DNA of 64,000 bases from Clavelina lepadiformis (taxonomy: Eukaryota; Chordata; Ascidiacea; Aplousobranchia; Clavelinidae). The notes beneath the pieces are model-generated. The model saw only the letters and a list, made by a program, of their open reading frames with translations, was not told where the DNA came from and searched no databases. The stretch lies in assembly GCF_947623445.1 (NCBI RefSeq), contig NC_135240.1, positions 11,656,001 to 11,720,000 on the forward strand, written 5' to 3'. This document shows positions 1-64,000 of this stretch, piece by piece; position 1 is the first letter of the stretch; every line of letters begins with the position of its first letter. Position numbers and translations under genes: made by a program.

Positions 1-459
1 GGTAAACATTGGTTACCAAACACTTAAATTTCCACGTGTTTGATGTTACGAATAAGAGAAAGATTTAAGTGATGCGACTTTATGTAGTTTCAAGTTACAA
101 GTTCCCACGTTTGGCTTACCCCTCTCGATTCAGGCTTTGTTTGCTTTTACTCGTTTATTGACAAACTGAAAAGCGCTTGTGCCGGTACTCCGGTCCAAGT
201 CGGTATACCTTTGTTTGAGCGTTCTACATTAAATTGGTGACAGGATTGACTCGCCGAAAGTAATCGGAAAACACCGAAGTTCTCATTGTTGCTTCACAGA
301 ATTTTTATGATTACTGAAGTAGCTTTATTTTGTCTCGGTTCGCTTTTGTGTAGTTATGCGCGCGAAAGGTCACGCAAACTCACGGGCTATTCGATAACGT
401 ATTGGGTTAAAAATAAAACAAGATTAATGGCATTTACAACCTTGCCATTTTACATTCAG

Positions 460-1547
460 GTGAATGCTTATCTACGTCATCCGGTTATGCATGCCGCTGT
501 AATCCGGGCTATACTGGCACTAACTGCGATGAATTGGTCAATCTTTGTCCGGAACCTTCGCCCTGTCTAAATGGTGGAACCTGTCTTAACGTCACCTTCA
601 AAGACTTCACATGCAACTGCATGCGTTGTGAGTGCACGGATGGATTTGCTGGAACACGATGTCAAATTGTTGTGGAGAATCATGATCTATTGAAACCTCC
701 ACTTCTGAAAGGACAAGGTTCCAGCCACACGGAAACGAGAATCATCATGCTAAATGACACTGAACTTACCACCTCTCACTGGATTGCTATTTGCTTTGGG
801 TCAGGAGTAATTGTTTTGCTCTTGGTTATCTCAGCAGGTTGCTTGTTTTACCATCGTAGAAAAGTTACGTTATCACTGCTGCAGCGAAAAATTAACCAGA
901 CATCAACTTCTGTCCATGTAAATGATCTCGATCTACCAGCAACACCTGAACTAACAGCTGATGACCAAAATTCCTGCAGCAGCACAAAAACGAGTGAAGA
1001 AGATTTGCTCGAGTTGAGTAAAATCAGAACACATGCCAGTAACGTGGTGCGTCACGTTTCAAAATCCAAAGAAGCACAAGCAAGTTGGGAACCATATGTT
1101 TCAAATGGAAAACCCAAAGATCATCCAGCAACAATATCTAACAAACTCAACACCTTCAGCATTGAAGAAGAAGACAAAAAATCTTCATTCCACCCAAATC
1201 GTGTTTGCAAGTATGAAGGCAAGCGAGGTAGTCGGTCCAGTGTAGACAAAATTCACGAAACACGCTCATCCAGATCGGATTCCGTTAAACCGCGACCCAG
1301 CAGTAGTTACTACGAACAGTCACTACCATTTGTTCGCCATTCGTGTCATTCAATGTCACAGTTACCGACTTATGAAGAGGTGTGCGAAGAAAACAAGACT
1401 CTGTTAATGCGAGGGTAAGAATGTGTACCTTACGAAATTGCTGTAATTGTCGGCTGAATAATTAATACGGAATATGATGTTTCAAATCAACATAAGTATA
1501 TTTCCTTTAGGTATAAGCGGCCGACCAATTCGGACGACGTGTTCTAA
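460..1547 (+). CDS. EGF-like single-pass transmembrane protein, 3' end
   Basis: Two exons are visible: 460-1414, entered through the acceptor ending at 459, and 1511-1547, stop at 1545. The splice is phase 2 (donor gtaaga at 1415). Reading through 1415 without splicing would stop at 1416, so the true C-terminus is extended by 11 residues. The first exon holds the end of one EGF module (codons from 462, ending CNPGYTGTNCDE), then a second EGF-like module with NLCPEPSPCLNGGTC and about ten cysteines. A hydrophobic helix (about 781-850, WIAICFGSGVIVLLLVISAG) is followed by basic HRRK. The cytoplasmic tail of about 190 residues is Ser/Thr-rich and has a PTYEEV motif near the C-terminus. Topology is therefore EGF outside, one membrane pass, tail inside, as in cell-surface ligands or receptors. 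The 5' exons lie outside the window. I cannot name the ortholog; the tail is not one I recognise. Confidence 0.8.
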
Positions 1548-2802
1548 GAAACGACATTATGTCTCGTTGCTGCGAGTTCTGCTGAAATAATTCCCCGTCT
1601 AGCATTGGCGCTAGAACAGCATAATCCTTGCACTGCCTATAACACGGAGAGGGTGAAGTGTTAGTGACTACGTGGATTATCCTTTCCTTATGTCTACAAC
1701 GCAGTTGACTTGTAGTTCATTTTGTTGTGGTGAAATTTCCGCAACGAGTAAACGTGCTTTAAGCATAAACAACCAACAGCATAACAAAAGAACAGTAGAC
1801 TTAAACGCGTTTGTAACAAAACGACGCTTATCCGTGGTCTATTTTCAAAACACTTTCAGCACTGGGAAGAAATGTGAGATTTCCTTGCTTCATGGTGTAC
1901 CAAATGAGCAGTTGTAACTTGAGATTGATATAACCGTTTGAGACTGACTATGTGATTGTGGTATATTGTCGTTTTATTTTTTTACATCTATATAAGACAA
2001 TTAAAAGTCACTGAGACTTTGTCGCGTTTCGTTATTGGCATTTTGCCAATTTTTTGTTTTTGTTTGATTTATGATTTTTGGTATATCTTTTGGATCAACA
2101 CATCCAACTTAAAAGATAAGTTTTCGTACTATGTAAAAAATAAAATTATTAGGCCTATTTATCACTGGGTTTGATGGGTGAGACGCCAACATCAGGCATA
2201 AGAAAGCATCAGAAGTGTATTTGCGTTTGAAATAGGCTGCTGCCTGTTCGGTAGATTGTCGTGAGATGTAATACAGCTTAACACCAGTTTACACATGGTA
2301 GTGCATTGGCTACATACTGAATTGGTCAATTTTTAATGAAAGCCAAGTTACTCTCCTTTAACTCAGAAGTGAAGTAGAGCAACATACTAAAGTAAAGATC
2401 GTATGAGCATAATAATGTAAATAACATGTACTGCTATTCGAAATTTGCGAAATCTACTTGGGAAACATCCACTTTTTTAGCCGAAATAAACAAAATCAAA
2501 TTCTCCAAACTGAAAATAATTGCAGCGTTTACAAACTGAAAAAAAAGCATTTTAAAAACCTGAAAAACTTAAACTAATTCGTGTTTGTAAGTTTTGTTTT
2601 TTCTTGATATGGTGAATTCCCTTTTCAACCACCAAATAATAATTCTAATACAAACTTTTTAGATGTGAATGTTAGGTAGCTGTGTTATATACAAAAATAT
2701 GGCGCTCCTAGCTTCCTCAGTCCAAAGAAAAACTGTCTACCAAAGTTAAATAATACGGGAGAGTGGATCTGACTGCTCATTTAAGGTTGCTGCAAATTTA
2801 TG
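1548..2802. other. Intergenic / 3' flank, no gene seen
   Basis: This is the 3' flank of the EGF/TM gene followed by AT-rich DNA. Short open frames at 1672-1917 and 1956-2174 show no domain or plausible splice context. Nothing else is supported. Confidence 0.5.
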
Positions 2803-4037
2803 GGTATCCACAGCGTTTTGCACCCACAAGGAATTGCACTCACACGCAATTGCACACGTTTGGGCTTAGGGATTGCAGTAAAAAAGTATTGTAATTAGTG
2901 TAATACATAAGGAAATACGTTACGTACGTGCCATAGATAACAGTTAAATGATGGAGGAAATCATATTTAGCCTAACAGGTGGGTTACACGCACAAATATA
3001 ATATAAACACTATATCGTTAATAAACGGAATTGCACTCACACTGATTCAGAGGCGTACCTAAGGTTTTAGTGTCCGGGAACAGAGACAACATTTGTTTTC
3101 CCACTTGTCAAAATAAATGGGAAAAACGAACACTGAATGAGTGAACTATAATGGAATTTGCTTAATTTCCACGTTTGACCACCCCGTCGCCCGTTCAAAA
3201 AATGAAAAAACGCAAATTATAAACAGAAGTTTAACATTTATTCGTATAATAGTGTCGCTAGCAATCCATAGCGTATAATTTTGAAACGCCGTATAGAACG
3301 ATTTTGATGCCATGTAACAATAGATATAGTAAAAACCATGGATGGGTCGATACGAACCCAAACCCGAATAGATTTGCCGAATATCGCCTTTATGGAATAT
3401 TTGGGCGAACACGAATACCAAAAATGGCGAACCCGAATACAATATTACTTATAAATTCACTGGCTTTCGTAAAAAATGATGATCTAGTTTCCCGACAATG
3501 CTAAACTAGAGTCAGCAGTACTTACACTGAAGGTCGTTTTCCAAACGATTTTGCTTTTTCGATCGTTTTTTAAACACTATTTTTCGAAAGAAAGCGATTT
3601 GTTTATCGATTACGTCATTTTAGAAGCAAGACTTGACAACTTTTCGATGAAATTTTATTGTTTGGTTCTAATACGAATAGATTCGGAATTCGTTCTTGTC
3701 GACCTTCATGATATTCGAGTTCGCACGAACCCGAATAATCTTCCTCACGGCACATCCCTAGTATAAACACGATTTATAAACGATATAGTGTTTATATTAT
3801 ACCTATGCGTGTAATCCACCTTTTAGGCTAAATATGTTTTCCTAAATCATTCAACTGTTTTCCGTTGTACATACGTAACGTATTTTCTTATGTAGGCTAT
3901 TACAGTACTTGTTTCTTGCAGTCCCAAAGACCCAACGTGTGCAACTGCGTATGGGTGCAATTCCTTGTGGTTACAATTCTTTGTGAATGCAATTGCGTTT
4001 GGGTACAATCTCGAGTGGGTGCAATCTTTATGGAACC
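2803..4037. mobile_element. Foldback DNA element, MULE-like ends (FB-A)
   Basis: The two arms (about 2803-3030 and 3775-4037) are inverted copies of each other. Each starts at its outer end with short tandem units of the type ATTGCACCCACAAGG / AATTGCACTCACACG. The outer ends read GGTATCC (left) and GGTTCC (right, complement). Flanking 9-mers are aaatttatg (2794-2802) and aaaaatatg (4038-4046), two mismatches, so a worn 9-bp target duplication is plausible. The core (3031-3774) has no transposase I can recognise. Its ends and duplication length match the other foldback elements in this window. Confidence 0.7.
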
Positions 4038-4046
4038 AAAAATATG

Positions 4047-5425
4047 TACTAATTTTGCAACCCACAACGCAAAATTCCAGTTAACCTTATAGAAAACAGT
4101 ACTGGACGTGCACAGGTAAATTGAATTATTTATGGTGCGTCTTTTGTTTTAGTTCCTCTTTTAAGACATTCATCGTTTTCTCTGCATACACTTTCACAGC
4201 TTGCACGTTTTATGTGTAGGCTCTGCTACTGTATCCCATTTGTTCACATTTCAGTTCAAGTAAAAGTAAAATAGCTTATTAAGCCAAAAAAAACACTTTT
4301 CCCATCGTAATAATTGCTGTAGAAGAACAGAAAAACACCTTTCGACTATAGTGATAACAAATCATTTGAAGCAATATGCGAGATAGCGTTTGTATGAATG
4401 AAGGTCACTGAATAAAAGCAAAGTAATAGGCTACGCAGACAGCTGCGTATAAGTTATAGTATATATCTCATTGTGCGATTATAATAGTGAAAAGAAAATC
4501 GGTTGGAAAATCATTGCAGAACATTTCAACCGTACATTGTGAGCATGATATCCTCAAACTATGTTTACAAACTGTTAATGTTTATAAACTAATAATGTTG
4601 TCGGAGAAAGTCGCCCATGATGGGACAAAACAAAAGATAAGACAGCGCAATAATTTATTTCCGCTACAAAGTGACACCAAATTTACTTTTATTTTAAGTC
4701 CATTACGTTGCCTCTTTCCTTTTGACATATTAACAAAAAACTAGCTTAAATTGTATTTTGAATTATTTTAACCGAAAGAAAAAAGAACCCAAATTTTAAA
4801 TTCTGCCAGAATTTTGCTACTTCATAACTAGGGTTTTAGTTCGACGTGGCAGTTGATTTTCTTTTTTTATTGTAACTAATAACAATTAACATACATGAGT
4901 TAATATGTGATAACTTGAAAATTGGCATACTTACAGCAAGTTTTCATTCACAAAAGGTTTATTGAAATGGTTGTTCTAATATGAGACACGTTGTCCCGAC
5001 TTGGGGAACTGGCGTTTATAGTTTAGGGTGTTGAGACTGATTTCTATAACGTTCGACTTAGTTTGGATTAATGCGTTTGTGTTTGTACCAGCTTTAATAA
5101 AAATTTATCAAGATTTATTATGATACCAGCGAAAAAAAAACAAAACACGTAAGGCTACATAGAACGAACATGACGTTCTGTCTGTTAGAGAAAATATTAT
5201 ATGACAAAATTTGTTTTTCCACAACATCTGACGAGCTTTTCACATTTTAGAAATCATGTTATAAAATTCAAAAAAAAACAATTTGAAAATGACAGCATGT
5301 ACAACCCAACCAAAACGTTTTTCGCAACACTTTCAAATTTAATTGGTAAATTACGAGAGCTACCTATATTTGAAATGGAAACAAAATACTTTGACGTTGT
5401 GGCCTATATACCAAACAACATCTAA
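4047..5425. other. Intergenic, no gene seen
   Basis: AT-rich DNA with several A-runs. Short open frames (for example 4487-4744) lack domains. I see no supported feature. Confidence 0.4.
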
Positions 5426-5703
5426 CCCTATTTACACAAGGTGTGGCCTCTCCTGCACACAGTCACAGCAAAACGTGGCGTACAGTTGCATTGTTTGCTG
5501 TAGAAACTTGAAACTTGGTGACTTTTCCTAAAAAATGTTCAGCCATCTGTCCATGTTTGTTTTATAAAATTTATTTTGGTTGGTTTTGAAATACTGTCAT
5601 ATTTTCATGATTTTGCTCTCTCTCCGCATTGAAACGTATCGTTTTTGTTTACTCATTCACGCACTACTAGCTCGACTAACTATTCTCTTATGTTCTCTTA
5701 TCG

Positions 5704-7084
5704 GGTTCCAGGTCGATTCAACCCAAAAACGATTCAACCCCGGACGATTCAACCCAGGACGATTCAACCCAGGACGATTCAACCCGCGGACGATTCAACC
5801 CACGGACGATTCAACCCGCGGACGATTCAACCCGCGGACGATTCAACCCGCGGACGATTCAACCCACGGACGATTCAACCCGCGGACGATTCAACCCGCG
5901 GACGATTCAACCCAGGACGATTCAACCCACGGACGATTCAACCCAGGACGATTCAACCCACGGACCTTTCAACCCACGGACGATTCAACCCAGGACTTTT
6001 CAACCCAGGATGATTCAACCCACGGACCTTTCAACCCAAGGACGATTCAACCCAGGACTATTTCTGCGTATTAAGATTGACAACTTGCAGTTTCAAATGC
6101 AATGCCTTCACATCGTGACGTCACCAGACGCGCTGAAAGGCCTTCCCTCTCTTGGTGGCTTTGGTTCTAAGTAGGCCTCTAATTTGGGGCACTGGAATTG
6201 TTTGCGGTACAAGAAAAGAGAAAAACGGAAGAATAATATTACAAAATTACAAGTTTAATAGATTTTGACCTAAAAGACACAATTGACCGTATCTTGACCT
6301 AACGTAGGCCTAACATTTTGACTTTATATTGGCCTAATAACTTCTGTACTACACGTCGCACAAGACTGAAATTTGTTTTGTGATAGCATTCTGAACAGGT
6401 TAAAAAAAATTTACCATATAGACTTTTTTTGCGTGCAATCTTCATTCCAATCAACAAACAGTTGTTTCTAAGGTTTGACTTTTAATCGACGTGTAGGCTT
6501 TATTTTTCGCTAAGCAGGCCTACTAGTTACAACACGGTACATAAACTTGTTTTTATTTCAACACAAGATGTGTATTGGTATAGTGGTAAAAGCGGCATCC
6601 GTTAAATCCGGGGTTGAATCGTCCTGGGTTGAATCGTCCTGGGTTGAATCGTCCGTGGGTTGAATCGTCCGCGGGTTGAATAGTCCGGGGTTGAATCGTC
6701 CGGGGTTGAATCGTCCGAGGTTGAATCGTCCGTGGGTTGAATCGTCCGCGGGTTGAATAGTCCTGGGTTGAATCGTCCTGGGTTGAATCGTCCGTGGGTT
6801 GAATCGTCCATGAGTTGAATCGTCCGTGGGTTGAATCGTCCTGGGTTGAATCGTCCGTGGGTTGAATCGTCCGTGGGTTGAAAGGTCCGTGGGTTGAATC
6901 GTCCTCGGGTTGAATCGTCCGTGGGTTGAATCGTCCGCGGGTTGAATGGTCCGCGGGTTGAATCGTCCGCGGGTTGAATCGTCCGTGGGTTGAATCGTCC
7001 GGGGTTGAATCGTCCTGGGTTGAATCGTCCGTGGGTTGAATTGTCCGGGGTTGAATCGTCCGTGGGTTGAATCGTCCGACCACC
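5704..7084. mobile_element. Foldback MULE-like element with tandem-repeat arms (FB-B)
   Basis: A perfect 9-bp duplication CTCTTATCG flanks the element (5695-5703 and 7085-7093). The piggyBac MITE copy 2 has a single CTCTTTTCG there. The left arm (about 5704-6060) is a tandem array of a 15-16 bp unit, CGATTCAACCCACGGA with variants CGCGGA and CCAGGA. The right arm (about 6603-7084) is the same array inverted. Outer ends read GGTTCCAGGTCG (left) and GGTGGTCGGACG (right, complement). The 540-bp core (6061-6602) has no transposase, but about 6115-6420 is similar to the core of the foldback element at 22754-23441. The repeat phase stays open in several frames, which gives spurious RFNPRTIQP-type translations. 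Confidence 0.9.
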
Positions 7085-7325
7085 CTCTTATCGCGGTCAG
7101 TTGGTTTTCCGCACAGCGGGGTGCGGCGTAACAAAAAAAACTTCTGGAAATGTATCACTTGTAGAAATACTTAATTTACACTAAATGCACTTTCTTTAGA
7201 TTTACAATTATGATTTATACGGGAAGCCAGATGTTTTTGCTACTAACCTGTAAAAATCCGATCAGTTTACGACCTATAGTTTTCGAGTAAATAACGATTG
7301 AAAATTTGTGTGTAGTGTCGGCCGC

Positions 7326-8590
7326 GGTGGTCGGACGATTCAACCCACGGACGATTCAACCCCGGACGATTCAACCCACGGACGATTCAACCCAGGACGA
7401 TTCAACCCAGGACGATTCAACCCACGGACGGTTCAACCCGCGGACGATTCAACCCGCGGACGATTCAACCCACGGACCTTTCAACCCTTGGACGATTCAA
7501 CCCGCGGACGATACAACCCACGGACGATTCAACCCGCGGACGATTCAACCCCGGACTATTCAACCCGCGGACGATTCAACCCACGGACGATTCAACCCAC
7601 GGACGATTCAACCTAGGACGATTCAACCCACGGACCTTTCACGTACTATTGGCTTAGGTTATCACCAAGTTACTTTGTAGCCAATATTATGTAAGCTAAA
7701 TAAAGCTAATATATTGGCCTAAGCTAATATAAAGCTTTTTGTGTTTCCTTTTACCACTTCTTGTTAGCATTGGTTGTACATCAAAACACTTATTGTTTTC
7801 TGCTTTCCAGTAAAACCTTGAATATTGTTATTTTGCCCTATACAGTACTTTGCGTACATTTCTGTCTACGCCTGCTATTATTTTTTGTATTTACCCGTGT
7901 AGATCGGTTATTATATAAAATGTTCTCCTTTTAGCATTAAGTTAACATTTTTGAAGTTTTTGAAAAGACAAAATGCTTTCGACCCACGTACGTAAATGTG
8001 TGTATTTATATTTTTGCATGTACACAAATTACAGATATTTTTATAGACACCTGTTTATACATCGATTAATTAGAAAGAAAGTTGTTTTATTTACAGGCAA
8101 GCTTAAGAACATGAACCTGAACACAAACACAGCACGTATAAAACACAAAGCTGAAAAGGGTACTACAAACGGTAATTAATTAGCACATATGAGCGATTGC
8201 ACGCAGATACATCAATTTATCTGGCTCATTTGCATAAGTGCAAACCTTTGCCGAAAGTCTGTGAGCCAGGTGCGTGTATTTCCTTCGTGGTTGGTCCAAA
8301 TTAACAACAGCTGCGTTTTGAGCACCGAGCCGTGGGTTGAATCGTCCGTGGGTTGAATCGTCCGCGGGTTGAATCGTCCTGAGTTGAATCGTCCGCGGGT
8401 TGAAAGGTCCGTGGGTTGAATCGTCCGCGGGTTGAATCGTCCGCGGGTTGAATGGTCCGCGGGTTGAATCGTCCGCGGGTTGAATCGTCCGTGGGTTGAA
8501 TCGTCCTGGGTTGAATCGTCCTGGGTTGAATCGTCCGTGGGTTGAATCGTCCGGGGTTGAATCGTCCGTGGGTTGAATCGACCTGGAACC
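7326..8590. mobile_element. Foldback MULE-like element, second copy, inverted (FB-C)
   Basis: A perfect 9-bp duplication GTCGGCCGC flanks it (7317-7325 and 8591-8599); copy 2 of the host MITE has one GTCGGCCAC. The arms (about 7326-7641 and 8331-8590) use the same 15-16 bp unit as the element at 5704-7084. The terminal variants are swapped: GGTGGTCGG is now on the left and GGTTCCAGG on the right. The two elements therefore sit in opposite orientation, 241 bp apart, inside one old MITE. The core carries a MULE transposase tail (separate entry). Confidence 0.9.
8180..8330 (-). pseudogene. MULE transposase C-terminal fragment inside FB-C
   Basis: Read on the minus strand from the inner edge of the right arm, about 45-50 codons stay open to a TAA at 8180-8182. 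The sequence includes RRKYTHLAHRLSAKV and ends YLRAIAHMC. This is the typical extreme C-terminus of FLYWCH-associated MULE transposases (kYxxLxxRlxxxV...YLRaIAh). The tail of the MULE open frame at 25958-26644 has the same layout, ending YLRAVAYISHA. No catalytic residues are present. It is the best direct link between the tandem-arm foldback elements and Mutator-like transposons. Confidence 0.7.
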
Positions 8591-8642
8591 GTCGGCCGCA
8601 CATAGTTAAAAGAGTAACGTCGCGCACTCGGCTTCGATAAAA

Positions 8643-11600
8643 AGCTTGCTTACCATAATTTTCCAAGGAGAGCCAATTCTTTTTCATGTTTAACAACGGT
8701 AAACACTAGATAAAAATGGACACATAGATTTTTAGAAGATCATCTTTCGTTGTTTGTACAGTCAACCAATATATTTTTCTGTTCGACAATTAAACGTTAC
8801 AAAAATCAATTAAAATTTTGTTTTAAACTTAATAAATTTTATTTTAAAGGCATATTTGCTAAGATTATGGCTTAAAGCTTTTATTATTAAACATTTGTGC
8901 GTGCTGTCCCATTTTGTTTACCATGGTTATCCAAGATGGGACAAAAAAGTCATTTTTCTTTTGTAAATTGCTTAATAAATGACAAGAAAATCTATGAAAA
9001 CTCTTGCGCTTGGTTTCAAGCAATGCAATATTTAACACAATTGGAAAAGAGATTAGCTGAGCATATCGCATTTTTGAGTGAGAGCAGTTTTCCTAAAAGC
9101 ATCGTGGGCGACTTTCCCAAACCCCTCCAATTAGAAGCATCACTTAGTGATCGTTTTGCTATTATTTTTTCGGAATTAACATTTGTTGAGAAATGCTAAA
9201 TCCAATAATTTAAAAATAGGCTATAGCCTTAAATCAAGCATTTGAAGGGCTTAGCCTCTTAGTAAATTTTGATTTCAAAGTTAGGTATACACGACCGATT
9301 GTGTTAAAGAAGCATTATTCAAATTAACACAAAATGCTAGATATTTAATTATTAAATTATACGCAGCCTATGCGTAGACAAAAGCTCAAACAAAATTCAA
9401 CTGTAATCAACAGTTCATGAGAAGGTTTACCAGATTCTTTCTTCAAAAATTTTTTAAAACTGCTCCAGCAATGTAAGCTACACAACATCGCTTTTGCAGT
9501 TATATCACATGGTAATGGTTATTATGCCGATGGAAACGTGATTTGATTTCACAATAGGTCACTTCATGTACAGTATTCCAAGTTAACCACAATTTTCCAA
9601 AAGTGACACCGACCATCTCAGATTTTGATCAAGCTTCGAATGGACAAAATACAAGTTTTTTTGGAAAAACAAGCCCGACATGATTGAAATCGGTTTTATA
9701 GTGATTTCTGAAATACAATCGTTTTACGAAATGCACTTTTTGTCCATGCACTTTTCTTAGTCCTTTTCTACTGAAATAACTTTTTGCTGTAGGCCTACAG
9801 TTGCTTTATAACAATAAATTTGATTCCAATAAAAAATTTCGTCCTTAATTAATTCTTGTAAAAAAACTGGCATTGCGTCGGCCATTATTACGGGCCGCTT
9901 TTAGGAGACAAACCAAGTTGTTCAATGAAGTGTAAATTTGGTGGATTATTGTCAAAAATTCATTGCTTTAAATTTTAATATAGTTTAAAGTCGTTTGAAA
10001 GATGATTTAAAAGTATTTTAAACGAAACAACAACAAGGAAAGGTAGTTTTAAGACGCTAGGCTACGTTTATAAGTTAGTTAATACTTAGATCCTGATCTG
10101 TGCAAATGATCAACGATGAATACTTTGGTTATGAAACAATAGTAAGGCAAGAAAGTTTAATATTTTTCCTATCTAGCGTGGTAAATGAACTCAATCAAAA
10201 AATGTTTTTAAAAATGATTTGAACATATCTTCGCAAAAAATAAATTTTTGTGCTTGGTGTAAAGACATATAGGCTAATTTTGCTTTTACCAATAGGCTTA
10301 CTCTTTTAGAAAATTTTGCGAGGAACCAGGACCAAAGTTTAAACGGAGATTAGTTAGGTTATGAAATTGGAAATGTTTCCAGTAAAGTTGAAATCCTTCA
10401 AATTTAAAGTGATAGGTGGTTTTGTGTATAGGAATACGCAAAAATAGTTTTAATTTCTTTGCAGAAAGTATTTTTAAGCTGTTATTTGTACAAGTTTGTC
10501 ACTATTTGAACGGAAAAAATCGTACGTTCGACATTCGTTTCATAGTTTCTTGTTTAACTAACTCAAATTATATAACACTTAAACTCAACTTAAATTTTCC
10601 TTTCAGCCTAAATCCAACTTCAATTAAATTCTAATCAGCTTAAATCGATCTCTTGCATACTAATTTTCCTAACCTAACTGCCTATCTATAAACAACGGGC
10701 TGCGTGACCTATGAGGTGAAATGTGTGTGAAACTTTGTATCTCTAATGGACATTTAGATCTTTATCAGTGCAAATGCGCCTTCGAACGGTCAAAACGGTA
10801 TTTGGTTTGATTATAAAATGATGGGTAAAGTCAGAAAATTTAATTTTTTATCTAGAGGAGTGGATTAACGAGTGTATGTCTATGTTTGGCCGTAATAATA
10901 CTTTAAACAGTTACATTTGATGGATTATCGGGTAGTGGTTGTTGTAGTTTAATCGTTGGGATAGCAAATATTTGTTACTTTACCGTATCTTTTCTTGCCC
11001 AGCTCTGCTTGATAGGATTTTGTTATGTGTCTGTAAATTGTATATTTCCATATTGTTTTATACATAGAAGTGATTGATAAGGATCAATAATTAGTTTTTG
11101 CAAAATACCGAAAGCACTAACTTCTTTTTCTTTCAGGTCAACGTTGTTTTCCACAACGCAAATAAACAAAACGTGATTAAACTTTTAGCGCATTAAATTC
11201 GAATTTTCAGGGCCTTTGTATTGCTGAATGCATTCATTACTTTACTTTATCAGCACGAAAAGTAAAGAGTTTGTCAGCCAGTCTGTGCCCTCCATTCGCT
11301 ATATGTATACATATATACGTTACCAATGAAAGCGACTAATTCAAACGGTTGAAATCAAATACTTCGTTTTAATGACATAAAACGCAGAAGTAAATGGGCT
11401 GTGAGGTTACATTTCTTGTTAAATAAAGCAAAACTTGGACATGGCAATCACCAATGAAAAAATGAATATCGTTTATTCTTGGGTATTATAATCACAGAGA
11501 CACTACAATTTACTTAACACATTTAATAGAAGAACACCGTTATAAATTGTTTACTTATAATTTAATCAATATAAATTTAGAACTACATTTATGATTAAAA

Positions 11601-12161
11601 CACTATTTTAGCGGGATACTCGTTATATGAAGGTAATTTGTCGCCAGAGCAATTTGTTAAAATGAAGTTCCCAGAATAACAAAATAGTATAAAATACTAT
11701 AAAGCAGGATAGTGAATATATGTTTCTGGATAAGATAATTAATTAGTGTTAAAGGATGAGAATTTTGGATTAATGAGATCCCACTGCATTTCATAAAAAT
11801 AATGTTAAATTAATGGTAATTATGATGTGTTATTGATCAAAATGATATAACTTAATAAATGAAATAAATAATATTTAAGATATAGTTTTATTCAACAATT
11901 TAATAAAACATTTATAGCTTTGCTAATGCCGTGTATATTAACTACGTCATTGATTCCATGGTTAATAGCAAATGACGTGAAACATGCATACTATAATAGA
12001 AAAGCTCCATCTTTATAAAGAAATTATCAAGTAAATGACATCATCATTGACAGAGAGTGAATTTATTAACTATACAGGTGTAACAAGTTCCTAAGTAGCT
12101 CTTCACAAGAATCTTCAACAAATGCCGCAGTGTTTCAAAAAATACATAGCAAGGAATGCTA
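8643..12161. other. Intergenic DNA downstream of LPGAT1 copy A
   Basis: AT-rich with no supported gene. An open frame at 8897-9199 has no recognisable domain. tttatt at 12062-12067 reads AATAAA on the minus strand, about 95 bp past the LPGAT1-A stop, and is its likely poly(A) signal. Confidence 0.5.
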
Positions 12162-15100
12162 CTAGAATGCTGCCCACAGTACAAAATAATAGATCAACAA
12201 TGCTTGTAGTATTGCAAGACATTGAATACTATATAAAATTTTGTTATTTAGACCACTGACATGTATGGTAGTACATTGAGGTGAAAATGCTTTTAATTTA
12301 GGAAAATTATTGAAAGCGTAAAAATAGGCCAGCAACTCTTCTTTTTCTGCAAAGCGACTATTAAGCCAAGATTGAAGATGTTGGGACTTTTCCATTTCAT
12401 TTTGTGCAGTTTTGCTAATGAGTTCTTCGGCAGAATATACCCTTAATGATGACACCTTCAATTATTATCAATTTGAAGCATATCACGTTTTTTGTGTGAT
12501 GAGATAAGACTTCAGTGAACTTTCACAGCAGGAATCGCTGCGCATTTAAAAAATCATGCAAGATATGAAATGCAGTAACGCTGCATAGGCAGGCAGTAGT
12601 ATTCACCTGTATAATATCACAGTTTGTGTTGGCCCAGTATATCCAATCAAATATTCCAAAATACTGTTTGGCCTAGTGTAACCAATTGTAACATCTACTA
12701 CCCACTTCAAATTTCCTGATATGGCATTCCGATCGGCAGCTGAAAAGTAATTCAGTCAAAATAGTTGAACTAAAACTGATATGTACTCTGCTTGATATGT
12801 CATTTACCATTTGTTTCCTCATTCCAATTGTTCGGGTTGTAGTCAACATCATGGCAACATATACCGAGTGTGTTTATAATAGTTTGTATTGCACCAATTC
12901 TTGGCAATGCTACATGTTGTAATATAGGAAAGCCATTCTTTTTGGCATATCTGCATTAAAAAGGAAAATTTAAGAATTTTCACACCAAACAAGACGACCA
13001 CTTCTAGCTTGTAAATACTTTAAATTCAAACAAATGTGAAGGCATCAATAAACTCTCCCCAAATAAACTATTGTTGCTATATTAGTTAACCTTTGACTTC
13101 CACTTCGTCGTTTTATCAGGAGTCCTCCTTCTGGAAACAAAAGAATCCATTTCCTTTTTCGTTCACAAAAGTTACTAATAATATTTTTTTCCAATAAAGC
13201 TGGTTGGTCCTGCATGGGTCTTTCAGGATCGAAACACAAAATTTTTCCAAATCTTTTTGCATCAGGTGCCTGATAAGATGCAATAACATACTTGACTATT
13301 GGCAAAAGTTTTCTAAACTAGAAAAGCACCAAAAGAATACATTTCTCCACCAAGGCAGCAAATACTAATTATGTGGTATTTATCGTAATGTAAATTTTTG
13401 TTCACCAGAGTCCATTAGAGTATTGCATAGCTAATGTCTACTATGTACATATAATTGACCCTCTAACAATAAAATCAAGTGTAAACCAAGTTTCAAATCA
13501 AAATATATGCATTGATCTTTTTCTAAATATATCCTTCCATGTTTGACAAGTTATTTTGTATAATTGTTTTGTGTAACATTTGTTCATATTCAAGTTCAAT
13601 AATGACTTAGTGCAGCTTATATTAAAAAATGGTCGATAATTATTTTTGTATATTTGGTCGGTGTATTAACAGGTGCGATTAATAATAGCTGCGATGCAAT
13701 ATGTTAGGCTACTACTTGTTTTCGGCAGTAAAATTAATGGTTGCAGAAAAAGTGATATATGTCTATTTTTAATTTATTGCAGATAGGGTGCTCGATAAAT
13801 GCTACATATTTTGTTGTATTGTATTGCATATTGTATAGATTGAATGGCTACTATTAATTTGTATTCTGCAACTTACTGTGTATCATTGTTATATCTTCTC
13901 CATTACATCCTCAGTTAAGAATTTTTTTCTTAAATTCAATTATTGTTCCTTCTTTGTTTTTCACCAGTGTAAGGACGTTTTGTTATTATTTTGATTTCTG
14001 TATCAAAACTATATCCCACAGCTGTATTATTTTCTTTGGATTTAAAGATTTTTGTGTAAACAAACATGTATAATTCCATTATTTTACTTAAAACACTATT
14101 GGCTAAGAGGTCTAATTATTGCATAAATGTGCAAACTTGTTCATTCATCTTTAGTAGCTTAAAACTGTAATTACCAGGCCAACTTCGCTTTACTCTGAAA
14201 TAGGCCAATAAATGTGTCTGAAACATGTCAGTTTTTGTTTTGTATGTAAATAAAATAACATTATTAATATTCCTTCTGTTACTGATTACAGGTTTGGTAT
14301 GCTACATCAGTTTCGACTTAAGTTATAGTTAAACAAATTTTTATAGCTATTAAAGAAGCAAAGACGTAAAAAACATTTAAATATACATGACTGGTTAAAA
14401 TTGATGTCATTAAAAGTGAGATGTTTACATTTTTCTACTAAAATATAATAACATAGTTGTTTCTCGAATAAGGGTTACAAAATACCTGCATCAGAAAGAA
14501 ATCGCCATGCACTTTTGAAACGCAACCGAAATGAAGAAACTGGAATACCCAATCCATTATCCAAAAACTACGCTTAAACTGACTGTTTTTCCCCTGATAA
14601 TGATGTCATGTTTAATATAATGAATTTTTTTAAGTATAAATATATTAGAGTATTACATACCTTTTGTGGCACAAAATAAAAATATTTTGCATTTTCATGC
14701 TAAACCATAAAATTGAGCTGTGTTAATGAATTTATTAAATTGTTTGCTTTTATTAGGCTAGTGTAGTAATATTTGGTTTTAATTTATCGTTATTCGCTAC
14801 GGTTACAGTTTGTACTTAAGAATGTTACAGCTACTGGATAATTATATTTCCCAATGTTGTAATACTAAATTAATGCTCATTTAAGTCTAAAATAACAATG
14901 TACAAACTTGTAAAGCTCTGAACATTGTGAATATATCATTTGGAGTTTGGTGGTTGATCATTACTAGTGATTCATCTTGAAAAAGTCTAGATATGTCATC
15001 TCCACATTCATACACTGCATAAAAAATTGAGGTGGTGAAATATTACATGCTACTACAATTAATTATATTCATATTTTAAAGCTTCCATTGACAATATCAA

Positions 15101-17886
15101 GTTGTAAAAATTCGAAAAAATTGAACACTAACCAGTGTGGCCCGCATAATCCAACCAGGAAGATACAACTTTCAAAAAAGCATTATAAAGTTTTCCTTCT
15201 AACTCCCAAAACAGATTGTTGTCAACACATTGGATGGGCTATAGTTTAAAGCAAATAGAAAATATGCAATAAATCGTTAATCGTTAATTGTCAATATTCA
15301 ATAGTTAATTAGGTGCAAATTTCATCAAATTAAGATCATGTGGAGCCGCAAACCCTGTTTGACCCCTGGTGTGATGATAGCATCACATGTGTAAGTGTGA
15401 CCTATTTTTGTCATTACATTTAGGTTTCCCCAGAGTTTTTAAAACTCTTCTCATTTAAGTTTTGTTAGATTGGTATTGGATGTATCTGCATTTAATATAT
15501 TGCAAGAACGACTGATCAAAATAAGTCTGCAGGAAATCCCAATCTCGTTATGCATCAACTGTTTTTGTGGTTGATGCAAATTGATGTTTTGTCATACTGA
15601 TACGCCGCTAACTAAATCTCTGTCATAATAATTAGTAGCATTTAATTGGCAGTCCAACTTCAATGTGAATCAAATACAGTAATTTTAAATGTTACCAGTT
15701 TAACATACCTATCAAAAATGCTTTCACACTTTCAAAAAATATATTAAAATACTTTTATTTATGTGTTCATACAAATTGTCTGCATACTCTATATAGAGTT
15801 AGAAAAAGGCCAGGAATACTTATACAAACAATATTTGAACCAAAACTATAATACTAAGCTTTTTTATTAAAATCTAAGTGATGCTTGTAACTTTCAAAGT
15901 GTCCCAAAGGTTTTGCTAGTTATTTCTTAATGACGGATCCTAAAAAAAGCTATATGTTCGTATTATAAAGATGTCCAATTGTCCGTATTAAATCATGCCA
16001 ATGTTATTACCTTCAAAAACAGTCAAGTTGGATTTAATAGACAAATTAATTTATTAATTAATTATTAGTGGATTTAAGCGGCTTCTACTGTAGTGTTCAA
16101 AGAGCATAGATTCAAATTTAAGTGATTTTTCAAAGTAAAGAAGTTGGAACATTTTACTTATTACTGTATCACATTACTGCAAACAAATTACCATAAATCC
16201 TTTCAGAATGTTTTGAGGGAATGCTGTTGTTGATGAGTAAAACTTAAAAGCAAAGGTCAAAGCGAAAGAGAATCATTAAGTTACATAAAATACAAAAGTG
16301 GTTATATGATTGGTCTTTATGAGCTACGTATTGACAAAAACGTCACTTATTTCAACAAACATCGAAAGTATTACAGCACTAAATGCACTTATTTTAATTT
16401 ATGTTTTTGCTAAATTTAGAAATGCCCCAAATGTTTTGCTTAAGATCTCATTTTCATGTGATCGTAGACAAACTAAACTCAATTTGTTTGTTACTTAGAA
16501 ATATTGCTCTATATTCACAACATTTAATAGCATAATTCAATTATTAGTACTTTTCGAATTCTTTGAGAATTTCCTGCAGAAGAAGTCATGTGATTAATGG
16601 GAAATTGCATTTTTAAAAGATGCCTACTTACAATAACATTGTAGTATATTGAATTTTCACTCAGTTAACAAAATATAATAATTTGATCAGTTTTTGCTTT
16701 TTTGTTTTAAATTAAACTTTCAATTAAAACTTTGAATTGAATTGGAAAGTTTTTTCCATATTTGCCTGTAAACATTCAACAGACCTTTAAGTTTCATGAA
16801 AAATCATTTTAAAACCACCAAACAATTGAAGTTCTAAATATTGATAAATAGAGAAGCCACTGTAAATGTGTTTTTGAAAAATTGAGATAACTTTTTTAAG
16901 TTTTATATTATGAACCTATGCTAGGAAAATTCTTATTAGCATTTATGCAGAAGTAAAAACATATTGTGTATAGGTCCCAAAAATTCATGGTCACGCAAGA
17001 TTTTGGGCTAATGTTTATAAATCATATTATTCGATGTCATTAATGTTTTTTTTTGCTTATAAATGAGGGTTAAATAGACGAACATTTGACCAAAGTTTAG
17101 TAGTACCATTGCAAACAGTTTTACCACAAACAGAAAATTGGAAAGTTACAGCGTTTTTTTTCTAAAGTTGTGGTTATGTGATCAAATCCAGATATATTTT
17201 ACAACTTCCTTTGAGAACCAAAATTCAGTTCAAAAAATTTCAAGAAAATTTCATATGGCAAAAAGAGGTTATGCAAGATCAAGTGATCTTTTCAAAGGTT
17301 GCTGAGTCCTAATATTTTCCCCATACCTCTTAATTATATGACTGGATGTAATTGCCATTACAATTGTATTTTGGGGAGGGATGTTGTTGTCTACCACCAA
17401 AATTTGACAAGTCTAACGGCAAATAAAAGAAATATAGGTAACGAAATTTAATTGTATACTGAAATTTAGCTACTCTAAATTAAAATCACAGGCAGCCACA
17501 GCAAAATAATTAAAGTTGTATGCAACTCCAAACTGCAGGTTGGCGACCATTGACAAAACCATATACTGGTATGGGGTCAGGTAAACTTATAATAATTAAC
17601 TAACTTCTCTTTTTTCCATATTTGTTTGATTTGAGAAAAAACAAATAAAACCAGGTATTTTGGTAATTAAAAAAAACTTTACTAATTAGTTACAATTTAA
17701 GTAAAATTCCCAGCAAGAATTTTTACAGCTTACTAAAACTTAACTATGAAGCTAGCAAACCTGCAATAAGACAATCCAAAAAATATATACAGGTGGTCCT
17801 ATGATATTGAGCAAAAAGTAAATCACCAGTCGTGGTAAACTTAGTAGAAATAGTAAGACACAAAATGTCTTGTTTGTAGATTCCAT
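12162..17886 (-). CDS. LPGAT1: Lysophosphatidylglycerol acyltransferase 1-like, copy A
   Basis: A multi-pass ER acyltransferase of the PlsC/AGPAT fold that reacylates lysophospholipids, classically lysophosphatidylglycerol. Eight coding exons (minus strand): 17886-17761, 15238-15133, 15014-14908, 14593-14486, 13269-13091, 12950-12808, 12739-12607, 12441-12162. All are GT-AG and in phase, giving 393 codons; human LPGAT1 is about 370. Exon 1 encodes an N-terminal membrane helix. Exon 3 has motif I, NHQTPND (NHx4D). Exon 4 has VHGDFF. Exon 5 has the motif FPEGG followed by KRR. Exon 6 has YAKKNGFPILQHVALPR. Exon 7 has WVVDVTIGY. Exon 8 ends in a C-terminal hydrophobic segment. Catalytic residues are intact and there are no internal stops. 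A paralogue with identical exon lengths lies at 22073-32102 on the same strand. Confidence 0.93.
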
Positions 17887-18825
17887 AGAACTGCAGTACC
17901 ATATACTCACTTACTAGACATGAAGAATATCTAACAATACAAGATACCTGTAAGATAACAAAAGTCTTTGAGGTCTTCCACAACAGATCAAATGATACAG
18001 TAAGCAATGGCACAAAAATAAAATGGTACAGTGAATAACTTTATTTAAAACATGAAATATTTACTTCTCTGTTACATTGATTTCTTAATTCACCAATCAT
18101 ACTCAATGCAAAATTATAAGAAAAACATAAAAGTTTTATATTCATGTAGCAAACAATGTTTTAACATTTTTAAATTTAATATAAATTGTAAGTGGAAAAT
18201 AGGAAACAAGAGTAACTTAAAAAAAATTAATAACACAGTCGCTTAGCTTTCTACAACAAATATTTAGCATAAAAACTGCAAATCAGATCTTCTGGGAATG
18301 CAATCTAAGTATTTTTAATCATTTAAGCTGATCATCTAGTTGTCATAATGCAAAATCAATCATAATAAATTTAGTTTACACTTGTAAGCAATATCTACCA
18401 GTACTCTATTCCAGCTGATGTATTTTTTGTACAATCTTATAGCACAATACAAGAAATCTAAGTATTAAACATGCTTCAAATTGCCTTTTTACTAAGATTT
18501 AATTAAATACCCTTGAAATTAAATACTTGATTAATAATTAATGTATCTGAGCAATTGTTAATGTACTAATACAATGAAAACTCTAAGTAAATTTTTTTTA
18601 TGTGAAGCAGATTATTTAGACAAGCCTACATTTAAGACATGCTTCTGCGTTTAAATTAAAAGTCAAAAGCTGGAAATCATAATCAACATGCAAGCTAGGT
18701 GAGCTTTGAAATGAAAAAATTATTAAGCTTCAAAAACCATCATTACTGTGTTTAAGAAAATTCACCACTGAATAGGGATGCCACATAAATTGCACATGAA
18801 AAAAATTAAATGCCACATGCAAATG
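17887..18825. other. 5' flank of LPGAT1 copy A, no further gene seen
   Basis: AT-rich sequence between the LPGAT1-A start and the end of the next minus-strand gene. The LPGAT1-A promoter and any 5' UTR exon should lie here or further right. No core promoter motif could be assigned with confidence. Confidence 0.4.
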
Positions 18826-19427
18826 CTACTTCACTGGATCAATTCGTTTTCTGTTTTGTCTTGGTAACATCTGTAAATGAAGTAAAATCAAAAAGACCAA
18901 CCTAATATTTCCAATTACTGTTGAAGACAGTGCGTACTGAACATACTGTGCGAATGTTTTAATGCAGCATTGAGATGAAAGAAGTTACTTACTGAAGAAT
19001 TGCTAGAAAAACGACAAGATAAAGAAGCAATAGCATTATGTAGAAACTGTAATACAGGAGTTACATTTGAAACATTACAGAAAATGTAATACTTCAGGAA
19101 ATTAAACATGAGACACAAGAATTTCCTTTCTTCCACAGGATCCACCTGTCGTTTATGGCACAAATGAAAATTTCCTGCCTCGCCCATGTACTGTACACTA
19201 AAATATGTATTGCAATCCTAGCAAAACACATATATTTCTAAGAGATTTTATCATGTTTAGATAATAATATGTTCAATATAATATATGTTTAGATAATACA
19301 ATATCAATATAGTTTTGGTGAACATAATTATACTATGTACTGTACAGGTAATGAAAAAATTAACTTACTCGATAACAATAGAAAATGGATGTTTGTCGTT
19401 CAAACCGTGATTATAGATATCAACATC
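18826..19427 (-). CDS. Unrecognised gene, last three exons
   Basis: Three minus-strand exons join in one frame: 19427-19369 (59 nt), 19197-18993 (205 nt) and 18870-18826 with stop TAG at 18826-18828. Donors gtaagt follow the first two and the acceptors are tag, tag and cag. The phase only works with the acceptor at 19198-19200, not the AG 6 bp inside it. Readable stretches include DIYNHGLNDKHPFSIVI, then a segment with YMGEAGNFHLCHKRQ and a hydrophobic, cysteine-containing part (MFNFLKYYIFC). The basic C-terminus is NRKRIDPVK. I do not recognise the family. Upstream exons were not found with confidence. It could be a real host gene between the two LPGAT1 copies; the consistent splice phases are the only support. 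Confidence 0.45.
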
Positions 19428-22072
19428 CTACAAGCAGGTTAATTATTGAAAGTTAGATCTCTTTAAGTCTTACAAAATGTTCACTAACCATGAACTTTTA
19501 AAACTATAAACACCCAGTTTAAAAATTTCAAAGCAAATTTAAGCACATAAAAATGCTCATCATTCTTTAAGGCTTGTGGTTTCATTGAACTACTTGGTGC
19601 ATAAATATAACTATTTGCAATTTTATGATGCTATCGGGTACTCTAGTATATTCAGTAAGGTGATTATAAAACACTGTGCAATCTACCGGTATTAAAAATC
19701 TTTAGCATATATTAGTAAGTTTACTTCATCTTTAATGCTTTAAAGCTCAGCCGTGAAGCCTATCCTTTAATTCTACTACTTTTAGCAATTGCACTGATTG
19801 TACTTCTACTTTATCAGCGCCTTGATATTTTGTAAATACATTTTAACACGGGATATGCAACAACTCTGTTCAACTACATTATTTGAAGAACTAAATTTTG
19901 CTAATCCAATACAATTACCAAATATGGTTATAGATTACATGTACACAATTAAGGAAGTTGTTGCCATCATTAATGTTTGAAATTATTTAAAAATGGCTCA
20001 AATAACATTACAACACTAACCTCAATTTGTCATATTCATTTAACAAACCCATGTATCATGAGTTTGCAAAACGGAAGCTGGACAAATTGTTAATGTGGTT
20101 AAATTGAACATAGCAAAACACTGACTTAATTCCTTTAACAAATCCAAAGTTAATGAAATTAATTGAAAAATGGATTGAGATTAATGCATTAAAGGATTAG
20201 CAGTGAGTGCTTATATTAAACCAAATACATGTATGAAGTGCATGTGTATGTATGAATAATGATTTGCCAAGTACAGATTTGTTTCTGACACTGTGTTGCA
20301 AATTTTTCTTCATTTTCCTAAGAAAAACAAGGTCAATACCCGTTTAAAGTGCAACGTAGTGTACAAGCACATTGCTAAAAAGTTTGTATGTAGCGTTTGT
20401 AGTTATTATGTCCTTGCATATTTGGCCATTTCTATGTTAATTTTTGATACTGGACGAATTATTTTATTGTAACGAGTTGATTCAGAAAAGCTACTTGTAT
20501 GCAAAACTATATATGAGTATACAAACAATGAAATCTGTCTATTTTATTTCCTTTGTAGCAAACTGTTTCCAAAACCCGATTAAGAATGGGTTTGATTAAA
20601 TAAAACCCTGTTGTAGGTAAATGAAATTCAATTACTTTAAAACTAACATCAGTTTCACTAAACATGAAGTCAAGCAGATAACAACAATAAACAATCATGT
20701 GTCAAAATTTTATCTTTTCCATACAGTTATTGTTTCATTAAATATGTAGCAAAAGTGAATATTATATGCTGCACCAGGTCAATGTCACTAAAAGGTTAAG
20801 TTAAATTCATTTTCCCTATGCAATGTAAACTGTGTGTGGTAGTCAATTACATCAGAACCTATGTTGCATGATGAATCTACCAAAATCATTCAATAGGAAG
20901 AGAAGTCATCCAAACATCGCATCCAAAAGTAGGAAACTGAATTGTTTTAAAAATAAAGTCAAAGGTCACTAAAAAACAAGACTAATCCAGCCAGAAGCAC
21001 TTGGTATTTTAAGCATAGATTATACAATTACAGCTTGAAACGTTTAAATTAAACATTCGCAGGGTCACTAGGTCTTGTCAATTACTCGATATTTCACATT
21101 TTACCATTACATTTTGTTAGTTTGGTTATTTGAAAGGTATACCTTAAAAGTCTGGAGTTTTTGTACTATCTTAAAACAAAAGTTAATCACTGCTCAATGT
21201 GTAGTGGTACACGTGTCACATAAGCATGTGATTATTTATTTGTTGATTAATTCTCTGAAAAATATTATATATTATTTATTTGAACCAAATAATTCTCTTC
21301 GATAATATACTTTAATGTATTAATTGTCTTGACCGTCAATTAATGTTAGGTAAACAGAGTAACAAGTACACTTAAGTTAACATACACCACAAATTGGACT
21401 CCAGTTGGAGTCTAGTCCAGTTTGACTCCACCAATTGATAGTGAAATTCCACACGAACGTTTATATGGCACAATAATTAATGACTTTCATTATGCAATTA
21501 ACAGAACACACTGCGACAGTTGGTGTCAAAGTTAAATGAACATCAGAAACAATTGCTATGTAAAATAAACCTGCATGTGTGTGCAAATTAGCAATGAAAC
21601 AACATGTAATCACATTTATTATGGTGCAAATGTAATTAAGTTTCACAGGAGTTTACACAAAAATGATACACATAGTTGTTGCAAAAATTATTTTGGAAAA
21701 AGATACTGAATTAATGGTAACGATAAGCTGGTACAGTACTGATTAATATATAACTGCATAAATGAAGCAAAAAATTATTTAAAATACAGCTTCTTAAACA
21801 GTACAATAAAAAATTTATAAATTTGATACTACCTTTAATGCTATCGTATTGATTCCATGGTTACCTTTGAATGATGTGAACAAACTATAATAAAAATCTC
21901 GGCCATGTATAGCTGGCTTCTAGGCTTATTTGGCTATTTTTATAAAAACATTTCAAATTTGACAAAGATTAAATTTACTTCTACTAATGTTACAGACAAC
22001 TCTTCGTAAATATCTTCTATAAATACCAAAGTGGTTAACTTAAAAAACTGCATAGTAAGCAATACAGTACTA
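19428..22072. other. Intergenic DNA between LPGAT1 copies, no clear gene
   Basis: AT-rich. It should contain upstream exons of the gene ending at 18826 if that gene is real, but none could be joined in phase. Short open frames at 20507-20698, 21075-21305 and 21461-21646 have no domain signature. Confidence 0.4.
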
Positions 22073-25000
22073 CTAAAATACTGCCCACAGTACAAAATAG
22101 TAGATCAACAAAATTTGTAGTGCTACAAGACATTGAATACTATATAAAATTTTGTTATTTAGACCACTGACATGTATGGTAGTACATTGAGGTGAAAATG
22201 TTTTTAATTTAGGAAAATTATTGAAAGCGTAAAAATAGGACAGCAACTCTTCTTTTTCTGCAAAGCGACTATGAAGCCAAGATTGAAGATGTTGGGATTT
22301 TTCGATTTCATTTTGTGCAGTTTTGCTAATAAGTTCTTCAGCAGAGTACACTCTGAAAAACAAATTTATTTCTTATAAGTTAAATAGGTTAGATTAGGGG
22401 TGTCTACTTTTTTTATATTATGTGCCGGCCCCATGCATAATAAACATTGCAAGGACAAGCGAGCATAGTTCAAACGCATAACAATGACAAACGCTATGTA
22501 TTCAAAGATTTTATAATTAAGGTAGAATTTTAAAAGTATTTATTTTATGCTGACTCAAGTTTAACCTTATACGATGTTACAGTGGTTTCCGCTTTATAAG
22601 CCCATCTCGGGACCAGACCATTTTGAGCTTTTAAAGCGGAATGTGTGTGTTTGTCAATCTAGAGCCTATAAATGGCTGTACACAACTGGCAAGTTTGTTG
22701 TTGCATGCAACAGTTTTATTAGCTAAGCAGGTATAGTAGCACATTTATAAAACGGTTCTACGACAATTAACCATGGGAAATTGACCGCGAACAAACTAAC
22801 CGGGGACAAACTGACCGTGACGTAAATTGACCGCGAACAAACTAACCGGGGACAAGTGACCGTGACGTAAATTGACGTAGATATTGAATTAGAATTTTGA
22901 CCTTAAAATTTGCAAATTTTGACCTAAAAAGTTTAAATTTTGATCTTATTTTGACCTAAAAAAATTGCGCAATTAGAACTAACATTTCAGAAAAAAATCA
23001 TTTGATGGAAATCACGTTGTACAAACAAAAAACAATTAATGTAAAAAAACAACATTAAGAATAAGGTAAAACTTTAAGAACAAGATGAATGACGTGACGT
23101 CACCAGAACAAGATGGAAATGAAAAAGAAACAATTTGACCGTATTTTGACCTAACGTAACATTTTGACTTTATATTGACCTAATAACTTCTATACTACAC
23201 GTCGTACAAAGTTAAAATTTGTTTTGTGCTTGTTTCATAGCATTCTGAGCAGGTTACGGTTAATTTGATCGCCGGCCAATTTGTTGCCAATCAGTTGATG
23301 AAGATCAATTGTCGTCGGTTAATTTGATTGCCGGCCAATTTGTTTCTGGGTTAATTTGATCGCTGGCCAATTTGTTGCCGGTCAGTTGATCACGACCAAT
23401 TGTCGCCGGTTAATTTGTTCACGGTCAATTGACGTGATTCCTTATAAAACCGTGTCCAGAGTCATTTTCTTCATTAAAGTCTGGCAAAGTAGACTCTGAA
23501 CATTGTCATCAAATTCCTCAAATGCCTGCATTTGTTTGAATCCTCTACCTTCCCGCCCAATTCGCAAACGGTGCAAGATGGTCCTCAGTTCCACACTGGA
23601 TGGTGTTGGTTCTTCTAGTGCAGCTTCATCTTCTTCAGTTTCGTCACAATCCTCAACCTCAGGACCGCTAGTAGAATCGTTTGCAACAGTTTGTTGCATG
23701 AGTTCTTCCTCTTCCTCCAGTGTCAGTTCAGCATGCACTGGTACACCGTTGTCTGTGTCAATCCAGTCTTCAAATTGTTTTACTACAATGATATCAGGGA
23801 CAGGAATGGGTGTCTCAAACTCCAGCTCCTGATCCTCTGGAGCAGAAACAAAGTTATTTTTGCCCCGACAACTGCGGATTGTTTCCTTTGTAACCAAATT
23901 CCAGCAACGAGCGAGCATGTGTAGTGCATCTAAAACAGTTTCTTTGCAACTGTGTTTGCGTTTATTCAGTCGTTGCATTCATCTTTGATGGCATCAATAA
24001 TTGTGGCTCGCATTTCGTGGCGACAAAATGCTTTGAGTGTGTTTATAATGCCCATGTCACAAGGCTGAATTAGCGAGGTGGTGTTCAGAGGTAGCTTCAC
24101 GACTTCAATGCATTTAAGTTCTTTCACATAGCTATGGGCAGAACAGTTGTCGACCAATAATGCGATTTTTCGTCGTTGAACCAGCAAGCTTTTGTCCCAC
24201 TTCAGTAGCCAGTCAGACCAGATGCCATTGGTCATCCAAGCATTTTAGAAAAAGTGTCAGCTACCAGAAACACTCGAAAATTCTTGAAGCATCTTGTTTT
24301 TTTTTAGATGTCCCAATAACGAGCAGACCATACTTATCACTGCTCAAGCTGCAGCATACCAGCACTGTTAGCCTATCTTCTGACACCTTTGACCCACACG
24401 CCATTTTGCGAGAAGATTTCTTTACACACGTAGAGTCCGGTAGAGCTTGAAAATAAAATGCTATCTCGTCGGCGTTGTAAATGTCAGTAGGTTCATATCT
24501 TTTCAACAGCTCTCGCAGGTTCTCGCTGGTCCACGTGGCAGCGGCTTCTTCATCTGCTTCACTGTTTTTGCCGTAAAGTTTTGTGTAATTTAGATCATGT
24601 CTCTTCTTCCACTGGTTAATCCAACCATCTGAGCTTATAAATTTGTGATGACCGAGTTGTTTGGCAATACTGAACCATTTAGTGTAGCCTTGCGAGATTG
24701 AGAAAAATGGAACCAGTTCCACTGCTTGGTCCCTTGCCATGGCGCTTCCTCTTCCGTTCATTGCTACCTTCCTTGTTCGATGCTTCCGCCTGGAGAGTTG
24801 ATTGTCACGCAGCAGATTTCGCAGACAACCACGAGAAATGTGAAGTTGTTCAGCTGCAACACGTTGGTTGCACTTTAGCAGCGCTCAGTACTTTTTCAGC
24901 AACTCAATTTTTTTTGAGCATATTTTAATCTCTGCGCACCCGAATGATCATTTCCAAATCTCCTATTGGCTGGCTGAGTTTCTTACACAACAACAAAAGA

Positions 25001-28000
25001 ATACAGTTTCAGCGATTTTTGATCACTTTTGGCTGGACACTTAGCTAAATTTTCGCGTTACTGTAGTTCTTAAAATTCTAAATCTTTCACACACCGCAAC
25101 AGTTACAGTACATCACAGTACGATTATAGACAAAATAAGAACGAACAATCAAGCTTGTGACATAACGGTTGCATGGTTTACTGCAGTTAGTTCGCCGCCC
25201 AGATTGAGGGTGTTCAGTAACAATGACAATAACATACTCACGCTCAAATTATTCGAAATCTCTCAGAAAAAAATGGCTTATAAAGTGGCGACTACTGTGC
25301 TTTGTATCTAAAGTTCTCACCTAATGTCTACTTTTACAACACGCTTAATAACAAACTACTACTACACGTTTCTGTTGAAAAAATAAACATCAAAAACCAC
25401 ACTACACAAAACTCCCACCACCGTTGTTAAATGGTCGTGTTTGTTAAAAGATTGCGACACATTGAAATAGAATAGAAGATATTGCAGACATGTTTAAGTG
25501 GTCAGTTATCACCCATTAACTGGAGTTCAACCGTAATATGTTGATCAAAAATGGTTCAGATTTTCTTTTATTTGGTAAAAGTACTGTTTTAATATCTTCA
25601 GCTGCAACAGGCCCTGAGGAGGCAGTTGTGGACGTAGTTTATATTACATAAAATTTATGCCTACTAACACAGACAAGAAGTTAACATGTCAGAAATAGAA
25701 GTATCGACCATGTTACTAAGGGTAAAATAGACAATATAATCTTTATTCAGTATCATCTTCAATGGTGTACCGACACTTAATCACGCGACACATAATCACG
25801 CGACATTTAATCACCGACACATAATCACTAGGACATTTAATCACGCGACACATAATCACTAGGACATTTAATCACGCGACATATAATCACTAGGACATTT
25901 AATCACGCGATTTCGATACGTAATCACGCGACATTTAATCACGCGACACATAATCACTTGGATGCGACTGCCAAATGCGTTTTGCTCGATTTTGAGACTG
26001 CCGCAGTAAGTGCTTTCCGCACAGCATTTCCTACAGCAAATGTTAGGAGTTGTTATTTTCACCTAACGCAAAGCGTCCTGCGCAAAGTGAATGAAATTGG
26101 TATGAAGTGTGACTACGAGTCTGATGACGAATTAAGAACAGCTGTTCGGTGTTTACCAGCCTTAGCCATGGTCCCTTCCTCTGACGTAGTCGAGTCATTT
26201 CTGATCTTAGCTGATAGCATGCCCGATCACGAGAAGATGCCTGAGCTGCTTTCGTATTTCGAACACACATATATCAGAGGCAGACGACGTCCGGGACGTG
26301 GTGAACATTACGGCTCAGCCATCTTTCCAATCGAAAGTTGGAATCATTACGAAGCCGGGGCAGGTTGCATTGCAAGAACCACAAATGCAGTCGAAGGTTG
26401 GCATTTTGGTCTCCAAGTGCTTTTTCAATGCCACCACCTGACAATGTGGACTTTCATACGGGGAATTGAAAAAGACATTCAAATGCAACGTGCAACGTTT
26501 CTGCAAGGAATTGCTGGTACTCAACCTTCTATTCCAATACGGTACAAGGCACTGAAACTGCGCGTGCAAAACACAGTTGACCGTTATCTGTCAAGCGAGA
26601 TTTTAGTCTATCTTCGTGCAGTTGCTTACATTTCCCATGCATAACATTGCTGTAAATTGTAAATGTAAAAAAATATTGTAAATGTGTGATTAAATGTCGC
26701 GTGATTAAATGTCCTAGTGATTATGTGTCGCGTGATTAAATGTCCTAGTGATTATGTGTCGCGTGATTAAATGTCGCGTGATTAAATGTCCTAGTGATTA
26801 TGTGTCGGTGATTAAGCGTCGCGTGATTAATTGTCGCGTGATTAAGTGTCACCAAACCATCTTCAATGTGTGATGAGAATAGACTTAAGTCAAATTTCAA
26901 AATAGGAGCTACTATGCATTCATAAAATCATGCAAGATATGAAATGCTGTATAGGTACTAGGTAATCATGTTTACCTGTATAATACCACAGTTTGTGTTG
27001 GCCCAGTATATCCAAGCAAATATTCCAAAATACTGCTAGGCCTAGTGTAACCAATTGTAACATCTACTACCCACTTCAGTTTTCCTGATGGGGCATTAAG
27101 ATCAGCAGCTGAAAATGTAATCCATTGAAAAATGTAAAGCTAAAATTGATATATACTCTGCTTGAGATGTCATTTACCATTTGTTTCCCCATTCCAATTG
27201 TTCAGGTTGTAGTCAACATCATGGTAACATACACCGAGTGTGTTTATAATAGTTTGTATTGCACCAATTCTTGGCAATGCGACATGTTGCAATATAGGAA
27301 AGCCATTCTTTTTGGCATATCTGCAATTCACGAGGTAAAGTTGTTCGGAAGACAAAGTTGTATGAAAAGACAGCTTGTGTTTTGTATATGTTAAAGTGAT
27401 AGAGTGTGTAAGGCTGAAATTGAAATCTGAGAAAGACATGTAAGACTTTTTCAGAAATATTTAATGTGAAATGTTTTAGAAATGCTTTTACTGAAAAAAA
27501 TCTCACCTTTGACTTCCACTTCGTCGTTTTCTCAGGAGTCCTCCTTCTGGGAACAAAAGAATCCACTTCCTTTTTCGTTCACAAAAGTTACTGATAATAT
27601 TTTTTTCCAATAAAGCTGGTTGCTCCAGCCTTGATTCTTCAGGGTTGAAATTTAAAATTTTTCCGAATCGGTTTGCATCAGGTGCCTCATATAAAGAAAA
27701 ACATACTTCAGTAACAGCACAAATAAATCTAACTAAAAGTTAGTCACTCAAAGTGAGTCACTGAAAGTGGTGATAAATAGGTGTTTTCAGGAAGTATTGT
27801 GTTTTGCCACTGTATGTTGAAAGTAGTGCAAGCTTTTTAAACTGATTTTGTGATGAAATTTTGGCTTGGATAAAACTGTTCAAAAAATACACGAATGAAT
27901 TATGCAAATTGATATCTATATGGGTGAAACAGTTTAAATTAAGATTAACAGTTATCCCATTTTTTCGGCAAAGTACGATGACACCAGAATGTGTCCCAAA

Positions 28001-31000
28001 GTGGTTTGAAAAATTACCTGCATCAGAAAAAAATCACCATGACCTTTTGAAACCCAACCAAAATTGAAAAACTGGAACACCCAATCCATTATCCAACAGC
28101 TACGTCTGAACTGACAGTTTTTCCCCTAATAATACAGAGACGTTTGCGTTATCTACATTATACAATGTACATGTTTGTTGTTGACATATGGAATATTGTA
28201 CTATAAACATGTTACGATATGTATGCATAACAAATGAAACGGTAAACACAAAAATCTTTCAGATCTTACGTTACTTTTATTTTTTAAGGTTGAATGTTTA
28301 CAGAGTGAGTAAAGATAATTGGCCAAATGGATATTGCTAACTGTGTCCTTTTGATATTAAGCAAAAAACCAACATCAATCTTACTTGTAAAGCTCTCATC
28401 ATTGTGCCAATGTCGTTTGGAGTTTGATGATTGATCATTACTATTGACTCATCATAAGAAAATTTAGATATGTCATCTCCACATTCATACACTGTATAAA
28501 AACGCACAATAAAGCATTATAAACTACCTTTTTTGTTTTGGATTCATACTAAATTTCCATGAGTGAATATGTATTAAAATTCCACGTGTGAGTAACAGAC
28601 ATTGAAAAGGTTTGTGTTATGGTTAAATGTGACATGCATACTGTAATAAGTTGATGATTGTAATATCGGCTCACACAGAGCGTACACACAACACGTTCTC
28701 TACTAGATACGAATGACCTCTTTGGCCAATCCCAATGACAAAACTTAGCTTCACACGAACTTAAAGGGAATAGTACTTAAATTAAATGATAGCATTAAAT
28801 GATTAAAGTTAAACATGGAAATCACATAAAATAACAAGAATTAACTCATAGTTTCCTTAATGAACAATTGCATGATTACAATAACAATTTGACTCAAACA
28901 TTATCACATCTCCCCTTATACAGGGAATAGAAAAGCACAACACAACACACTACACAACTAAAACTATATATCTTCAATGAGTCGACGAGAATGTTTTGGA
29001 GTTCGCCGAGACCGTCGTGGCAACACCACGTTAGTAGGAGGCGGTCCATCCACAAAACTGTGATAATGTTTGAGTCAAATTGTTATTGTAATCATGCAAT
29101 TGTTCATTAAGGAAACTATGAGTTAATTCTTGTTATTTTATGTGATTTCCATGTTTAACTTTAATCATTTAATGCTATCATTTAATTTAAGTACTATTCC
29201 CTTTAAGTTCGTGTGAAGCTAAGTTTTGTCATTGGGATTGGCCAAAGAGGTCATTCGTATCTAGTAGAGAACGTGTTGTGTGTACGCTCTGTGTGAGCCG
29301 ATATTACAATCATCAACTTATTACACATACTAGAGATGTACCGATGCCATTGTTAAACAGCGGAAAACCAAAATATCGGCCACTTATAACTTAGGCATGT
29401 ACCAATGCATCGGTCAATGTTTTATGTTTCTGGAACTGCTTTTCTGCCTTTTATTAGGTCTGTTAACAAACAACGTTTACTTGTATCGAACTAAATTTTT
29501 TAAACTTTAAACGGAAAAAGACTACACATAACATACATTTATTGCATAGGACTACACATCACAGACTGTAGACTAAAGGAGCCTGTCACTCTAAACATGT
29601 GTTATTAACTTATTATCGAAGCACACAGAGTCTTCCTTTGGCGATCGATAAGAAATTTAAAAAAACAGCAACCTGTTAAAAATTAACCAGTAATCGCTAA
29701 TTTTCTGCTGTAGTTGCAGAAATGTACATTTTGAGAGACTATTGCAGCTTTTTAACCCTATTTACACAAGATGCGGCTTCTCCTGCACACAATCACAGCA
29801 AATCGTGGCATACAGTTGCATTGTTTGCTGTAGAAACTTGAAATTTGGTGACTTTTCCTAAAAAATGTTCAGCTATCTGTCCATGTTTGTTTTATAAAGT
29901 TTAATTTTGTAATTTTTGAAATATTGTCATATTTTAATACTTTTGCACTCTCTCCGCATTGAAGCGCATCGTTTTTGTTTACTCATTCACGCACTACTAA
30001 CTCGACTAACTATTCTCTTTTCGCGGTCAGCTGGTTTTCCGCACAGCGGGGGCGCGGCATAACAAGAAAAACTTCTGGAAATGTATCACTTGTAGAAATA
30101 CTTAATTTACACTAAATGTACTTTCTTTAGATTTACAATTATGATGTATACGGGAAGCCAGATGTTTTTTCTACTAATCTGTAAAAATCTGATCAGTTTA
30201 AGACGTACAGTTTTCAAGTAATTAACGATTGAAAATGTGTGTGGAGTGTCGGCCACACCTAGTTAAAATAGTAATGTCGTCAGCCCGGTTTAGATAGGGT
30301 TAAGAGACCGTTTTAGTCTCCAAAAAAACCTTAAGAAAACGCTCTGCACATATGTATAAATATTGGTTTATGACAATAAAAGTGGCAAGTTAGCTGTCAA
30401 GCTTTGGAAAAAATGTAAAAATCGTATATTACATGATGCAGTATGCAAGAAAAATAAAACATCGCATTAAATGTTGCTTTTGTAAAAGGTCACAAAGGGT
30501 CGATACATCTGCATCGGTACATCTCTAATGCATACCAGTTTTAGGCCACTTGCAGCGATGAACTTTTATTCACGATATAATTCAAAATTTGCTGAAAACA
30601 AAAAAACCAATCTGTAAAATATAGTCAACTAATAACAGATATATTTAATTAAGAATGTTTTGACTTGTCAAGACGGCTCATATTTTGAGCATTGTTGAAA
30701 AGTCTGATTGCTATGATGTCAAAAATTTCTGTGGTGATCGCGTGTGAAAGCAAAGTAGATGGAGATAGAGAGATTGTGTTTTGATCATCTGCTCGAATTT
30801 GGCCTTGCACTTTGTATGTGTTAAAATCTTCACTGTTACAGATTTATTATATCTTTAAGTAATCTGTATTATCATCACAAAAGTTTTTAACCATTTGCAC
30901 TTAAAATTTAACTTTTAAAGTGCTACTATATTTTGTCTTTTTTAACATAAAATGCAGTAACACTGAAAAAAACTTCTAAAAAACCTAAACTGAAATTTAA

Positions 31001-32102
31001 AACAATTACAGAATTTTTTTAGAAAAATCACATCAACAATCGTTATAAAATAATGACAGTTCAGAATTACATGATAATACATTCTATTGCTGACCAACTA
31101 ATTTACAGATAGTTGTCATACGAAAAGGTTTACAGTTTCAATAAGTAAATTTACAAGGGTGAAAATTAATGAAACACTTGGAGAAGGTGTAATATTTGCC
31201 ACATGAAATTGATACTGTTTGCTCCCAACAAAATGTGATATGTACTGTATTGCTTTCTTATTTTGAAGTTGGAATTTTGCATTTAACTGGAATTGCCACT
31301 ATATGAACATGCAATCACAACTTAATAGGAAAAAATTAAAACAAAGAATTTTGTATTGTTGTATGGTATTCTACTGAATACTCACAAACGGCGACTGACC
31401 AACTGGACTAACAAACAAGTAATTTCAAAAGTATTGCAGATGAAAAAACACTTCATCATATCATGCAAAGGGCTGTACAGCTTAAATAATGTTTGAAAAA
31501 CTCATGATTGCTGTTTCGTGTAGAAATTGCAATTTATCCTTTACCGTGTTCTATATCAACTTGTCAAAGATTTTAGTAACAAGCAAACTAACCAGTGTGG
31601 CCTGCATAATCCAGCCATGAAGATACAATTTTCAAATAAGCATCAAAAACCTTTCCTTCTAAATCCCAAAAGATATTGCTGTTGATCCAATGGATAGGCT
31701 AAAGGTTGAAAAGGAAATAAATATTATACTTATTTAAATTAACTGTATATGAATTCGGATAAAATGTTTGACCGAACAAGCAACTAATTAATGCCTGTTC
31801 ACATATTTATGCCAAAATCACATGCTTATAAAAACATGATACAAGTTGCTATAGTATTAAAAATAAGAAAAGACTTGTGAACTACTTGGAATTTAATCAA
31901 CGTAAGGCTTTAAATAAAATTTTTTAAACATATACCACAACACACTAGATGATACATATAAAGCTAGCAACCATACCTGAAATAGCAGAAACCAAAACAC
32001 ATATACTGTTGGACAAAAGACATTTTGCAGAAAGCAAACTACTAGTCGTGGCAGGCTTATCAGAAGCAATGTGGTATTAAATATTGCTGTTCTAAACTGC
32101 AT
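22073..32102 (-). CDS. LPGAT1: Lysophosphatidylglycerol acyltransferase 1-like, copy B
   Basis: Tandem paralogue of the gene at 12162-17886. Coding exons: 32102-31977, 31698-31593, 28491-28385, 28125-28018, 27685-27507, 27320-27178, 27108-26976, 22352-22073. Each exon has exactly the same length as in copy A (126, 106, 107, 108, 179, 143, 133, 280 nt; 393 codons). Key residues are kept: NHQTPND in exon 3, HGDFF in exon 4, FPEGG followed by LLRKRR in exon 5, and YAKKNGFPILQHVALPR in exon 6. No stop or frameshift is seen. The N-terminal 42 residues differ most from copy A. Introns have diverged strongly: intron 2 is 3.1 kb (118 bp in A) and intron 7 is 4.6 kb (165 bp in A), both filled by transposons. 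Intron 1 is short here (278 bp against 2.5 kb). It is probably functional despite the insertions. Confidence 0.93.
22754..23441. mobile_element. Foldback MULE-like element nested in Tigger (FB-D)
   Basis: A perfect 9-bp duplication TTATAAAAC flanks it (22745-22753 and 23442-23450). The left arm has two-plus copies of a 45-bp unit starting AATTGACCGCGAACAAACTA. The right arm is the inverse type (GGTTAATTTGATCGCCGGCC units) and ends CGGTCAATTGACGTGATTCC. Outer ends are GGTTCTACG and GGAATCACG. The core (about 23090-23265) is similar to the core of the element at 5704-7084 although the arm repeats are unrelated. It inserted at the last codons of the Tigger transposase. Confidence 0.85.
23442..24918 (-). 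pseudogene. Tigger/pogo transposase, frameshifted
   Basis: Read on the minus strand. From about 24918, MLKK is followed by an A-run frameshift and then a helix-turn-helix region (NQRVAAEQLHISRGCLRNLL). Next come 24761-24261 (CENP-B-type DNA-binding region, then the first catalytic Asp in YNADEIAFYFQALP), 24235-23966 (second Asp in LLVDNCSAH, third in QPCDMGIINTLKAF) and 23978-23442 (acidic C-terminal tail). Breaks occur near 24900 and 24236-24260, the latter beside a T-run. The stop TAA falls within TTATAAAAC, the target duplication of the adjacent foldback element. The DDD triad is visible but the protein is not intact. Confidence 0.85.
25764..26858 (+). mobile_element. MULE with tandem-repeat terminal arms (FB-E)
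   Basis: A perfect 9-bp duplication ATCTTCAAT flanks it (25755-25763 and 26859-26867), the size typical of Mutator-like elements. Outer ends read GGTGTACCGACAC and GGTTTGGTGACAC. The arms (25764-25960 and about 26688-26858) are inverted tandem arrays of 13-16 bp units such as TAATCACGCGACA and TAATCACTAGGACAT. The interior is almost entirely a MULE transposase fragment (25958-26644). It lies in intron 7 of LPGAT1 copy B, a few hundred bases right of the Tigger element. Confidence 0.92.
25958..26644 (+). pseudogene. MULE transposase, C-terminal two thirds only
   Basis: The open frame of 228 codons has no ATG at its 5' end (it opens TTG GAT GCG inside the left arm) and ends with stop TAA at 26642-26644. 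It resembles the FLYWCH-type MULE transposases of animals. The second catalytic Asp lies in VLLDFETA, followed by the C/H element SCYFHLTQSV. Then come a YFEHTYIRGR region, PIESWNHYEA, the hallmark RTTNAVEGWH, and a tail ending YLRAVAYISHA. The N-terminal FLYWCH and first-Asp regions are absent, replaced by the repeat arm. The frame is otherwise free of stops. The element is therefore non-autonomous but young or selected. Confidence 0.85.
28642..29325. mobile_element. Inverted LTR pair (palindromic LTR-retrotransposon remnant)
   Basis: Two 267-bp LTRs lie in opposite orientation: 28642-28908 (minus) and 29059-29325 (plus). Each reads TGTGATAATG...CTTATTACA (TG...CA). By eye they are identical. 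They are separated by 150 bp that runs, on the minus strand, from the 3' end of a pol-type frame (stop at 28964-28966, basic run PRRSRRTPKHSRRL) to a polypurine tract AAGGGGAGA directly abutting the left LTR. The whole is flanked by a 5-bp duplication CATAC (28637-28641, 29326-29330). There is no gag, no primer-binding site and most of pol is missing. Confidence 0.9.
29331..30527. mobile_element. hAT-type DNA element in LPGAT1-B intron 2
   Basis: Perfect terminal repeats TAGAGATGTACCGATGC (29331) and GCATCGGTACATCTCTA (ending 30527). The 8-bp target duplication ATGCATAC is at 30528-30535 on the right and 28634-28641 on the left, where it is now separated from the element by the inverted LTR pair. 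No transposase frame is visible. The interior contains a piggyBac-type MITE at 29756-30299. Confidence 0.88.
29756..30299. mobile_element. piggyBac-type MITE, copy 2 (uninterrupted)
   Basis: TTAA duplications flank it (29752-29755 and 30300-30303). Termini are CCCTATTTACACA and, complement, CCCTATCTAAACC. The 544-bp body has no open frame of note. It is the uninterrupted relative of the sequence at 5426-8642 and is nested in the hAT element. Confidence 0.88.
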
Positions 32103-33616
32103 AGCTTTACAATATATAACAACTCATAGGCCAATAAAACCAGCTTCTACCACTGCAAGAATGGAAAATATGTTAATTACAAACTGCATAATAGAGCAAG
32201 CAAATGATTAATAAATTACCTTATTGCATTTAAAATAAAATACCTTCAAATCACATTTAAAATAAAGCATAAAAATCGTTTTGCCTCTTGTTAATTACAG
32301 GCATTTGCATAGTAAAATACTTGTGTCAATTAGTATACAATGTAGAGTACAAAACATCTCCAAAATTTTATGCAAACCAAGATAGTGATGACATAAATAA
32401 AATAATAATTTGAAAACATAGCAAAGATAGTCAATTAGCGATATGCACAGAATGTATTTAACAAAGAATTTTTGTCCAACACATGTGTTGTCTTCTTTGA
32501 CATTCCTACACTGAAAATAACCACTGACTGCTACTAATAATAATCTGCTTAACCACTTCATATTATTAAAATTCATTTCTCCAATACACAAACTGGCAAC
32601 TATTGATTTAAGATATATTTGATTTAAGATTTATTTGATTGAAGGCCAACTTGTTTTTGGACTTGCTCCTTACCTCAAAAATGGCAATTTAAGCTTTAAC
32701 ACGTTCTTACATGAAGCAAATTTCCTTGGACACTGGTATGATAAGTGCCAAGCACAGAAATTATTAAATTTACACACATACTATCCTTTACGATGACATA
32801 AAAAAGTCAAGTTATTTTATGCCAAGTCTACTACCTGTGTGCTGTACTCTTATCAGAGAACAATGATGCTTATCAGAACAAGCTAAGTTGCAATTTATTG
32901 TAAAAAAGAATGTTGTTTATTTTTAACATGTGCTGCGTTATATCCTGGAAAACTAAGTTTTAAATGCATCCTTTCGTACTAAGTGCCAAATATATTAATG
33001 TTAATGCCACATGTTATTAATGTCGCAATATCTGAATACTTTAGAAGTAAATCAACCATAAAATTACCTTTACTTAAAACTCAAAATAAGAAAGCTAAAT
33101 ATCTCCAAAAATTAATTTTTTTACTGAGTTTTCAAACAAGAATGAAAATTCCACGCTCAATCAAGTAACAAAAATTGGAACGTATACCATATTTCAAATT
33201 AAAACACAAACAACTCTATGAAATGAAGGCATATGATCAAAACATAAAAATATACTTATTATTAAAATATACTTATAAAACATAATTAAAATATACTCAT
33301 TTCTACAAAAGAACAAATACCTACAAAGCGATAATCTACAGAGTTTATGTTTCATCATGAAAAGTTTACTTTTAATTAGGTAAAAAAGAATTGGCACATA
33401 AACGACAAAATGAAGGCACATGGGCAAATCATAACAAACAGACTGAAAATTCTATCCACTTTAAACTTACACCTCATAATCAATCAGTAAGTAAGCTAAA
33501 TAAATCAAACATTTCTCTTAACAACCTGAATTAACAAGTAATAAAACGTATCACAACAAAATTGTGATTCAATTCCACTATTGACATATATTCATATCAC
33601 AAAAATTTCATAAAAG
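32103..33616. other. Intergenic, between LPGAT1-B start and ELOVL end
   Basis: AT-rich. No domain-bearing frame is seen; frames at 32295-32591 and 33194-33427 look like chance. The LPGAT1-B promoter and the ELOVL 3' UTR should both lie here. Confidence 0.45.
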
Positions 33617-36600
33617 TCAGTTCCTTTTTTCTTTTGACTGCTTTCCTTTCAAGTACGATTGGATATAGAAATTCAGGAAAAATAAAATAAGCGAGATCAT
33701 ATATCCACATACTATGCCATTTAACCAATCAGGAAAGTCACACTCAGTCCATAGATTGTGGAAACAGTGAACAAAAATGGCCCCAAATTGAACCTTATAC
33801 AACAGGAAATTTGTAGTATAATATTTTGAATGTCCAAGAATATAGTTAATTCTACAATTATATAGATTATTGCTAAAAGATAGAAAACTTGGATCATGCT
33901 TATTTAATAAACTTTTGATGATAACGATTGTTTTAACTAATTGCAAAACGCCACTTGGACATAATGAATTCTTACCAACTGAAGAACTGTGAGGTACTTC
34001 TTCCACCACAAATATTTTTGAACAGTAGGACCAAAGCAGCTCAGAGCATAGTATGTGTACATTATTATATGAACAAAAGAGTTAAGCATTCCAATAAAGA
34101 AAGCTGTAAAAAACAAAACCCCTAGCTGTAAAACCAATTTCGCTAATTTGTGAAGAACGTGACATATATAAGGTACCATTCCAGGCTGCAGAATATTAAT
34201 ATATTTTGGGCAATTATCAAACATTCGCCTAATTTTTTTGGGCCAAGGTAATTTTGTTGTAAGGAATTCGTTTTCTGAAAGTTCTGAGCTGTAACATTAA
34301 AAAAATAACAATTGTAATTTTTTGCATGATAACGTCGTAATTGTTCTTTAGGCCAATTAAGTTGTCATTAATAATATTACCAGGCAAAATCTTACACCAA
34401 ATTAACTACTCACCGACACTACCATTATTTTTTTAAAGTCACATAGAGAACACTGCAAAAACAGGCAACTTCCCAGAAAACGCAAAAAACAGACATGGAA
34501 TAGCTCACTAGTACAAAGGCCTGTACTGCAAAGTTGATGCATGCCAATCAAGTATCTCCATTACATTGATACTGGTTGTAGGGTTGATCGAAATGTCTAT
34601 CAATATGTTATGTTTTCTACTGTTCTGGCTCTTTTATTTATTTTATTTACTTCAAAATAGTTTGAGTTCTGTCGTTTATTTTAAACAAATGTTTCTAAGC
34701 AATGCAATACAACCATAACAAAAATGGAGGAATTGTTACCTCGGTTTGAAAGATTTTACCACGCTGGACCAACAATTTTATGGCAAAACAGTTTCCTTAC
34801 TTGTTCACAGTGTGATGTAAAGTCCTTTTTAAACCAGAGTAGTTTTAAAGTAATTGTAACAAACTTACGTTTAGTGTTAAAGTTATCTTTCACGCTCTGT
34901 TGTACAGCCTGTGAAGCAGAAAAACCCCGAAGTGCACTTAAATGTATGAATACTTTTATGGCCAACAATGACATAAAAGTATTCTGATCATGTGTTAATG
35001 CTTCATTTAGATAACAAGCAAATTCAGTGTTACAGATTTCCAATACCCAATGGGTGCGTAGTTTAATTGTACAGTTATTGAAAAAAGACATTAACATATG
35101 CATAAACATTTTTTAAGGTCTTATTTTTCTGAACAACAAAGTTTTTTATGTCTGTTGTTACAAGCCTACTGCTTTTCGAAAAAACAATGAAAAGTGTGCT
35201 TTGTTAATTGTTGTTTGTGTGTTTGGGAAGTAGGCTCTCTAGCATTGAAGTGAAAATTTCATTCTGTGTCATGATGTTATCTTAACTGTGTTGTATTACA
35301 TGCATTACTTGAAAGCGATTTCCTAGGAACTGATTTTATGTATCTTACTATCTTACCAAAGGTTTTGTTCGTTGACAAGTATGACTTTACAGGGACCTTG
35401 AAATTTCACTTACCAAGTGAAGAAATTATTGATAACTAAGTAAACAACACAAAAAAAAATTAATAAAATAGCAGCATGTGTCTAAGCTTTTCCAATTTCC
35501 AAAGGTAAAATAGTATAAAAAAGAAGGTAAATACATGTGAAAAGAACAAAAAGTTAGGTTTTGTAATGTTATTAGATGACATAATACTGTACAACACACC
35601 CAATAACCTTGAAAAGTCAATGCCTATACTCCTGGCAGAAAGCGACATTAGGCTAATTAAGTTGTCATTAATAAAGTTACAAGGAAAAATCTTACACAAA
35701 ATTAACTACTCAGTAGTTTATTACTCAGGGCCTTAGTAAGCTGGATGAAAGGTATTAGCCAAAGTTTTAGGGAGCTTTGGTCATTTCCAAAATCATGTAC
35801 ATAACTTTCTGAAACTTGTAGTGTAATTGCTCGATCTGAGATAAAAACGAAGTTATATACAAAATTAACCTTTGTATATGAACATTCTTTGCAGTTGGAC
35901 ATTTTGTGCACTTATTGGAGACTGAATGCTCTTTGTTCAGCTTCATTAAATTGACATAGAAAGTAATATAAAATACAGGTAACAATAAGTGAATCAGTCC
36001 TTTGTTATTATCTATAACCAAGAGCAAATGTTAAAACAACAATCGTATGTGATGTCTGCTTTCTCTCATTGCATTAGGCTGTCTTGAGACTCAATGACTG
36101 TAAGATGTGACACATATTACACATTCAAATTGTAACAATGAGTTTTCTGTGTTAATTGAGGCATTTTGTTGATTTTAATTATTAAAATGTTGTTTATGAT
36201 TTTCAATTCAACATGTATTTAGGAATTTATTTTGGCTTATTTTGTAATTGATCCTAAATCTCAATTTTTTAGGTTTGCCAGCATTCTTTGATTGGCATAG
36301 AAACATGGTTTCTACAGCTCTGGTGTACCATCAACAAAAAACCTTACACTGTCCTCCTGCCACATATTTCACGCCCAGCCACCAGTTAATAAGCATCGTG
36401 CTATGGTGATACACATGAAGAAAGGAAACTTGATTAAACTTCTTCCTCAGGATAAAGAAGACGGTGTCAAGAAGTTCAATATATTTTGAAATAAAATACC
36501 ACCAGCATACTTTTGCCATCTACAAAAAAACATGCAATAATGTTGTTACTATTACAAGTAATAATAATTTGTAATATGGCATATTAAGTAATAATAATAA

Positions 36601-39600
36601 TAAGATAACAATAATGAGGCACATTTCAATATATGTCCTTTGTTTGCAAATCTACACCAGTGTTTCCCAAACTGTGATAGTCGAGTGGTACTCAGAGACC
36701 TTTATTATAAAGGACCATAACACATACAGTTGGTAGTGTAAAACTTAGTTTTCATACAAAAGTGATTGCGTGCTAAGTTTTATATTAACGACTACATGTG
36801 TTTTGGTTGATGTTATACAGTAGATATGTTCTAACTTTTAAGCAATGATTTTTGGAATATTTTCGACGAATAGGCACAACACAAAGATTGTTACTACAGT
36901 CACGATAAGTAACATTCTTTACAAAGAGAAAGTTTTGGCTTTCATTAACTTCTAATGGTTAAGCTTTTTAACTTCTAACTTAACTTTTTTTAACTTCTAA
37001 TGGTTAAGCTTTGACATCATAAAACATCCCATCTTTTCTGGTTCAGTGCCAAAATAAAACGAGAGGATGAGGAAAAATGATGTCACATTTTCATGCTGTG
37101 CATAAATACTTTTATTTGGGGTTACCCCTATTTAGATGTAGATACTCAACAGATTGGCTGATGACAACAAAACAGTTATCTTTATAAGTTCAAAAAGCGG
37201 ACCGACACTTTTTCTTTGTGGTACCAATCATTACTGTTGTGACAAGTAACTAAAATTCAATGAGACAATTTTTTTGTTTTTTAAAAAAATTGAAAAGAAC
37301 ACAATGAGAATTCCAAATTTTCTTTGAACAAATGACAAAATAAAAAAGTTTTAATATGCAATAATGTAAAACTTGTTGCTGCATACACTATATAGACACC
37401 TATAATTAATTATGAAAAACTCATATGACTGCTGGATAAAAATAGCTCGCATGGTGGATGGTTTAAAAAAGAGTTTATGTCATTCAATACAACAGTTTGT
37501 GGACAGAACCTAGTGGACCAATGTGAGTAGAACACTTTTTATGGTTCAAAACATATGTAAAAACTTGACAAAATAATGGTTATTATTAAAAAACTAACTT
37601 ACTGTGCCTAGTATAATTCAAAGAATAAGTAGTAGAACTAAGGAAAGGAGGAATCGTTTTAGTTGTAGGCGTTATGCTTAACTCATTATCAATAATGTGA
37701 GCTAATTATAGCATCCTAAAAAGTTATATAACGCGGGGAGAATTGAAATGACTTTGTCATACCAAGTTGTTGCAATAATAACAACAAGTACAGAAGTGCA
37801 GTATTGATATTTCATTAAAAACTAACATGTTTCTGTTCTAATGCTAGTCCTTCCTCAGAAGATAACATTACTAAGCGCACAATATAAAATATACAAATTA
37901 CAAAGTGAATAGTCTTCCACGGGCATTGTAATAAGCTTGTACCAAACGTGGCACAGTATGATATTCTGCAGTTCCTCATTTTCGTATTATCCTATTGAAT
38001 GTCGTCCAGTTTTTTTATCGTTGCATTCATACCTCGACCTCGAAACTTTACACTGAGTAAATCTCAAAAATTGTATCACTACTTACAAAAACCTGATTGG
38101 GTAAAATTTCTTAATCTTATTGTATGTTGCAACCTGCAATGCTGTCTAATTACAAGTTACAACTAGGACGCCAGTATACAAAGGTTGGGAAACACTGTTT
38201 TATAATATATGCACAGCACAAGCAATTAGCAGACCACAATGTATTCTTACCCGAATAGCAAGGGGACTGGTGGAATAATCTACTGGCTGACAAAATAAAT
38301 TATATTCAGCTAAATAGCTTGCAACAAGGAACTGTAAAACAAACAGATATATTTGTAAGCATTATGGAACCCTTAATCCTTAAACTTTAAAAGGCAAATA
38401 ACTTATTACTGAGTTAATGTCTATAACAATGTTCTCTTAACTGCGAAAGATTTTGCTAATTGCAAAAATTTCTTTGTACCCAAAGTTTTTAATGCCAGTG
38501 AAGTAACAATAAAACTTAACGTGCATTATTTCTTGAAACAAATTGAGTCAGTCAATTCTTAGTGAAAACTTAGCAATAACATTAGTTTTAGACACCAAAC
38601 TTTAAATACATATAAACCATGCTACATATCAAAATCATACCTCATAGAACATGTATGCTGACAAAAATACCAAAGCAGTATTGTAACATAGTAGAATTCC
38701 ACGAAGTCGAAACGCAGGCACATTTTGCATCATACGCTTAGCATTAATGCAGACAACCAGATATACCAGCAAAATACATAGTGGTGGCCATGGACTGTGA
38801 ACAAGGAACCATCCATCAGTTCTGGGATCTACACAAATAGGTTCAAGAATTGTTTAATGTGTTCAGATTGTCATATTTTACCGTGCTGGCTCTTTCCAAG
38901 AAATGCTTCAAATTACTTTTGCTGTCAGCTGTGTAGCCTAGCGGTAAAGTAGCAAACCAACGCTCAATAGGTTGTCAGTTTTGTGCCCACTGAAAGCACA
39001 CAGTTGTGCAATAGGGGAAGTGATTATTTAATGACTTCGAACCCAGGTCATGAAAATTTGAAAAGACGCCACTATTCTAAGGTCACGTTCCATAGGAGCC
39101 AACTCACTTCCAATACGACCCACAACTAACAGGTCACATCATCTTCAGGCCACTATTGCAACCCACGATGCAAAGACAGGCGTCACTAAATGAAGCCTGG
39201 GTCGAGATTACAGCAACCATGGCTCGTATGAATCGAAGCCTGGGTCGAGATTGGAAGGGATCATGGCTCGTATAAATTGAAGCCCGGGTCGAGATTACAG
39301 AGGTCATGGGTTCTATAGATTGAAGCCTGGGTCGAGATTGGAAGGGGTCATGGCTCGTATAAATTGAAGCCTGGGTCGAGATTACAGAGGTCAATCAGGT
39401 CATGGGTTCTATAGATTGAAGCCTGGGTCGAGATTGGAAGAGGTCATGGCTCGTATAAATTGAAGCCTGGGTCAGGACTACAGAGGTCATGGTTTCTATA
39501 GATTGAAGCCTGGGTCGAGATTGGAAGGGTCATGGCTCGTATAAATTGAAGCCTGGGTCGACATTACAGAGGTCATGGGTTCTATAGATTGAGGCCTGGG

Positions 39601-42600
39601 TCGAGATTGGAAGGGTCATGGGTTCTATAGATTGAAGCCTGGGTCGAGATTGGAAGGGTCATGGGTTCTATAGATTGAAGCCTGGGTCGATGTTACAGAG
39701 GTCATGGGTGCTGTAAAATGAAGCCTGCGTCGATATAAGGAAAAGGTGAATTCGAATAGAATTGAGATCTGGAGTCTGAAGTTAAATATGTTGAATAAGA
39801 AGGCAGGAGGGTTAGTCGAGCTCTTTTGCTGTTTTTTTTTAGGACTGGCAGACTGCGGACGCTGATTAATGTTAAAGAAATTACTATGTCAGTGTGTAGG
39901 CCTATTGAAATACTTTAAGCCATGGGTTTTGATTGCATTGAAAGTTAGGCTAGGCCTGTATGAGGCGAAATTTATTATTAGGCAATCTTAAACGAATATT
40001 ATAGGTTGTAGCCTATAGTAGGCTACCGGTACATAGGCCTACTGGTATGTGGTTCCAACGTCACATACTAACATAATGTTTCCAAATGATTTGGATAAAA
40101 TAGAATATGAGTAATAGATTTGCATTTTTGTGTGAATATAAATCAAATCTGCATATGGTAACTTTTATCAAATCCCTTGTCGAGCATCGTGTAATAACTT
40201 GTTATTTTGTTAAAAGGAAAAAATAAATCTGTTTTCTTTTATACTTTGTAATAGTGCAATGAAGTAAAGTTTATCGCAACAATTTAATCGTCTTACGATT
40301 AACCATACAATACAAAAACTCAGGATTTCCTACTTTTTTGCAAAATACAGGATTTAAACAAACCTGTTTGCAAAATTAAGAAAAATTATAATGATCTTTG
40401 CATACTAGTCGTATTTGCAGATTGGCACATCCCTCGTACTTTCTGCTTGCAATGGTACTGTTCAGCGTTTGTTATGTACATGTAATACTTTGTTTTGCTT
40501 TCCAAAGACACAATACTTTGTTACCTTTTGATGAAGCCATGATGGCTTACTTTCTGAAAGAAAAACGCATACCTACCCATGACATGTGCACGCTGAAATA
40601 TTCTGCTGATCTAATAATTTTTCTTCATGGTATAGGTTGTATGTAAACAGGCTAAGTGTAGGTATATCTCTTTATCTTTAAGTCATTGATGTGGCACTAG
40701 AAGCTCTATGTATTGAGGTATGCTTTGGTATTTTCATTTATATAATTGTTTATACTTCACATTAGGAAATATTCCCTTTCACAGCTTACAAATAAGGTAA
40801 AATTGAGCAAAAACAATATACTTTTAACTTGATTTTAGCAGCACAACTAACATGTTGTTTTTGACTTAGTGTAGTGAATGTGCTGTACTGTAAAACATAT
40901 ATCAGGTGTTCTATCTCCATACAGTTGTTATTGGTTTACTTCGGAATTGTATGTATTTCACGTTTGAATTCACATATGGTTTGAAAATTTCTTTCAAAGA
41001 ATGAGGATTGGAATACTGTTTCATCACAATATGGTACTTTATGGTTTCACAAAGGAAGATTTACCCGCAGAATAACGACTGGTTATGTTCAAGCCATAAT
41101 TTGCTCCTTTTTACTTTGACATGTTCTTTATGAAGTTTGTTTTTAGGTAACTGCACGTTTCATGAAACCAGTTGTAACTATGATAAATACTGGAGTACAC
41201 TGGGTGTTTTAGGTGAGATTCAAATTCAATGTATTTAGATTATTTGTAACACTAGCTATCTGCCTGACGACTATCACCATGCAGCTACCATTAGATTATT
41301 TGCAGGCAATTGATGTTGCTAACGCAGAGGTGTTCATTTATGATCCACTTGGGAGGGAAAAGATCATTGCTCCACTGATTACAACTAATTTCACGTAAGC
41401 TGAAGCTGTGATTAAAACATTGGCTTGTAATCTGTCATGGAATGGTACATGAAATTTGTCCAGTGATTGACAAAAAAGTTTTACTACCATTAAGAAATAC
41501 GCAGGTGGTATACCGTGGATATACAGGATTTTAATGTAGCCAACAGTGAGTCATTAAGGACCTTTGTGCTTTCACAAATAAATTTCAATGTTTGTAATAT
41601 TATTACAAGTATTTATACTGTACTGATATATTTCAATTGTAAATAGATTCTTCCAGAAATTTCATAACATGAAATTGCATCAACCGAATGCATATAACGA
41701 AGACACAAAAGTGGTGATATACAGCCACTATGTACAAAAAGATTCCCACAGTTGTGGGCCCCTCTCTATCATGGTAAGTGATCAATCATACAAAATTAAC
41801 CCTCTTACTCATATCTTGTTACAATTGACTATAAGTTATTGCAGTAAGTAATGAATATGCTTCCTGCTCAATGCTGTGTTTAGGATAGGGTTGCATAGGT
41901 TACTGCACTGCTTATCAGTCTTAACTTATGATATTCGGACTTAATTTACCTGCCTAATTAATGATCTGACTCTGTGGTTGCGTGCGGTTAGAATTCTCTA
42001 ACCTCTTACTAGCCGAAAGCTCTTACGATACTACAGATACAGTTTATCAGAAACGGTCCTTTATTGTAGGAACTGTACAGGTTCCGATTGTTATACAAGA
42101 TCACAAACTTAGTATTCACCATTTAAAACAAGTCTAACGAATTACAATTAACACGACTAACGTCATACGTTCGTACGATTCTGTATCTTTGTCTGGACGC
42201 TTACTCGCGTAGAAGTTCGAGTTTATAAAGCGGAGCGATGTGAGCGGAAGTATTCAACACAAAATACACGAACATTTCAGAATGCGCGAACGATAAAATC
42301 ACGCGTTGGGCAATGGGGATTATTTTCAGTTAAAACTCGGATGTTATGAAATCACCTGGTAACGTACTAAACGGCGCTTTCACATGAAGTTATTTAGAGA
42401 AAGTTTCCAAATATTAAGCGACAATTGCAGTTTCATCAATAAACAATATTTCAATAAATAACTGGCAAATACTTTCCCACGAATGATATAACGGTATTAA
42501 AAATGCCTCCCAGGCCACTACAGGGTATGTGAGTAATCTTTTCTTTAAATAAGTACCTTAGTACCCATTTATGTCTAAGTGCCAAAATGTTTTACAAATA

Positions 42601-45600
42601 CAGAAATGAATTATATAACATATTTATTTGATAATCACCTTAATGAAGATAAAATAAGTCACCATGAAAAGTGCATATGCTGTAGCCCAAGTCACAAGAT
42701 AGCATTTTTACACATTTCTCACTGCTATAGTTTTGATACAGTAATCGTTATTTCCAAACTAAAAGAGGCTTTGTAGGGCTTAGCCCCGTCCATGATTCCT
42801 TATCAATCGAGCTCTAGTTACTGAGCTAGCCTTTTTGCAAGTTCTAACATGTCACCTGATTTGTTTTTATAACAGGATCTAGTGTTTTAAATGCCTTGCC
42901 CAAGGACATTACTATACAATAATAGTGCCAGTAGGTATTGAACATGGGCAGCACTGTTGCTAGCACAGAGCTCTAACAATGCAGCCACTTGGTAGTTTGC
43001 CTTATAGGTATAATATTTGTTGTTCAATACAGTATGCAAGACAACAATTGCATAATAATTGTCAAAGAAGAGCATGGCTTTTATTAGTTGAGTGCTAATG
43101 TGCACCTTACAATTCAGAACAGATTTAGACTGTGGACATATGTGGGAGATTATACATTTTTGTGGATTATATGTGACAAAATATTGTAAACTTGAAATTG
43201 CCTATCCACTGAAAGCTACTTCTACGTTATGTTTATGTAGGCTGCCCAAAAATACATGAGAAATGAATTTTAAGAATTTAGAGAGACTTCCACAGATTGC
43301 AATGCAATACGCATTGCAATCGTAAATATGCTACTGAGACATTGTGGTAAGTCCATGCTAAATTTATTTGGGGTCCCATTAATTCAAAAACTTTAAATCT
43401 CATGAAAAATTATATTATTTCACTTCATGTATTGTTTTTAGATGAAGAGAACCTTGACGAATTTTGCGTTCTTTGTTCTGAAACAACATCACGGAGCACT
43501 GCATGGGTAAATCGTTTTCGTCTTAAATTGTTCGATGTAATGTCATAACATTAAGGCTTCTATTACAGCAATATAAAATTGTTTTGCTCATTTATCTTTC
43601 AGTATGCATGTGATCAATGCTGCCGATGGATCCATGAATCCTGCTTTGCTGAACCTGGAGAAAACCAACAGTTTCTTTGCAAACATTGCACAAATTAATT
43701 CATGTAATAAAATTGTTTCCAGTTCTTAACCTGTTTGTGGTACAAATATAAGTCAGGCAAGCATTCACTGTAAATGATTTATTAAATTGAAGCATATCAA
43801 GGAAGGTGTGGAAGAAAGTACTTTTAAATAATTTCTTCACTACAAAGACGTTCTTCTGTACATGTGTTTTCTTTAACTCATGCAGTCAGGAGACTTCCCA
43901 ATTGAACGTGGGTCACGTGAATGATTTCACAATCCTAGGAGTAACGTGAAATGGTCTGCATCAGAAATCCGAACATGCAGTAATAATGTACGGTCAAACC
44001 ACTCCATTTTTATGTCCTTCAATTGCTTACTAGGCAAATCACTATTTACCTGTAAAGTACAACTAAGACAATGTTGTAATTAACATGTGTGTACAATAAT
44101 TTTATCAAGTACTTGCATAATGTATTTGTGGTTTTGCATAACTCAACATTCCTGTGGAACTCAATTTAACTTTGTGTGTAATTTGTGGGGCTTAATTTCT
44201 GTAATATAGGTAATGTATGATAATTTACTGCACAACGCAAACTTAGTGATACAGAATTTAATTAAAAACATGATCTATTTCATTTCAAACCAGCCTTTTA
44301 GGCATGACCTCTTTATTGTCGATCAAACCTTTAGTAAAAAAAGCTGTGACCTTTCCAGTCGTACTAGGCTACATAGCCTAACCCATGACTTCTGTAATGT
44401 CGACCCAGGCTTCAATTTATACGAGCCATGACCCTTCCGATCTCGACCGAGGCTTCAATCTATAGAACCCATGACCTCTGTAATCTCGACCCAGGCTTCA
44501 ATTTATACGAGCCATGACCTCTTCCAATCTCGACCCAGGCTTCAATCTATAGAACCCATGACCTGATTGACCTCTGTAATCTCGACCCAGGCTTCAATCT
44601 ATAGAACCCATGACCTGATTGACCTCTGTAATCTCGACCCAGGCTTCAATTTATACGAGCCATGACCCCTTCCAATCTCGACCCAGGCTTCAATCTATAG
44701 AACCCATGACCTGATTGACCTCTGTAATGTCGACCCAGGCTTCAATTTATACGAGCCATGACCCTTCCGATCTCGACCCAGGCTTCAATCTATAGAACCC
44801 ATGACCTCTGTAATCTCGACCCAGGCTTCAATTTATACGAGCCATGATCTCTTCCAATCTCGACCCAGGCTTCAATCTATAGAACCCATGACCTGATTGA
44901 CCTCTGTAATCTCGACCCAGGCTTCAATCTATAGAACCCATGACCTGATTGACCTCTGTAATCTCGACCCAGGCTTCAATTTATACGAGCCATGACCCCT
45001 TCCAATCTCGACCCAGGCTTCAATCTATAGAACCCATGACCTCTGTAATCTCGACCCAGGCTTCAATTTATACGAGCCATGACCTCTTCCAATCTCGACC
45101 CAGGCTTCAATCTATAGAACCCATGACCTCTATAATCTTGACCCAGGCTCCATTTTATACGAGCCATGACCTCTGTAATCTCGACCCAGGCTTCTGAATT
45201 TCAAGCCTGGCTTGCAAGTCATAAATGGATCACTTCCCCGCCTCCAGTTGTGTTTAACTTGGCAAGACGCTTAACGGCATAACTTTAGGTAAGCATTAAG
45301 ATTGGCTTCAATCAGCTTCCTGCACAGGCGCCCACCTAATTCAAATCTTAACAGCATGTAAAAAAAACCTAGTAAAGGTACCTAAGTCGAAGGTTTAAAA
45401 CGTGCTCAAAAATCAAGGTAATAATCACTGGTAAAAACTAGCACGATCACTAAACCTGCACATTGGATGCAATTTTCACGAAAAACGTTATTTGTGTCAA
45501 ACGTTGTTGCGATGACATGTAGCTTTGTTTACACACTGAATGCGATGGCCACAGGTCAATGCACTCACAAGCCTGCCATTTACATGCTTCTTTTTTTGCG

Positions 45601-46217
45601 TCACCACATGTGATTCAAGGTAGCCTTGTGAATGGTGATTGACCTGAATACTGATACTGTACGAGGGTCACTCTAGGATGGAAATTGTAAAACAACGAAA
45701 TCTTTTAAATCTTTTGCCTTGTACACGTTTGTAAATTTTTCTTTGACTCCACTTTATTTTCTTGTTTCCCCAAATGCTTGCACTAACATGTTACAAACAA
45801 CTATTTCTGAGCATATCCGTCATCGTTAAATATTGCATGAGTTTGTGGATAACAGTAAAAATGCAACTGTGATCGGTTGCTAACAATGGCCGACAGATTA
45901 GTTAGCGCAATGCCGTATCACCCCACTTTTTTCCAGGTAACCAAAAGGGTACGACCAGACCGGTGTACAAGTAGGCTGGCATCTCTTGCTGAAAATGGCC
46001 AAACGCTCTAGTTTGGCATTAGGCTTGGCCAACAATGCATATCTAAACTTTCATCCAAAAACCAACCACGTAAACAAAACAGACAACTAGAGGACTAGTT
46101 ACTACTGCATAAAACGAAGTCTAAAATTGCATTTTTCACAAACTCACCTGCTCGATCTTTAATCGCATTATCGTAATATTCACTTAATGTTTTTAAAAGT
46201 GGCATGTTGCTTCCCAT
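33617..46217 (-). CDS. ELOVL4: ELOVL4-like very-long-chain fatty acid elongase
   Basis: An ER multi-pass condensing enzyme that adds two carbons to acyl-CoA using malonyl-CoA. Six coding exons (minus strand): 46217-46148, 38828-38641, 38331-38251, 36519-36348, 34103-33976, 33793-33617. All are GT-AG and in phase, giving 271 residues, normal for the family. Exon 1 gives a short N-terminus ending KDRA. Exon 2 begins [15 protein letters not shown]. Exon 3 has CQPVDYS. Exon 4 has the [11 protein letters not shown] box and the catalytic histidine box HVYHH, then WVAGGQ-type residues (KYVAGGQ). Exon 5 opens [12 protein letters not shown] and includes MYTYYALS and [11 protein letters not shown]. Exon 6 carries LNFYIQSY and a lysine-rich tail ([10 protein letters not shown]) that may act in ER retention. 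CQPVDYS and GGQ suit ELOVL4 best; ELOVL2/5 is the alternative. Intron 1 (7.3 kb) and intron 3 (1.7 kb) contain transposons. Confidence 0.92.
36658..38197. mobile_element. hAT-like element in ELOVL intron 3
   Basis: Ends read CAGTGTTTCCCAA (36658) and, complement at 38197, CAGTGTTTCCCAA, a typical hAT terminus. No matching 8-bp flanking duplication was found, so one flank has changed. No transposase frame is evident in the 1.5 kb. Confidence 0.65.
39198..39735. repeat. Left higher-order tandem array
   Basis: About a dozen units of about 45 bp, alternating between the ACAGAGG/CTATAGATT and GGAAGGG/GTATAAATT versions, with each unit beginning GAAGCCTGGGTCGA. Its inverted partner is at 44389-45195. 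Confidence 0.9.
40508..43698 (+). CDS. Ulp1-type cysteine protease with PHD-like finger, 3' portion
   Basis: Eight exons join without a break: 40508-40629, 40683-40717, 41147-41203, 41306-41394, 41647-41773, 43286-43346, 43442-43506, 43603-43698 (stop TAA 43696-43698; AATAAA near 43705). The catalytic set of the SUMO/Ulp1 (C48) fold is in order: His in NTGVHW at the end of exon 3, Asp in [10 protein letters not shown] in exon 4, Cys in [12 protein letters not shown] in exon 5. A Cys/His finger of PHD spacing follows: CVLC, then [12 protein letters not shown], then CKHC, at the very C-terminus. About 217 residues are visible; further 5' exons are likely left of 40508. The gene lies antisense in ELOVL intron 1 and between inverted repeat arms, so it is probably transposon-borne. 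Substrate and function are unknown. The exon 6 acceptor (gagag) is weak but the phase fits. Confidence 0.75.
42780..43010 (-). repeat. Possible tRNA-like SINE fragment
   Basis: On the minus strand GGCTAGCTCAGTAACTAGAGC resembles a tRNA A-box region. Nearby, CCTTGCCCAAGGACATTAC and a block with AACATGGGCAGCACTG resemble widely dispersed invertebrate repeats. No second copy was found in the window. Confidence 0.3.
44389..45195. repeat. Right higher-order tandem array (inverted)
   Basis: Units contain TCGACCCAGGCTTCAATYTA and alternate between CTATAGAACCCATGACCTCTG and TTATACGAGCCATGACC versions. Some units carry an extra GACCTGATT insert, which is also seen once in the left array (39392-39402 region). 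Confidence 0.9.
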
Positions 46218-47878
46218 GGACTAGACCAGATGAATGATGAAACAACAGAGTTTTTAGCAGAAACAATCCTACTGCAAGTTTACAGCAAAACAATTAATTA
46301 GGTGGTCATTCAGAGAGGTAAATGAAGACAAAATTTAATCTTTTCATTACTCCTGTGGGTTTGGTGGCCATGCCAACCTACCATCTTATAGAACAATTGC
46401 ATTATTGCTATCTTGCTTGGTTTAAGCCCTTGGGCTCAATTTTTCAATTTTTTCAATTTACAATTCAATCAATTTTTCCTGCTCGTTAACTGTTCATGAG
46501 CATGTGCTTTTATTGTGCTGTAACTACAACGGTTAGCATCAAAGCTTTTATTCCTCACAGATAATGGCTAAAAATAAACAATACCATACAATACAAAATA
46601 CTCCTCCACATGGAAACGGGATTCCGGTCCCTGGGATGAAGTTTCTTTTGTGCGGTTTTCTTTAAACATTCATTTGTTGTGCACTCAAGATATTCATTGT
46701 CACTTACATCAAACCATGTCACTTTGTAGATTTATTTCAGCAGTTAATATCAATGAATCAATCATTTTATTTTTCATCAAAAGCACGGTGGTATTGATAT
46801 ATCAAGCCAGTTGCTACTAGCATGCGCCAATGAAGAGGAAAAGGTGGCAAAGTCGAAAAGGCTTAAAACGTGCTCAAAAATCAAGGTAATAATCACTGGT
46901 AACAACTAGCACGGTCACTAAGTCCATATTTAGTTAATTTCTTTAAACATAAGTTGAAAAAGCGCATTTAAACAGATGAGCAGGTGGTGTGTCCAAGCAA
47001 CCGATGATTGAAAATCGCTTCAATGCTGTATATCAGTGGGGTAAATCCGTGTTTTCAATGTTAGGGAACATATCCTGTACATTTTATCAATAGTGTAGTT
47101 GTTTCGTTGTTTGTGATTTTGGTTTTAATTTCGTTAAAGTTAGTAACTACTTTGTGGGTTTAGTGGGCCATGCTAACCTAGCCTACCATCTCATAGCACA
47201 ACTCCATTATTGCCATCATGCATATTTTTAGCCCTCGGATTTTGCCAATTTTATTTTGCTATAGTTACAACGGTTAGCATTTAACTTTCGCTCTGCATAG
47301 TTAATGACGAAAGACAAATACAGTAATACGATACTCATAAAAAAAAAACGAAACCAAACGCTACTGGTCGCCCTTAACATCTTTGTCTTTCGACTACGGG
47401 GTTCCCCGTATGTAAACAATCCATGAATTGTTAGCTAGAAGCTCCTATCTCCCTAACTAAAACAATTGAAGCAAACGCAATCAAGCAACCTCAACTTAAA
47501 AAAGAATACATAAAATAAGTATCATTGAATAAAACTACCTTAATGTAGGATTGTTTTTGAGCAAAATACTTTCACTTTGACATTATAAAATTGTATGAAG
47601 GACATTTATGCATAAAAGCCCAATTACGCAACTTTATAAATTATGGAATAGTTAATAATTTACAAACTAAAACGATAAAATAGTTTAATATTAGATTCCT
47701 TAAGAAAAATTATTACACTAAAAAACCAGGAGGAAACTTTTACAATTACAGTATGTGAAAAAGTAACATTTCCTACTTTTGTTTGATACCCTGCGGGATA
47801 AATAAAAAATATTCTGAGACGGTTTCTACGTCACCAAATAATTTGCAAACCACGTTCTTTTCATAGAAGACCTCTGAG
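46218..47878. repeat. ELOVL / eL22 intergenic with diverged duplicated blocks
   Basis: The block at about 46340-46630 resembles about 47140-47420; shared strings include GTGGGTTT, ACAACGGTTAGCAT and a TGGCCATGC/GGGCCATGC core. A second block, AAAACGTGCTCAAAAATCAA plus the following 50 bp, occurs at about 45395-45465 and about 46860-46925. The region lies between the ELOVL start and the eL22 start, so both promoters fall in or beside it. Confidence 0.6.
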
Positions 47879-50434
47879 ATGACTGCAGTAAGTAATTTTG
47901 TGGAAGTAAAATTGTTTGTAATTTGTGCGTTTGCTTATTTGAAGACAGAGGCATTTAGACTGCTTTGATGGTAAATAGTGTTTATTAATATTGACGGTTA
48001 TACAAGGCTTAAAATTTTTATTCTTTTGCTTCAGGCAGCATCTATTTTAACGGCAACCAGTTACCGAATTTGGAAAAAGCTACTTCGGTAAACGGCGGCC
48101 GATAAAGTAGACACTTATTTTACCAGCACCGCTTACTTAAGTAGGAAAAACGGTAAACGGCAACCAAGCTAGTCAGTGAATTAAAAATGTTTGCTTATTT
48201 CAACTGAGAACCACATAGGCCTATTTTTTGTCCAAAGTGTGCATTAACCTAAAACTAATTCCCTCTGGCCCAATTTCTTAATTCTCTTGATTGAGTTACT
48301 AAAGCAGTCTGAGTTAAAATCAATGCTATATTTCAACTAAAATTCACATGTTTTGTCAAAGTCTAAATGAATTTAAAACTATAATCCCCTTCGACCCAAT
48401 CTCTCACCTCTCATGACTATCAGCCTAAATTAAAGTAAAAAACAGAAATAAATCAACGGTAAGAATCACAACTGACACCTGTAACATACAAGCCCCAACA
48501 TTAACCACAGCAATGCCTACTTACCGTATAAAACAAGAGCCATTAACCCATTCGTGAAAATCTGCCAGTTACCGTATTGTTATTCTACAACTTTGGTCAA
48601 CAGACGCTAGCAAAATAGTCACTTCGTCTTTTTTATACTTTTTTGATGCTAAGCTTAGTCATTGTAGTATGTATGTATGGAAAGAACCACAGTTTTACAA
48701 TACTTCACAGTTTCATATTTTATTGGAAAACTGCTCTTTATGGATATTTATATTTAAACAACCGTTAACGGTATATATTAGTATCATTCAGCTTGGCATC
48801 AGTCATACCATTGAGTTTATTTCAGATTCAACAACAGTCCCTTTCCCAATAAAATTTATTTGGTTGTCTATGATTTTTTAAATGATATTCGCAGAATGTT
48901 TAGAGCGTATTTCACTGGTGGTTGTTCATTGTTTAAATCTACCGCTGTGGCAAGCACAAAAAAGCAAGTGTGACAAATATTTTGTTTTTGCAATGCAGTA
49001 ATCCGATTTGCTTGCCTAGTTTTTTCTTCATATTAACGCATAATGAAATTTGCACACAACATGATTTTGCAATGTGCTGTTATGAAAACTTAATAATGTT
49101 GTGTATATATTTTAAAAGCTTGAAACAAACAGAAGAACGAAAAAGCTAGGCAAGTTAAGGGTATCAAATAAAATGCAATCAAGGCTATAGCATGCTGATC
49201 CAATGGTCACAAATGTAACGGCAATGATAGTAACCACAACCATGGTGATAAACTTTGACTTTAGCTAGCAGCCTGTCACTATTTTATTGCTGTACTGGCG
49301 ATTACCTTGTGTGGAATAGGATGACCCACGCATGGCCAAATTGGTCACGTTTTGCTACCTTGTTTTGACTTTCCATCAAAGAAAATTAGTCAACACTAAC
49401 CTCAGCTTGGAAACCCAATTTAGGGCCACAAACTAGGGGTTAAAAGATGCTATAGGATAAATACAGCCATTAAAATCGATTCAATAGTATATTTTCCGCC
49501 GTAAAATAGATGCTAATACTAGAACTATGGTGTGAGTACAGTGAATATTCTTGTGAAAGTAATCATTTTTCTGTACATATGTAAGATTTTACATGAAATT
49601 TAAATTGGTTGAAAACAGTCAAATTACCGTTCTACGAGATAGTAACACTTACCATATGCTGCGTAGAAGTGTGCGAATTTCTTTTTTCAGCAAATACTAA
49701 CTTTTTCAGGCTGTGAAGAAAACACCTGCCATTAAAGGCAAAGGCAAGAAAAAGAAGACTGCCACAAAAAAATTTACTCTAGATTGTACTCATCCTGTTG
49801 AAGATGGCATCATGGACGCCTCTAATTTTGTAAGAAACGTAACTACAGTTATTTTTTTAAACTTATACTTAAAACTTATTAGTATTACAGTGTTCATAAG
49901 TGACATCTGAACTTTAAATATAAGCAAAACTTATACACATAACTATAAACTTATCACTCAAAATGTTTCTTTTAATTTCTAAGTTACTGCTGTAACGTTG
50001 CTTTTAAAGTTGTGAACTTGTGACTAATGAATTGCGCTAGGGTCCTCTTCCCTAGTGCCTTATTTACGGGAACACTTGTGTTTTCCTGTCTGTTTAGGAG
50101 CAATTCCTCAAAGATCGAATTAAAGTGAATGGAAAGACAAACAATCTTGGTCAGCAGGTGTTAATCGAAACATTAAAGAACAAGGTTGTGGTGACCTGTG
50201 AGATTCCCTTTTCAAAGAGGTTTGTGGTACCAAACTTTGTTTTGAAGTAGTACTTAGTGAATTTCTTTGAACGTAATCCTGATATACAGATATCTGAAAT
50301 ACTTGACCAAGAAGTATTTGAAGAAAAACAACCTACGTGATTGGCTTCGCGTTGTTGCTTCAACAAAGGAAAACTATGAGTTACGCTACTTCCAAATCAA
50401 CAATGACGAAGATGAGGAAGAAGACGAAGATTAA
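47879..50434 (+). CDS. RPL22: 60S ribosomal protein eL22
   Basis: A component of the large ribosomal subunit in the cytosol. Four exons: 47879-47887 (ATG ACT GCA), 49710-49829, 50098-50219, 50290-50434 (stop TAA 50432-50434). All junctions are GT-AG and in phase, giving 131 residues; human RPL22 has 128. Exon 2 encodes a Lys-rich N-terminus, then [17 protein letters not shown]. Exon 3 has NNLGQQV and [10 protein letters not shown]. Exon 4 has [28 protein letters not shown] and the acidic tail typical of eL22. The first intron is long (1.8 kb) after only three codons. A pyrimidine run (cttttc, 47868 region) before the ATG may mark a 5' TOP start. The AATAAA poly(A) signal is at 50449-50454. 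Confidence 0.97.
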
Positions 50435-50448
50435 TTGATTGGTGTTTC

Positions 50449-50454
50449 AATAAA
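50449..50454 (+). promoter_or_regulatory. Poly(A) signal of RPL22
   Basis: AATAAA, 15 bp after the stop codon of the eL22 gene. Confidence 0.75.
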
Positions 50455-50839
50455 ATTCGCTTGAACTAATGTTTGTGTTTTAATTATAACCGCTATGAAG
50501 ACAGATTTTATTTTTTTTAGCCTTATACTACAAAAGTTGTCTGTGCGGTAATGTAATGTAGACTGTAGAAGTGTAGAGGATATTTTGTCTCTATAGCTCA
50601 AATGTGGTTTTACTGGTCAAGTCATGCTTTGGTTTCTATCGCATTTAGCTACTCAGTTGGGCACCGTCAAACAAGGGTCTTTTTTCGGTAGTGTGTGGCC
50701 TCGTAAGGACTCGTATATGTTAAAATTTTCATGATTTTGTTGGACGTTCTACTTCTATGTAATGGTTAAAAAGTGTAGTAGTCCACCGTTATACCAAGCA
50801 CGGCTGGTGTTGTTTTTCAGTGGGGTATAACCTCTAGTT

Positions 50840-51487
50840 TCAGTGGTTCTCAACCTTCTGATCTTGGCGGACCCCTTTTGGTGCTGTCAAAGCAGTTGGC
50901 GGACCCCTGAAGTTTAAGCAAACTAAGGGTTCTGAGACTGCACTTAAATGTTTCTTTGCTTAGTTTTACTTAATAGTCTTGGTGCACAACTGCGCTATTC
51001 AATCAAAATAACATCAAACTATGCGGATATTTTTATTTATTTCAAAGCGAATACACTTAATGGGAGTTTTGCTGTTGCATATTAGAAACAAGTCTTGAAA
51101 TACGGGGTTGTGTTTTCGAAATCGATAGTCGCATGTCGTCTTCAACATTTAGTTGGTTACGTGCCTTCGATTTTATATGAACGAGAGCAGAAACTGAGAA
51201 AGCGATTATGTGCAATCTCCAGCAACTTAAAATCACTGTATCCAGCTGTCTTCTCGTATAATCCGCAATCTATTGCATCACAATAGGCCTTCCCTGCGGG
51301 TGATAAATCTCAATAAGCTTTTGTATTGTCCTATCACAATAGGCAATTAAGCAAATGTTCAAGCCTATTCCAAACAGCAATGATAAACAGCAAAAACTTT
51401 TTAAAAACTCGTACTTTATGTTGCAAATTTCGAAGTTCTCACGGACCCCCTGAAAACGTTTCGCGGACCCCCGGTTGAGAACCACTG
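50840..51487. mobile_element. hAT-type MITE
   Basis: Ends CAGTGGTTCTCAACC at 50841 and GGTTGAGAACCACTG ending 51487. The 8-bp duplication CTCTAGTT is at 50832-50839 and 51488-51495. Inside each end the sequence is GGCGGACCCCT-like, giving long imperfect terminal repeats. No transposase is visible. Confidence 0.88.
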
Positions 51488-51786
51488 CTCTAGTTCATAT
51501 GTTTAGGGTAGCCTGCATTGGAGCTAAAATTTGTATTTTTGGTTCATATAAAACTTATTGACCTAACTTCTTTCGTTCGCATTACTTATCTTGGGATTTC
51601 TATGGAATTTGGCGCCATAAATATCTTATATGCACAATGTCTATGTTTGGGGCCCACTTGCATGATGGCATTTGTCACTTGGTTAACCGTTAATTATGAA
51701 AACAGCCAGGCACGTTTAAAACAGGAATCAAAAGTAGACCTATGCTAGGCTAATATCATAATTAATATAGTGTTTAGCATCTAGTT

Positions 51787-52562
51787 TAGGGTTACCATAT
51801 TTTCGTGGCCTAAAACCCGGACACTCTTAGTGCCCACTAGCGGTTTTTAAAATGAGGTATAAACACATTGTCTGTCTGTGTGAAACTGAGATGTATGTTC
51901 CCGGTTTGCAAACTAAACACTCTGCTTCCCATTCATTTCTACCCTTTCTGAAGCATGGATGTTTTGCTTGCATTTCATCCGTGAATTTACATTTTCGCTT
52001 AGCCATATTCTACAGTAAAACAATAACAAAATTAAATTTTACCACTTAACATATTCGGCTCGCATCTTCAACTAGAACAGGGGTTCTAAACCTTATGGAG
52101 AGGCGCCCCACCTTGACGGTGCGAACAAAACCCGCGCCCCACTTCGAAATCATTAAGCATTAAACAAACGACAATTTCCTTGGTATTCTCATTTGGTCTG
52201 CAACAGACTTCTTGTTGAGCTATTTTTTTACTGCTTTCACTGCTTTATAATTTTCTTCAGCGAATATACGCTCTTATCGTTTCAGACATGTTCTAAAATT
52301 TAGAATCTAAATTTTGCAATATCGACCAAGATATAAGGCCTTCAGCTACTAGCCCAGCTCCACTCATCCATGTATCATTGTATCCCAAATAGAGCGCTGT
52401 ATTGTCGTTTATGACGTAACAATGAAATTATTACCCGTAACGCAACAAACAATTTAAAAAAATTCCGGACATTTAAGCATATTTTAGCATTCCCCCCCGG
52501 ACGCAGTTTGAACACTAAAATTCCGGACATGTCCGGGGAAATCCGGACGTGTGGCAACCCTA
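51787..52562. mobile_element. Probable non-autonomous DNA element, possibly composite
   Basis: Left end AGGGTTACCATATTTTCGTGG with AAACCCGGACA, right end TCCGGACGTGTGGCAACCCT: inverted, hAT-like, but flanks give no clear 8-bp duplication. A second hAT-like start, CAGGGGTTCTAAACC at about 52077, suggests a nested fragment whose partner end was not found. Confidence 0.55.
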
Positions 52563-53478
52563 ACAAGTTTTCCAGAAAAAAACAATAATGTTTAATTGTA
52601 ACAACAAATTACGGCTTGCGAGGCTATTAAAAATAAACTCGGATGCTATAGATTAGAATGAAGCGCATTGCATTGGTGTGTATTTTGGAACGGCATGATC
52701 TAGACGAGATGTTTTTAGAGTGCTCGTGCTGTTGTTTTAGCCTATATAGGCCTACAGGCCAGACTGCAGAGAATGGTAAGAGTACACCTGAGATTAGTGT
52801 TTGAAACCACTATCTCTAAAAACTGGAAACACTGATTTTTTCCCAAATTTTTATTGTGCAGGGCCGGACGTTGCCTGCAAAAACGCCGGGCAGCTTTGTG
52901 CCGTCCGGCGTTTGTACAGTCAATAGTCGAAATGTACACAGGAAATTTTCTTCTGCACACCCGAGATCTCGGCGAAAACTGCCATACCCTACAGGGTGAC
53001 CGTTGTGTGCTTATTTTTAAGATTAATGCTTATTTTGAAGAAAAATGTCTTTAAAAATATTAATGTGCTTATTACTATAGGCTATAAGAAGAGAAGAAAC
53101 TTGGAGTTTGTAGTGCAGAAGTGCACAGTTATAAGATGCATATGTACACTTGGCCCCAGCTACTTTAACTGTGACATCATTTGATTGGGTGCTTCTGGAA
53201 TAGTCTTGAAACATGCTTGTTTTTGTTTTGAGTTGTATGCTTAGTTTGTTAATATTATTTTTTATCAATTTGATCACTTTGACCAGGAAGTGAAATATAC
53301 CAAGTTGCTTCCAAAGTCTGTACTCAATTGCGTAGTTGGTTTATCGGATAGCATAAATAAATTAGGCTATGCATTTTTCTTAGTGTTTTATTATGGTTTC
53401 TGACCAGATAATGATACAATCCATTGTACCACAAAAATAATAATAGATTGTTTGTAATAATCAATTTACTCTCTAAAA

Positions 53479-53815
53479 CAGTGGTTTTTATCCTTTTTTT
53501 GTGAAATCACATCCTTTCGGAATTTTGGATCAAAAGTGCCCTTGTGTTTTTTTTTTACAAATATATTTGTTTCTTGCGATATATAATATGCTTTGAAATT
53601 ATCACAAAAAAGATCAAACAGAAACAAAGCAAGTATGACGTTATGCAATAATAGCGCTGTAAATACCAGATACATAATTATGAAATCACAACTTGGAAGA
53701 CAATGGAAACAACGTCTTCTATCCCATTGTAAAATAAAACTGCCCCCCAACTTTAAAAATTGTCACAATTTCCCCCTTGATGGACAATATCGCCCCCTGC
53801 CGTTGAATAACCCTG
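53479..53815. mobile_element. hAT-type MITE
   Basis: Flanked by a perfect 8-bp duplication CTCTAAAA (53471-53478 and 53816-53823). Ends CAGTGGTTTTTATCC and, complement, CAGGGTTATTCAAC. Length 337 bp, no coding capacity. Confidence 0.85.
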
Positions 53816-53886
53816 CTCTAAAAGGAACATAACGGTATGACAAAACTGTAGTGATTGAGACTAAGATGCTACACTTTCCGCTACAG

Positions 53887-54188
53887 CAGGGGTGGCCAAC
53901 CAGTCAGAGACAAAGAGCCACATCATAAACATTATGATTTATGACGCTATTTCTTATTGCGTCATAATACTGCATCAGATATTGTTACAGTTTCATCATC
54001 TTTATTCTGGGTCGAAATCTGATGTAATCAGTCATTATTTAGCAAATATCAAACATTAGCCAGTAGAGATTACTTTTTTGTATTATTTATCTGCCTAAAA
54101 TGGGTAAAATGTGCTCTCTTTCGGAGGTTCAATATGAACGAAAGAGCCGCATAATACCGGGCAAAGAGCCGCGGGTTGGCCAGGCCTG
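53887..54188. mobile_element. hAT-type MITE
   Basis: Perfect 8-bp duplication CGCTACAG (53879-53886 and 54189-54196). Ends CAGGGGTGGCCAACC and, complement, CAGGCCTGGCCAACC. Length 302 bp; subterminal AAAGAGCC blocks are inverted. Confidence 0.9.
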
Positions 54189-54278
54189 CGCTACAGGTTC
54201 TAAATTTCTAACTAATAATCGTGCATTAAAGTCACTACTTAAAGACTTCTAAAGGTCTACATTGTTGGTAAAAATATA

Positions 54279-56287
54279 CACTGGTCAACAAAAATTTTGT
54301 TGCATTTCTACCAACACTTGTTCTTACCTAATTTGGGGGTGCTGAATCCGAATCTGACCTTAGTTTTTTTCTGCAAGGTCTAGATTTTTTGCAAATTGAG
54401 ATTTTTTATTTTTTCTTTACTAAATTCAAATTTTCTGAAAATTACATGATTTGTCAAATGACGTTCTTGCTTATAGTCGAATAACCAACCTCAAAACAAA
54501 AATAGGTTCCCAGAAATTATTGTGTTACCACTAGCATTTGTATTTACAGACAATTAGGCACCAAATGTTTGAAAAAATGTAACAAAGAACATTTTTGCTG
54601 GTAAAATACATGTAATAAGCGAGTTTTTTTTGCAAAATGACATTGAAAAGAATGATGGCAATCCAATAACTTCTGCGTTTGTACGCTTTTTGAGTTTGCT
54701 GCTTTAATTTTATCATATGACAAAGCAGGGAAAGTGTAAAAAAGATGATGAAAGGATTCATTGTCAGGATTTAGAGCTTTAACAAACTGTGTCATGAGAC
54801 CTAGTTTGATGTGCAGGGGCGGAAAAACAATTTTGTCTCTGCTTACGATTGGGTTGTGTGTTACATTAGGCATGCCAACTTGAAATGTTTCACGTAAGGG
54901 CCGCTCCTTCTGTGTCCAATGTTTTTCACGTGCTCTGCTGTCCCACATGCATAGATAACATAGAAATTTAGTGTATTCTCTTTGCTGACCTAGCAGAAAA
55001 CTAACCATTTTGAGGTTAACACAAATGATCCAGTTGTGCTCATGATATCTGAGCAAATCCATAACAATTCTAATGTCATCATGCCGTTCCTTTAAGACAG
55101 TGGAGTGACCAACTGGAACAGCTTCATAAACATTTCCATTGTGTAAAAGGACACACTTGAGGCTGCGCTTGGAACTGTCCAAAAACAATCGCCATTGTTC
55201 TGGATCATACGAGGAGATACCCAGTTGTTCGAGAAGACCAGGTATATCGTTGCAATATACCAGCATATTTTCCTCTGAAAAATAGGGAAGAAAGAGTTCT
55301 TCTCCATTTCGAAAAAAGGAAACCTTTACAGATTGATCTAGAACCTGTTTTTCCTTGAGTCTGGAGGCTAAGAGCTGAGCTTCTTGCTTGGACAAATCTA
55401 AATCACGTACTAAGTCATTCAGTTCTGATTGATTAAACTGCTGAACAGCTACTCTGGTTTCACCAGAAGAGTGTTCAGATTCTGTATCTGTTCTTTTATA
55501 CTCCATTTCCATAACCTCTTCCCTTTCCGATTCAGTTTCCTCATCTTCAGAAAATGTAAAACCACTAAAGACTGGAGGAGGGAATCTATCAGAGTGCGGA
55601 ACAGGTCGTATAGCTGATGGTATACTTGGATAAGAAAGCATTAGTCGGCTCTTCCTGCCAACACCTTTTATATTTACCATGCAAAAGTAGCAGTCAGTCG
55701 TGTGATCTTGGGGTTCACGCCACACCATTGGAATGCAAAAAGGCAGACTCTTCCGCTTTCCTTTTGTTCAGTCTCTGAGCATTTCTTCGCAGTTATGGCA
55801 CACAATATGTGGAGACCATTTCTTATCTTGATCGCCAAGATGGATGCCAAAGTAAGCTCTGTAGGCACGTTTCACGAACAATGTTATATTTCGTCTTTGA
55901 CGAGAAAGTGTGTACACACCACTGATATAACAAAATGAATCAGGTTTATTTTTGCATTTACGAGTGTAAAATAGAGCTTATAACCTATCCTACAGCATCT
56001 ATCCGCAATACCTCACTATAATCAAATTGCTTAGCTTCTTCAAACGCCCTTAAACAGCAGTAGGCTACAACTTAAAAGAGCTGAAAGCTTCTATCTGAAA
56101 CACTGGTACTGTACCATACAGACAACACACACTAAATATGAGCCAGAAACGAAAAAATTTAAATTTTCGATTGCATGAAAACTAGAGCATGCATAAAGAA
56201 ACTGATTGCAGATTTGAAATCAGCATCCCAAGATTGTGTAGAATCAATTAAAAAATCTCATGCAACAAAAAAAATTGTTGACCAGTG
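54279..56287 (-). mobile_element. CACTG-ended DNA transposon (EnSpm/CACTA-like ends)
   Basis: Terminal inverted repeats CACTGGTCAACAAAAATTTT (54279) and, complement from 56287, CACTGGTCAACAATTTTTTT; similarity continues through TTGTTGCAT. A 3-bp duplication ATA (54276-54278 and 56288-56290) fits EnSpm/CACTA. The element carries one minus-strand gene remnant (separate entry). The class assignment rests only on the ends and duplication length. Confidence 0.72.
54544..55940 (-). pseudogene. Conserved transposon-borne protein, nonsense-mutated and 3'-truncated
   Basis: The open frame runs from ATG at 55728 to 54544 (394 codons). The same frame continues upstream through a single TGA (55768-55770) into a further conserved stretch with SRQRRNITLFVKRAYRAYF, FGIHLGDQDKKW and a Cys pair (VCHNCEEM). 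Downstream are MVWREPQDHTTDCYFC, an acidic linker, WRLFLDSSKRSLKCVLLHNG, LLGQQREYTKFLCYLC and SRDKIVFPPLHIKLGL. This is a protein family scattered in many copies through invertebrate genomes; I recognise the pattern but know no settled function. The conserved sequence appears to stop near LSYDKIKAANSKSVQTQKLL, so the usual C-terminal part is probably lost. The TGA sits where a Trp would fit. Cys pairs suggest N-terminal metal binding. Confidence 0.7.
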
Positions 56288-57689
56288 ATATGAGTGATTT
56301 GGTATTATTTTGTCTTAGCATATTCAATACTTGAAAATATTTATACTAGTTAGTTAATTTTTTCCTGAAAGCAGCTATTTTTAATACTCTACTGAAGCTT
56401 GCAATAAAGAATTTTTTACGAGTGGCTACTTATTCCATTATCACATAACAGAATGCTTATTTTTGTACTACGTACGTGCTACTTTCTTGTTAAAGAAAAT
56501 GTCGTACGACATTTCCGCTCTCTAGTAGTTACCGAGCTGCTTTTATTAATGGAAGTTATCACAAACACGCAACGTTGGTAGCTGTTGTTGTTAGTAACAA
56601 TTTCATGTCATCATACCAGAAATTATTTTAATTCCTTGAACTTTGCTGTTTGTCTGACTAATGTGTGGCTTTGTTTGGGCTGTTTGTAAACTTACGGTTT
56701 TGAATTTGACTCTGATGATAAAAAACGCTGAGAAGTTTTTTTATGTTGAAGTCGCTTTTTGTGCAAAACACAATTTGCAAAATAAACAATACTAATTGAT
56801 AAATACCAAAACGACAAAATATAAGCCTTGTTTTTGGAATGAAAGCACTGACTGCTATCATTAACCGTTACTGTGATTGCCTACTACCATCATTATCCAA
56901 TATTACCATTGGCTAGCACCACCATTGTCAATTATAACTAATTTCAGCATCGCCCTATAAATTGTTGTCGAGCATGTTGCATACAACATAGGTCGACATA
57001 TTTCACTGTAGCCTGCTGTGTGACATGGTATTTTACCATCAATAAATCAAACAAAAAATGTTCATGTTGTAAGGGAATAATGATGATAAATGCTGATACT
57101 CGTGTTTTGAAATCTAGCTCTTCACATTCGAATTCCTGATTCTGGCGTTTGATGACTGTCCATCATGACTACACCACAAGCCTGCATTTCTAAAAATTCG
57201 TAAAACTTATTTTAGTGCATAATTGTATGTTGGTATGTTTGTAGCTTGTTACTGTAATTTAACACTCATTGGTTTTCGGGTAATTGCAGTTAGTGTAGGT
57301 TAGGTTTATCTAAAAATTTACGTGGATTGTTCTGGATCGGTGCCACTATCTTGTAGCTTGTACCACCATACACTAAAGATTGGTTTTGTTACTTTAAGTA
57401 TTATTTAAAATGGACATTGGTGAAATGGAATTATACCGTTTTTTGTTGGTTCTTCCTGTAGTAAATGGTGGATCTGATGAGCTGTTTACTAGTGTATTTA
57501 AAGAAAATAAGATTTTTTTAGGACGAACAACATTCTGATTGATTGGAAAACGTTTTTAAATTTTATTTAAATTGATATTGTTACAGATCTGTCACATACT
57601 GCTTTGCCAAATAGTAAAATAAAATATTTCTTGCAAGATAAACAACAGAGGGCTTCTAAAACATTACTGTATTGTTGTAAAGCTGCAAA
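56288..57689. other. Intergenic, 5' flank of NFATC2IP
   Basis: AT-rich; no domain-bearing frame. It presumably contains the NFATC2IP promoter. No motif is assigned. Confidence 0.45.
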
Positions 57690-60600
57690 ATGAGCTCCAG
57701 TGAAGAAGAAATACCGCAGTTAAGGAAGCGTGTCAGACGCCGAAAAAGGGTTATTAGCGAAGATCAGCCAGATGTTAATCTTTATTCTCATAAAGTAATG
57801 CCATCAATTCAAAAAGTTAATCAAGAAACAGCTATTCCTGAAAAAATAAAGGGTAACACATCTATACTGTTGATTGAAATTTTATGAAAACATGTCTTAG
57901 TTTATATAATTATATTAGTACGTATTAAGTATGAATAAATTCTGGATCAATCAGTGAAATTTTATGCAGTAATATACATACTAGATTACAGCTAGATGGC
58001 TCCTTTCCTTTGTTAAAAAGATTTCTTTTACTGTAATTGTTTTCGTCTGCTACTCCACATACAACTTATTGTGTGTTCATCTGCTGTGCTCCAAAGCATT
58101 TTTGTTACCTCCCGTTGATTGAAATAATATCGTTGTACACCAGTAATTGTCCTTGCTAAAGCGACAACCTTTAATACCAGGTCACGTAATGTACGTACAG
58201 CGAAATAGCCCGTTTTAAAAATTTAATGCTCAACCATAAACCTTGAGACATTACCTTAGCGTGTTTATTTCCAAAATTTATCATTGTTGTTATGCGCTAT
58301 CCCGAGGTAGGCTACATCATTGTGTAGTTCAATTCGCTTACACATTGCATAATCACAACGACCTAGTCCTAGCCTATATGTTGCATATTACGTCAGATTG
58401 GTAATTTTTATGTCACAAGAGCTTTTAATTTGAAATTTAGGAGGTCGCATCAATGCTTGCTTGCTGGTTTTGCTTTGCTGGCCGGAGTAAGGCTCCTACA
58501 TGTTCGATTTCCTCGCTTTTTGCCGTACTTAAACAATAATAGCAAAACGTTTCACAAATTTCCGGCCGGTTTCGTGCTGGACCTGAAGCCTATGCATGTT
58601 TTTTCCTTTGTTTTCTCTCCATAGCGGCCAGAAAGAAGGGTCCTGGGCTGTTTTTTACCTCTGGTGTAGCCCCTAAAGGGTTTATTGATGGGCGTTATAA
58701 TCTTATTGAGGAAATGTGATTATAAAATCTTTGATTATATTGTATGTTTTCTAAAAGTGATATGCCTTATACTGTATTAAAAATTTATTTCCAGTAAACT
58801 TTAAAATTTTTAGATTTACAAGGGCCGTCTATTTCAAAATTTAGGACAGCTAGTAAAGAGAAAATCACTGATACAACTCTTTTATACCTGGACAGTTCCA
58901 ACAATTTTTCAGATGATGACGATGTGCAAATTGTTGGTGACTTGTATGTATTGTTAATAATTGTAAGATCTGCATATATGCCATAATCGAATATGAATAT
59001 TTGACTAATCTGCTTTAACATTTAGACTGTTAGTTTGAACAGACATTAGGGTTTAGTAGCCGTGTTAGTTGTCACCAGCAAGTCAACACCATAATTTTTA
59101 TGCATGCTTTAAGCCAGTGCTTCTCAACCTTTTTTTGCAGCGACCCAAATATTAAATAGCGATGCTGGGGTGACCCAAATTTTTCAGCGCCAAAATTTGG
59201 TATTTACAAATATTTAGCCTTGACTCGAACGTAGATAATCTAAAGTCTCACAGCAAATAATCATCACCATGCTTCTTCACTTGTGTTTCCGCAACGATGG
59301 ACTATGACGTCAATATGCAGTGAATAGAGTAAGGTACTCAGTTATCGAATGGCTTTCTGGACTAGTTTAATTGGCAACGGCAACCCAAACCAACGTATGG
59401 CGACCCAGGGGTTGAGAACCACTGCTTTAAACCTTCAAGGCATTGTCATTTTCCCCCATATATTAATACCTGCTGTTTGTAACTAACACTGCTTTTTTAT
59501 CCCCACTGAGCTAGTGACAAAGTAAAATGAGTGAATAACTTGCATTTTTTTATTATTGCACAATAACAAGAAGTCCAGTGAAAGCCGCACCATTAACTCC
59601 ACCACCTGATGAAGGAAGCTCAGCATCAGTAAAGAAGCAAAGTAAAAGTATAAAAAGAAAGAGAAATAAGTTGTTATGGTAATTTCATTATATCCAGTTG
59701 GTTGGTTGTTATTTGTTCAGGTACGGATCCAGGAAATCATTATGGGGAACGTTTTAATAATTACACTGCAAAACTAATGGAATATTTCAATACAAAAATT
59801 TAAGAAATTTTAAGAACTAGACAAATTTCGTTGGCCAGACATGTCCGTTTCATTTCATTTTGGATCATGTAATGGATGGATCAATGTAAGTTGTCCACAA
59901 TTGCTTTGGTGGCAGCTAAAGTACCAACCATGACAAAACCTAAACCTAGGCTGACAAAACCAAACCACTACGCAGGTTTAGTAATTTCATTGAAAACGGT
60001 GTTTATCTTAGCAAAGCGTTGGTGTGTAGTTTTCGACAAAAGTTGTGATTCTATGTTGGCCAAACATGAAATTGCCCTGATTTTACGTACATTGATGTCA
60101 CTTTCTTGATTAATGCTGTGGCTGTGACTTGCGTCAAGTCAACTGAAATTTCCATGTTAACACATTGTAATTAAAGTCTTTACATCTTAGCGTAATAGTG
60201 AGACAATCATGGTTTTAACAAAATTTGCAGAGCTAATGTAATTAAATCTATGACTAGCTGGAAAGTATAGCAAAAAATGAATCTTCAACGGCCTCCTCTT
60301 GGATCTGTTTCTGATTTTCCTATAAATAACAGTGGTCAGTGTATAGCTATAGAACTTTATAACTTACATTGCTCCGTATATATTTTAGTAACGTCGCATC
60401 TGTACTTCTGAAAACTCGCAATGATTCTATTAACCAATCAATAAACCAGGATGTACAGTCTGTGGAAACGTCACCAACAAATTCACATTCATACATGATG
60501 GTAAAAATAAGATTTCAGTCACATGTTTATAAATACCCAGTGTTAAAGGTAAGTCAGCGAGATGTACTTTTGTTTTTCTAGCAGAGGTACATTTGCATTT

Positions 60601-61416
60601 GACCATTTGTTATTTAAATACAGAAATTATTCAGGGAAATGGGTAAAAGGAGTTTCACTTGAACATTTTGTCTATGTTAATTTTTTGAAATCCTTTTTTG
60701 TCATAGACTTGCCCATTCAAAGAAGTGTTTTGCAAGCTATCTGAAGAAACCAACCATATGGAAAAGCATTTTCTTTTAACTCTGCATGATCAAAGAATTC
60801 ATGAGACTGACACCCCTGAAAGTCTTGGTTTATCGGTTGCTGACTTCATCGGTATACGAAGATAAATGCTATAGCATAGTCATTTAAATTGTGTTGGTTG
60901 TCATAAATAGTTTTATGATCAAAAGTAATGTGATGCCTTTAGATCTGAAACACTAATTTGTAATCAATGTGTTATCTATAAAGTTTTTTCTTCATAAAAT
61001 GCATTGTTTCTTGTTTTAGATGGTGTGTTAATGGATGAAAAAGTACTGAAGGAAGCACAAAAGGAAACTACCTACGCTAATTGCATCAATATACACTTTC
61101 AATGTAAATTTGAGAAAATTAAAAAAACCTACTGCATCAATAAGGTCAGTTGAATTCAAACTTCTTGTCTGACAAATGGAGCGACAAGAATATAATAATG
61201 ACAAAATTGTGTTTGTTTATATTCATGGTCTATTTTTATTTGCAGTATGAACCGTTTGATATCGCCATGACAAAGTATGCCACTGCCATAAATCACGAAT
61301 TAACAAAGTTGCGGTTTTTCTTTGATGGTGAACGTATCGATGGTTCTCGCACATCAGAGGATTTGGAATTAGAGGACGGTTATTGCATTGACGTTATGCG
61401 GACGCATAAAAAATGA
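57690..61416 (+). CDS. NFATC2IP: NFATC2-interacting protein (NIP45), SUMO-like domains
   Basis: A nuclear adaptor of the Rad60/Esc2/NIP45 family with two tandem SUMO-like domains, linked to SUMO pathway control and genome stability. Exons: 57690-57852, 58814-58943, 59571-59678, 60389-60548, 60707-60851, 61020-61144, 61246-61416 (stop 61414-61416). All are GT-AG and in phase, giving 333 codons in this model. The N-terminus is acidic then basic (MSSSEEEIPQLRKRVRRRKR). Exon 2 has a SUMO-interaction-like acidic stretch DDDDVQIVGD. Exons 4-5 form the first SUMO-like domain (MVKIRFQSHVYKYPV; DTPESLGLSVADFI). Exons 6-7 form the second (LRFFFDGERIDGSRT; LELEDGYCIDVM). It ends HKK, without the diglycine of true SUMO, as expected. 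An extra exon around 60270-60335 cannot be excluded. Confidence 0.85.
59115..59424. mobile_element. hAT-type MITE in NFATC2IP intron 2
   Basis: Ends CAGTGCTTCTCAACC (59115) and GGTTGAGAACCACTG (ending 59424). Near-perfect 8-bp duplication ctttaagc/ctttaaac (59107-59114, 59425-59432). Subterminal GCGACCCA blocks are inverted. It belongs to the same terminal family as the element at 50840. Confidence 0.85.
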
Positions 61417-62658
61417 TTATTACGGTTGACGGTTGTGTATTTTATCTTTGATTGCCTTTGGTCCGATGAGTTTGTGTTCGAAACATATTTATTGGCTATA
61501 CAGTAGTTTGATTCAGTTCAGGAGTGATGTATTAAAGCTTTTTTGTATCTGTTTTAAACTGTATTTCCAGAATGATTCGATTGAGTACGTTTTAAATTTA
61601 TATTTGCCTTTCACTGTGAGCACGACCCACAACGTTTTGAAAACCTACGGCTACTGTTCTTATCGCCAATGGTGCTTGTTAACTCGTGTGTTTGTTGCAG
61701 ATTTGTTGTAAAATTTATTATTATTTTTATCCTTTGTTTTTGTTTTCGTGTCTGACTTTATAAACTTAGTCGCTGCTCGAGGTACCGTACTACAAATGAA
61801 ACGCTTCAATTTTATATCGTGCAATGTTGCAAACATTAAATGCCTTCGTTATATTGTGCGTTGTAACATATTTTGGCAGTTACGTTGGTCAGTAATTGAT
61901 TGTTTTTTTATTGTGAATTTCTATCAGTTGCGTTTATTTATCCAATCTTATTTAATTATCGGTTATTGAATTGTTCATCAAATCGTATATTAATTTAATT
62001 AACACACAAACAATGATCAACGAACTCGATATTGAACACTTTCAGGCCGACCCGAAACCACAAATTAAATACGCCCATATACTTTACTGAGACTTCAGGA
62101 ATTTTATCTGATCTTCATGCTATAGAAAGGCATTAGTAGCCTGCAGTTATTACAAACACACTTCAAAAGATGCAAACCGGGAATCCGAGATGGATAATAG
62201 TCTACCTACCTTCTTCGACCATGCGATTGCAGAAAGCTACTTTATTAAATTTCATCAAATAAATACATTTAGTTTTGGAATTAACTGGAATTATGCACCA
62301 TTACTTGCTGCAAACTATTAAAAAGTGCAAATATTCATGTCAGCAAACAAAATAAGCGGTAAAACCAAATGTGCAAATTTAGATAAAAGACACAAACGTA
62401 TTCATAGCGGTATTTCTAACAAATATTATTAATTCGGAAAGTGTATGAAAAAATCATGGTAACTAATGCCAGGAGTACAGTTCTCTATATAAGCACAACA
62501 ATTAAGCTACCATGTTAAGTTAATAACCATCCGCATTGGCCGTTAGTGTGAAACCACACAGTATTGCGCAAAAATAGCTGGTAATCTACAGTTCAGCGAT
62601 AACTATAGCTTAAAACTAACAACATTAAAACATTCGACTTAAGTTTAACATAACTTGT
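61417..62658. other. Convergent 3' flanks of NFATC2IP and the WxxW gene
   Basis: The two genes end facing each other. No further gene is seen; frames at 61433-61711 and 61748-61969 have no domain signature. Confidence 0.5.
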
Positions 62659-64000
62659 CTACCACTGCTCAGCCAACTCTTCAATTTCTCTTTCTAGTTC
62701 GGAACGTTTAGACTGAGACTGCGTTTGCCTCTGTTGCTGGCTCTGAACATGATTTCCAACGACGTTCCCAAGCGCAGCGTATTCGTTTGAATTGATACTC
62801 TCCAGTTGATTTAGCCTACCTTGTTCCTACGAAATCAAGAAGAACTAAGTTAATCTTACCTTTTGCATACCAAATGATAATTGACTTAAGAAAGATATTA
62901 TATAAATCTAATTTTAGAAAAATGCTGTGTACCTCTTGTAATAAATGATTTTCGTTGTGTTCAAGATTTTGCAGTTCACTAATCGTTTTATCGTGCAAAG
63001 TTTGTAAATGGGCGCTTTCAGCGTTGTAATTGGTTTGCAAGAGATTATGGATGGCACTCTGTGACATAGGAAATTAAATATTAAGTTTAGAATTCCTCTA
63101 TCAACAACCACAATCGTACATACGTACGTATGTATGTACGTATCGTACGCTATATTTCATCAGTGTTTCACCTGTATGTCAGCATTCATTTCCTGATCAC
63201 TTTCAATTTCATTTGCGGCGTTTTCACTAAGTTGATTGACAACGTTGTGGGCTTGCTTTGGTAAAGCGGCAGGCAATTTTGCCGAATTTTCTGAGTTGAT
63301 GCTATCTAAGACTGACTTGATTTGCTGATCAATACTCGAATCTGTGTCGTGTTGTAATTCTGATTGCTAAAAAATATAGTTAAAAAAATTACAGTCAAAA
63401 TGTTTTTTTTTGGTAAATTATTAAAACTTTTTCTTGACATACAGTACCTGTTGCATCTCGTGATTTATGCTCTGAATTTGCTGCTGCACTTGTTGTTGCG
63501 CTTGGACTTGTTCTGTTTCACTACCGGAATCTAGCGACCCAGAATTTAACTTTCCAATCAATTGTTGAAGACTGCTGTCAATTTTTTGTTCCTCGCTGTT
63601 CAATTCATGAATATTTTGCATAATTTGGTGTTGTCCCTGCAACTGAATGCCGCCATTTCCGTCAACCTGAATCTGAGATTGTGATTGTCCGCCTCCATTT
63701 CCTGGGAAAAGATGTTGTGCAGTTGATGGCGTTTCTCCATTTTGAAGTTCATCTAAAATGCTTTGGATTTGTTTTTCAATAGAATCCACCTCTTGCTGGC
63801 TATTGGACTGAGACTGACTCTGTGACTGGGATTGACTTGGAGATTCAGGGCAACAATAGAGTTGTATTTCATAATCTTCACATACTGGGTGGACTGTCTG
63901 TTCAGAACCCAAGCACAATAGTCCGGTTTCAACATCACAGGTTACTTCTTGCCATTCTTGATTTTTTTCAAAATCTTCTACTGTACCACCGACGGGTCTA
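62659..64000 (-). CDS. WxxW-domain, Gln/Ser-rich secreted-type protein, 3' end
   Basis: Exons (minus strand): 64000-63448 (open at the window edge), 63366-63172, 63058-62933, 62826-62659 (stop TAG 62659-62661). All introns are phase 0. The first visible exon begins with the end of a mucin-type WxxW module: VEDFEKNQEWQEVTCDV, GLLCLG, then CEDYEIQLYCC. That module is a cysteine-rich extracellular domain found in gel-forming mucins and cartilage intermediate-layer proteins. It is followed by a (QS)n run from about 63840, a Gly/Gln-rich stretch (LFPGNGGGQSQSQIQ), and Gln/Asn/Ser-rich segments with heptad-like hydrophobics. The C-terminus is charged, ending LEREIEELAEQW. A degenerate repeat of the form DSxxxQIxSxLDxL recurs. 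Signal peptide and any further WxxW modules lie beyond the window. Role in matrix or mucus is inferred from the domain only. Confidence 0.8.
63110..63155. repeat. TACGTA-rich microsatellite
   Basis: Palindromic run of ACGTATGTACGTA-type units in the intron between 63058 and 63172 of the WxxW gene. Confidence 0.7.

Follow-up and report, generated by a model that had tools for sequence, protein, structure and literature searches.

Ulp1-type proteases are carried by Kaonashi-type Mutator-like elements of plants, and the target duplications of Mutator-like elements (MULEs) measure ~8-11 bp, usually 9. Foldback elements are recognized by long inverted arms of tandem repeats, a structural label that is uninformative on the transposase. 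Ulp1 domains have also been reported in Mutator elements of animals, hydra and lancelet included (PMC2836005), and the same source provides an animal precedent for the combination of Ulp1 and PHD in a transposon, as the Hydra element Ginger1-9 (Ginger1-9_HM) is described with an Ulp1 protease and a PHD finger among the C-terminal domains of its transposase (PMC2836005). The Ginger1 elements possess a Gypsy-type integrase core and make 4-bp CCGG/CCGT duplications. In the Kyakuja-Dileera-Zisupton (KDZ) group, the target duplications of Zisupton were reported as 8 bp (PMC12730594), and the CxC4 domain of Pfam (PF18717; cut-off 26.9 bits) is annotated as 'associated with KDZ transposases'. Among the matches listed in a literature search there was no paper that combines KDZ, transposase and Ulp1 and no description of the element family presented below, although one in Iyer et al. 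2014 or Boehne et al. 2012 is possible.

The element was found in a stretch of 64,000 nucleotides of the ascidian Clavelina lepadiformis, here called the window. It spans positions 39009-45244 (6,236 bp), bounds that are marked by conserved terminal tips and by an 8-bp target duplication, CAGTTGTG, on both flanks. The preliminary description had given 38935..45285, limits that are corrected here. The inverted arrays that had been described around the gene are real: they are inverted relative to each other, have periods of 43 and 86 bp, and form the kind of long inverted arms that is seen in foldback elements. On either side of the element, the minus strand carries exons of the ELO family (77.3 and 41.1 bits with PF01151; cut-off 27), which places the element in ELOVL intron 1 in antisense orientation, as had been proposed. 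Its features are as follows.

39001..39008, no strand: target-site duplication CAGTTGTG, left copy, 8 bp
39009..39186, plus: left terminal tip, CAATA + GGGGAAGTGAT..., common to other copies
39187..39733, plus: left arm, in which 43-bp units form an 86-bp dimer repeated in tandem
39734..40085, plus: conserved segment within the left arm; in longer copies the first coding exons come next
40086..40507, plus: internal-region remnant, without the longer copies' exons for C2H2 fingers and a SWIM-type motif
40508..40576, plus: start of the CxC4-side exon (exon 1 of the preliminary description), cut by the deletion
40682..40717, plus: Ulp1 exon B remnant, from tblastn of P0010/P0011
41000..41082, plus: Ulp1 exon C remnant; the frame is shifted by 1 base and the GT donor that should follow is missing
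41147..41212, plus: Ulp1 exon D, catalytic His (HW), with an in-frame stop at 41210-41212
41306..41394, plus: Ulp1 exon E, Asp motif (YDPLG)
41505..41589, plus: Ulp1 exon F, border by eye, skipped in gene model P0010
41657..41773, plus: Ulp1 exon G, Cys motif (KDSHSCGPL)
41892..42523, no strand: nested high-copy repeat of ~630 bp, inserted into the element
43442..43506, plus: finger exon, carrying the Cys pair with which the PHD-like finger begins; borders placed by eye
43603..43698, plus: last exon, C..C, H..C and C..C of the PHD-like finger, then stop
44380..45194, minus: right arm, the 43/86-bp units of the left arm arrayed in inverted orientation
45195..45244, minus: right terminal tip, GAGGC + GGGGAAGTGAT read on the minus strand
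45245..45252, no strand: target-site duplication CAGTTGTG, right copy

Of 980 candidate matches to the nested repeat, 40 were scored, and 27 of these lie at other places with 90-97% identity. Elsewhere in the window, MULE-like foldbacks had been reported to abound, which receives some support from one at 25765-26858 with a weak match to the MULE domain PF10551 (21.9 bits, below the cut-off of 27.6).

Sequence related to the element was found at 20 or more further places in the genome, some of them short fragments. Searching for copies bounded by the same arrays, as had been suggested at the outset, we read 20 loci (L009-L028) and found arrays flanking the Ulp1 match on both sides at 12 of them. 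Both ends could be read at 15 loci, 12 of which (11 of them independent) carried perfect 8-bp target duplications; at L025 the duplication had one mismatch and at L011 and L026 it was absent. It could be argued that the locus is a nested single-copy ascidian host gene for an Ulp1/PHD protein, surrounded only by chance by satellite arrays within ELOVL intron 1, considering that the catalytic motifs are kept and that dN/dS, a second comparison that had been suggested, was below 1 in all 12 of the 13 comparisons that yielded a value, though it was 0.78 for the window copy versus L022. The values were obtained as Nei-Gojobori counts over about 130-146 codons, with exon borders taken from P0010/P0011 and by eye, and the alignment took in 10 of the 20 other places (L009-L012, L014-L017, L022 and L023). 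Between subfamilies dN/dS was 0.30-0.37 in five comparisons, four of them distinct as L010 and L011 are identical there, which suggests past constraint. Against a nested single-copy host gene speak the 20 further places with related sequence, the arms and tips that other copies share, the target duplications that these copies have at their own sites, and the stop and the frameshift in the window copy; we regard a host gene as extremely improbable. What the copies do bear out is the earlier proposal of a transposon in which foldback arms enclose an Ulp1-type protease and a PHD-like finger. Such an element had been called unusual for an animal; the Hydra element cited above is a precedent (Ginger1-9; PMC2836005).

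The catalytic motifs of a C48 protease, followed by a Cys/His finger, had been recognized correctly: HW, YDPLG and DSHSCG are present on the plus strand of the window, and the finger is of the C4HC3 type. Two joined queries that followed the splicing of related copies and were built in part from them matched Peptidase_C48 (PF02902) with 26.8 and 27.0 bits (cut-off 20.7) and the annotated relative P0010 did so with 36.0 bits; a Pfam search with a rough join of the window exons alone, close to that of the preliminary description, gave no Peptidase_C48 match at E<=1. A profile of P0010, P0011, P0005, P0006 and P0008 matched yeast Ulp1 (1euv) at 1.1e-12 and SENP5 at 8.9e-13. The element family thus has both the His-Asp-Cys motifs and the PF02902 domain; in the window copy the motifs are kept and the frame is broken. 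The intact frame of eight exons that had been claimed does not hold: exon 1 is a deletion chimera and, under the splice pattern of P0010/P0011, the front of the Ulp1 region is deleted, a 1-base frameshift is present, a splice donor is lost and exon D runs into the stop at 41210-41212, which the earlier choice of splice sites had avoided. Most likely, Ulp1 protease cannot be produced from the window copy. The stop in exon D is shared with L022, and a stop in exon F is common to seven aligned copies at different places, which implies that a working Ulp1 in cis is unnecessary for spread or else that exon F is skipped, as in P0010. The finger scored below the PHD cut-off (PF00628, 24 bits) in the window (22.4 bits), in L010/L019 (20.3 bits) and in P0005 (15.6 bits), and the C4HC3 spacing was observed in both the window and the L010/L019 fingers.

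Compared with L010, the window copy has a deletion of ~2.5 kb, with the junction inside a 17-bp overlap at 40560-40576. The parts that were lost, judged by longer copies and tunicate relatives, are the C2H2 fingers, the SWIM-type motif, the CxC4 domain and the putative catalytic core, all of which are situated in front of Ulp1 and the finger. As longer copies and relatives supply these domains, the 'gene' in the window amounts to the 3' end of a gene for a multidomain transposase. A search for a transposase to the left of 40508 had been suggested; in the window only a remnant is present there, and the C2H2 and SWIM-type exons occur in longer copies. CxC4 scored above its cut-off in eight of nine aligned related proteins, among them the gene models P0001, with 34.6 bits, and P0002, with 36.1 bits. 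A six-frame search of this genome and of the controls yielded no CxC4 match, whereas spliced proteins score above the cut-off; the domain may be split by introns, which could be a reason for the empty result. CxC4 and Peptidase_C48 are found together in a single protein in P0005 (Clavelina) and P0006 (Styela), in which Ulp1 forms the tail of a transposase-like protein; the earlier reading of Ulp1 as a cargo gene is not supported.

This bears on a MULE affiliation of the element, at which the preliminary description had hinted. A Mutator-like (MULE/Kaonashi-type) element with a captured Ulp1 cargo gene would share with our element an Ulp1 domain within a DNA transposon, and Ulp1 was reported in Mutator elements of hydra and lancelet too (PMC2836005). 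The SWIM-type motif of the longer copies, which has a known link to MULEs, the foldback arms and the MULE-like foldback at 25765-26858 point in the same direction; the 8-bp duplications match the smallest sizes usual for MULEs and are not decisive by themselves. The MULE domain PF10551, however, was found in none of the nine aligned related proteins at E<=10, and the relatives have Ulp1 within one protein with CxC4 and the core, which makes this origin improbable. From Ginger1 the element differs in its duplications, which are 8 bp long without CCGG/CCGT, and in having CxC4.

We consider the element very probably a non-autonomous, internally deleted copy of an ascidian foldback-armed DNA transposon, the complete form of which encoded one multi-exon transposase; on insertion into ELOVL intron 1, in antisense orientation, it would have duplicated 8 bp of the target. 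Its ends, the duplication, the copy family, the deletion, the broken Ulp1 region and the domain order of the relatives were observed directly. The complete protein would comprise, in this order, C2H2 fingers, a SWIM-type motif, CxC4, a putative core, an Ulp1/SENP-type protease and a PHD-like finger.

With KDZ the element has the CxC4 cluster, the multi-exon transposase gene and the 8-bp target duplications in common, as well as, by eye, the order of core motifs (DGN, C.H, DIA, H, E) seen in the KDZ exons of this genome. It differs from KDZ by the C-terminal Ulp1, the PHD-like finger and the long inverted tandem-array arms, and the KDZ catalytic domain PF18758 was detected in none of the nine aligned related proteins at E<=10 with HMMER filters on (P0001 lacks the core anyway). 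Alternatively, the element could belong to a separate, deeply diverged superfamily of transposases that has only accessory domains (CxC4, SWIM-type, Ulp1, PHD) in common with KDZ and others. What speaks for this is that neither PF18758 nor a profile comparison linked the element to KDZ. PF18758 finds 31 matches in this genome, none of them within any listed copy of the element, and an hhalign comparison of the core with the KDZ exons, represented by two near-identical sequences only, gave a probability of 0.2%, whereas at least 6 of 100 shuffled controls scored higher (best 24.1%). The shared motif order, as judged by eye, and the 8-bp duplications reported for Zisupton (PMC12730594) argue against a separate superfamily, which we hold to be possible though rather doubtful. 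AlphaFold models were too poor for fold reading (A1, led by P0003, mean pLDDT 47.6; A2, led by P0010, 41.7).

Assuming a foldback-armed DNA transposon, the encoded protein would act in trans and move the element by cut-and-paste, with the arrays and the GGGGAAGTGAT tips as putative binding sites of the transposase and a putative catalytic core that may adopt an RNase-H-like fold. The Ulp1 domain might act on the transposase, or on chromatin at the target, by removing SUMO or a similar modifier, and the PHD-like finger could serve as a chromatin reader. For the window copy, the DNA ends alone could still be a substrate. More tentatively, the family may represent a tunicate transposon lineage in which a de-SUMOylase and a PHD-like reader became fixed in a transposase with a core that is missed by the standard KDZ model; such a transposase would read chromatin and free its own integration complex or the target of SUMO.

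Gene prediction takes multi-exon relics of such transposons for ordinary genes, as with P0001, P0002, P0010 and P0011, which is a warning for annotation. Proteases of the ubiquitin/SUMO pathway are reported repeatedly from DNA transposons that are not related to one another, namely Ginger1 (Ulp1 and OTU), Mutator elements (Ulp1) and Helitrons (OTU) (PMC2836005), and a chordate transposase of the CxC4 type with Ulp1 and a PHD-like finger constitutes another, apparently independent, case. The element family thereby offers an animal system for testing the roles of Ulp1 and PHD-like domains in transposition.

The feature in ELOVL intron 1 is a mobile element, whose bounds and arms in the window are the following.

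39009-45244: whole element, flanked on both sides by CAGTTGTG
39187-39733: left arm, a 43-bp unit in 86-bp dimers, inverted relative to the array at 44380-45194
44380-45194: right arm, a 43-bp unit in 86-bp dimers, inverted relative to the array at 39187-39733

The preliminary description had claimed inverted arrays that bracket protease exons with a finger, antisense within ELOVL intron 1, and these points were borne out. The + strand exons between the arrays encode a Cys/His finger together with the C48 protease motifs that hold His, Asp and Cys. The adjoining minus-strand exons belong to the ELO family (PF01151, 77.3 and 41.1 bits; cut-off 27), and the element therefore lies antisense in that intron. 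A high-copy repeat of ~630 bp is nested in the element (41892-42523) and was found at 27 other places with 90-97% identity, among 40 scored of 980 candidates.

The central 1.3 kb of the element, used as a query against the genome (209 Mb, 95 contigs), gave 30 rows of matches at no fewer than 21 places, the window being one of them; three of the places are short matches of 72-226 bases. The search for further copies with the same arrays, as proposed earlier, was successful: in 12 of the 20 loci read, arrays flank the Ulp1 match left and right. The element ends in CAATA-GGGGAAGTGAT at one side and in GAGGC-GGGGAAGTGAT at the other. Of the 15 loci with two readable ends, the window among them, 12 showed a perfect 8-bp target duplication (11 independent ones, since L013 duplicates L012); at L025 seven of the eight positions were identical, and no duplication was present at L011 and L026. 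Only one end was readable at L010, L021 and L022, and inspection of the ends of L017, L018, L024, L027 and L028 did not reveal the true tip. Loci L013 and L012 (contig C1, 2.42 and 4.01 Mb) have an identical target duplication in opposite orientation, so that a segmental duplication, not a second insertion, accounts for the pair; L017/L018 resemble them in this respect. Two short derivatives of ~3 kb, counted among the 15 loci, are bounded by the element's tips but were not matched by the Ulp1 query. They carry perfect 8-bp duplications, read by eye from flanking sequence: TCGGTTTG (C5:14836211-14839251; L045/L046) and GTAAATAC (C3:782877-785835; L047/L036). In the Clavelina gene model P0012, a host DUF4615 protein is fused to 47 residues identical to the window element (41255-41395). 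The host gene for DUF4615 maps to C3 (7.73 Mb), with no element match reported beside it; the join may stem from a recent, polymorphic insertion or from an error in the gene model.

The annotated relatives P0010 and P0011 served as the guide to splicing when the Ulp1 exons of the window were aligned with those of 10 of the 20 other places, and the window copy proved to be broken. Its exon C has a one-base frameshift and lacks the GT donor found in all nine other copies that reach that point, and an in-frame stop follows the catalytic His, common to L022 and absent from the eight other copies covering the position. The intact gene described initially is thus not supported; its frame had appeared open because a different splice was chosen. 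A separate stop in exon F, which the P0010 model skips, is common to seven aligned copies. As the copies with this stop have differing target duplications, we infer that broken copies were mobilized in trans. Exons C-G are open in L010 and L011, which are identical to each other over those exons. The suggested dN/dS comparison between copies yielded 0.30-0.37 between two subfamilies (five comparisons, four distinct) and 0.16-0.50 within one subfamily (three comparisons). Values for the window were 0.47 (versus L010), 0.41 (versus L009) and 0.78 (versus L022), and L022 versus L010 gave 0.53. We read this pattern as suggestive of past constraint, followed by decay.

The distance from the left conserved segment to the Ulp1 match is 0.4 kb in the window, 1.5 kb in L009, 1.9 kb in L014, 2.5 kb in L012 and 4.2 kb in L019, with almost nothing in between in L015 and L016. 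Within this interval the longer copies contain exons for C2H2 fingers, a SWIM-type frame and a cysteine-rich segment. The SWIM-type CxC...CxH motif lies in a 257-residue frame that is open at four places (99-100% identical) and partial or with stops at two more. With 34.6 and 36.1 bits, gene models exceeded the cut-off of 26.9 for CxC4 (PF18717, 'associated with KDZ transposases'). P0002, placed at the C6 copy partly by matches, also has a conserved core (GGIVHFRCPHG, ESARDY, SDISSQ, DRFH), and CxC4 and core are common to relatives in Ciona, Styela and Clavelina. P0005 (Clavelina) and P0006 (Styela) combine CxC4 and Peptidase_C48 in a single protein, and the tunicate relative P0008 combines core and Peptidase_C48; a PHD-like finger at the end of P0005 remained under the cut-off (15.6 bits; 24). 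Given these domain sets, the window Ulp1/finger gene is read as the 3' end of a transposase gene from which the front was deleted. Two parts of the element, positions 1444-1568 and 1552-2814, align to L010 at sites ~2.5 kb apart and overlap by 17 bp at the joint, and the first exon of the preliminary description turns out to be a chimera across it.

Both CxC4 and the 8-bp duplications point toward KDZ (Zisupton has 8-bp target duplications according to PMC12730594), and by eye the order of the core motifs agrees. Nevertheless, profile searches at E<=10 recovered the KDZ catalytic domain PF18758 in none of the nine aligned proteins, the 31 PF18758 matches in the genome all lie apart from the element, and profile comparison of the element with two of these places gave 0.2%, below the best shuffles. 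On these sequence comparisons we call the family KDZ-like rather than a KDZ member. True KDZ catalytic domains, above cut-off, do occur in the genome (e.g. C2:6471208 and C7:2628896); about 20 of the 31 rows are near-identical short matches, which suggests a second, abundant family.

No MULE domain was detected in the nine proteins (E<=10), but the 8-bp duplications, at the edge of the MULE range, do not by themselves decide against a MULE. A separate foldback element at 25765-26858 (25755-26868 with flanks), with arms of 15/31-bp units, carries a MULE-like transposase piece (PF10551, 21.9 bits, below the cut-off of 27.6) and has the 10-bp duplication ATCTTCAATG on either side. Four arrays of 16-bp units in alternating orientation, making inverted pairs, at 5711-8583 are perhaps one or two more foldback elements. 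An animal transposon of this kind had been expected to be unusual, which is only partly right: Table 1 of PMC2836005 includes Ginger1-9_HM of Hydra, an animal transposase with Ulp1 and PHD at its tail. The element family differs from Ginger1 in the length of its duplications (8 bp).

The Ulp1 domain is related to Ulp1/SENP: a profile of five tunicate proteins matched 1euv at 1.1e-12 and SENP5 at 8.9e-13. The full protein would bind the tips and arrays, excise the element and reinsert it with an 8-bp stagger; its Ulp1 domain may strip a ubiquitin-like modifier off the transposase or chromatin proteins, and the PHD-like finger could contribute as a chromatin reader. The element belongs to a real, multicopy family of foldback-armed transposons whose set of domains is unusual; the window copy is a dead and shortened member of it.
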